Origin: an uncultured Alphaproteobacteria bacterium
Lineage (GTDB): Bacteria; Pseudomonadota; Alphaproteobacteria; Micropepsales; Micropepsaceae
Assembly (NCBI GenBank): GCA_903837555.1
Contig: CAILUV010000020.1
Location: 1 to 41,780 of the forward strand
Length of the DNA: 41,780 nt
Reading direction: 5' to 3'
The notes beneath the pieces are model-generated. The model saw only the letters and a list, made by a program, of their open reading frames with translations. It ran no database searches and was not told where the DNA came from. Numbering within the stretch: position 1 is the first letter of the stretch; the number at the start of each line of letters is the position of its first letter. Positions 1 through 41,780 of this stretch are shown in pieces. Position numbers and translations under genes: made by a program.

Positions 1-815
<815 letters not shown>

Positions 816-852
816 TGATCCTATTCGCAGACGACGCTTAACGCTCTCTAAT

Positions 853-870
853 GACCGGCTTGCGCCGGTC
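853..870 (-). other. Hairpin in the pre-16S leader
   Basis: GACCGGC and GCCGGTC form a perfect 7-bp stem with a 4-base loop about 40 bases upstream of the 16S 5' end. It lies in the transcribed rrn leader, between the promoter at 1164-1192 and the gene. Its role is unknown; leader stems often take part in processing or antitermination. I did not find a convincing boxA. Confidence 0.4.
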
Positions 871-1163
871 TTGCGTGTTCGCAAAACTGTATTGACTAGG
901 GTTTGGCCAGCTTTCGCCGACCGAACATTTGTACAATTTTAGTCTTGCAGAAGAACGCGAGCATTATGCGTCGTTGCTCGATTGTTTGCGCCAAAGCCAA
1001 ATCAATAAAGACCTGTCAGTGACGCGAGTGGCATACCGAGCCGCCGCCCACGTTCCCCTTCCTTAAATCACAATGTCAAACAGCGCCGTCAGACGATTTT
1101 CGCGTCTAAATTCAACGGTAACACTCGCTTCGCAACATCAGCCGCGAAGCAGCGTGGGCGCGG

Positions 1164-1192
1164 GTTATAGGTTCGACGTTCTGGCAAGTCAA
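1164..1192 (-). promoter_or_regulatory. rRNA operon promoter (-35 TTGACT, 17-base spacer, -10 TATAAC)
   Basis: On the minus strand TTGACT (1187-1192) is followed after exactly 17 bases by TATAAC (1164-1169), a near-consensus sigma-70 promoter. Upstream of the -35 box (about 1193-1222) are runs of A and T that could serve as an UP element, typical of rRNA promoters. Transcription would start near 1157 and run through a leader of about 340 bases into the 16S gene. No protein gene is convincing in 816-1417. Confidence 0.75.
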
Positions 1193-1417
1193 ACGCAAAA
1201 AAGACGAAAAAATCGCTTTTTTTCAGGGCCCTGTGGACCGTGCTCTGCGACCGGAATTCGCTTGCTTCCGCCTCTATATATAGGTGCGATTCCGCCGTTC
1301 GCCACTCCCCACAGACGCTGGCGCTCCGCCTTTGCGACCTGGGATGCTGCGGCGCGTCATGCAACCCAATAAAACCGGGCTTTTCGGGCCATTCGGCCCT
1401 CACCGCAGGGCTCCAGC

Positions 1418-1449
1418 AAAAAGGGCCCCAGCCGTGACCGGCGGGGCCC
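1418..1449 (-). terminator. Rho-independent terminator after the 1480-2103 gene
   Basis: Read on the minus strand, GGGCCCC and GGGGCCC form a 7-bp GC stem around a 13-base loop, followed at once by five T residues (A-run 1418-1422 on the plus strand). It sits about 30 bases downstream of the stop codon of the gene at 1480 and separates that gene from the rrn promoter. Confidence 0.7.
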
Positions 1450-1479
1450 AATCTGTCTTAAGCCATTGAATAGTATGAA

Positions 1480-2103
1480 TTAAAGGCGCTGATCGGCCAT
1501 GTGGTACAGGTCACGGCGGTCCAGGCTGGTCATCACCACACCATCGGCGCGGTGGTAGCGGACGTCGCCGGAGTCGATCCAGACCAGCTTGTCATTGTCC
1601 AAACGCACCAGCAGCGCCGAGACTCTTTGCGACGCATTGAGGTCGACATCGATCACAGTGCCGACGCGCGCGCCGGTAATCAGCTGTACGCGCTCACCAA
1701 TTACCGTCTCGGCATTGACGATCATCAGACGCGCATAGCGCGCCGGCCAGACGCCACGCACATAGGCGGCACGTTCGCGCGCATAGCGTTCGCGGATCGC
1801 ATCGTAATTGGCGATCTCGTTTGCGTAATTGGCCTTGGCGTTCTGATAGCTCTGCTGCGCGGCCTGATTTTGCTGCAACTGGTTCTGATACTGCTGCTGC
1901 TGGGCCTGCGCCTGCGCATCGGCCGCGGCATTGTTCTGCTGCACCTGATTGTTGATCGCGGCGGTCTCGGCCTTTTCCGCCGGCGTGGACTCGTTGGTGG
2001 GATTGCCATTTGCATCCACCCGTCCCTGTCCGTTTGCGGGGGCCGCAACCAGGAATGCGGAAAGGGCAAGGCCGCTAGCAGCGGCCAGAAGATTAAGCTT
2101 CAT
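1480..2103 (-). CDS. Secreted Gln-rich coiled-coil protein with PRC-barrel-like C-terminus
   Basis: A 207-residue protein. Residues 1-24 form a signal peptide (MKLNLL, then an Ala/Leu core ending near ANGQ), so it is probably periplasmic. Residues 45-115 are very rich in Gln, Ala and Asn and look like a long helix or coiled coil. Residues 128-203 have the pattern of a small beta-barrel (VIGERVQLITGARVGTVIDV, later LVWID and DVRYH) that resembles PRC-barrel domains; this is my reading of the pattern, not a database hit. The ATG at 2101-2103 was chosen because AAAGGAA precedes it and it begins the signal peptide; a longer frame upstream has neither. The function is not known. It stands alone, with its own terminator downstream. 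Confidence 0.8.
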   Translation of the reverse strand: MKLNLLAAASGLALSAFLVAAPANGQGRVDANGNPTNESTPAEKAETAAINNQVQQNNAAADAQAQAQQQQYQNQLQQNQAAQQSYQNAKANYANEIANYDAIRERYARERAAYVRGVWPARYARLMIVNAETVIGERVQLITGARVGTVIDVDLNASQRVSALLVRLDNDKLVWIDSGDVRYHRADGVVMTSLDRRDLYHMADQRL

Positions 2104-2191
2104 GGCTGAGTTCCTTTGAGAGACGTGCGCCAAAGAAACGTGCGTAGAAGGTGCCGGTTCCGGCCCTTGCAAGCGATTTAGGCGGGAACCT

Positions 2192-2629
2192 TTAGACGGC
2201 AGCGGAAATGTAGTCGCGCAACACCGCAGCTTCACGCACCGTTTCGGCGATGCGGATCTTCACCACGTCGCCGATCGAAACCATGCCGCAGGGCTGATCG
2301 TCGTCACCCAGCACGGGCACGTGGCGGAAGCGCCCGCGCGTCATCATCTCCATGATGCTTTCCACCATGTCGGCTTCCCCGCAGGTCTGGGGACTGCGCG
2401 TCATATGACGCTCCACCGCTTCGCCCAATGCCGCCGCGCCCTTGTCCGCCACGGCGCGCACCACATCGCGTTCGGAGATGATGCCGGCCAGGGCGCCGTT
2501 TTTGCCTTTCACCAGCAATGCGCCGATGCGGTTGTCGCTGAGAATGCGCGCCACCTCTTCCAGCGTGGCATTGCTGGCGACGGTGATCACGTCGCGGCCC
2601 TTGTTTTCCAGAATGTGCCTGACTTGCAT
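2192..2629 (-). CDS. CBS-domain pair protein
   Basis: A 145-residue soluble protein made almost entirely of two CBS domains: about residues 8-60 (IGALLVKGKNGALAGIISER, DVVRAV) and about 75-128 (RGRFRHVPVL then CGMVSIGDVV). CBS pairs bind adenosine nucleotides and act as energy or redox sensors. Free-standing pairs like this one are common in alphaproteobacteria and their partners are usually unknown. The start ATG at 2627-2629 follows GGAGG at good spacing. The much longer open frame upstream has no homology and crosses a palindrome-rich spacer. The gene lies 88 bases upstream of the Gln-rich gene on the same strand. Confidence 0.9.
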   Translation of the reverse strand: MQVRHILENKGRDVITVASNATLEEVARILSDNRIGALLVKGKNGALAGIISERDVVRAVADKGAAALGEAVERHMTRSPQTCGEADMVESIMEMMTRGRFRHVPVLGDDDQPCGMVSIGDVVKIRIAETVREAAVLRDYISAAV

Positions 2630-2929
2630 GACGGTGCGCCTCCATTTGAGAGGTCTCGTCCGCGTTACGGTCCCACGGACGAAACGCAAAGCCGCCGGGG
2701 GCTGCCCGACCTTAAAGCAGAATGCTGCGCCCACCTTTGGGGGCTGGCAAGCGCAACCTTTGGGGGCCCGGCACATCGGGCTCGCCAAAAACGCGGAATT
2801 CCGCGATTTGCTGCCCAAAAGCCGCCTTGAGCGGCAGGGCGTTCTAGGGCAAAAGGGCGCCCTTCCACCCGCTTTCCGGGGCACCGGAAGACCGTCAGCC
2901 AGTAGCGCGGCTGATGCGGGATTTAATGC
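2630..2929. other. Gene-free spacer with direct repeats and perfect palindromes
   Basis: About 300 bases between the CBS gene and tRNA-Ser. It holds a 12-base direct repeat ACCTTTGGGGGC (2733-2744 and 2756-2767), a 14-base perfect palindrome CGCGGAATTCCGCG (2792-2805), a 5-bp hairpin GCCGC-CTTGA-GCGGC (2821-2835) and a 12-base palindrome AAGGGCGCCCTT (2853-2864). I see no plausible gene. The tRNA and CBS promoters must lie here but no clear -35/-10 pair stands out. Confidence 0.6.
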
Positions 2930-3023
2930 GGTGCTGTGGCCGAGAGGCTGAAGGCGGCGGTTTGCTAAACCGTTATACGGTTGTAAAGCCGTATCGAGGG
3001 TTCGAATCCCTCCGGCACCGCCA
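2930..3023 (+). tRNA. tRNA-Ser (anticodon GCU), CCA encoded
   Basis: The acceptor strands GGTGCTG and CGGCACC pair (with one T-G pair), followed by discriminator G and an encoded CCA (3021-3023). The T arm is GAGGG-TTCGAAT-CCCTC. The anticodon loop TTGCTAA gives anticodon GCT, reading serine codons AGC and AGU. A long variable arm that can pair internally confirms the class II (serine) shape. It is 91 bases without CCA. Confidence 0.96.
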
Positions 3024-3174
3024 TTTCTTTCTTCCAATCGATTTTTACCGACCGTCACTTACGCTCGGGCGTTCGTGGGGACTGGTTCTGCGGAACCGGG
3101 CCTCGCGCCACTTCGTTCCATAGGATCGCATCCATCAGGAGGCAGAAATCCGGCTCCTTTCCCCCATTGCTCTT

Positions 3175-3912
3175 ATGTTCATGGCCCTGTCGTTCGCCGC
3201 GCTGGCCCAGGCGCCCGGCGGCCCGGTGGCCTTTGCGCCCGTGACCGGGGTGCAGGTTCCTTTCCAGAGCGTCAGCGGCCGGTTCAGTTCGCTCAACCCG
3301 GTGAAGCGGCGCGAATGCCTGAATGGCAATGTGACGGGCCGCGCCGTTTCCCCCCGCCTGCTCATGGTGGAAAAACGTTTCTGCGGCCCGGGGCAGAGCG
3401 ACAACGTGCTGGTGAATGTCGAATTCAGCGATCCTGCCGATGCGCAGCAGATGATCGCCGGACGGCGCGTCACAATTGCCGCCAACGTCAAAAGCGCCGA
3501 AGAGGATCGCAACACCGAATTCTACGCGCTGTATCTGATTGCCGAAAAAGCCAGGATCACATCCGCCGATCCGGCATCGGCGCCCGCTCCGGCCTTTACA
3601 AGCTACATCACCTGCCAGCCGCCAGAGCTGGATACACTCGCCCGCACGCTGGGCAGTGAGCTTTGCGTGCAGAACACCGTCGTGGAAAATCTCGCGGCCA
3701 TCGCGCCGGCGCTGGAAGCAGCCGCCCGCGCGCCCGGCACCTTTTCGCCGGGTGAGGCAGCGTCCAGCGATCCGACCGCCATTGCCTGCTATCGCGATCG
3801 TGAGCGCTCCGACATCAATCTGCCGGCCATCGCTTGCGCCAAAAACAGCTACTGGGACTGGTACCGGGCCAAGTGGCGCGACTATCTGTTTCAAACCGCA
3901 GCGCCGCCATAA
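3175..3912 (+). CDS. Secreted hypothetical protein (probable ATC start at 3148)
   Basis: At least 245 residues, rich in Ala and Pro, with six cysteines in the mature part (for example RRECLNGN, EKRFCGPG, ITCQPPE, ELCVQN, IACYRD, IACAKN), suggesting an oxidised periplasmic protein. I do not recognise the family. ATG 3175 has no ribosome binding site and gives a signal peptide without a charged N-terminus. Reading upstream in frame, ATC at 3148 lies 5 bases after AGGAGG (3137-3142) and would give MRLLSPIALMFMALSF and cleavage after AQA, an ideal signal peptide. No ATG, GTG or TTG occurs in frame between the stop at 3121 and 3175. The gene ends 6 bases before the TonB-like gene, so the two are probably co-transcribed. 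Confidence 0.75.
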   Translation: MFMALSFAALAQAPGGPVAFAPVTGVQVPFQSVSGRFSSLNPVKRRECLNGNVTGRAVSPRLLMVEKRFCGPGQSDNVLVNVEFSDPADAQQMIAGRRVTIAANVKSAEEDRNTEFYALYLIAEKARITSADPASAPAPAFTSYITCQPPELDTLARTLGSELCVQNTVVENLAAIAPALEAAARAPGTFSPGEAASSDPTAIACYRDRERSDINLPAIACAKNSYWDWYRAKWRDYLFQTAAPP

Positions 3913-3918
3913 CCCGCG

Positions 3919-4677
3919 ATGACCCCCTTGTCGGAATTTGCGCGTGAGACGGCGTCGGTGCACACCGACACGTCCAGCCGCGTGACGTCCGGCCTGTTGA
4001 CGGCATCGCTCTATGCGCTGATCGGCCTGGTGATATGGCTGACCTCTTCGGTGGTGCCAAAGATTGCAGCCACGCCGACGGTCACCGCCAATCTTCTGAC
4101 CGACCCGCCCAACAAGCAGCAGGAAGCCATTCCGCCGCCCGTCGCCACCCTGATCCGGCCGCAGGCCGAAACCGCCGCGCCGCCGGTTTTCACCATCGCA
4201 TCGGGTGGCCCGGTGCAGGCGCCCGCGCCGCTTCCGGCCACCACGCTTATCTCGCCCATGACCGGCGGCACCACGCTGGGAGAAGGCATTCTGGGCCAGG
4301 CCGCATCCGGCGACGGCACCGGCGGCAGCGGCGCCGGCACGTCCGGGTGCCTCGATCCGGTCTGGATGCGCGCGGTCACCGAAAAGGTGCGCCAGAATTT
4401 CTATTATCCGCCACCTGCCCTGGCGACGCGCACCACAGGCGTGGTGACGGTGCGTTTTTCGGTGCGCCACAATGGCCAGATCGACCGTGTCGATGTGCGA
4501 AAATCGTCGGGCAACGCGATGCTGGACAAGGCCGCCACCGACATCATGCGCAAGGCCCAGCCCCTCCCGCCGATCCCTGAGCGGATGCAGGTCGCCAGGG
4601 TTGAAGGCGACATGCCGATCAATTTCGGGGTGCGAAACTTCGACGGCAATGTCAGCACGGGCAATTGCGCGCGCTGA
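3919..4677 (+). CDS. TonB-like energy transducer protein
   Basis: A 252-residue protein with one membrane segment at about residues 23-45, a Pro-rich periplasmic linker (about 55-140, with PPP and PAPLP) and a TonB C-terminal fold at about 143-232 (VWMRAVTEKVRQNFYYP, VVTVRFSVRHNGQIDRV, LPPIPERM). Proteins of this kind couple the inner-membrane proton force, with ExbB/ExbD, to TonB-dependent outer-membrane receptors; one such receptor is encoded at 26369-29029. No exbB or exbD is present here, so it may use partners elsewhere. Two cysteines (CLDP near 143 and the C-terminal NCAR) could form a disulfide. It follows the secreted hypothetical gene by 6 bases. Confidence 0.85.
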   Translation: MTPLSEFARETASVHTDTSSRVTSGLLTASLYALIGLVIWLTSSVVPKIAATPTVTANLLTDPPNKQQEAIPPPVATLIRPQAETAAPPVFTIASGGPVQAPAPLPATTLISPMTGGTTLGEGILGQAASGDGTGGSGAGTSGCLDPVWMRAVTEKVRQNFYYPPPALATRTTGVVTVRFSVRHNGQIDRVDVRKSSGNAMLDKAATDIMRKAQPLPPIPERMQVARVEGDMPINFGVRNFDGNVSTGNCAR

Positions 4678-4716
4678 TCTCGCCAGACGGGCGCCTTGCG
4701 GGATAGAAGGTCTGCA

Positions 4717-5295
4717 ATGACCGACCTCCCATCCTTCTTCTTCGCGGTACTGCTGCTTTTGCTGGTGCCGGGTCCCACCAACACCCTGTTGCTGACAGCG
4801 GGCGCCACGCAAGGCTTACGCCGCGCCTTGCCGCTGCTGGCGGCCGAAGCCCTGGGATACCTCGTCACCATTCACCTGCTGCTTGTGCTGACCGGGCTGG
4901 TGATCGCGCAGGTCGCTGCCATCAAGCCCGCGATCCAGATCACCTGCGCGCTGTATCTTCTGTATCTGGCCTGGGAAATCTGGCGCGGCAGCTTCGCGCC
5001 GCAAAGCGCCCGGGTCATTTCCTTCCACACGGTGCTGATCACCACGCTTCTGAACCCCAAGGCCTTCATCCTGGCCTTCGCCATCGTGCCCTATACGCAC
5101 ACCTCGGACTGGCGCTTCGACCTGCCCTATTTTCTCATTATGCAGTTCACTATCGTCAGCGCCGGATTCAGCTGGGTGGCGCTGGGCGCGCTGATCCGAT
5201 CCGGCAAGATCGCCCATGTACCCGCCGCGTTGATCCAGCGTGGCGGCGCTATCGCGCTGGCCTTGTTTGCGGGCCTTTTGATCGTGCGGGTGTGA
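4717..5295 (+). CDS. LysE/RhtB-family amino acid exporter
   Basis: A 192-residue, very hydrophobic protein with about six membrane segments. The family signature PGPTNTLLL is at residues 18-26 and TTLLNPKAFILAF is near the middle. LysE/RhtB proteins export amino acids or related small molecules; the substrate cannot be told from sequence. The ATG at 4717 was chosen because AGAAGG lies just upstream; an in-frame TTG at 4696 is less likely. The stop is 3 bases from the stop of the convergent recQ gene, with no terminator between them. Confidence 0.88.
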   Translation: MTDLPSFFFAVLLLLLVPGPTNTLLLTAGATQGLRRALPLLAAEALGYLVTIHLLLVLTGLVIAQVAAIKPAIQITCALYLLYLAWEIWRGSFAPQSARVISFHTVLITTLLNPKAFILAFAIVPYTHTSDWRFDLPYFLIMQFTIVSAGFSWVALGALIRSGKIAHVPAALIQRGGAIALALFAGLLIVRV

Positions 5296-5298
5296 CGG

Positions 5299-7104
5299 TC
5301 AGCGCCCAAATTCGGCGATAGTGCCCAGAAACACCGCGCCGAAATCCTTCAGCTTGGCGGCGCCCACGCCGTTCACCAACGCGAACTCGTCCAGGTTGCG
5401 CGGTTTGAGCGCCGTCATGTCGATCAGCGTGCGGTCGGAGAAAATCACATAGGCCGGCACCCGGCGTTCACGCGCCAGTTTCATCCGCACCGCTTTCAGC
5501 GCCGCCAGCAAATCCGGATCGCCGCCTTCGCTGGCCGCCGCCACATCGGCGTTCGCCCTGGCGCGGGGTGCAAGCGGGCGGAAGTGGAAGGTGCTGGCGC
5601 CGCGGCGCAGATCCTCGCCCCGTTCGGTGATCGCCAGCCCGCCATGATCGTCGGCCTTGAGGAAATCGGCCGCCACCATCTGGCGGATCAGCGACTGCCA
5701 TTCCTCTTTCTTGTGCGCCCCGCCACTGCCGAAGCAGGATAGCGTGTCATGCTCCCGCTCCTTGATCTTCTGCGTGTTCGCACCGCGCAGGATGTCGATG
5801 ACATGCGCCGCGCCGAAGCGTTCACCCGATTGCAGCACCGCCGCCAGCACCAGCTGCGCCTGCGCCGTGCCGTCGCTGAGCGGCGCGGTATTCAGGCAGT
5901 TGTCGCAATTGCCGCAAGGACCCGCGCTCTCGCCGAAATATTGCAACAGTATCTGGCGGCGGCACTGGGCCGCCTCGCAATAGCCGATCAGCGTGCCCAG
6001 CCGCCCATGGGCGCGCCGCTTGTGCTCGTCGCTGGCCTCTTCACCATCGATGAACATGCGCCGCATACGGATATCGCCGGAGCCAAACAGCATATGCGCC
6101 TCGGCGGCGCGGCCATCGCGGCCCGCGCGTCCGATCTCCTGGTAATAAGCCTCCAGATTGCCCGGCAGGTCGGTGTGAAAGACATAGGCGACATCGGGCT
6201 TGTCGATGCCCATGCCGAACGCGATCGTCGCCACCATCACCACGCCGCTCTCGGTCATGAAACGGTTCTGGTTGGTGTCGCGCGCCTCCTTGGTCATGCC
6301 AGCATGATAGGCCAGCGCCTGCACGCCGCCACGTTCCAGGGCAGCGGCGGTTTCCTCGGTCTTCTTGCGCGACAGGCAATAGACGATGCCACTGCGCCCG
6401 GCATGGCGCTTGACGAAATCCAGCAACTGGCGCGGGCCGTCACCGCGCGCAGCCACACTGAGCTTGATGTTGGGCCGGTCAAAGCCCAGCACCAGCGTTT
6501 CAACCTTGCCGCCAAACAGCCTGGCCGCGATGTCGCGGCGCGTGGCTTCATCCGCCGTCGCGGTCAGGGCAATGACCGGCGCCTGGGGAAACAGGCCGCG
6601 CAACTGCGACAGTTGCTCATATTCGGGCCGGAAGGCCGGGCCCCATTGCGAAATGCAGTGCGCTTCGTCCACCGCGATCAGCCGCACATCCAGGCCCTTC
6701 AGCGCATCCAGCATGCGCGGCGTCATCAGCCGTTCCGGCGCCAGATACAAAAGCCGCGTCTGACCTGTCGCCACGCGCCGCCAGGCGGCGACATTCTCGT
6801 CCCGCGCGATGGAAGAATTGATGGTGTCGGCGGCCACGCCCGCCAGCCGCAACGCCGCCACCTGGTCCTGCATCAGCGCCACCAGCGGCGACACCACAAT
6901 GGTCAGCCCACCCATCACCAGCGCCGGAACCTGATAGCAGAGCGACTTGCCCGCGCCGGTCGGCATCACCGCCAGCACGTTACGGCCGGCCAGCAGCGTT
7001 TCCATCGCCGCGGCCTGGCCGGGGCGAAAATCGTCAAAGCCGAACACATCCTTCAGGATGCGCCGCTTGGGATCGTCGGGAAAATGCGCGAGGAGCTGAT
7101 TCAC
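5299..7104 (-). CDS. recQ: ATP-dependent DNA helicase RecQ
   Basis: A 601-residue 3'-5' DNA helicase of the RecQ family, acting in recombination and fork repair. Visible parts: FRPGQ at 26-30, Walker A PTGAGKS at 48-54, DEAH box at 146-149, SAT-like TATA motif, motif VI IGRAGRDG, a zinc site in the RQC region (cysteines in CEAAQC and CGNCDNC) and a C-terminal HRDC domain from about residue 532. The length matches E. coli RecQ (about 610). The start is uncertain: GTG at 7102-7104 gives the usual short N-terminus, whereas GTG at 7141-7143 lies inside the terminator hairpin of the upstream gene. Neither has a strong ribosome binding site. Confidence 0.95.
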   Translation of the reverse strand: MNQLLAHFPDDPKRRILKDVFGFDDFRPGQAAAMETLLAGRNVLAVMPTGAGKSLCYQVPALVMGGLTIVVSPLVALMQDQVAALRLAGVAADTINSSIARDENVAAWRRVATGQTRLLYLAPERLMTPRMLDALKGLDVRLIAVDEAHCISQWGPAFRPEYEQLSQLRGLFPQAPVIALTATADEATRRDIAARLFGGKVETLVLGFDRPNIKLSVAARGDGPRQLLDFVKRHAGRSGIVYCLSRKKTEETAAALERGGVQALAYHAGMTKEARDTNQNRFMTESGVVMVATIAFGMGIDKPDVAYVFHTDLPGNLEAYYQEIGRAGRDGRAAEAHMLFGSGDIRMRRMFIDGEEASDEHKRRAHGRLGTLIGYCEAAQCRRQILLQYFGESAGPCGNCDNCLNTAPLSDGTAQAQLVLAAVLQSGERFGAAHVIDILRGANTQKIKEREHDTLSCFGSGGAHKKEEWQSLIRQMVAADFLKADDHGGLAITERGEDLRRGASTFHFRPLAPRARANADVAAASEGGDPDLLAALKAVRMKLARERRVPAYVIFSDRTLIDMTALKPRNLDEFALVNGVGAAKLKDFGAVFLGTIAEFGR

Positions 7105-7128
7105 CCACGCGTTATAACCCGTCCAAAA

Positions 7129-7163
7129 GAAAACGCCCGCCACCTTTCGGCAGCGGGCGTCTT
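7129..7163 (-). terminator. Terminator after the outer-membrane barrel gene
   Basis: On the minus strand ACGCCCGC (about 7151-7158) pairs with GCGGGCGT (about 7132-7139), followed by TTTCTTTT. It lies between the barrel gene (stop at 7179) and recQ, so it probably ends the barrel transcript. Confidence 0.65.
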
Positions 7164-7178
7164 CTTACGTAGAATGTA

Positions 7179-7931
7179 TCAGAGCTTGTAGTTCAGGCCG
7201 ATACGCGCGATGTGGCCGCGATTGTCGAAGCGCACATCGTATCCGGTACCCACGCCGCCGCTGCCGGGGATCAGGCCGACCGGCACGACGTTGCTGCCCA
7301 GGTCGTAATACAGATACTCGGTCTTGATCGACCAGCGCTCGCCGAACATCTGCTCGATGCCACCGCCCGCGGTCCAGCCATACTTGGTGTTGTTGACGCC
7401 GCCGGCAAACTGGGCGACCGAACCCGGCGCCGGGCCGGAGAAGTTGGCCGAGTTGTTCACATTGCCATAGGCCAGACCGCCGGTGCCGTAGAGCATCGTG
7501 CCGCCCCAGGCATAACCCAGACGGCCACGGAAGGTGCCGAGATACTCCAGCTCCTGGCGGAAGACATTGTTGCGCGTGCCGGGGAAGGCAGTGCCGACGC
7601 TGACATTGTTGCGGGTGTCGCGCACATCGGCGCCCTGCAGGTCGGTTTCAACGCCCCAGACCAGATTGCCGTCCTGCCAGTTGTAGCCAAGCTGACCACC
7701 GGCGACGAAACCTTCGCTGTCGAGCTTGGTAAAGGCGGGACGCGCGCCGTCGGCGACGGTGGAACTGTTGACCGCAGCCTGTCCGGTGGTGGCGGCGTTG
7801 GTCTTGCCCAAACCGGCGCCGGCATTCACGCCCGCGTAAAAGCCGGTCCAGGATCCATACATGTCCTGCGCGGCGGCAGGGGAAGCAGCAAACAGCGCCA
7901 CGGCAGCGGCGGACAGAAACAAGCGACGCAT
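7179..7931 (-). CDS. Omp25/31-like outer-membrane beta-barrel protein
   Basis: A 250-residue protein with a clean signal peptide (MRRLFLSAAAVALFAASPAAAQ) and a mature part of alternating aromatic and small residues typical of an 8-stranded barrel. It opens with WTGFYAGVNAGAG, the usual start of the alphaproteobacterial Omp25/RopB-type family. The last strand reads ARIGLNYKL, ending in Leu instead of the more common Phe. The ATG follows AAAAGGAG at ideal spacing. The leader can form a long bulged hairpin that includes most of this ribosome binding site (7940-7980), so translation may be controlled by RNA structure. The gene is monocistronic, with a terminator downstream. Confidence 0.9.
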   Translation of the reverse strand: MRRLFLSAAAVALFAASPAAAQDMYGSWTGFYAGVNAGAGLGKTNAATTGQAAVNSSTVADGARPAFTKLDSEGFVAGGQLGYNWQDGNLVWGVETDLQGADVRDTRNNVSVGTAFPGTRNNVFRQELEYLGTFRGRLGYAWGGTMLYGTGGLAYGNVNNSANFSGPAPGSVAQFAGGVNNTKYGWTAGGGIEQMFGERWSIKTEYLYYDLGSNVVPVGLIPGSGGVGTGYDVRFDNRGHIARIGLNYKL

Positions 7932-7939
7932 TGAATTCT

Positions 7940-7980
7940 CCTTTTGTCAGCGCGATCAGTGCGCTGGAACTAACAAAAGG
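7940..7980 (-). promoter_or_regulatory. Leader hairpin that covers the ribosome binding site of the barrel gene
   Basis: Reading the minus strand, CCTTTTGT (7973-7980) pairs with ACAAAAGG (7940-7947), and directly inside, after a 6-base one-sided bulge, CAGCGC pairs with GCGCTG (7961-7966 with 7948-7953) around a 7-base loop. That makes 14 perfect pairs. The 3' arm contributes AAAAGG of the Shine-Dalgarno AAAAGGAG, 9 bases before the ATG. The geometry suits a thermometer- or protein-controlled switch; function is inferred. Confidence 0.55.
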
Positions 7981-8268
7981 TCAGTTGGGGAGAAGCGTTC
8001 CCGGTTTCAACGCATCGCCGCATGCATCTTGCGCATGCGTGACAATGCAGCCACAGAAATCCACGAGGCGCACAATTACGGCGTGCCATCGCCGCCTTTC
8101 GAACACAAACATAAAGCGAAACGAGAAAGCATTAACTTCAGGCCAACGGTCCAGCAACGTGATGGTGCGAACCCAGCTGTGCACATGGCCTGCCATTCAC
8201 CGCCGAAAGGCGCCCTTGTGCGCCCCCGCATTTGCACGGATATTCCCGCCCATAACCTGGGAGGGATC
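7981..8268. other. Divergent intergenic region between the barrel gene and the epimerase gene
   Basis: The rest of the spacer between two divergent genes must hold both promoters. I see no strong -35/-10 pair. The palindrome-like GCATGCATCTTGCGCATGC (about 8021-8038) is the only other notable structure. No gene is supported. Confidence 0.4.
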
Positions 8269-9390
8269 ATGAAAACCGCACGCTTGGCTGCCGCCTGCCT
8301 GACGCTCTTCACCACCGCTGCCAATGCCGCCACCGCCACGCGCGGCGAGTTTGGTGCGCTGGCTGATGGCACCAAGATCGAGGCCGTGACCCTGGCCAAC
8401 GACAAGGGCATGTCGGCGCGCATCATCACGCTGGGCGCAACGCTGCAGGCGGTGATCGTTCCCGACAAGAACGGGCGCAAGGAAGACGTCACGCTGGGTT
8501 ATGACAAGGCGCAGGATTACCTGACCCGCCCCAATTATTTCGGCGTCTCGGTCGGCCGCTATGCCAACCGCATCGCCAAGGCCAGCTTCGTGCTCGACGG
8601 CAAGACCTACAAGCTCGCCGCCAATGACGGCCCCAATTCGCTGCATGGCGGCACACGCGGCTTCGACAAGCGCGTCTGGACGATTGAAAATGTCACCAGC
8701 GGCCCCGATGCGCGCGTGACACTCAGCTATATCAGCGCCGATGGCGAGGAGGGTTTTCCCGGCCAGCTTCGCGCCACCGTTACCTACACGCTGAACGAGC
8801 AAAATGAGCTGCAGGTCGACTACGGCGCCACCACCAGCAAGCCCACGGTGGTCAACCTCACCAACCACGCCTATTTCAACCTGTCGGGCAATGCGGCGCG
8901 CGACGTGATGGGTCACCTGGTGACGCTGAAGGCCGAACGCTTCACCCCGGTCGATCCCACGCTGATCCCCACCGGCGAACGCCGCCCGGTCGCGGGCACG
9001 CCGTTCGATTTCCGCAAGCCCACCGCCATCGGCGCGCGCATCCGCGACGCCAGCAACGCGCAGCTTCGGATCGGGCGCGGTTATGACCACAACTTCATCG
9101 TCGACGGCAAGGCGGGCGACATGCGCACCGCCGCGATCGTGGAAGACCCCGTGTCGGGCCGCGTGATGGAAGTGCGCGCCACCGCGCCGGGCATCCAGTT
9201 CTATACCGGCAACTTCATGGACGGCACGTACTTCGGCAAGAACAACCGCGCCTATCGCCAGGGCGACGCGCTGTGCCTGGAACCGGGCACCTTCCCCAAC
9301 GCGCCCAACAATCCCGGCTTTCCCAGCGCCCGGCTGAATCCGGGTCAGGCCTATTTCAATTCGATGGTCTTCGCGTTCCGCACCCGCTGA
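8269..9390 (+). CDS. galM: Aldose 1-epimerase (mutarotase), secreted form
   Basis: A 373-residue GalM-family enzyme that interconverts alpha and beta anomers of aldoses such as glucose and galactose. Active-site landmarks: SLHGG with His126, LTNHAYFNL with His200, GYDHNF around residue 273 and catalytic Glu338 in CLEPGTFPN. Residues 1-20 form a signal peptide (MKTARLAAACLTLFTTAANA), so the enzyme works in the periplasm, unlike cytoplasmic E. coli GalM. The ATG follows GGGAGGG. A longer open frame upstream lacks a ribosome binding site and would bury the signal peptide. It ends 3 bases before the convergent opgH stop. Confidence 0.93.
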   Translation: MKTARLAAACLTLFTTAANAATATRGEFGALADGTKIEAVTLANDKGMSARIITLGATLQAVIVPDKNGRKEDVTLGYDKAQDYLTRPNYFGVSVGRYANRIAKASFVLDGKTYKLAANDGPNSLHGGTRGFDKRVWTIENVTSGPDARVTLSYISADGEEGFPGQLRATVTYTLNEQNELQVDYGATTSKPTVVNLTNHAYFNLSGNAARDVMGHLVTLKAERFTPVDPTLIPTGERRPVAGTPFDFRKPTAIGARIRDASNAQLRIGRGYDHNFIVDGKAGDMRTAAIVEDPVSGRVMEVRATAPGIQFYTGNFMDGTYFGKNNRAYRQGDALCLEPGTFPNAPNNPGFPSARLNPGQAYFNSMVFAFRTR

Positions 9391-9393
9391 CGC

Positions 9394-11343
9394 TTACGGA
9401 AGTGAGCGCAGGCCTTCGGAGTCCGACAGCAGCAGCGTCCAGTCCTCGCGGCTGAAGCCCGCCGTTTCGCGCTGGGCGGCCTGCGCCCTCAGCACCCCCA
9501 GGCGCGCGTCCTGGTCGGGCTGCGGCGTGCCTGATAAAAGCGCCAGGTGCAGATCGCGCACGGCGCGGTCCTCCAGAACCAGTTGCCGGGCATCGCGCGG
9601 CAATTCCTGATGCGCGCCCGCCAGCGCGTGCGCCCGGTCCAGCACCGGCAAACCACGCGTTTCACTGGGCACCACGAATATCCCGTCCTTGCGCGCCCAC
9701 AGCCCCATCAACGGGCTGGAGCTGAACACCACCAGCGGAATGGACAGCAACATGCCCGCCAGCAGCGGCACGAACCAGTTGAAGCCGCCGCCCGCGTACC
9801 ACCACAGGATGATGGTGGCGACCAGCCCGACCAGCGTGTGCGGCCAGAATTTGCGGATCACCAGATCCCAGGGCAAGGCGCGGTCGCTGCGGGTCTGCGC
9901 GTTCCAGCCCGTCGCCATGCCCATCAGAATGCTCAGCACGTACCAGCTATGCTGCAGCATCACGATCGGCGCCATCAGCGTCGAGTAGAGCGATTCCCAG
10001 AACAGGCCCTTGAGCAACCCACCCGTGCCGCCATGGGCGCGGGTGCGCGCGGGGTCTTCCAGAACCGCGATCACCGCCAGGAATTTTGGCACATACAACA
10101 GCGCCAGCGTCGCCAGCACCAGCACCACAAGCTGGGCTGCATACGACACGCTGTGCGCCAGCGACGGTTCCAGCCCGATATAGCTGGCGGCCTCGGGCGG
10201 CACATACAGGATCATGTCGATGGCCGACACCACCAGCAGCATCAGCCATAGCGGCGAGGCGACATAGCTCATGATCCCCATCGCCAGATGCAGGCGGCTG
10301 GGCAATGTCAGCCCCTGCGCGAACACGATGCGCAAATGCTGCAGGTTGCCCTGGCACCAGCGTCGGTCGCGGATCAGGTGATCCAGCAAGGTCGGCGGCG
10401 GTTCTTCAAAGGATCCACCCAGATCGGTCGTCATCCACACTTCCCATCCGGCACGGCGCAGGAAGGCGGCTTCGACAAAATCGTGGCTCATGATCTCGCC
10501 GCCGAACGGCGGCTTGCCCGGCAGCTTGGGCAGCCCGCAATGCTGCATGAAGGCATGCACGCGGATGATGGCGTTGTGCCCGTAATAATTGCCGTCCGCG
10601 CCCTGCAGGAAGGCCAGGCCCGCGCCATGGATCGGACCATAGACGCTGGAAGCGAATTGCTGGATGCGCGAGAAAAGAGAATGACGCCCCACAAGCTGCG
10701 CCGGCGCCTGAATCAGCGCGGCGCGTGGATTGGCGTCCATCAGCCCGACCAGCGTCTTCAGCGTCTCGCCGGTCATAAGGCTGTCGGCGTCCAGGATCAC
10801 CATATAATCGTAGAGCTGGCCCCAGTTTTCGCAGAAGTCCTGGATGTTGCCGGCCTTGCGCCCGATGTTGCGCGCGCGGTGGCGATAATAGATGCGGGCA
10901 TTCTCGCCCAGCGCCAGTTTCAGCTTCTGCCATTCCAGTTCCTCGGCCACCCAGTTGGCGGGATTGGTGCTGTCGCTGAGAATGTAGAAATCGAAATCGG
11001 GTCCGGCCGATTCCCAAATGGCGCGCAGGCCGGAAAAAACCCGGCCGACATCTTCATTGTACACCGGTATCAAAATGGCGGTGCGCGCGGCGGAGCTGTC
11101 CGAAGGCGGCTTCAGCGGGAGAAGGTTGGTGCGGGTGAAACGCGCAACGGCGCCGAACACGGCGATCCAGAAGGAAGACGCGATCCAGGCGAAGAGAATG
11201 GCGAAGAGAACCAGAATAATGATCTCACGCCAGGTGAAACCATCAACCTCGAAGATCCCCGTCATCTCCGTGACGGCGGCTACCGTCGAAGCCAGTACCA
11301 GGAACAGGTACAGCCATCGCCGCGCCGCTATGTCTTCAGGCAC
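9394..11343 (-). CDS. opgH: Glucans biosynthesis glucosyltransferase H
   Basis: A 649-residue inner-membrane GT2 glycosyltransferase that makes the beta-glucan backbone of osmoregulated periplasmic glucans from UDP-glucose. Two membrane segments lie near residues 10-65. The cytoplasmic catalytic domain follows, with IPVYNED at 92-98, LDADS (metal site) at 184-188, SHDF at 286-289 and RRWCQGN at 327-333, then a bundle of membrane segments. At 649 residues it is shorter than E. coli OpgH (about 850) and lacks most of the N-terminal cytoplasmic region. The start is a GTG (11341-11343) overlapping the stop of a small upstream ORF that may carry a missing N-terminal part. It is divergent from the opgG-like gene. 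Confidence 0.93.
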   Translation of the reverse strand: MPEDIAARRWLYLFLVLASTVAAVTEMTGIFEVDGFTWREIIILVLFAILFAWIASSFWIAVFGAVARFTRTNLLPLKPPSDSSAARTAILIPVYNEDVGRVFSGLRAIWESAGPDFDFYILSDSTNPANWVAEELEWQKLKLALGENARIYYRHRARNIGRKAGNIQDFCENWGQLYDYMVILDADSLMTGETLKTLVGLMDANPRAALIQAPAQLVGRHSLFSRIQQFASSVYGPIHGAGLAFLQGADGNYYGHNAIIRVHAFMQHCGLPKLPGKPPFGGEIMSHDFVEAAFLRRAGWEVWMTTDLGGSFEEPPPTLLDHLIRDRRWCQGNLQHLRIVFAQGLTLPSRLHLAMGIMSYVASPLWLMLLVVSAIDMILYVPPEAASYIGLEPSLAHSVSYAAQLVVLVLATLALLYVPKFLAVIAVLEDPARTRAHGGTGGLLKGLFWESLYSTLMAPIVMLQHSWYVLSILMGMATGWNAQTRSDRALPWDLVIRKFWPHTLVGLVATIILWWYAGGGFNWFVPLLAGMLLSIPLVVFSSSPLMGLWARKDGIFVVPSETRGLPVLDRAHALAGAHQELPRDARQLVLEDRAVRDLHLALLSGTPQPDQDARLGVLRAQAAQRETAGFSREDWTLLLSDSEGLRSLP

Positions 11344-11539
11344 GGCGGCGGCGGTTGAGGACCGGCACCATCACCAGCATGCGCGGCACGGTCAGCAGCG
11401 CCATCAGCAGCGTGCCGAGGATGGAAAAGGGCGTCGCGACCGTGATGGTCTGGGGCTGCATCGCGCGGGGGCACGGCAGCGGCGCGGCAATGGGATGGGA
11501 TTCAAGCGGCGATTCAAATTGGCGAGACTGGGAATCCAT
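11336..11539 (-). CDS. Small ORF overlapping the opgH start (possible detached OpgH N-terminus)
   Basis: A 67-residue reading frame whose stop overlaps the GTG of opgH by 8 bases in a different frame. It has a polar, Pro-rich N-terminus, the stretch CPRAMQPQ (reminiscent of the A-M-P-x-Q segment near the start of many OpgH proteins), a hydrophobic segment at about 36-60 and a basic end NRRRRA. The overlap is a CGCCGCCGCCG tract where a one-base slip would join the two frames. It may be a coupled small membrane protein, an OpgH N-terminus split by a frameshift, or chance. The ribosome binding site is weak. Confidence 0.4.
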   Translation of the reverse strand: MDSQSRQFESPLESHPIAAPLPCPRAMQPQTITVATPFSILGTLLMALLTVPRMLVMVPVLNRRRRA

Positions 11540-11701
11540 GCGTGATAAAAGGTCCAAAATGCGCCCGTTCGACAGACTATATACAACGATACAATACGGC
11601 GAAATGATGGATCGCCCGCGTACTTTCAAGGGCAAATTTGAGGGCAATATAACTCCCCATGCCGACCGCCTCTCGCCAGCCTTAACTTTTCCATCATTGC
11701 T
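11540..11701. promoter_or_regulatory. Divergent promoter region of the opgH and opgG-like genes
   Basis: An AT-richer stretch (for example GACAGACTATATACAACGAT near 11570-11590) between the two divergent glucan genes. It must contain both promoters, which suggests shared control, but I cannot assign boxes with confidence. Confidence 0.4.
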
Positions 11702-11734
11702 ATGTCTGTTGCCCCGCCTTTCCCGGAGACCCGT

Positions 11735-13288
11735 ATGCTTGTGACCGACCGACGCCTGCTGCTGGCCGCGCTGTCCGCCAGCCTGCTGCCGCAGGGCGCG
11801 CTGACCGCCCTGGCCCAGCCGGCGGCCATTCGCCTGGGCGCCGCCCGGCCCTTCAGCTTCGAGCTGCTGGCCGCCCGCGCCAAAAAAAACGCCACCCAGC
11901 CCTATAAAGCGCCACCCCAGCGCGCCGCCGAGATCATCAAGGGCATAGACTACGACGCCGCCCAGAAAATCCGCTTCCGCCCCAGCCATGCTTTGTGGCG
12001 CGGCAGGGCGGGGGCCGACCCGGTTTCCTTCTTCCATCTCAGCCGCTTTTCCAACGAGCCGGTGACGCTGAACCTGGTCGAACAGGGCCGCGCCCGCGAG
12101 ATCGTCTATGCCCCGGACTATTTCGACTACAGCGCCAGCGGGCTGAATCCCAAGGCGCTCTCCAATCTGGGCTTTTCGGGCTTCCGGGTGATGGACGGCC
12201 AGGACAAGCCGACCGACTGGCTGGCCTTTCAGGGCGCCAGCTATTTCCGCTCATCGGGCCAAGATGCCCAGTATGGCGCCTCGGCCCGCGGCATCGCCAT
12301 CAACACCGCCTTGTCCACGGCGGAGGAATTCCCCCGCTTTTCGGAATTCTGGCTGGAGGAACGCGGCGAAACGCTGAACGTCTATGCGCTGCTCGACGGC
12401 CCTTCGATCACCGGCGCCTACCGCTTCGACGCGGTGAAGGCCAAGACCGGCGCAGTCACCATGAACGTGCACTGCCGCCTGTTCTTCCGCGCCGACATCA
12501 CGCGGCTGGGCGTAGCGCCGCTGACCAGCATGTACTGGTACGGCGAGAATGAATTGCGCAAGGCCTCCGACTGGCGGCCCGAAATTCATGACAATGACGG
12601 GCTGGCGATCTGGACCGGCAAGGGCGAACGCATCTGGCGGCCGCTGGTCAATCCAAACGGGGTGCAGACCAACTCGTTCGTCGACACCAACCCCAAAGGC
12701 TTCGGGCTGGTGCAGCGTGACCGCGACTTCGACAATTATCAGGATGACGGCGCGTTTTACGAAAAGCGTCCGGGCATATGGGTCGAGCCCAAGGGCAACT
12801 GGGGCGCGGGCGCCGTTCAACTGGTAGAAATTCCCACCGAGGACGAGACCCACGACAATATCGTGGCCTACTGGCGGCCCGACGGAAACATCGACGCCGG
12901 CGACACCCGCACCTTCGACTATCGCCTGTATTGGCAGAACACCGAACCCGCCTTCCCCAAGAACATCGCGCGCGTGGTGTCGACGCGGCTCGGACGCGGC
13001 GGCATTCCGGGACAAAATCCCTGGCCGCGCGACAAGCGCAAGTTCGTGGTGGATTTCACCGGCGGGCCCTTGATGCAGATGAAGCAGCGTTTCGACGTGA
13101 CGCCGGTGGTCAGCGCCTCGCGCGGCAAGATCGACAACGCCTATGTGCTGAAAGTTGTCGGCACCGACCGCTGGCGCGCGCTGTTCGACCTGCAGATCGA
13201 CGGCACCGCCCCCATCGACCTGCGCCTGTTCCTGAGATTGGGCAACCGCACCCTCAGCGAAACCTGGCTCTACCAGCACTTTCCTTGA
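11735..13288 (+). CDS. Periplasmic glucan biosynthesis protein, OpgG/OpgD (MdoG) family
   Basis: A 517-residue member of the MdoG family, which acts in the periplasm with OpgH to build or branch osmoregulated glucans. The N-terminus TDRRLLLAALSASLL is a twin-arginine-type signal, as in E. coli OpgD, and cleavage is likely near residue 28. Family landmarks include FFHLSRFSNEPVTLNLVEQG, a GIAINT segment, LTSMYWYGENE and FVVDFTGG near the C-terminus. ATG 11735 was preferred because CGGAG lies upstream and it starts just before the signal; an in-frame ATG at 11702 would add 11 residues. Whether it is functionally OpgG or OpgD cannot be settled; the Tat-like signal leans to OpgD. It is divergent from opgH. 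Confidence 0.9.
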   Translation: MLVTDRRLLLAALSASLLPQGALTALAQPAAIRLGAARPFSFELLAARAKKNATQPYKAPPQRAAEIIKGIDYDAAQKIRFRPSHALWRGRAGADPVSFFHLSRFSNEPVTLNLVEQGRAREIVYAPDYFDYSASGLNPKALSNLGFSGFRVMDGQDKPTDWLAFQGASYFRSSGQDAQYGASARGIAINTALSTAEEFPRFSEFWLEERGETLNVYALLDGPSITGAYRFDAVKAKTGAVTMNVHCRLFFRADITRLGVAPLTSMYWYGENELRKASDWRPEIHDNDGLAIWTGKGERIWRPLVNPNGVQTNSFVDTNPKGFGLVQRDRDFDNYQDDGAFYEKRPGIWVEPKGNWGAGAVQLVEIPTEDETHDNIVAYWRPDGNIDAGDTRTFDYRLYWQNTEPAFPKNIARVVSTRLGRGGIPGQNPWPRDKRKFVVDFTGGPLMQMKQRFDVTPVVSASRGKIDNAYVLKVVGTDRWRALFDLQIDGTAPIDLRLFLRLGNRTLSETWLYQHFP

Positions 13289-13325
13289 TGGGTTTGGGGC
13301 GAGAGATTTTGTGACCTGAGAAGGA

Positions 13326-13369
13326 GCGTCGCGCGGAGCGGGCTTAAAGCCCGTGAGCACGCGCGACGC
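13326..13369. other. Large nested inverted repeat downstream of the opgG-like gene
   Basis: GCGTCGCGCG (13326-13335) and CGCGCGACGC (13360-13369) form a perfect 10-bp arm pair. Inside them GGGCTT and AAGCCC form a second stem. The run of T residues expected of an intrinsic terminator is absent. It lies 38 bases after the opgG-like stop and could shield the 3' end or be part of a structured RNA. Confidence 0.6.
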
Positions 13370-13400
13370 ACTCAGAGCGCAAAAGATCCGCCCCAAACAA

Positions 13401-13435
13401 ATAAACCCCGCCAGAATGCTGACGGGGCTTATTCA
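13401..13435. terminator. Probable bidirectional terminator
   Basis: ATAAACCCCGCCAG and CTGACGGGGCTTAT pair over 14 positions with two mismatches around a 4-base loop. An A-rich stretch lies on the left and TTATTCATTCTT on the right, so it can work in either direction. It follows the opgG-like gene. Confidence 0.6.
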
Positions 13436-13926
13436 TTCTTCACTCGTCCGACATCAGGCCGGACTGTTTGATATGGGCTAACGCCCATTTGTTTCGTTTC
13501 GCTTTGTGGCGGAGGTCCGGGTTTTTAATCCGGGCCTTGGCTCAGCGCTAGGCGGAGCCCCGCTTACTTTCCGGTGGAGTCACTTCCATGCAAGGAACCT
13601 CCTGTTCGCGGTTTCATCCGCCGTGAGGAAAAATTGCGTCTCGCGCGACGTTCCGGCGCCAGGAAATCCGGTCTCCACCGGATCGATCGCGACACAATCG
13701 CCGCGCAATGGGCGCCTTGGAAAGTAACTGCGTCAATCGCAATCGTTTCTCTCGGCATAAAAACTCTGCGCCCATAACAAGGGGGCGTCAACACGAAACC
13801 GTCATCGAAATCTTTTGTGATAGCAGGCTTTATACACGCGGAACCCATGCGCGATTTCGCGGCGCGCAAAGCAGGTTAGCGCCCCGCCTCTGGCGCAGGC
13901 CAAGCCCTCTGGTTATAGGAGCACGT

Positions 13927-15510
13927 ATGTTTCGCCTGACCGACATAAAATTGCCGCTCGACCACGCCCCCGCCGCGTTGAAGGCTGCCATCCTGAAAAA
14001 GCTGAAGCTTCCGGCAGAGGCTTTGCTGGATTTCCGGGTGTTCAAGCGCGCCCATGACGCCCGCAACAAGCAGTCCATCGTCCATATCTACACCGTCGAT
14101 GTCACGTTGCAGGACGAAAGCCGCGCGCCGCGCGACATCCGCCCCACTCCGGACATGGACTATCGTTTTGCCGCTTACGCGCCAGCGCGGTTTCAGCGCC
14201 CGCTGGTGATCGGCACCGGGCCTTGCGGGTTGTTCGCCGCGCTGATCCTGGCGCAGTCGGGCTTCAAGCCCATCCTGCTGGAACGCGGCAAGGATGTGCG
14301 CCAGCGCACCAAGGATACCTGGGGCCTGTGGCGCAAGTCGGTGCTAAACCCCGAATCCAACGTCCAATTTGGCGAAGGCGGCGCGGGCACCTTCTCCGAC
14401 GGCAAGCTCTACAGCCAGATCAAGGATCCGCGTTACCTGGGCCGAAAGGTCCTGCACGAATTCGTCAAGGCGGGCGCACCGGAGGAAATCCTCACCGAGG
14501 CCCATCCCCATATCGGCACCTTCCGCCTGGTGACGATGGTGGAATCGATGCGCGAGACCATTGAGGCGCTGGGCGGCGCGTATCGTTTCCAGAACAAGGT
14601 CACCGATATCCTGCTGAACGATGACCGCACGGTGCGCGGCGTGCGGCTGGAATCGGGCGAAGAGATCGAAAGCAGCCATGTCGTGCTGGCGCTGGGCCAC
14701 AGCGCCCGCGACACATTTGAAATGCTGCACGAACGCGGCGTCGCCATCGAGGCCAAGCCGTTCAGCATCGGTTTTCGCATCGAGCATCCCCAGGGGATGA
14801 TCGACAAGGCGCGTTTTGGCCGCTCCATCCCGCAGCTTGGCGCCGCCGATTACAAGCTGGTGCATCACGCCAAAAACGGCCGCGACGTCTACAGCTTCTG
14901 CATGTGCCCCGGTGGCACGGTGGTGGCCGCAACGTCCGAGGAAGGCCGCGTCGTCACCAACGGCATGAGCCAGTATTCGCGCAACGAGCGCAACGCCAAT
15001 GCCGGCATCGTGGTGGGCATCACGCCCGAGGTGGATTATCCCGGCCATCCGCTGGCAGGCATCGCCCTGCAGCGCAGCCTAGAAGAAGCCGCCTTCGCAG
15101 CGGGCGGCGGCACCTATGCCGCGCCGGGCCAGTTGGTGGGCGACTTCATCGCCGGCAAGCCATCGACCGCGCTGGGCGAGGTAACGCCGTCCTATCGGCC
15201 GGGCGTAACACCCACTGACCTGTCCACCTGTCTTCCGGCGTATGCGATTGAAGCAATCCGCGAGGCCCTGCCCGCCTTCGGCCGCCAGATCAAAGGCTTT
15301 GACCGCGCGGATGCGGTGCTGACCGGCGTGGAAACCCGCACCTCCAGCCCCATACGCATCCGGCGCGGCGACGATTTCCAGAGCCTCAACACGCCCGGCC
15401 TGTATCCGGCGGGCGAAGGCGCAGGCTTTGCCGGCGGCATTCTTTCGGCCGCGGTCGATGGCATCAAGGTGGCGGAAGCGGTAGCGAAATCGATCGCCGG
15501 CCAGAACTAG
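13927..15510 (+). CDS. FAD-dependent dehydrogenase (uncharacterised flavoprotein family)
   Basis: A 527-residue flavoprotein. After an N-terminal region of about 90 residues typical of the family, the dinucleotide-binding motif [12 protein letters not shown] is at about 94-105. It is followed by [22 protein letters not shown] (the family hallmark) and, near the C-terminus, [15 protein letters not shown], the second FAD contact. The substrate is unknown; such proteins are annotated only as FAD-dependent dehydrogenases. ATG 13927 was chosen because ATAGGAG precedes it at correct spacing; a much longer frame upstream has no homology. The stop TAG (15508-15510) overlaps the stop of the convergent cysA by 3 bases within CTAG. 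Confidence 0.9.
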
Positions 15511-16226
15511 GCGCCGAGGAATTCCGAAACGAACGCCGTCTTGGGATTGCGCCGTACGTCGGCGGGCGCGCCATACTGCTCGATGCGGCCATCCTTCATC
15601 ACGGCCACAAGGTCCGCCACGGCGAAGGCTTCTTCCTGGTCGTGGGTGACGAACACGGTGGTGACGCCGGTATGGTCATGGATACGGCGCAGGTCCACGC
15701 GCAGCTCCTTGCGCACCTTGGCGTCCAGCGCGCCGAAGGGCTCGTCCAGCAGCAGCATGCGCGGCTCGATGGCTAGCGCGCGCGCCAGCGCCACGCGCTG
15801 GCGCTGGCCGCCCGAAAGCTGGCTGGGATAGCGCCCTTCCAGGCCCGGCAACTGCACAAGCTGAAGCAGATCCGTGACCCGCTTGTTGATCTCATCCTTG
15901 GCAGGGCGCTTGTCGCGCGGACGCACCTTCAGGCCGAAGGCGATATTGTCGGCAACGGTCATGTGCTTGAACAGCGCATATTGCTGGAACACAAAACCGG
16001 CATTGCGGGTGCGCGCCGGCATGCCCAGCCAGTTCAGGTCGGCGAACCGCACGGTGCCGCTGTCGGCCACTTCCAGCCCGCCCAGGATGCGCAGCAAGGT
16101 GGTCTTGCCCGAACCCGACGGACCTAAGAGCGACACGAAGGCGCCCTGCGGCGCGGAAAAGCTGGCGCCGTTCAGTGCGGGAAACCGCGCGAACTTCTTG
16201 GATACCGAATCGACGACCAGCGACAT
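15507..16226 (-). CDS. cysA: Sulfate/thiosulfate ABC transporter ATP-binding protein, short form
   Basis: A 239-residue ABC ATPase that powers sulfate import by CysT/CysW. Walker [10 protein letters not shown] is at 35-43, Q-loop FQQY at 80-83, signature LSGGQRQRV at 137-145, Walker B LLLDEP at 158-163 and the switch [11 protein letters not shown] at 191-201. It ends at FVSEFLGA, where classical CysA proteins (about 350 residues) continue into a C-terminal regulatory domain; that domain is absent. The ATG lies 8 bases after the cysW stop, so it is the last gene of the operon. Assignment to sulfate rests on its neighbours. Confidence 0.92.
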
Positions 16227-16234
16227 GGCTGCTC

Positions 16235-17086
16235 CTAATGACGGTGCGACGCGGCGAGCTCGTCCGCGTAGCGCCATTCCAGAAATGACTTGATGGCCAG
16301 GGTGAGCAGGCCCAGCATCGCCAGCAGAGCGGCGACGGCGAAGGCGCCCACATAATCATAATTGTCGTACAGAAGCTGAATGTGCAGCGGCATGGTGTTG
16401 GTCTCGCCGCGGATCTTGCCCGACAGCACCGACACCGCGCCGAACTCGCCCAGCGCGCGGGCGTTGCACAGCAGGATGCCGTACAGCAGGCCCCATTTGA
16501 TGTTGGGCAGGGTCACCATCAGGAAGGTTCGAAAACCCGAAGCGCCCAGTGTGGCGGCGGCTTCTTCCTCGTCGCGGCCCTGATCCACCATCAGCGGGAT
16601 CAGTTCACGCGCCACAAAGGGGAAGGTCACGAAAATGGTGGCCAGCACGATGCCGGGCAGCGCGAACAGGATGCGAATGTCATGATCTGCCAGGGTCGAT
16701 CCGAACCAGCCATGGTTGCCGAAGATCAGCACATAGACCAGGCCCGCCACCACCGGCGACACCGAGAAAGGCAGGTCGATCAGCGTGACCAGGAAGGTCT
16801 TGCCGCGGAAGTCGAACTTGGCGATGGCCCAGGCCGCGGCGATGCCGAACACGGTGTTCAGCGGCACGGCGATGGCCGCCGCCAGCAGCGACAGCTTCAC
16901 CGAGGCCAGCGTGTCCGGCTCGGTCATCGCATTGAAGAACGCGTCGACGCCGCCGGCCAATGCCTCCTTGAACACCAGCACCAGCGGCAGCACCAGAACG
17001 ACCGCGACAAAGGCGAGCGCCACCGCGCCCAGCGTCAGCTTCAGCCACAGCGGATCTTCGGTGGGTTTTGTAACGCGCTTGCTCAT
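16235..17086 (-). CDS. cysW: Sulfate ABC transporter permease CysW
   Basis: A 283-residue inner-membrane permease with about six membrane segments. The EAA loop that contacts CysA is seen as [10 protein letters not shown]. The CysW-specific stretch [20 protein letters not shown], followed by [14 protein letters not shown], fixes the subunit identity. With CysT it forms the sulfate channel. Start ATG at 17084-17086 overlaps the cysT stop as ATGA, a sign of translational coupling; longer in-frame starts inside cysT are unlikely. Confidence 0.95.
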
Positions 17087-17928
17087 CGGCGGCGGGCCGC
17101 CCAGGATTGAATGGCGTTCAGCGCCAGCAGCATCACAAAGCTGGTCGCCAGCATCACCACGCCGATGGCCGCCGCGCCGGCATAATTGAATTCTTCCAGC
17201 TTGATCACGATCAAGAGCGGCGCGATCTCGCTGATGCCCGGCAGGTTGCCCGCCAGGAAGATGATCGAACCGTACTCGCCCACCGCGCGGGCAAAGGCCA
17301 TGGCGCACCCCGTAAGGATGGCGGGATACAGCATGGGCAGCATCACGCGGCTGATGGTCTGCACCCGGGTCGCGCCCAGCGTGGCGGCGGCCTCCTCGAC
17401 ATCCTTGCCCAGTTCGGCCAGCACCGGCTGCACCGTGCGCACCGTGAAGGGCAGGCTGATAAAGACCATCGCGATCAGCACGCCCCAGGGCGTGTAGGCG
17501 ACCTTGATGCCGTACTCCGCCAGAATGCCGCCCAGCCAGCCGCTGGGCGCATAGAGCGTGGACAGCGCGATGCCGGCCACCGCCGTCGGCAGCGCGAATG
17601 GCAGGTCGATCAAAGCGTCGAGAATGGCCCTGCCCGGAAAACGATAGCGCACCAGCACCCAGGCGATGATCAGCCCGAACACCGAGTCGATGATCGCCGC
17701 CGCCAGCGCCATGCCAAAGGACAGGCGCAGCGACGCCAGCACGCGCGGCGTGGAGATGGCTTCCCAGACACCGTCCAGCCCCAGCTCGAACGGCCGCAGC
17801 ATCAACGCCAGAAGCGGGATCAGCACCAGCGAGGTCAGGTAAAAGATCGTGAAGCCCAGCGACAGGCGGAATCCCGGCAGCACATGCTGGGATTTCAACG
17901 GCGCGAACTTCAAACCTACGGCGCTCAT
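17083..17928 (-). CDS. cysT: Sulfate ABC transporter permease CysT (CysU)
   Basis: A 281-residue inner-membrane permease, partner of CysW. Landmarks: [20 protein letters not shown] in the middle, the EAA loop [15 protein letters not shown], and [20 protein letters not shown] near the C-terminus, characteristic of CysT. About six membrane helices are visible. It follows the binding-protein gene after an 89-base gap and overlaps cysW by 4 bases. Confidence 0.95.
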
Positions 17929-18017
17929 GCTTCTTTTCGTCAGGGCGTCTTGACCGGGGCCGACCTTACGACGGCTTTGGCGTGTTTGGGAAAGGCGTGG
18001 GGCGAAGGGCGGCTATG

Positions 18018-19019
18018 TCACCGGCCGGGCTGGTAAATCTGGTCGAAAACCCCGCCATTGGCGAAATGGGTAGCCTGCGCCTTGGCCCAGCCGCCGAAAT
18101 CCTTGTCGATGGTGGCGAGCGGGAGGGTGGGGAATTGCTTGCCATATTTCGCCAGCACCGCCGGATCGCGCGGACGGAAGTAATTCCTGGCAACAATTTC
18201 CTGCGCCTGCGGCGTATAGAGGAAGCGCAGATAGGCTTCCGCCACAGCGCGGGTCTTCTTGCGGTCGACGATGCGGTCCACGATCGCCACCGGCGGTTCG
18301 GCCAGGATCGAGCGCGACGGATACACGATCTGATAGGCGCCGCCGCCCATTTCCTTCATCGACAGATGGGCTTCGTCTTCCCAGGACAGCAGCACATCGC
18401 CAAGACCGCGCTTGGTGAAGTTGACGGTGGCGGCACGGGCGCCCGAATCCAGCACCGGCACCTGCTTGTAAAGACGCGCGACAAAGTCCTTGGCCTTCTG
18501 CGCATTGCCGCCCGGCTGCTTGGCGGCCCAATCCCAGGCCGCCAGATAAGACCAGCGCGCGCCGCCCGAGGTTTTCGGATTGGGTGTGATCACCTGCAAG
18601 CCCGGCTTCACCAAATCGCCCCAGTCCTTGATCTGCTTGGGATTGCCCTTGCGCACCAGGAACACGACCGTCGAGGTATAGGGCGAGGAATTCTGCGGCA
18701 GGCGCTTTTGCCAGTCGGCGGGCAACAGCTTGCCGTTGCGGGCGATGGCATCGATGTCGGCGGCCAGCGCCAGCGTCACCACATCGGCCTGCAACCCGTC
18801 GATCACCGAACGGGCCTGCGAGCCCGAGCCGCCATGGCTGTTGGAAATGGTGACAGTGTCCCCCTTGGCCTTTTGCTGGTCGGCGAAGGCGCGGTTGATC
18901 TGCTGGTACAATTCGCGCGTCGGGTCATAGCTGACATTCAACAGCGAAATGTTGGCCGCCTGGGCCGCGGTTGCTGCGAGGATGCTGGCCACAGCCAGAA
19001 GAAAAAAAATGCGCTTCAT
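18018..19019 (-). CDS. Periplasmic sulfate-binding protein
   Basis: A 333-residue solute-binding protein that delivers sulfate (or thiosulfate) to CysT/CysW. Signal peptide at 1-21 ([21 protein letters not shown]). Family signatures: [15 protein letters not shown] at 61-75 and [16 protein letters not shown] at 147-162, both lining the sulfate site. Sbp and CysP subtypes cannot be told apart with confidence, so no symbol is given. The ATG follows GAGGAAAAG. It starts 10 bases after the porin stop, strongly suggesting co-transcription with the porin. Confidence 0.94.
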
Positions 19020-19029
19020 GGTCTTTTCC

Positions 19030-20484
19030 TCACAGCGAAATCTGGCTGCGCAGCCCGATGGCGTTGGACGAGATGTCCGTGGCCGGCGCACTGACATGGC
19101 CCACCTGGATATTTTCGTAATCCAGCGCAAAGCGGATGCCATTGACGGGATACCAGTTCAGGCCGACGCTCCAGATATTCTGCACCCCGCCCGGCACGCC
19201 GCCCGAAGCGGGCGCCGCGGACGGCAGATAATCCAGGTTGATGTTGCTGTAGCGGCCCTTGATCTCCCAGGCGCCGATGCCGCCATCGCTGCCCAGCGGT
19301 TTGGCCGGGCGCAGGCCGCGGAAGCTGGCGCTGGACGGATCATAGGGATGGGTTTCGCCGGTCAGAGACCAGGTCGCCAGCGCATACCAGCCCTTGAAAT
19401 TCGGATCGGGAAGAATGGTGCGCCGATCAATATTGAAGCGGAAATAGCCGGCCTGGCCGTAGAGCGGTCCATAGGTGGCCGCCGTCTCCACGCCCCATTG
19501 CGTCACCTTGCGCGCGTCGATGTTGCCGGTATCGACCGTGCGGACCGCATCGATCGCCAGCTCCGGTCCGTTGCTGAGGCGAAACACCCCGGCGTTGGTA
19601 TTGGGGGTCGGGTCCGCCACCTTCAGCACATGGGTGGAGTTGGCATCCAGCAGCCATTTCACATTGTCGTTGCTGATTGCCAGCCAGGAGGCGCGGGTGA
19701 CGATGGCCTCTTGCGCATCGAAGGTCGCGGAATCCGTGGTCTTCTTGCCGGTGAAGGCGACCGAAACCAGATAGCGGTCTCCTTGCGCGAAAATGCTGGC
19801 ACCTTCGCGGCTGGGCGCGCCGCCGATATTGCGGGCAATATCAGAGACCGAGGCGCGTTCCAGGAACAGCAGATCGCCCGAGCCGGTGGAGTCGTCGATG
19901 CCGGCGAAGGGCGCGAAGGCGCCGATGCGAAAGCCGAACGGCTTCAATCCGTCATACTGCAGATAGGCGGTATAGATGTAGCCGCTTCTCTCGATGCCGT
20001 TGCCGCCAAAGTCATAGGTGAAGTTGTAGGACCAGTCGCGCCAGGCGGTACCGGTGAAACCGAACTGGGCGCGGCGGAAATTCGAACCGCTGTTGAGATC
20101 GACGCCGGGCGGATTGCGGCCCTGTGCGAAATAGCCGTAGTCGAACTGCACCAGGCTGCGCAGCGCGAAAGTGAAGGCGCCGCTGGGGCTGGCGAATGTC
20201 AGGCGGCCATTGTCCAGGCCGGTCCGCACCTGGCCATCGAGGCGCTTGTCGATCTCGGCCTGCCGGCGTTCGGTGCTGCGCTTCAGATCGGCCAGCACGG
20301 CGCTGCTGTCGGTGGTGTCCTGGCGGGCCTTGATGTCGGCGAGCTGCTGCTGAACGCTGCGGAGCTGCTGTTCCAGGAGGCCGATGCGGGGATCGGAAGG
20401 CGCCTGTGCTCCGCGCGTCTGCGCGACGGCGGACGCGTTCAGCGCCACCGTGCCCGCAAGCACCAAGACCAGACCTTTCGTCAT
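19030..20484 (-). CDS. OprP/OprO-type outer-membrane porin in the sulfate operon
   Basis: A 484-residue porin with a signal peptide ([22 protein letters not shown]), a short coiled coil at about 32-75 ([20 protein letters not shown]) and a 16-strand-type barrel with many aromatic and Gly residues. The pattern ([27 protein letters not shown], then a long run of strands) is that of the phosphate-selective porin O/P family. Its place directly before the sulfate-binding protein, 10 bases apart, suggests it passes sulfate or organosulfur anions; that is inference. ATG 20484 was preferred to an in-frame TTG at 20508 since it begins the signal peptide. Confidence 0.88.
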
Positions 20485-20543
20485 AAAACCCGCCGCTCGC
20501 CAGCCCAACCCGGGCGGCGCAATGAAATCGAGAATGTCTACTT

Positions 20544-20549
20544 AGTCAA
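20544..20549 (-). promoter_or_regulatory. Candidate -35 box (TTGACT) of the porin/sulfate operon
   Basis: On the minus strand TTGACT lies about 60 bases upstream of the porin start, within the imperfect dyad CTATTGACTAAGTAG (20538-20552). The best -10 at 17 bases is TTCATT (20521-20526), which is poor, as expected of a promoter that needs an activator. Confidence 0.4.
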
Positions 20550-20562
20550 TAGGAATTAGGAA

Positions 20563-20575
20563 GTATTTGAAATAC
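20563..20575. promoter_or_regulatory. Perfect 13-base palindrome GTATTTGAAATAC, candidate operator
   Basis: Six-base arms around a central G, in an AT-rich patch between the Rrf2 gene and the porin gene, 14 bases upstream of the TTGACT box. The position fits an activator site for the sulfate operon. The binding protein is unknown; the adjacent Rrf2 regulator or a CysB-type protein are candidates. Confidence 0.45.
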
Positions 20576-20599
20576 CAGCAGAAAAGGCAGAATAGGCGC

Positions 20600-21034
20600 T
20601 TACAAAGCGCCCGAGCGGCGCAATTGTTGCGCAGCCGCGGCAAGATTCCTGGATTCCAGGATTTCCGCGGTGGCGTCCCGGGCCGCCAGCAGGGCCTTGC
20701 GGATGGCGCAGACCGATTCCTCGAAGCAATCGTCACATTTGCGGTAGGCCATGACGCTGACACAGGGGCTGAGCGCCAGCGGGCCATCGGTGACCCGCAA
20801 AACATCGGCAAAACTGATGTCCTTGGCCGGCCGCCCCAGGGAATAGCCCCCCTGGCGCCCCCGGTGGCTGCGCACGATTCCGGTCTTTTTCAGTTCCAGC
20901 AGGATGGCTTCGAGGAACTTGCGGGGGATTTTCTCCCGTTCGGCGATCTCCGCAATCTGGACCGGGGTATCGTCCCCCCGCGCCGCCAGAAGCAGCAGGG
21001 CGCGCAGGGCGTAACGGGCCTTTTGGGAGATCAT
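20600..21034 (-). CDS. Rrf2-family transcriptional regulator with four cysteines
   Basis: A 144-residue winged-helix regulator. The N-terminus MISQKARYALRALLLLA and the wing stretch RGRQGGYSL (59-67) are diagnostic of Rrf2 proteins. Cysteines 91, 100, 103 and 109 cluster where IscR holds its Fe-S ligands (three cysteines), so a sensing cluster is plausible. It is the first gene in line with the porin and sulfate transport genes, 115 bases upstream of the porin, and probably controls them. The ATG at 21032-21034 was chosen by family length; an in-frame GTG at 21055 would add 7 residues. A weak hairpin GGCGCTT/AAGCGCC (20595-20611) covers its stop codon. Confidence 0.92.
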   Translation of the reverse strand: MISQKARYALRALLLLAARGDDTPVQIAEIAEREKIPRKFLEAILLELKKTGIVRSHRGRQGGYSLGRPAKDISFADVLRVTDGPLALSPCVSVMAYRKCDDCFEESVCAIRKALLAARDATAEILESRNLAAAAQQLRRSGAL

Positions 21035-21085
21035 AGGCGCATAATACCCTATCACCCCTATGGAATATAGACGACCTTTGGCCGG

Positions 21086-21167
21086 CCTCCCCCGCGAGCG
21101 TAGAGACGGCGGGGAGGTGGTTTCAGCGTTCGAGGCGAAGCCGAGAGAATGCTGAAACCGGAGGGGG
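21086..21167. repeat. Two-hairpin palindromic repeat, copy 1
   Basis: CCTCCCC (21086-21092) pairs with GGGGAGG (21111-21117). Directly after it GGTTTCAGC (21119-21127) pairs with GCTGAAACC (21151-21159), then GGAGGGGG. The same architecture and arm sequences recur at 26278-26363. It lies between the divergent Rrf2 and RND genes. Its middle part differs from copy 2, but the stems are kept, which suggests selection on structure. Confidence 0.8.
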
Positions 21168-21332
21168 CATCCAGGGCTTCCCCGCGACAGCTTGCGACAA
21201 GCCGGGGAATGCGGCCCGCGTAAATCCCGCTATAGTCTGGCAAAAAGCCGGTAGGGACCACCTTTCGGCGCCCCGGGATTGGTAACTGAAGACCGCGTCA
21301 ATGATGGGATTGCGTTTGAGAACGGCAGGCCG

Positions 21333-24300
21333 ATGACCTGGATCGTCAAGGTCGCGCTGGACCGCCCTTATACCTTCATCGTGCTCGCCCTGATGATCCT
21401 GATCTTCGGGCCGCTGGCGGCATTGCGCACCCCCACGGACATTTTCCCCAATATCGGCATTCCGGTGATCGGCGTCGCCTTCACCTATACCGGCCTGTCG
21501 CCCGATGAAGTCGGCTCGCGCATGCTCGCGCCCTATCAACGTTTTCTCACCACCACGGTGAATGACGTAGAGCATATCGAAGCCCTGGCCATGCCGGGGC
21601 TGGGCATCGTCAAGATTTTCTTCCAGCCCAATGTCGATATCCGCCTAGCCACGGCACAGGTTACTTCCGTTTCGCAAAGCACCATCCGCCAGATGCCGCA
21701 GGGGACGCTGCCACCGCTGATCCTCAATTACAGCGCTTCCACGGTCCCCATTCTGCAATTGGCCTTCTCCTCCAACACCCTGTCGGAACAGCAGGTGCTG
21801 GACTATTCGCAGAATTTCGCGCGGCCGCGTCTCACCACGGTGAACGGCGCGGCCATACCCTTTTCCTACGGCGGAAAATTCCGGGCGGTACTGATCGACC
21901 TGGACCCCACCGCCATGCAGGCGCGCGGTCTTTCATCTGTCGACGTGCAGAACGCTTTCGTCGCGCAGAACCAGATCAACCCCGCCGGCAACATCAAGAT
22001 CGGCACTTATCAATATATCGTGCGCCTCAACAACGCTTCCGACACGATCGAAGGGATGAATGAATTGCCGGTCAAGACGGTGCCGGGTGGCGGCACCGTC
22101 TTCCTGCACGATGTCGGCAACGTTCGCGACGGCAACACGGTCCAGAACAACATCGTGCATGTCGATGGCGCCCGCGCGGTGCTGTCCACCATTCTGAAAA
22201 ACGGCCAGGCCTCGACCATCGACGTCGTGCAGGGCATCAAGGACCTGCTGCCGATCCTGAAGGAGCAGCTTCCGCCCGAACTCAAGATCGACATCATGAG
22301 CGACCAGTCCGTGTTCGTGAAGGCGGCGGTGAAGGGCGTATTCTATGAAGGCGCCCTCGCCGCGGCCCTCACCAGCCTAATGATCCTGTTATTCCTGGGA
22401 AGCTGGCGCTCCACCGTGATCATCGCCACCTCCATTCCGCTGGCGGTGCTGGTGGCACTGATCGGGCTCTGGGCCACCGGCCAGACGCTGAACATCATGA
22501 CGCTGGGCGGCCTGGCGCTGGCGGTCGGTATCCTGGTCGACGACGCCACCGTCACCATCGAGAACATCAACTGGCACCTGGAACAGGGCAAGGGCGTCTA
22601 TGAATCCATCATGGACGGCGCGCGCCAGATCACCCAGCCAGCCTTCGTCTCCCTTCTGTGCATTTGCGTCGCCTTTGTGCCGATGTTCGCGCTGACGGGC
22701 ATCGCCGGCTACCTGTTCGTGCCCATGGCGCTGGCGGTGGTGTTCGCCATGATCGCCTCCTTCATCTTGTCGCGCACCCTGGTGCCGACCCTGTCACTCT
22801 ACCTGCTCAAGCCGCACGGCCACATGGCCGAGGGCGATCATGTGCTGGCGCGGGTGCAGCGCAGCTTCGAGCGCGGCTTCGATTCCGTGAAAGAGCAGTA
22901 TCGCAACCTGCTAGCGCTGGCGATGAGGCGCCGCCGCCCCTTTGTTACCGCCTTCATGGCGGTGGTGCTGGCCTCCATGCTGCTGTTCCCGTTCCTGGGA
23001 CGGGACTTCTTCCCCAGTGTGGATTCCGGCCAGATCACGCTGCACGCCCGCACCCCCGCCGGCACAAGGCTGGAAGACACCAACCAGATCGTGGCGCAGA
23101 TCGAAAAAGAAGTCCGCCGCATCATCCCGCCGGCCGAGCTGGTGACCATCGTGGACAATGTCGGTCTCAACCAGAGCCCGGTGAACATGCTCTACAACAA
23201 TTCCGGCACGGTGGGCCTGCAGGACGCCGACATCTTCATCAGCCTGAACAGGAACCATCGCCCGACCGCCGGTTACGTGCGCACCATGCGCGAAAGGCTG
23301 CCGCGGCTGTTCCCGCAGGTGACCTTCTCCTTCCCACCGCCGGACATCACCAGCCAGATCCTGAATTTCGGCGCGCCCGCGCCACTGAACGTGCAGATCA
23401 GCGGCAACAGGCTGGAAGAGACCGAAGCGTTCGGCTTCCGCATCCTGCGCGAGATCCGCAAGATTCCCGGCCTGGTGGATGCGCGCATGCAGCAGTCCAG
23501 CAACATGCCGCAGCTCAAGGTGGAAGCCGACCGCAGCCGCATGTCGCAGATGGGCCTGACCGAACGCGACGTGACCAATGCGCTGGCCACCTCACTGGCC
23601 GGCACCTCGCAGACGGCGCCGAACTTCTGGCTCAACCCCAAGAACAACGTGTCGTACAACATGACGACGCAGACGCCGGAATATCAGCTCGACTCCCTCG
23701 CCGCCCTGCAGAATCTTCCCGTCACCGGCGCCGCCGGCACCACGCCGCACGTGCTGGGCGGATTGGTCAAGATCAGCCGTGCCCAGGGCAATTCGGTTGT
23801 CAGCCATTATAACATCCAGCCGACCATCGATCTCTACGCCACCACCCAGGACCGCGACCTGGGCAGCGTGGCCAGGGAAGTGCAGAAGGTGATCGACGCC
23901 AACAAGCAGCATCTGCCGCGCGGCGCCACCGTCACCCTGCGCGGCCAGATCCAGACCATGAACACGGCCTTTACCGGCCTGTCCTACGGCCTGCTTGCCG
24001 CGGTGGTGCTGATCTATCTGCTGATCGTGGTGAACTTCCAGTCCTGGACCGACCCCTTTGTCATCATCACCGCCCTGCCTGCCGCGCTGGCCGGAATCGT
24101 CTGGATGCTGTTCGCCACCGGCACCACCCTGTCGGTGCCCGCGCTGACCGGCGCCATCATGTGTATGGGCGTTGCCACCGCCAACTCCATCCTGGTGATC
24201 AGCTTCGCGCGCGAACGACTCGCCGAGCATGGCGATGCGGTGCGCGCGGCGGTGGAAGCCGGCTTCACCCGTTTCCGCCCCGTCTGCATGACCGCACTGG

Positions 24301-24530
24301 CCATGATCATCGGCATGGCGCCCATGGCGCTGGGTCTGGGCGAAGGCGGCGAGCAGAATGCGCCGCTGGGCCGCGCCGTGATCGGCGGACTGATTTTCGC
24401 CACCATCGCCACATTGATGCTCGTGCCGGTGGTGTTCAGCATCCTGCATGACCGCCATGCGGCCAAAAGGGCGGCTTCGCCGCCGACAGCGCCGAAGACC
24501 GGAAAAGGGGCCGGTGAAGCCTATGCCTGA
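21333..24530 (+). CDS. RND-family efflux permease (HAE1-like)
   Basis: A 1065-residue inner-membrane pump of the resistance-nodulation-division superfamily, with the usual two halves of one plus five membrane helices and two large periplasmic loops (about 40-330 and 560-860). The TM4 proton-relay pair is present (GILVDDATVTIENI). In TM10, where AcrB has the essential lysine in GLSAKNA, this protein reads GVATANS with Ala (codon 24180-24182). ATG 21333 was chosen because it starts the first membrane helix (MTWIVKVALDRPYTF) after GGCAGG; an in-frame TTG at 21279 is unlikely. It overlaps the adaptor gene by 8 bases. The substrate is unknown, and no outer-membrane channel gene is nearby. Confidence 0.93.
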   Translation: MTWIVKVALDRPYTFIVLALMILIFGPLAALRTPTDIFPNIGIPVIGVAFTYTGLSPDEVGSRMLAPYQRFLTTTVNDVEHIEALAMPGLGIVKIFFQPNVDIRLATAQVTSVSQSTIRQMPQGTLPPLILNYSASTVPILQLAFSSNTLSEQQVLDYSQNFARPRLTTVNGAAIPFSYGGKFRAVLIDLDPTAMQARGLSSVDVQNAFVAQNQINPAGNIKIGTYQYIVRLNNASDTIEGMNELPVKTVPGGGTVFLHDVGNVRDGNTVQNNIVHVDGARAVLSTILKNGQASTIDVVQGIKDLLPILKEQLPPELKIDIMSDQSVFVKAAVKGVFYEGALAAALTSLMILLFLGSWRSTVIIATSIPLAVLVALIGLWATGQTLNIMTLGGLALAVGILVDDATVTIENINWHLEQGKGVYESIMDGARQITQPAFVSLLCICVAFVPMFALTGIAGYLFVPMALAVVFAMIASFILSRTLVPTLSLYLLKPHGHMAEGDHVLARVQRSFERGFDSVKEQYRNLLALAMRRRRPFVTAFMAVVLASMLLFPFLGRDFFPSVDSGQITLHARTPAGTRLEDTNQIVAQIEKEVRRIIPPAELVTIVDNVGLNQSPVNMLYNNSGTVGLQDADIFISLNRNHRPTAGYVRTMRERLPRLFPQVTFSFPPPDITSQILNFGAPAPLNVQISGNRLEETEAFGFRILREIRKIPGLVDARMQQSSNMPQLKVEADRSRMSQMGLTERDVTNALATSLAGTSQTAPNFWLNPKNNVSYNMTTQTPEYQLDSLAALQNLPVTGAAGTTPHVLGGLVKISRAQGNSVVSHYNIQPTIDLYATTQDRDLGSVAREVQKVIDANKQHLPRGATVTLRGQIQTMNTAFTGLSYGLLAAVVLIYLLIVVNFQSWTDPFVIITALPAALAGIVWMLFATGTTLSVPALTGAIMCMGVATANSILVISFARERLAEHGDAVRAAVEAGFTRFRPVCMTALAMIIGMAPMALGLGEGGEQNAPLGRAVIGGLIFATIATLMLVPVVFSILHDRHAAKRAASPPTAPKTGKGAGEAYA

Positions 24531-25716
24531 CAAGACTCCCGATACCGGTCACGACCATCAGCCCACGCGCGAGGAATTGCTGCGTCACCAAACGCCGCCG
24601 GGCCTGAAGCGCTGGGGGCTCATCGCGCTGGCCGCGGCGCTGATCATCGCGGTGGTGGGTATCGGCGTTCGGCTCTGGAACAGCTACGGGACGGCGCAAT
24701 GGACCGAGGAACAGGCGATCCAGACCGTGCAGATCGTCAAACTCCAGCCCGAGAAGGAAGGCGGCGTCCTCAACCTGCCAGGCGACATCCAGGCCTTCAC
24801 CGCAGCCCCGATCTACGCCCAGGTCAGCGGCTATGTGAAGAAGTGGTACGTCGATATCGGAACGCCGGTGAAACAGGGCCAGCTTCTGGCCGAACTCGAC
24901 ACGCCCGACCTGGCCGGGCAGGTACAGCAGGCGCGCGCCAACCTGATCAACGCCCAGGCCGCCCAGCGGCTTTCCGCCGCCACCGCGGGGCGCTGGGAGA
25001 CCCTGTTCGCCCAGGGCGCGGTGTCGCGCCAGGACAAGGAAACCCGCGACGCCGACCTCGACGCCAAGAATGCGGCGGTGGAAGCGGCGCGCGCCAATCT
25101 CTACAGCCTCACCTCCCAGGCCGGCTTCCGCCGCCTGGTCGCGCCGTTTGACGGCGTGGTCACCAGCCGCGCGGTGGATGTCGGCGCCCTGGTCACGGTG
25201 GGCACGGGGGCCGGCGCCGCGCCGCTCTTCACCGTTTCGGACCTGACGCGCCTGCGCATCTATGTCCGGGTTCCGCAGAATTATTCGACCTATATCCGCC
25301 CCGGCATGACCATCAATTTCAGCGTGCCCCAGCATCCCGGACGTGTTTTCACCGCCATCCTGGGCGCCAGCTCCGGGGCCGTCGCCAGCGCCAGCGGCAC
25401 CGTGCTGGCGCAGTTCGTCATCGACAATGCCGAAGGCGCGCTGCAACCAGGCGGTTACGCGGAAGTCAAATTCCCCCTGCCCGCCGGGGCCGATGGCCTC
25501 AGGGTCCCGGCCACCGCCCTGATGTTCCGCGCCGAAGGCATGCAGGTCGCCACCGTGGATGCGCAAAGCCGCGTCCGCCTGAAAACCATCACCATCGCGC
25601 GCGACCTGGGCGATGCAGTGGATGTGGGAAGCGGCATAACGGACAAGGACCGCATTATCGACAACCCCTCCGATTCCTTCCGGGACGGCGACGAAGTGCG
25701 GGTGGCGGGCAAGTGA
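24523..25716 (+). CDS. RND efflux periplasmic adaptor (membrane fusion protein)
   Basis: A 397-residue adaptor linking the preceding permease to an outer-membrane channel. It has an N-terminal membrane anchor at about 31-50, a lipoyl-type segment (IYAQVSGYVKKWYVDIGTPV), a helical hairpin at about 130-200 and a barrel domain after AGFRRLVAPFDGVVTSR. The N-terminus is His-containing (TGHDHQPT), which may be incidental. The gene order permease then adaptor reverses the commonest RND operon order. The start overlaps the permease stop by 8 bases, showing tight coupling. Confidence 0.93.
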   Translation: MPDKTPDTGHDHQPTREELLRHQTPPGLKRWGLIALAAALIIAVVGIGVRLWNSYGTAQWTEEQAIQTVQIVKLQPEKEGGVLNLPGDIQAFTAAPIYAQVSGYVKKWYVDIGTPVKQGQLLAELDTPDLAGQVQQARANLINAQAAQRLSAATAGRWETLFAQGAVSRQDKETRDADLDAKNAAVEAARANLYSLTSQAGFRRLVAPFDGVVTSRAVDVGALVTVGTGAGAAPLFTVSDLTRLRIYVRVPQNYSTYIRPGMTINFSVPQHPGRVFTAILGASSGAVASASGTVLAQFVIDNAEGALQPGGYAEVKFPLPAGADGLRVPATALMFRAEGMQVATVDAQSRVRLKTITIARDLGDAVDVGSGITDKDRIIDNPSDSFRDGDEVRVAGK

Positions 25717-25760
25717 TCTTGCCTGTATAAGTCACCCGTATTTTTTCGGGGACGTGAGAT

Positions 25761-26258
25761 ATGCGTGGATTGGCGAAAGCTGTGGCTGTGGTGATGTTCG
25801 CGGCGGCGGGGCTTGCCGCCTGCGACCGCCCCTCGGACGCCGCCCCCAGCGCGTCCTATGACACCAGCGCGGCTTCGAATGCCAAGTTCCTGGCCGACTA
25901 TGCCGCCCGCACCGACGCCAAGAAGACCGCATCCGGCCTGATGTACCGCGTCATCAAGGCCGGCACGGGCCCCGCCGTGATCCGCGATTCCGACGTGGTG
26001 ACGGTCTATTACAAAGGCATGCTCATAAACGGGAAGGTCTTCGACCAGACCAAGCCGGAGGAAGCCGCGACCTTCATGACCGGTGGGTTGATCCCCGGCT
26101 GGGTCGAAGCCCTCAAGCTGATGAAGACCGGCGACACTTGGGAAATCGTGGTGCCGTCCGAACTGGGTTACGGCGCCGACGGCGCCGGCGACGCCATCCC
26201 ACCGGACCAGACCCTGATCTTCACGATGAGCTTGGTAAAAGTCGAATACGCGAATTAG
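25761..26258 (+). CDS. FKBP-type peptidyl-prolyl isomerase, lipoprotein
   Basis: A 165-residue protein with a lipobox GLAAC (Cys21), so it is lipid-anchored in the envelope. The FKBP domain covers about residues 60-163: VVTVYYKGML, GKVFDQT, GLIPGWVEALKLMKTGDTWE and VPSELGYG with IPPDQTLIF. Such proteins help fold envelope proteins by isomerising X-Pro bonds. It begins 44 bases after the RND adaptor gene and could be in the same transcript or have its own promoter. It is followed by palindromic repeat copy 2. Confidence 0.93.
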   Translation: MRGLAKAVAVVMFAAAGLAACDRPSDAAPSASYDTSAASNAKFLADYAARTDAKKTASGLMYRVIKAGTGPAVIRDSDVVTVYYKGMLINGKVFDQTKPEEAATFMTGGLIPGWVEALKLMKTGDTWEIVVPSELGYGADGAGDAIPPDQTLIFTMSLVKVEYAN

Positions 26259-26277
26259 GCCCACAAGCGCAGGTCCG

Positions 26278-26363
26278 CCTCCCCCTTTAGCGCGAAGCGC
26301 GGCAAGGGGGAGGTGGTTTCAGCGTGCGAAGCAAAGCTTCGCGTAAGCTGAAACCGGAGGGAG
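26278..26363. repeat. Two-hairpin palindromic repeat, copy 2, between convergent genes
   Basis: CCTCCCCCTT (26278-26287) pairs perfectly with AAGGGGGAGG (26304-26313). GGTTTCAGC (26315-26323) pairs with GCTGAAACC (26347-26355), and inside it GCGAAGC (26326-26332) pairs with GCTTCGC (26336-26342). GGAGGGAG follows. It fills the space between the FKBP stop and the receptor stop, so it could act as a bidirectional terminator or mRNA stabiliser. It shares its arms with 21086-21167. Confidence 0.85.
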
Positions 26364-26368
26364 TTCGC

Positions 26369-29029
26369 TTAAAACCTGTACTGGACCTGCACACCCGACA
26401 TGCGCGGGGGCAGCGGCACGCACTGCAGGACACCGGCGGTGTTGGCGACGCCGAAGGTTGCGTTGGGAGCCGAGTTCAGCACCCCGTTATACTCGGGCAT
26501 GCAGACCGGCGTGTTCAGGACATTGGTCATGAACAGCCCGGCATCGATACCCTTGCCCGCAATGTCCTGCACGTCCAGGCGCAGGTCGAGCAAACCGTAC
26601 GAGCCGGTGCGCTGGCTGGGATTGAAGGTGCGCATGTCGGCCTTGTAGCGGCTCTGCCAGTAATAGCGTGCGGTCAGGCTGAGATCCTGGATCGGCACGC
26701 CTGCGATGTCCTTCAGGCCAGTGGCATAATTGGCGATCGCGGTGGTCTGCCAGCTGGGCAGCGGGAACGGCGTGCCCGAAAGGTTGGTGGTGCCGGTGGG
26801 CAACAGGTAACCCGCCGGCGGCGTGAAGGTATAGTCGGTGTAATGGGCGTCGAGATAGCTGCCCGAGGAGCGCAGCGTCAGGCCCGGCAGCGGCAGGACG
26901 CTGATATCCCACTCCGCGCCATAGATCTTCGCGGCCTTGGCGTTCAGCGTCACATTGTCGTTGGTGGTGCCGATGCAGGCATTGGCGTTGAACAGCGCCT
27001 GGGTACAGGCGACGCCGCCCGGACCCGTGGCCAGGGTGACGTTGGGCAGCGCGGTCAAGATCTGGATGTCGCGATAATCGGTGACATAGGCCGAGAGATT
27101 GGTGCGCACCGGCATTCCGGCCAGGTCCCAGTCCGACTTGATGCCCACTTCATAGTCCTGGACATTTTCCGGCTGCGCCACGGTGACGGCGGGATTGATG
27201 GCGGTGGAATTGATCGCGCCCGAACGATAGCCGGTGCGGGTGGTGGCATAGATCATGGTGCCCGCCCACAGGTCATGGTCGATGCCCAGCGTCCAGGTCG
27301 GCTTGTCGAAGCTCTTGTTGATGTCGGCGGCGCAGTTGGCCAGCGGCCGCAGCGCGCCATTGACGTCGGTCAGGGTGCAGGCGCGGGTCTGGCCGGCATA
27401 GCTGATGCCGTGCAGCGTGTAGGGCGCGGGATCGAACACGCCGTTGACCACGCTGGCGGTGCTGGCGGCCGTGGCCGGGAAAATCTGGGTGCGGGTATCC
27501 AGATGGGCATAACGCTCATCATAGCTGTAGCGCAGGCCCGCGGTCAGGCGCGTATCCGTCGTCAGGCTGTAGGTCGCCTGGGCATAGGCGGCATAGCTGG
27601 TGTTGCGCTGGTCGTTGCGCGTGCCGTCCTGCAGCGTGATGCCGCGTCCGGGTGACGGAATGCCGTTGTTGGGAATGAACAGATAGAACAGCCCGCCATT
27701 GTCGCGGCTGTCTTCCTGGAAGAAGAACAGCCCCGCCGTCCAGTTCAGGCGGTTGCTCCATCCCTTGCCGTTGACCGTCAGCTCCGACTGGAAGGAGTTG
27801 TAGTTCGGAACGATGTATTGATATTCGGCCGTGTTGTAGGACAGGCCACGGCCGATCGAGGTGCCGGTATTGTCCCACCAGCGATAGGCGCTCAGCCATT
27901 TCACATCGATGTCGCCGAACGTCTTGTTCACGGTGGCCGACAGGGTCTGGTAATGGCCGACATCCAGATTGTTGGCGGTCTGTTCGGCGGTCCAGAAACC
28001 GGCCTTCTGCGCGCGGGCGACCGACTGCAGAAGGGAATTGTAGGCCCTGGGATCGGTGTTCACCGGGCCCACCGTGGTCGGCGTGAAAGAGCTGTAATAG
28101 GGCTCGATGCGGCGGCCGAACAGGTCGTTGAAGCCAATGCAGGTGCCCGGGATGTTGCAGATGGCGGGGCGTCCGGCGCGCTGGCCGCTGGCCGGGAAGA
28201 AACCCAGATTGTGATAGGTCGAGCCGGTGTCGTGCTCGGCCGAGATCTGGGCGCGCAGCAGCACGCTCCAGGTCTCATCCGGCTGCCACTTCAGCGAGAA
28301 ATTGCCCGCGATCTTGTTGGCGCCCATCGCCGGCTGGGTGTTGCGATAGCCGGTGGCCGGATCGTAATAGAGGTTGGTGATGTAGCCGCGGCGCTGGCTG
28401 ATCTGTCCTGCAGCGCGGAAGAAAAGGTTATCGGTCAGCGGAATGTTGATCGCGCCCTGCAGTTCGGCCCGGCCATAATCGCCCGCGGTCGCCTTTACAT
28501 AGCCGCCGAACTCAGACCCCGGCTCACGCGTGCGGTACAGGATCGCGCCGCCGGTCGTGTTGCGGCCCACCAGGGTGCCTTGCGGCCCCTTGAGAACCTC
28601 GACCCGCTCGATATCGAACAGCCCGCCGGTCAGCCCGACGGGACGCGCCAGATACACGCCGTCCATATAGACCGCGGCCGCCGGGTCGAAGGACATCACC
28701 GACTGACCCGAGCTGGAATCGAAGTCGCGCTGGCCGCGAATGGTGACGTTCAGCGTGTCTTGGCGGAACGTCGTGGGCGCGATATGCACCGACGGCGCCA
28801 GAAAGCGCAGATCCTCGATGGTGCTGACATTCAATCGGTCCAGATCGGCCTGGCTGTAGGAAGAGATCGAGATCGGAACGGTCTGCTCGGCCTCTTCGCG
28901 CTTGCGGGCGGTGACGATGACCGTGTCCAGGGCCGAAGACTGGCTGACGCTGGCGGATTGGGCCAGCACGGCGGTGCCGGGGGTCAGGACGGTGGTGGCC
29001 AGCAAAGCCAGAGCAAAGCGCTTGAACAT
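26369..29029 (-). CDS. TonB-dependent outer-membrane receptor
   Basis: An 886-residue receptor. Signal peptide at 1-23 (MFKRFALALLATTVLTPGTAVLA), TonB-box-like DTVIVTARKREE at about 35-46, plug domain at about 50-165 (TVPISISSYSQADLDRLNVS, LNVTIRGQRD, VEVLKGPQGTLVGRNTTGGA) and a 22-strand barrel ending in VQVQYRF with the C-terminal Phe needed for insertion. It imports scarce ligands such as siderophores, cobalamin, sugars or plant compounds using TonB; the style resembles the large receptor group of sphingomonads and caulobacters, and the ligand cannot be named. It is divergent from the SDR gene at 29209, whose product might act on the imported compound. Confidence 0.95.
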   Translation of the reverse strand: MFKRFALALLATTVLTPGTAVLAQSASVSQSSALDTVIVTARKREEAEQTVPISISSYSQADLDRLNVSTIEDLRFLAPSVHIAPTTFRQDTLNVTIRGQRDFDSSSGQSVMSFDPAAAVYMDGVYLARPVGLTGGLFDIERVEVLKGPQGTLVGRNTTGGAILYRTREPGSEFGGYVKATAGDYGRAELQGAINIPLTDNLFFRAAGQISQRRGYITNLYYDPATGYRNTQPAMGANKIAGNFSLKWQPDETWSVLLRAQISAEHDTGSTYHNLGFFPASGQRAGRPAICNIPGTCIGFNDLFGRRIEPYYSSFTPTTVGPVNTDPRAYNSLLQSVARAQKAGFWTAEQTANNLDVGHYQTLSATVNKTFGDIDVKWLSAYRWWDNTGTSIGRGLSYNTAEYQYIVPNYNSFQSELTVNGKGWSNRLNWTAGLFFFQEDSRDNGGLFYLFIPNNGIPSPGRGITLQDGTRNDQRNTSYAAYAQATYSLTTDTRLTAGLRYSYDERYAHLDTRTQIFPATAASTASVVNGVFDPAPYTLHGISYAGQTRACTLTDVNGALRPLANCAADINKSFDKPTWTLGIDHDLWAGTMIYATTRTGYRSGAINSTAINPAVTVAQPENVQDYEVGIKSDWDLAGMPVRTNLSAYVTDYRDIQILTALPNVTLATGPGGVACTQALFNANACIGTTNDNVTLNAKAAKIYGAEWDISVLPLPGLTLRSSGSYLDAHYTDYTFTPPAGYLLPTGTTNLSGTPFPLPSWQTTAIANYATGLKDIAGVPIQDLSLTARYYWQSRYKADMRTFNPSQRTGSYGLLDLRLDVQDIAGKGIDAGLFMTNVLNTPVCMPEYNGVLNSAPNATFGVANTAGVLQCVPLPPRMSGVQVQYRF

Positions 29030-29208
29030 GGACGTCCCCTGAACGGTTTTTTGTCGAAAATCCGGGCGTTTTGCGTCGCCGCGATGAGGCCAGCTCTAAC
29101 GGAATTGCTGGGATGCATAAAGCCAATGTTGGCCGCCCGCGCCAAATCGGGAAAATTTCCTTATAATGCTCCCGCGTTTACAGTGAACCGCCATTTCAGC
29201 GAGGAAAT
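29030..29208. promoter_or_regulatory. Divergent promoter region of the receptor and SDR genes
   Basis: A 179-base spacer that must hold promoters for both directions. An AT-rich part (about 29151-29172, GGGAAAATTTCCTTATAATG) contains TATAAT at 29162-29167 on the plus strand, a good -10 for the SDR gene, about 40 bases from its ATG. No clear -35 box was found. Confidence 0.45.
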
Positions 29209-29949
29209 ATGACCAGGATTGCGATGATCACCGGTGCGGGCAGCGGCGTGGGCCGGGCTGTCGCCATCCATCTGTCGGAGGCTGGCTGGTCCGTGGCGCT
29301 GGTGGGCAGGAAGGCCGACACGCTGGAAGAAACCGCCAGGAAGCTGAAGGGCGAATATCTGGTGGCCCCCGCCGATGTCGGCGACCCCGCCCAGGTCAAA
29401 GCCGTCTTCGCCCGGATCAAGGACAAGTTCGGCCGCCTGGACGTGCTGTTCAACAATGCCGGCATGGGCACACCCGCCGTCCCGATCGAAGACCTGACCT
29501 TTGAGCAGTGGCAGGCGATCGTGGGCGTGAACCTCACCGGCGCCTTCCTCTGCACCCAGGAAGCGGTGCGCATGATGAAGGCCCAGACCCCCCAGGGCGG
29601 GCGCATCATCAACAACGGCTCGATCTCGGCTGACCGCCCGCGCCCCCATTCGGCGCCCTATACCGCCACCAAGCACGCGATCACCGGCCTGACCAAGTCG
29701 ACCATCCTGGACGGCCGCCCCTTCAACATCACCGCCGGACAGGTGGACATCGGCAACGCCGCCACCGAAATGACCGAGCGCATGACCCAGGGCGTGCTGC
29801 AGCCCGACGGCAAGCTGGCGGTCGAGCCGCGCATGGACGTGAACCATGTCGCCCAGGCCGTGACCTACATGGCGGGGCTGCCGCTGGAGTCGAATGTACC
29901 ATTTCTGACCGTGATGGCGACCAAGATGCCGCTGTTCGGCCGCGGCTGA
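29209..29949 (+). CDS. Short-chain dehydrogenase/reductase
   Basis: A 246-residue classical SDR. Cofactor motif TGAGSGVG at 8-15, NNAG at 82-85 and active site Ser138 or Ser140 with Tyr151 and Lys155 (YTATK). Arg34 and Lys35 after the second strand suggest NADP preference. The substrate is unknown. The ATG follows GAGGAA. It is divergent from a TonB-dependent receptor, which may hint at a joint catabolic role. Confidence 0.93.
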
Positions 29950-29978
29950 TCGCAATTCACGCGGCATGACGTTTTTTT

Positions 29979-30012
29979 GCGCAAGGCGCGGAGCGATTCC
30001 GCGTCCTTGTGC
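29979..30012. other. Long hairpin after the SDR gene
   Basis: GCGCAAGGCGCGGA (29979-29992) pairs with TCCGCGTCCTTGTGC (29998-30012) around a 5-base loop, with one mismatch and one bulged base. ATTCTTTCT follows on the plus strand, so it may be an imperfect terminator for the SDR gene. On the left it is preceded by seven T residues. Confidence 0.5.
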
Positions 30013-30024
30013 ATTCTTTCTATC

Positions 30025-30213
30025 ATGCGAGCCTGTTTTCTCGGACAGAATATATGTGCGTTGGGTTTTGGGGTGGCGACGCTCCAGATGCCCCCCCTGA
30101 TGGCGGACGAAGAGACCGGCAAGCCGGTTGAACCGGACACCAACAAGCCTGTGGATCAAAACAATCCATTCCGGCCTCCGGTTCAGGGGCCGATACCGGC
30201 CAATCCCCTGTAA
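30025..30213 (+). CDS. Doubtful small ORF with Pro-rich C-terminus
   Basis: A 62-residue frame (from ATG 30025; other in-frame starts are TTG 29977, ATG 30088 and ATG 30100). The last 37 residues are hydrophilic and proline-rich (GKPVEPDTNKPVDQNNPFRP), a composition that looks like real protein and not a random frame. The N-terminal part is hydrophobic with two Cys. None of the starts has a clear ribosome binding site. No function can be suggested. It is the only candidate gene in the gap between the SDR gene and mlaA. Confidence 0.3.
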   Translation: MRACFLGQNICALGFGVATLQMPPLMADEETGKPVEPDTNKPVDQNNPFRPPVQGPIPANPL

Positions 30214-30392
30214 CAATTCAGCAACTGCCGGACAGTGTTTTGGGGCCCATTGCCGCAAGTGCGAAAAGACCAGTTTGCCGCACAAAAGCAGTGGGCTGGA
30301 CCTTGTACGGCGCGGCACGAATCTCGATATTGGTCGTTATAGGAATTCGTCTGTAACGATATTTTATTACGATTCCGGTATTTGGTAGGGGC
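30214..30392. promoter_or_regulatory. AT-rich upstream region of mlaA
   Basis: The last 70 bases before mlaA are clearly AT-rich (ATCTCGATATTGGTCGTTATAG and GATATTTTATTACG stretches), unlike the surroundings, and probably hold its promoter. ACGAAT (30318-30323) and ATTCGT (30345-30350) form an inverted repeat there. No definite -35/-10 pair is assigned. Confidence 0.4.
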
Positions 30393-31118
30393 ATGAGACT
30401 GAAACTTTCCACGATTCCCGCGCTCGCCCTGGCTTTGGTTTTGGGCGCCTGCAGCACACCCAGTCCGGAGTCGCTCGCCCAGAACGATCCCTGGGAAAAG
30501 ACCAACCGCGACATCTTCGAATTCAACCTGGCCATGGACCGCGCCATCCTGCGCCCTGTCGCCCGCGGCTACCGCGATGTGGTGCCGGAATTCGCCCGCG
30601 AAGGCGTGCACAATTTCCTGACCAACCTGAATTCGCCGGTCATCCTGGCCAACGACGTGCTGCAGCTCGACAGCGGCAAGGCGGGCAACACGCTGGGCCG
30701 CATCCTGCTCAACACCACGGTCGGCGTGGGCGGTTTGATCGATGTCGCCAGCAAGGTCGGCCTCCCCTATCACGACAATGATTTCGGCATCACCTTCGGC
30801 AAGGCCGGCGCCGCCGAAGGCTCCTACCTGATGCTGCCCTTTGCCGGTCCGCGCCCGCCGCGCGACCTGATCGGCACCGGCGTCGACATCGCCCTCGATC
30901 CCTTCACCTGGCTCATCTTCCCCGGCGACAACACGCTGTTGGTCGTGCGGGCGGGCATGGGCATCCTGGACAGCCGCACCTCGCAGCTGGATGCGGTGGA
31001 AACCATCGAGCGCTCCTCGATCGATTTCTACGCCACCAGCCGTAACCTCTATCGCCAGAGCCGCAACGCCAAGATCAACGAAGGCAATCCCGGCACCGAC
31101 GACCTGCCCAATCTCTAA
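30393..31118 (+). CDS. mlaA: Outer-membrane lipoprotein MlaA (VacJ family)
   Basis: A 241-residue lipoprotein with lipobox LGAC (Cys20). Family landmarks: DPWEKTNRDIFEFNLAMD at about 32-49, NFLTNLNSPVILANDVLQ, GRILLNTTVGVGGLIDVAS, GITFGKAGAAEGSYLMLPFAGP. MlaA sits in the outer membrane and removes mislocalised phospholipids from the outer leaflet, handing them to the Mla pathway. The other mla genes are not in this window. A strong terminator follows. Confidence 0.95.
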   Translation: MRLKLSTIPALALALVLGACSTPSPESLAQNDPWEKTNRDIFEFNLAMDRAILRPVARGYRDVVPEFAREGVHNFLTNLNSPVILANDVLQLDSGKAGNTLGRILLNTTVGVGGLIDVASKVGLPYHDNDFGITFGKAGAAEGSYLMLPFAGPRPPRDLIGTGVDIALDPFTWLIFPGDNTLLVVRAGMGILDSRTSQLDAVETIERSSIDFYATSRNLYRQSRNAKINEGNPGTDDLPNL

Positions 31119-31140
31119 AAGACAGGGCCTGAAAAGAAAC

Positions 31141-31173
31141 AAACCCGCCATGCGATCCGCATGGCGGGTTTTT
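31141..31173. terminator. Strong bidirectional terminator between mlaA and the RND operon
   Basis: AAACCCGCCATGCG (31141-31154) and CGCATGGCGGGTTT (31158-31171) form a perfect 14-bp stem with a 3-base loop, followed by TTTCTTT on the plus strand. The left flank GAAAAGAAAC gives a T-rich tail on the minus strand, so both converging genes (stops at 31118 and 31192) can use it. Confidence 0.9.
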
Positions 31174-31191
31174 CTTTGTCTTGTTCGCGGG

Positions 31192-34100
31192 CTATTCGGC
31201 CGGGGTGGAGGTCGGCACCGGACCGTGGTCGCCCGGACGGTCCTTCATCAGGCCGTGGTACCATTTCTGCCAGAATCCGCTCGTCCAGCGCCCGAAGCGG
31301 TCCATGTACAGGAACACCACCGGCGTCGTGTAGAGCGTCAGGATCTGGCTCAGCACCAGCCCACCGACGATCGAGATACCCAGAGGCTGGCGCAGTTCCG
31401 AACCCGCGCCCAGCCCGATCGCCAGCGGCAGCGCGCCCAGAATGGCGCCCACGGTCGTCATCATGATGGGCCTGAAGCGCAGCAGGCTGGCCTTGCGGAT
31501 GGCTTCCTCCGGCGACAGGCCTTCGCGCCGCTGCAGGTCTATGGCGAAGTCGATCATGATGATCGCGTTTTTCTTGACGATGCCTATCAGCAATATCACC
31601 CCGATCATGGCAATCAGGTCGAACTGGGTGTTGAACATCAACAATGCCAGCACTGCGCCCACGCCCGCCGACGGCAGGGTGGAGATGATGGTGATGGGAT
31701 GGATCAGACTTTCATACAGGATGCCCAGCGTGATGTAGATGGTCACGATGGCGGCCAGCAGCAGGAACGGCATGTTCTGGAAGCTGCGCTGCAACTGGCG
31801 CGCGTTGCCGGCGAACTCGCCATGCACGTTAATTGGCACATTGATCTGGGCCATGGTGCGGTTGATCGCGGCCACTGCATTGCCCAGGCTTTCGCCAGCC
31901 GGCAGGTTGAACGAGAAAGTGGTGGCAACGAACGGGCCCTGGTGATTGACCGCCAGAGGCGTGGTGCCGGGGCCAAAGCTGGCGATCGCCGACAGCGGCA
32001 CCATGGTGGAAACGCGGGTGGACACCGACGCGCCGGTCGAACCGCCGCCGCGCACGCTGGCGGTCAGGGCATTGAGCTGCTGGTTGCGCACCGCTTCGGC
32101 CGCTTCCGCCGCCGCGTTGGATTGGGCCGTTGAACCCGTGGTGGTGGTGGTAGACCCGCGCGCCGGCGTCGCGGTGAAGGCGCCGCCCGCGCCGGCGGTG
32201 GACTGGGTGCCGCTGACGCTGCCGCCGGAGGTGCTGATATAGATGTCGCGCAACGTTTCGGGGCTCTGCCAGAACTTCGGCGCCACTTCCATGATCACCT
32301 TGTACTGGTTCTTGTCCTTGTAGATGGTCGAGACTTGGCGCTGGCCGAAGGCGTCATACAGCGCGTTGTTGACCTGGGCGATGTTCAGCCCCAACCGCGC
32401 CGCCGTCTGGCGGTCCACCTTCAGATCGACCTGTAGTCCCTTGTCCTGCTGGTCGGAATTGACGTCGGTCAGTTCGGGCACTTCCTGCAGCGCATCGGTG
32501 ATGCGCGGCACCCACTTGTTCAGCTCCTCCAGCGAATCCGCCTGCACGGTATATTGCTGGCTGCCATTGCCCTGGCGCCCGCCGCCGCCGATCTGGCCGC
32601 CCGCCCGCAGGAACAGGCGCGCGCCCGCGACCTTTTCCAGCTTGGGCCGTAGCCGGTCGATCACTTCATCGGTCGAAAGGCCGCGCTCGTGCGGCGGCTT
32701 CAGGGTCACAAAGACGTTGCCCGAATTGGCGGCGCCGCCGCCCGCGAAACCACCCACCGTCGCGACCGCCGGATCGCTCTTGATGATCTCGATAAACTGC
32801 ATGAACTTCTTCTGCATCGCCTGGAAGGAAATGCTCTGGTCGGCGCGCAGGCCGCCCTGCATCGTGCCTTCGTCGGTCGAGGGGAAGAAACCCTTGGGCA
32901 CGATGGCGATCAGGTAGAAATTGAGCACGATGGCGATGAACACCATGGTGACGATGGTCTTGGGATTCTCCAGCGACCAGCCCAGGGTGCGGCTGTAGAA
33001 ATTCTGCATCCACTCGAAGCTGCGCCGCGACCAGGCCATCAGCGGGTTCTTGTCTTCCTCGACCGAGAAATCGAGATAGGCGCACATCATCGGCGTCAGG
33101 GTCAGCGAAATCACCATCGAGATGACGATCGCGATCGTCAGGGTGATGGCGAATTCGTGGAATATCCGCCCCACCATGCCGCCGATCAGCAGCACCGGGA
33201 AGAACACCGCCACCAGCGAGATGCTCATGGAAATGACGGTGAAGGTCACTTCCTGGGCGCCCTGCAGCGCCGCCTGCATCCGGGTCTTGCCGTTCTCCAG
33301 GTGACGGGTGACGTTTTCCAGAACAACGATCGTGTTGTCGACCACGAAACCGGTCGAGACGATCAGCGCCATCAGCGAGAAATTGTTGAGGCTGAAGCCG
33401 AGCAGGTACATCGCCCCGAAAGTGCCCAGCAATGTCAGCGGCACGCAGACGGTGGGCACCAGCGTCGCCTTCAGGTTCCGCAGGAACAGGAACACGACCA
33501 GGATCACCAGCACGGTGGCGATGATCAGCGTCATCTCCACGTCAAACACCGAATTGCGGATGGAGGTGGTGGTGTCCATCAGCGTGCCGAGCTGGATGGC
33601 GGCGGGCAGCGCCGCCTGCAGCTCCGGCATCATCTGGCGGATATTGTCCACCACCTCGATGACGTTGGCGCCGGGCTGCTTGGTGATATTGACCAGAACC
33701 GCCGGCTGGCCGTTGAAGGTGCCCAGGTTGCGGACATTCTCTACCCCGTCCACCACCTCGGCCACGTCCTGCAGCCTGACCGCGGAACCATTGCGATACG
33801 CGATGATCAGGGTGCGGTAGTCGCTGGCGGCGCTGGCCACGTCATTGGCATAAACCTGGAGCGTCTGTTCGCCCTGCTGAATGTCGCCCTTGGGTGTGTT
33901 GGCATTGGCCGCGGAGATCGCGGCGCGCACATCGGCCAGGCCGATGCCGTACTTGAACAAGGCGCGCGGGTTCAGCTCAATGCGAATGGCGGGAAGCGAC
34001 GCGCCGTTGAGCGACACATCGCCCACGCCCGAAATCTGCGACAGCTTCTGCTGGATGATATTGGAAGCTTGGTCATAGATCTGGCCCGGCGACAGGTTCT

Positions 34101-34539
34101 TCGACGTCATCGCCAGGATCAGGATCGGGAAGTCGGCCGGATTGAACTTGCGGTAGGTCGGATTGGACCGCAGCGCAGCGGGCAAATCCGCCCGCGCCGC
34201 ATTGATCGCGGCCTGCACGTCACGCGCCGCGCCGTTGATGTCGCGGTTGATGTCGAACTGCAGCACGATCTGGGTGGAATTGACGTTGCTGCGCGACGTC
34301 ATCTCGTCGACGCCCGCAATGGTGCCCAGGTGCCGTTCCAGCGGCGTGGCCACGCTGGAGGCCATAATCTCCGGGCTGGCGCCCGGCATCGAGGCATTCA
34401 CCACAATGGTGGGAATGTCGATATTGGGGAAGGGCGAAACTGGCAACAGGGTGTACGCGACCATCCCCGCCATGCCCAAACCCAGCGCCAGAAGCGTGGT
34501 GGCAATGCGGCGGCGGATGAAGAGCGCGGCGAAATTCAT
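31192..34539 (-). CDS. RND efflux permease, MdtC-like, with periplasmic insertion and Asp-to-Asn change
   Basis: A 1115-residue RND permease, third gene of an MdtABC-like set. Its architecture is standard (12 membrane helices, two porter loops), but it has two oddities. In TM4 it reads [14 protein letters not shown], with Asn402 where the relay pair normally has a second Asp; the sister permease has DD. Residues 774-846 (between DIYISTSGG and VPLSAIA) are a 73-residue Ser/Thr/Ala/Gly-rich insertion; the sister protein has one residue there. TM10 keeps Lys (GIVKKNA). The start ATG overlaps the preceding stop as ATGA. In E. coli MdtB and MdtC form a mixed trimer with different roles, which fits an asymmetric pair. 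The substrate is unknown. Confidence 0.94.
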
Positions 34540-37500
34540 TCGGCGGGCTCCGGCACTTCCGCGCCACCCCGGCGGCGCGCGCGCCAGGCACGGAAGTCCA
34601 CGCCCAGCCGGTCGAAGTAAATGTAGATTACCGGCGTGGTGAACAGGGTCAGCAACTGGCTGACCAGCAGACCGCCAACGATGGAAATGCCCAGCGGGTG
34701 GCGCAGCTCCGATCCCATGCCGGTGCCCAGCATCAGCGGCAGGGCGCCGAACAGCGCCGCCACCGTCGTCATCAGGATGGGGCGGAAACGCAGCAGCGCC
34801 GCCTGGTAGATGGCTTCGGTGGGGGTCTTGCCTTCGTTGCGCTCGGCGTCCAGCGCGAAGTCGATCATCATGATCGCGTTCTTCTTGACGATGCCTATCA
34901 GCAGGATGATGCCGATGATCGACACGATGTTGAGGTCGTGGCCCGCGATTATCAGCGCCAGCAGTGCGCCCACACCCGCCGACGGCAGGGTGGACAGGAT
35001 GGTAATGGGATGGATGAAGCTCTCATACAGCACGCCCAGCACGATATAGACCGTGATGATGGCGGCGATGATCAGCAGCACCTGGTTGCCCAGCGCCGCC
35101 TGGAAGGCCAGCGCCGAACCCTGGAACTGGGTGGTGACGCCCGGCGGCGCCGTCAGCTCGGCTTGCGCGTCGCGGATTGCTTCGACGGCGGTACCCAGCG
35201 CCACGCCCGGCGCCGCATCGAACGAGAAGGTGGCCGAGGGGAACTGCGCCAGATGGTCGATCTGCAACTGGGTGGTGCGCTGCTCGGTTTTCGCGATGGC
35301 CGACAAGGGCACCTGCCCGCCGCCCGAGGTCGGCAGATAGATGTCGTTCAGCGACAGTACCGAATTGTGCACGGCCGGATCGGCCTCCAGGATCACCCGG
35401 TACTGGTTGGACTGGGTGAAGATGGTCGAAATGATGCGCTGGCCGAAACTGTCATACAGCGCATTGTCGATGGTCGCCGCCGTCACGCCGAACCGGGCGG
35501 CCGTGTCGCGGTCCACCACCAGATAGGCCGACAGGCCCTTGTCGAGGAACGAGGTCGAGACGTTGCGGATTTCCGGGACAGTGCGCAGCCGGGCGATCAG
35601 CTCGGGCACATACTGGTCCAGCGCGGCCTGCGTGGCGGCCTGCAGCACGAACTGGTATTGCGCGCGCGACACCACGGAGTCGGTGGTCAGATCCTGAACC
35701 GCCTGCAGATAGAAGGTCATGCCCGGCACGCTCTGGGCATGCTGGTTCAGCCGCGCCATCACCGCCTGCACACCGTCGCGGTCGCGCTTGGGCTTCAGGT
35801 TGATCAGGATGCGCCCCGCATTGAGCGTGTGGTTGCTGCCATCGACCCCGATGAAGGAAGACAGACTTGCCACATCCGGGTCTTTCAGGAAGGTCTCGGC
35901 CAGCTTGCGCTGGCGCGTCGCCATGGCTTCGAAGCTGGTGGTGGGCCCGGCTTCCGTGATCGCCTGGATGAAGCCGGTGTCCTGCACCGGGAAGAAGCCC
36001 TTGGGAATGGCGATATAAAGAACCACGGTCAGCACCAGCGTCGCCACAGCCGACAGCAAGGTCAGGCGCTGGTGCTTGAGCACCCACAGCAGCAGACGGT
36101 CATACCCGGCCACCATGCGGTCGTAATAATATTCGGTGCGGCGCTGAAAGCTGTTCTCATTCTTGGCTTCCACGCTGTGGCTGCGCAGCAGCTTGGCGCA
36201 CAGCATCGGCACCAGCGTCAGCGAAACCACCGCCGAAATCAGGATGGTGATGGACAGCGTTATCGCGAATTCGCGGAACAGGCGGCCCACCACATCCTGC
36301 ATGAACAGCAGCGGGATCAGAACGGCGATCAGCGACACGGTCAGCGACACGATGGTGAAGCCGATCTCGCCCGCGCCCTTCATGGCGGCATTGTAGGGCG
36401 TTTCGCCCTTTTCAATGTAGCGCATGATGTTTTCGATCATCACGATCGCGTCATCGACCACGAAGCCCGCCGATATCGTCAGCGCCATCAGCGACAGGTT
36501 GTTGAGCGAATAGCCCAGCAGGTACATGGCCGCGAAGGTGCCGATGATCGACAGCGGCACCGACAGCGACGGAATGAAGGTCGCGGGCAGGTTGCGCAGG
36601 AAGACATAAATCACCAGCACCACCAGCACGACCGCCAGCATCAGCTCGAACTGCACGTCCGAGACCGAGGCGCGGATGGTTTCGGTGCGGTCGGTCAGCG
36701 TGACGACATCGACCGAGGCGGGAAGCCCCGCCTTGATGGTCGGCAGCAGTTCCTTGATGGAATCCACCACCGCGATGACATTGGCACCGGGCTGGCGCTG
36801 CACGTTGATCAGAACCGCCGGCCCATTGTTGGCCCAGCTTGCCAGCTTGTTGTTCTGCGCCCCGTCGACAACGTTGGCGACGTCCTTCAGATAGACGGGA
36901 GAACCGTTGCGGAAGGCCACCACGATGCTGCGATAGTCCTCGACCGTCTGGAGCTGGTCGTTGGAGTTGATGGTGTAGGACTGGAAGGCGCCGTCGAAGC
37001 TGCCCTTGGGCGAGTTGGAATTGTTGTTCGACACCGTGGTCCGCAGGTCGTCGATGTTCAGGCCCAGCGCCGCCAGCTTCTGCAGGTTCGCCTGCACCCG
37101 CACGGCCGGGCGCTGGCCGCCCGAAATGCTCACCAGGCCCACGCCGGAAAGCTGCGAGATTTTCTGCGCGATGCGGGTTTCCGACAGATCGACGAGCTGG
37201 GTGATGGGCAGCGTGCGCGAAGACACCGCCAGGGTGATGACCGGCGCATCCGCGGGGTTCACCTTGTTATAGATCGGTGGCGCGGGCAGCGAACCGGGCA
37301 GCAGGTTGGAGGCGGCATTGATCGCTGCCTGCACCTGCTGTTCGGCGATATCAAGGCTCAGCGCCAGATCGAATTGCAGCGTCACCACCGACGATCCGGC
37401 GGACGACACCGACGACATTTCCTTCAGGCCCGGCATCTGGCCGAACTGGCGTTCCAGCGGCGCGGTGACCGATGTGGCCATCACTTCGGGGCTGCCACCG

Positions 37501-37697
37501 GGCAGGAAGGTCTGCACTTGGATAGTGGGGTAATCGACCTGCGGCAGCGCCGACAAGGGCAGGAATTTGTAGCCCGACAAGCCCACCAGCAGGATGGCGA
37601 TCATCAGCAGCGTCGTGGCTACCGGACGCTGGATGAACGGCGCGCTGGGATTGGCGCCGCTATAGCTGTCGTTGGGATCGGTCGTGTCGCCGCTCAA
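34536..37697 (-). CDS. RND efflux permease, MdtB-like, TTG start overlapping the adaptor stop
   Basis: A 1053-residue RND permease with intact TM4 pair ([14 protein letters not shown]) and TM10 Lys ([14 protein letters not shown]). The longer open frame (from 37856) is read through the adaptor gene in another frame and is not credible. The likely start is TTG at 37695-37697, giving [20 protein letters not shown] before [11 protein letters not shown], the canonical first helix. TTG overlaps the adaptor TGA as TTGA, and the G-rich codons of the adaptor tail (GGTGGTGGCGG) would serve as ribosome binding site. An in-frame ATG is not available before the first helix. It is coupled to the next permease by ATGA. 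Confidence 0.92.
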
Positions 37698-39196
37698 TGG
37701 CCGCCACCACCGCCGCCGCCACCACCACCACCGCCACGGCGGCCACCGCCGGCCTGGCGCATCTGGGACATGGCCTTCTGACAGTCGGCGCTGAGGCTGT
37801 CGCGATTGCGGAACAGGCACATGCGGCTGGCGCGCGCATCGGCGGCGTCGGCGCAATGGCGCTTGATGTCGACGCTGCAGGCCTTGGTCATGGCTTCCTG
37901 CATCTGGGCGCGGCGCATGGCGCGCGCGGCTTCCTCCGCCGTGCCGCCCGAAGGCGCGGCAATCTGGCCCTTCAGGTCGGGCACTTCCACATCGGCGCCG
38001 TCGCGCAGACGGTCAGCGCCGTCCACCACCACCGTGTCGCCGGCGGCCAGGCCGGACAGGATCTGCATCTTGTCGCCATCCTGGATGCCGATGCGCACAT
38101 TGCGCTGGGTGACGGTCTTGTCGGGCCGCACCAGGAAGACATAGGCGCCATCGGCGCCGCGCTGCACGGCGGGCACGGGCACGGTCGTCTGGTTTTTCAG
38201 CGTATTGACCAGCAGGCGGACATTCACGAACTGGGCAGGGAACAGCCTGCGGTCCGTGTTGTCGAACATGGCGCGCAGCTTGACCGAGCCGGTCGACGGA
38301 TCGACCACCGTGTCCACCGCCGACAGCACGCCCGAAGCAATCTTGTTGGTCTGGCTGCGGTCATAAACTTCGACGGGCAACACCGCGCCGGAGTTCACCC
38401 GCTCCAGCACCGTGCGGATATTGTCTTCGGGGATCGTGAACAGCACCGACATGGGATCGAGCTGTGTCACCACCACGATGCCGTTGGACTGGCCCGCCGA
38501 TACGATGTTGCCGATATCGACCAGGTGGATGCCGGCGCGCCCGTCCACCGGCGACACGATGTTGGTGTAGCCCAGATTGATGCGCGCGGTCTGCACATTG
38601 GCCTGGTCGGAAATCACGATGCCTTCGGTCGACTTGACCAGCGCTTCCTGCGCCGACACCTGCTGGGCGGCGATGGCGTTCTGCGCCTGCAGCGCCTTGT
38701 AGCGTTCCAGATCGACCTTGGCGTTGGCGAGCGTCGCGGCGTTGCGCGCAAGCTGACCACGCGCCTGGTCCAGCGCCGCCTGATAGGGGCGCGGATCGAT
38801 CTGGGCCAGCACATCGCCGGCCTTGACCATCTGGCCTTCCGTGAAATTGATCTTCACCAGCATGCCGCCCACCTGCGGGCGCACGGTGGCGGTGGTCAGC
38901 GGCGTCACGGTGCCCAGCGCGTTCAGCGTGACGTTGACGTCGCCCGAGATCACGCGCGCCACGCCGACCGGCTGCGCGCCTTGGTTCATCATTCCGCGGC
39001 GGCTGTCGCTCTTGGACGGATAGATGGCCCAGATCAAAAGCGCCAGCAGACCAAGACCGACCGCAAACCACACCACGCGCGACAGGCGCGGATTGGCGCC
39101 CGACCAGCGCTTCACGCCGTCCCAGGCGCGGCCCACGCCTCCTTTGCCGGCAGCATCGGCGCGGCGAAATTCATCACGAGAGCGGTCGATGTTCAT
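37694..39196 (-). CDS. RND adaptor, MdtA-like, with Cys-rich C-terminal extension and poly-Gly tail
   Basis: A 500-residue membrane fusion protein. N-terminal anchor at about 40-60 ([20 protein letters not shown]), adaptor body from about 78 to 410 ([20 protein letters not shown], long hairpin with [35 protein letters not shown]). It is longer than usual because of a C-terminal addition: residues about 436-481 hold four Cys spaced as in GLG1/Cys-rich repeats ([26 protein letters not shown]), then RRGGGG running into twelve Gly and a final His. The ATG at 39194-39196 follows GGAAG; GTG at 39199 is possible. It is the first gene of an MFP-RND-RND operon; no outer-membrane channel gene is present. 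Confidence 0.93.
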
Positions 39197-39199
39197 CAC

Positions 39200-39373
39200 A
39201 GATTACTTCCGTCGCAAGGCAAAGGGCCGGAACCGAATAATGATTCAATATGTCGAATGGGTTAGCACCGCGAAGCTGAACCCGCGATGAACTTATAACG
39301 CAACGAGCAGGGGCTCATATAGACGCCAAGCCGTTGAAAATTTTGTCGGAATTGTGCCGGGCAGGCATGGCAG
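39200..39373. promoter_or_regulatory. Divergent promoter region of the Mdt-like operon and the dedA-family gene
   Basis: A 174-base spacer with AT-rich patches (AATAATGATTCAATATG near 39236-39252 and GAACTTATAACG near 39290-39301). It must hold both promoters. No confident boxes or operators were seen, and no local regulator gene accompanies the pump. Confidence 0.4.
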
Positions 39374-39952
39374 ATGCGAACGAGTCGCGCTAAGTTCCAG
39401 CGCATGTTTCCTGATTTCCTACATTGGTCTGCCCAATTCGCCCAGGATGCCCGCATCTGGGTGACGCAGATCGCGCAGGCGCATCCCTTGTGGTGCTTTC
39501 CCATCGCCTTCTTCGTGGCCTTCGCGGAGTCCTTTGTCGGCCTGTCGATCCTGGTCCCCGGCTTTGCGATCCTTGTGGCGCTGGGCGGTGTCATCGGAGC
39601 CAGCGATATCGGCCTGTTTCCGGCCATCGCCGGCGCAGTGCTGGGCGCCTTGAGCGGCGACGTCATCGCCTGGGGCCTGGGGCTGCGCTTCCATCACCAG
39701 ATCCTGCACATGTGGCCCTTCCGCAAGTTCGAGGCCGAACTGGAAAAGGCGTTACAATTTTTTCATCGCCGGGGCCTGTGGGCGGTGTTCTTCGGCCGCT
39801 TCCTGGGACCGTTGCGCGCCACCGTGCCGCTGGTGGCGGGGATGTCGGAAATGGAGTTTCGCCGCTTCATGGCGGTCAGCATCCCGTCGGCGATCGTCTG
39901 GGCCTGCGCCATCCTGGGTTTCCCGGCCTTCGCCGCCCGGTTCGCGCTCTAA
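39374..39952 (+). CDS. DedA-family membrane protein
   Basis: A 192-residue (or 182 from ATG 39404) integral membrane protein of the DedA/SNARE-associated group. The hallmark FFGRFLGPLRATVPLVAGM lies at about 136-154, with the upstream acidic segment FAESFVGLSILVPGFAILV. Some DedA proteins flip undecaprenyl phosphate or phospholipids; that role would fit the next two genes, which use undecaprenyl phosphate. The start is uncertain as neither ATG has a strong ribosome binding site. It is divergent from the Mdt-like operon. Confidence 0.9.
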   Translation: MRTSRAKFQRMFPDFLHWSAQFAQDARIWVTQIAQAHPLWCFPIAFFVAFAESFVGLSILVPGFAILVALGGVIGASDIGLFPAIAGAVLGALSGDVIAWGLGLRFHHQILHMWPFRKFEAELEKALQFFHRRGLWAVFFGRFLGPLRATVPLVAGMSEMEFRRFMAVSIPSAIVWACAILGFPAFAARFAL

Positions 39953-40187
39953 GATACTGATTCTATTATATTAATATTTGTATCCGGGGCCGTATTTGGC
40001 CTGCGGACTGCAAAGTGTGCCCGGCGCAGCTCCAAAATGGGACCAGCGGGGCTGGTTAACACCCGCCCCTGTCCCGTTAACCCCCGTTTTGGGGCGGTTT
40101 GCGTCCCGAAATAGCGCGCAACGCTGCCATTTCACTGGCCTGTCTCCTGCAACGCCCGACCCAGAAGCCCCAAGCCCCGGGTTGAAC
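39953..40187. other. Spacer before the sugar transferase gene
   Basis: About 235 bases. The left end is strikingly AT-rich (39957-39982, TTCTATTATATTAATATTTG) in GC-rich surroundings and probably carries the promoter of the glycan genes. Further on, AACCCCCGTTTTGGGGCGGTT (about 40079-40099) forms a short hairpin, and GTTAACACCC/GTTAACCCCC recur 20-odd bases apart, suggesting a structured leader or a protein site. No gene is seen. Confidence 0.4.
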
Positions 40188-40868
40188 GTGAGCGCACAGG
40201 ACACTTCCGAAACGATGATGAAGGCGGTTTTCCCCGCCTTTGACGGCTTCGCCCTGACATCGGCCGACACCCAGGCCGAAGGCGTGGACGCCAAGCGCGT
40301 GCTGGATATCGTCGCTTCTCTCTCGCTGATCATTCTGCTCTCGCCCATCCTGGCGCTGGTCACCATCGCGGTGATGCTGGATTCGCGCGGCCCCCTGCTG
40401 TTTGCCCAGCGCCGCACCGGCCTGAACGGCAAGACTTTCCCGATCCTGAAATTCCGCTCCATGCATGTGATGGAAGACGGCGCCGACGTGAAGCAGGCCG
40501 CCAAGGGCGATGCCCGCATCACCCGCGTCGGCCGCGTCATCCGCAAACTGTCGCTCGACGAACTGCCGCAGCTCTTCAACGTGCTGGCCGGCGACATGTC
40601 GCTGGTCGGCCCGCGCCCCCATGCCGTGGCTCATGACGAATATTATGGCGGCGAGATCGCCAACTATCACCTGCGCCAGCAGGTCAAGCCGGGCATCACC
40701 GGCTGGGCCCAGGTGAATGGCGCCCGTGGCGAAACCCCCACCATCGCGCACATGCAGGCGCGCGTGGACCTGGACGCCTGGTATGTCGAAAACCAGAGCC
40801 TGACGCTGGATTTTCTGGTTCTGGCGAAGACGCCGCTGGAAGTTCTTCGCACGCGGAATGCACACTGA
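40188..40868 (+). CDS. ExoY-type undecaprenyl-phosphate sugar-1-phosphate transferase
   Basis: A bacterial sugar transferase of about 226 residues that loads the first sugar-phosphate onto undecaprenyl phosphate to start exopolysaccharide synthesis. Landmarks: KRVLDIVASLSLIILLSPIL membrane hairpin, RRTGLNGKTFPILKFRSM, RKLSLDELPQLFNVLAGDMS followed by LVGPRPH, and VKPGITGWAQVNGARGE. The start is uncertain: GTG 40188 is used here; ATG 40215 (217 residues) is an alternative and neither has a strong ribosome binding site. The stop overlaps the next start as TGATG, so the two are translationally coupled. Confidence 0.92.
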   Translation: MSAQDTSETMMKAVFPAFDGFALTSADTQAEGVDAKRVLDIVASLSLIILLSPILALVTIAVMLDSRGPLLFAQRRTGLNGKTFPILKFRSMHVMEDGADVKQAAKGDARITRVGRVIRKLSLDELPQLFNVLAGDMSLVGPRPHAVAHDEYYGGEIANYHLRQQVKPGITGWAQVNGARGETPTIAHMQARVDLDAWYVENQSLTLDFLVLAKTPLEVLRTRNAH

Positions 40869-41737
40869 TGAACGCGCTCGCCATCGCCCTTCCCGTTGAA
40901 TATGAAGCGCCCAAAAGCCAGGCGCTGACCGCCGCCAACGATTCCTACACCGAAGTCACGGTCGGCGGCCTGGCCACCGCCTGCCTGTCCCGCGACGGTC
41001 TTTCGCGCATGATGGTGCAGGACTGCCTGGACGCGCGCACCCAGCAAAACCCTCATCCCAAGCTGGTGTTCGCCTCCAACGGCCATGCCATCGCGCTGGC
41101 GGCGCAGGACGAAGCCTTCCGCTTCACCTTTGAACAGGCCGACATCATCCATGCCGATGGCCAGGCCGCGGTGTTCGCCTCGCGCCTTCTGACCAGGACG
41201 CCGATCCCCGAGCGCAGCGCCACCACCGACTTCATCCATGACGCTTCGAAGGTCGCGGTCGAGCACGGCCTGCGCTTCTTCCTGCTGGGCGCCACCGAGG
41301 AAGCCAATGCCGAAGCTGCGCGCGTGCTGCGCGAAACCTATCCGGGCCTGCAGATCGTGGGCCGCCGCCACGGCTATTTCGGCCGCGACGAGGAAGACGA
41401 GATTTGCGACGAGATCAACCTGACCCAGCCGGACGTCATCTGGGTCGGCCTGTCGGTCCCCACCGAGTATGAATTCGCGGTCCGCAACAAGACCCGCCTG
41501 CGCGCCGGCTGGCTGGTGACCTGCGGCGGCTGTTACAATTTCATCACGGGCGCCTACAAGCGCGCGCCCGAATGGATGCAGGCGGCAGGCCTGGAATGGC
41601 TGTTCCGCTTGGTTAAAGAGCCCAAAAGGCTGTTCTGGCGTGGCCTGCCCCCTTTGAAGTGGTCCGACCTGAAGTATGGTTTTGACCACGGAGGAGAAGG
41701 GGAATGGCTAGGAAACGGCATAGTGCTGAAGAGATAG
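40868..41737 (+). CDS. WecG/TagA/CpsF-family glycosyltransferase, 3' end apparently replaced by an IS
   Basis: A GT26-family transferase that adds the second sugar to the lipid-linked intermediate made by the preceding enzyme. Landmarks: LVFASNGHAIALAAQDEAFR, ADIIHADGQAAVF (with the family's catalytic Asp), FFLLGATEEAN, GRRHGYF, PDVIWVGLSVPTEYEF and RAPEWMQAAGLEWLFRLVKE then PKRLFWR. The native sequence seems to stop at about residue 258: from about 41641 onward the DNA matches the left end of an insertion sequence, and the last 30 or so residues (LPPLKWSDLKYGFDHGGEG and on) are read from it until a TAG at 41735. The enzyme may still work because the core is complete, but its usual C-terminus is lost. 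Confidence 0.88.
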   Translation: MNALAIALPVEYEAPKSQALTAANDSYTEVTVGGLATACLSRDGLSRMMVQDCLDARTQQNPHPKLVFASNGHAIALAAQDEAFRFTFEQADIIHADGQAAVFASRLLTRTPIPERSATTDFIHDASKVAVEHGLRFFLLGATEEANAEAARVLRETYPGLQIVGRRHGYFGRDEEDEICDEINLTQPDVIWVGLSVPTEYEFAVRNKTRLRAGWLVTCGGCYNFITGAYKRAPEWMQAAGLEWLFRLVKEPKRLFWRGLPPLKWSDLKYGFDHGGEGEWLGNGIVLKR

Positions 41738-41780
41738 TTGGGAAGCTACGGCAGGTTGATGTGCTGCTGGCACAGGGCAA
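41641..41780 (+). mobile_element. Left end of an IS3-family insertion sequence (partial)
   Basis: TGGCCTGCCCCCTTTGAAGT starts an element-like terminus 63 bases before a transposase OrfA start with its own GGAGGAGAAGGGGA ribosome binding site. Base composition and codons change here (AGT, ATA, GTT, CTA appear). IS3-family ends begin with TG. The right end and target duplication are outside the window, so the left border is an estimate. Confidence 0.7.
41704..41780 (+). CDS. IS3-family transposase OrfA, N-terminus (runs off the window)
   Basis: Only 25 codons are seen: MARKRHSAEEIVGKLRQVDV followed by LLAQG. This is the helix-turn-helix start typical of OrfA of many IS3-family elements (a basic start, then EEIVxKLRQ). 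The ribosome binding site GGAGGAGAAGGGGA precedes the ATG. The frame overlaps the hybrid 3' end of the glycosyltransferase gene in another frame. OrfB and the rest lie beyond the window. Confidence 0.8.
   Translation, partial: MARKRHSAEEIVGKLRQVDVLLAQG

Follow-up and report, generated by a model that had tools for sequence, protein, structure and literature searches.

Leader hairpins in described systems

Hairpins that hold back translation from within an mRNA leader have been described for several genes, and we compared them with a hairpin found upstream of an outer-membrane beta-barrel gene. With Shine-Dalgarno (SD)-sequestering leader hairpins in general, it shares an SD part within the 3' arm and a stem that ends 8 nt before AUG. 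The fourU and ompA thermometers of Shigella and Yersinia, as the excerpted text of PMC8245352 describes them, likewise combine an outer-membrane gene, an SD inside a hairpin and a U-run opposite. Compared with these thermometers, the U's here pair with AAAA beside the SD core, and the lower helix has no mismatch; the model keeps this helix 0.87-0.94 paired at 47 °C in leaders of 50-60 nt. Four U's on the SD core, the mark of a fourU element, were not found in the hairpin, where UUUU lies opposite AAAA just 5' of GG.

ROSE-like elements also carry the SD in a 3'-proximal hairpin, and their anti-SD motif is given as U(U/C)GCU in the extract of PMC3669281. This motif does not occur in the anti-SD arm studied here, CCUUUUGU. 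Unlike the elements covered in that extract, the hairpin has no imperfect SD pairing, and its gene is not a small heat-shock gene.

Two small-RNA systems of Caulobacter bear on the comparison. The control of ompW by RusT (PMC11005374) concerns the same class of target gene and the same class of organism. The katG leader pairs with the C-rich loop of GsrN (PMC5869019). We liken this pairing only to the leader of another barrel gene of the same genome, where an ECF-like promoter motif is followed by a G-tract close to the presumed 5' end of the mRNA; the barrel leader that carries the hairpin has no G-tract.

A perfect hairpin reaches into the SD of the barrel gene

The window is a stretch of 41,780 nucleotides from an uncultured alphaproteobacterium of the Micropepsaceae (contig CAILUV010000020.1). 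On its minus strand it encodes an outer-membrane beta-barrel protein of 250 amino acids (7179..7931, start ATG 7931-7929), which matched PF13505 (OMP_b-brl) in a profile search (E 1e-14, 55.6 bits, cut-off 28.7). An aldose 1-epimerase gene runs divergently from it on the plus strand, starting at 8269, and the hairpin is located between these two divergent genes.

Written in mRNA sense (7980..7940, minus), the hairpin reads CCUUUUGU-UAGUUC-CAGCGC-ACUGAUC-GCGCUG-ACAAAAGG. Its fold has 8 + 6 = 14 Watson-Crick pairs, a single 6-nt bulge on the 5' side and a 7-nt loop, exactly the perfect pairs and one-sided bulge that the sequence-only reading had announced. The upper stem-loop, CAGCGC-ACUGAUC-GCGCUG (7948..7966, minus), folds alone at -10.4 kcal/mol, and the whole hairpin at -16.4 kcal/mol. 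The remaining -6.0 kcal/mol is added by the lower helix, whose 5' arm is the anti-SD CCUUUUGU (7973..7980, minus); the bulge UAGUUC (7967..7972, minus) separates this arm from the upper stem.

The leader ends in CCUUUUGUUAGUUCCAGCGCACUGAUCGCGCUGACAAAAGGAGAAUUCA-AUG, with ACAAAAGGAGAAUUCA-AUG as the SD region of the barrel gene. The 3' arm of the lower helix contains ACAAAAGG of this SD (7940..7947, minus), carrying the first part of AAAAGGAG, and a gap of 8 nt (AGAAUUCA) separates the stem from AUG. An SD part within the 3' arm had been predicted from the letters, and it is indeed there.

We considered and rejected a terminator, since no gene lies upstream on the same strand, AGAAUUCAAUG takes the place of a T-run downstream, and the element was not listed in a terminator scan. 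At the gathering score, Rfam returned only a 16S rRNA and one tRNA across the whole window, and no leader element. Over the leader itself, with E up to 5, the single hit was SNORD66 (E 4.6), which we took as chance.

In the likeliest reading, though one on which we are evenly divided, the hairpin occludes the SD as a stem-loop of the barrel mRNA's 5' leader and lowers translation. A start of transcription within the repeat comes second, and chance third. In the proposed mechanism, CCUUUUGU would pair with ACAAAAGG in the lower helix, and this pairing would make the AAGG half of the SD double-stranded and leave AG alone of the core exposed. The ribosome would pay about 6 kcal/mol for opening the lower helix, a cost that would lower the rate of translation initiation, and the lowered rate could then be raised or reduced by some other factor. 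For this reading we infer a transcript start upstream of 7980 yet not far upstream, lowered translation, and selection for the hairpin.

The stem is rare, but strong folds at start sites are common

To place the stem against chance, we counted stems of at least 14 Watson-Crick pairs with at most one one-sided bulge and at least 4 SD bases. When the upstream part was shuffled with its dinucleotides preserved, such stems appeared in 7 of 40,000 sequences, and in 125 of 40,000 when G-U pairs were allowed. Our own prediction script gave 294 genes in 357 kb of this genome, a sample that includes the window. Among them, only the barrel gene itself reached 14 Watson-Crick pairs; with G-U pairs allowed, 7 of the 294 had at least 14. 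Perfect Watson-Crick helices that overlap the SD zone and span 8 pairs or more were found in 8 of the 294, the barrel gene among them. The sequence symmetry and its rarity are established, and the earlier claim that such symmetry is improbable by chance was borne out, with the caution that these rarity figures are flattering because the stem rule was written after the hairpin had been seen. The perfect 14-pair stem, with its 7 in 40,000 shuffles and 1 in 294 genes, argues for masking.

Other measures were less striking. The hairpin ranked 53rd of 294 by energy, and 10 of 200 shuffles of the 71-nt stretch folded equally well or better. The pairing of the SD gave p = 0.10 against its own shuffles, and with leaders of 80 and 120 nt it was at or below the median of the 294 genes. 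The energy rank and the pairing at these two lengths count against masking. The sampled stretches have 64% G+C, and strong folds at start sites are common there. The hairpin is unusual for the perfection of its helix, not for its predicted occlusion.

In a GC-rich genome, the stem might also be neutral or due to chance and leave expression unchanged, a reading that we judge unlikely. The energy rank and the near-median SD pairing in longer leaders would fit it, and at 7 in 40,000 per leader one such stem would be unsurprising among about 2,400 genes, a gene number that we estimated from the size of the genome. However, the 28 predicted genes of the window give an expectation of only 28 x 7/40,000 = 0.005, by a rule shaped on the find, and a perfect stem into the SD occurs at both PF13505 genes found in the genome.

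Predicted masking depends on the length of the transcript

In transcripts of 50-60 nt, AAGGAG was predicted to be 0.94-0.98 paired at 37 °C; this predicted pairing in short leaders is established as well. In leaders of 70-160 nt, the model gave 0.66-0.67 for AAGGAG and 0.62-1.00 for GGAG, figures that make masking weaker there and different in kind. The best fold of 70-100 nt transcripts used an alternative anti-SD, UUCUCC (7989..7994, minus), which pairs with GGAGAA (7941-7936). In folds of leaders of at least 120 nt, one of them a centroid fold, GCGAUGCGUUGAA (8006..8018, minus) paired with 7923-7935 in a 13-pair helix that covers the start codon. The 161-nt stretch folded better than all of 200 shuffles (z -2.99), a value that belongs to the whole stretch and not to the 13-pair helix alone.

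The masking of the SD proposed by the sequence-only reading thus holds in the folds of short leaders but gives way to competing folds at 70-160 nt. It is predicted for short leaders with a transcription start no further downstream than about 7979-7980. The pairing of AAGGAG in short leaders favours masking, as do the site between divergent genes and AGAAUUCAAUG in place of a T-run.

Heat had also been suggested as a control, and an RNA thermometer would be in keeping with the four U's of the anti-SD arm and with the omp thermometers known from enterobacteria (excerpt of PMC8245352). In the 120-nt leader, GGAG had a predicted pairing of 0.98 at 20 °C, 0.77 at 42 °C and 0.66 at 47 °C, a fall that speaks for the suggestion. 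The short leaders barely responded: AAGGAG in the 60-nt leader was 0.95 paired at 20 °C and 0.92 at 42 °C, and across leaders of 50-60 nt it was still 0.92-0.97 paired at 42 °C. The change between 20 and 42 °C equalled the median of the 294 genes (60-nt leaders). Moreover, every base of the lower helix is paired, and for the Yersinia ompA element a variant with full pairing was reported to be locked shut (PMC8245352). We find a thermometer highly improbable. The hairpin looks like an ordinary translation brake, one that these results tie neither to heat nor to a small RNA.

Transcription may start inside the inverted repeat

The main rival to masking places the transcription start inside the inverted repeat and takes the 5' arm for the -10 region of a promoter. 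A start inside the repeat would yield an mRNA with the small upper stem-loop alone near its 5' end, its SD not covered by the hairpin. We regard this as possible, though it is the less probable of the two.

Two weak promoter-like matches lie on the minus strand; if one of them is used, the start falls within the hairpin and the mRNA lacks the lower 5' arm. The first, GGAAC(8001-7997)-N16-CCTT(7980-7977), was read from the letters, and the pattern was matched as GGAAC-N17-CTTT. It has a single -10 mismatch against the EcfG motif, given as GGAAC-N16-CGTT in PMC7083833. The second, GCTTC(7996-7992)-N16-TGTTAG(7975-7970), came from motif scoring. Its -10 sits 44 nt before ATG, and TGTT is among the most frequent EcfG -10 boxes after CGTT (PMC7083833). 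Of the 15 sites listed for the motif GCGAC-N16-CGTTA of the other barrel gene and its orthologues, 12 have their -10 at a distance of 41-44 nt upstream of ATG, which also fits a start inside the repeat. For starts from 7977 to 7967, the model predicted AAGGAG to be 0.57-0.60 paired, against 0.98 for starts at 7981-7983; with the 5' arm absent, this residual pairing is with other bases.

On the other side, GCTTC-N16-TGTTAG was not significant: 88 of 500 shuffles had an equal best site, and it ranked 38th among 294 genes. These significance figures cover this match and not GGAAC-N16-CCTT. A promoter also leaves the exact complementarity of the arm to the SD region unexplained, and GGAG is predicted to be about 0.75 paired in transcripts that start inside, so that the SD would not be fully open either.

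The repeat could instead act as DNA, an operator bound by a repressor. With its 19 bp, the inner dyad CAGCGC-N7-GCGCTG has the size of an operator, but a genome search for the outer repeat, as CTTTTGT-N10..40-ACAAAAG, gave two places only, the hairpin site and C50:4560-4603. Because of the 6-nt bulge, the inner and outer dyads do not share an axis. An operator is very unlikely on these grounds.

Translation of an upstream open reading frame could also open the hairpin, since the frame starting at 8089 has its stop codon (7972-7970) inside the bulge. GAAAGG precedes its ATG, and the overlap of stop and hairpin is suggestive, but the codon score of -22.3 is clearly non-coding-like. In the two closest orthologues, L012 and L013, the comparable frames end near -38 and -36, start with GTG (L012) and with ATG or GTG (L013), and encode peptides that are dissimilar by eye. 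We give this explanation next to no credence. The frame itself (window 8089-7970, minus) spans 39 codons and is Cys-rich.

Orthologues of the barrel gene are few and their leaders differ

We searched for orthologues of the barrel gene at several taxonomic levels. Across 69 genomes of the genus (own included), matches at E <=0.001 were found in 11, and only 2 others exceeded 50% identity. The 96 genomes of the order, searched at E 1e-20, added no orthologue above 38% identity, and among 385 genomes of the class, matches of E 1e-35 or better occurred in 6, own included. Further searches returned 1 from genome contigs and 134 plasmid records, each below 60%; viral contigs contained no orthologue of the barrel gene.

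The leaders of L012 and L013 showed no alignment to the target leader above that of shuffles, and MAFFT gave no usable alignment of the three. None of 6 neighbouring window genes was found beside the two orthologues (L110, L111). The 60-nt leader of L013 (54% identity) paired its SD above 194 of 200 shuffles, by a stem with bulges on the 5' side, and this supports masking. For the 60-nt leader of L012, 145 of 200 shuffles paired the SD as highly, which is not above chance. With 120-nt leaders, shuffles reached as high in 139 and 143 of 200 for the two orthologues, and neither was above chance. That L012 stays at the shuffle level, that L013 stands out at 60 nt only, and that the leaders cannot be aligned all count against masking. 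With leaders so sparse, unalignable and mixed, conservation neither supports nor excludes a function. The L013 barrel gene (L111 3078-3820, genome G087) lies in two overlapping frames with a break near codon 140, which reflects decay or a draft-assembly error.

The leader DNA, compared with the 69 genus genomes, gave no sign of conservation, a point in favour of chance: the one non-self match at E <0.001 lies inside a 279-codon ORF of the own genome. Matches at E 0.007-0.1 were present in 15 of 68 other genus genomes.

We also looked at PF13505 genes more widely. In a first set, made of the window gene and 20 relatives, two of them nearly identical, 10 of 21 leaders (60 nt) had p <=0.16, a threshold picked after looking. 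A second set of 30 was tried; L083 was without a start, and L106 had been excluded beforehand as the same gene as L034. The same threshold was passed by 5 of its 29 leaders, no excess over the 18.4% of 294 background genes. This counts against masking at the target, and we rejected SD masking as a trait of the PF13505 family. The near-identical L041 and L044 (the latter from Methylobacterium bullatum) have a 10-pair stem over the SD, G-U included, with an SD pairing of 0.91 that 10 and 7 of 200 shuffles matched.

The other PF13505 gene of the genome has a related leader arrangement

The genome, 98.4% complete, has two PF13505 matches, the window gene and one at G000:C64. The leader of the latter (L078/L114, G000:C64:9869-10435, minus; relatives L115-L134) ends in CGTTAGGAA-CUUUGCAAG-GGGGGCAU-CUUGCAAAG-GGACUGAC-AUG. 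Here, a perfect hairpin reaches into the SD directly after a GCGAC-N16-CGTTA motif, and the leader beats 200 of 200 shuffles in fold energy. This second perfect stem into an SD argues for masking at the window gene, in a comparison of two barrel genes made post hoc. As a whole, however, the SD of the other gene is 0.62 paired (p 0.345), not above shuffles, which argues against it.

Orthologues of this other gene at E <=1e-20 were found in 21 of 68 other genus genomes. The motif GCGAC-N16-CGTTA occurs in 15 of 21 leaders (own included), and one more has an 18-nt spacer. In many of these leaders a hairpin around a G-tract follows right after the motif, with a 3' arm able to reach into the SD. 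The stem around the G-tract averaged 5.7 Watson-Crick pairs, against 3.1 in shuffled flanks (n=20; the highest mean in 500 rounds was 3.9), by our own measure and among related leaders that are not independent, L128 and L133 being near copies. It was individually at p <=0.05 in 10 of 20 leaders and not in the other 10. L134 has no G-tract, which leaves 20 leaders in the stem count; L135 (34% identity) was excluded from the motif, stem and promoter-scoring counts, L133 from the promoter-scoring count, and L117 was dropped as misaligned. The stems vary in sequence, for example UGUUGCGA/UCGCAACA in L127 and CUUUGCAUG/CAUGCAAAG in L115.

RNAalifold predicted zero pairs from a MAFFT alignment of 14 of these leaders. 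For 9 leaders selected as alignable, 94.3% of the cells were paired, and covariation was not above shuffles (66 of 500 as high). A covariance model built from the 9 (R1) found 10 of 69 genomes, at one place each and always at the leader of the other barrel gene; 9 of these 10 are those that built it. Against the window, R1 gave no match at E up to 5, and we rejected a sequence link between the two leaders.

By analogy, the G-tract stem brings to mind a site where C-rich small RNAs such as GsrN might dock. This leader merits closer study than the window hairpin does. One scheme could cover both PF13505 genes: an ECF-type promoter would start the mRNA at a stem-loop that reaches the SD, and translation would be opened or shut when a protein or small RNA docks on the loop (the G5-G6 tract in the other gene), with the window gene as a diverged case that has lost the G-tract. 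We hold this scheme to be quite unlikely. Alone, the window hairpin would be one more leader hairpin tuning an outer-membrane protein; it gains some weight from the related arrangement at the other PF13505 match. If both hold, the outer-membrane proteins of an alphaproteobacterial genus would have a point of post-transcriptional control that is open to testing.

Variant leaders of the other barrel gene were seen in L125, L126, L130 and L132, with GTGGGG and CCCCAC (CCCTCAC in L130) around the SD. In the best folds of L125 and L132, and not of L126 and L130, these are paired and the SD lies in the loop.

In the same genome, a gene at L052:12768 (plus, C74) that looks ClpB-like by eye from its sequence carries GCGGC-N16-CGTTAG at 42 nt upstream of its start; of the 294 genes, it matches the motif of the other barrel gene best. 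A PQQ-dehydrogenase-like gene, also named by eye (L061, minus, start at reverse-complement position 13629), carries an uninterrupted 13-pair helix with one G-U pair; this helix closes a smaller stem-loop, covers the SD and ends just before ATG, with an SD pairing of 0.99.
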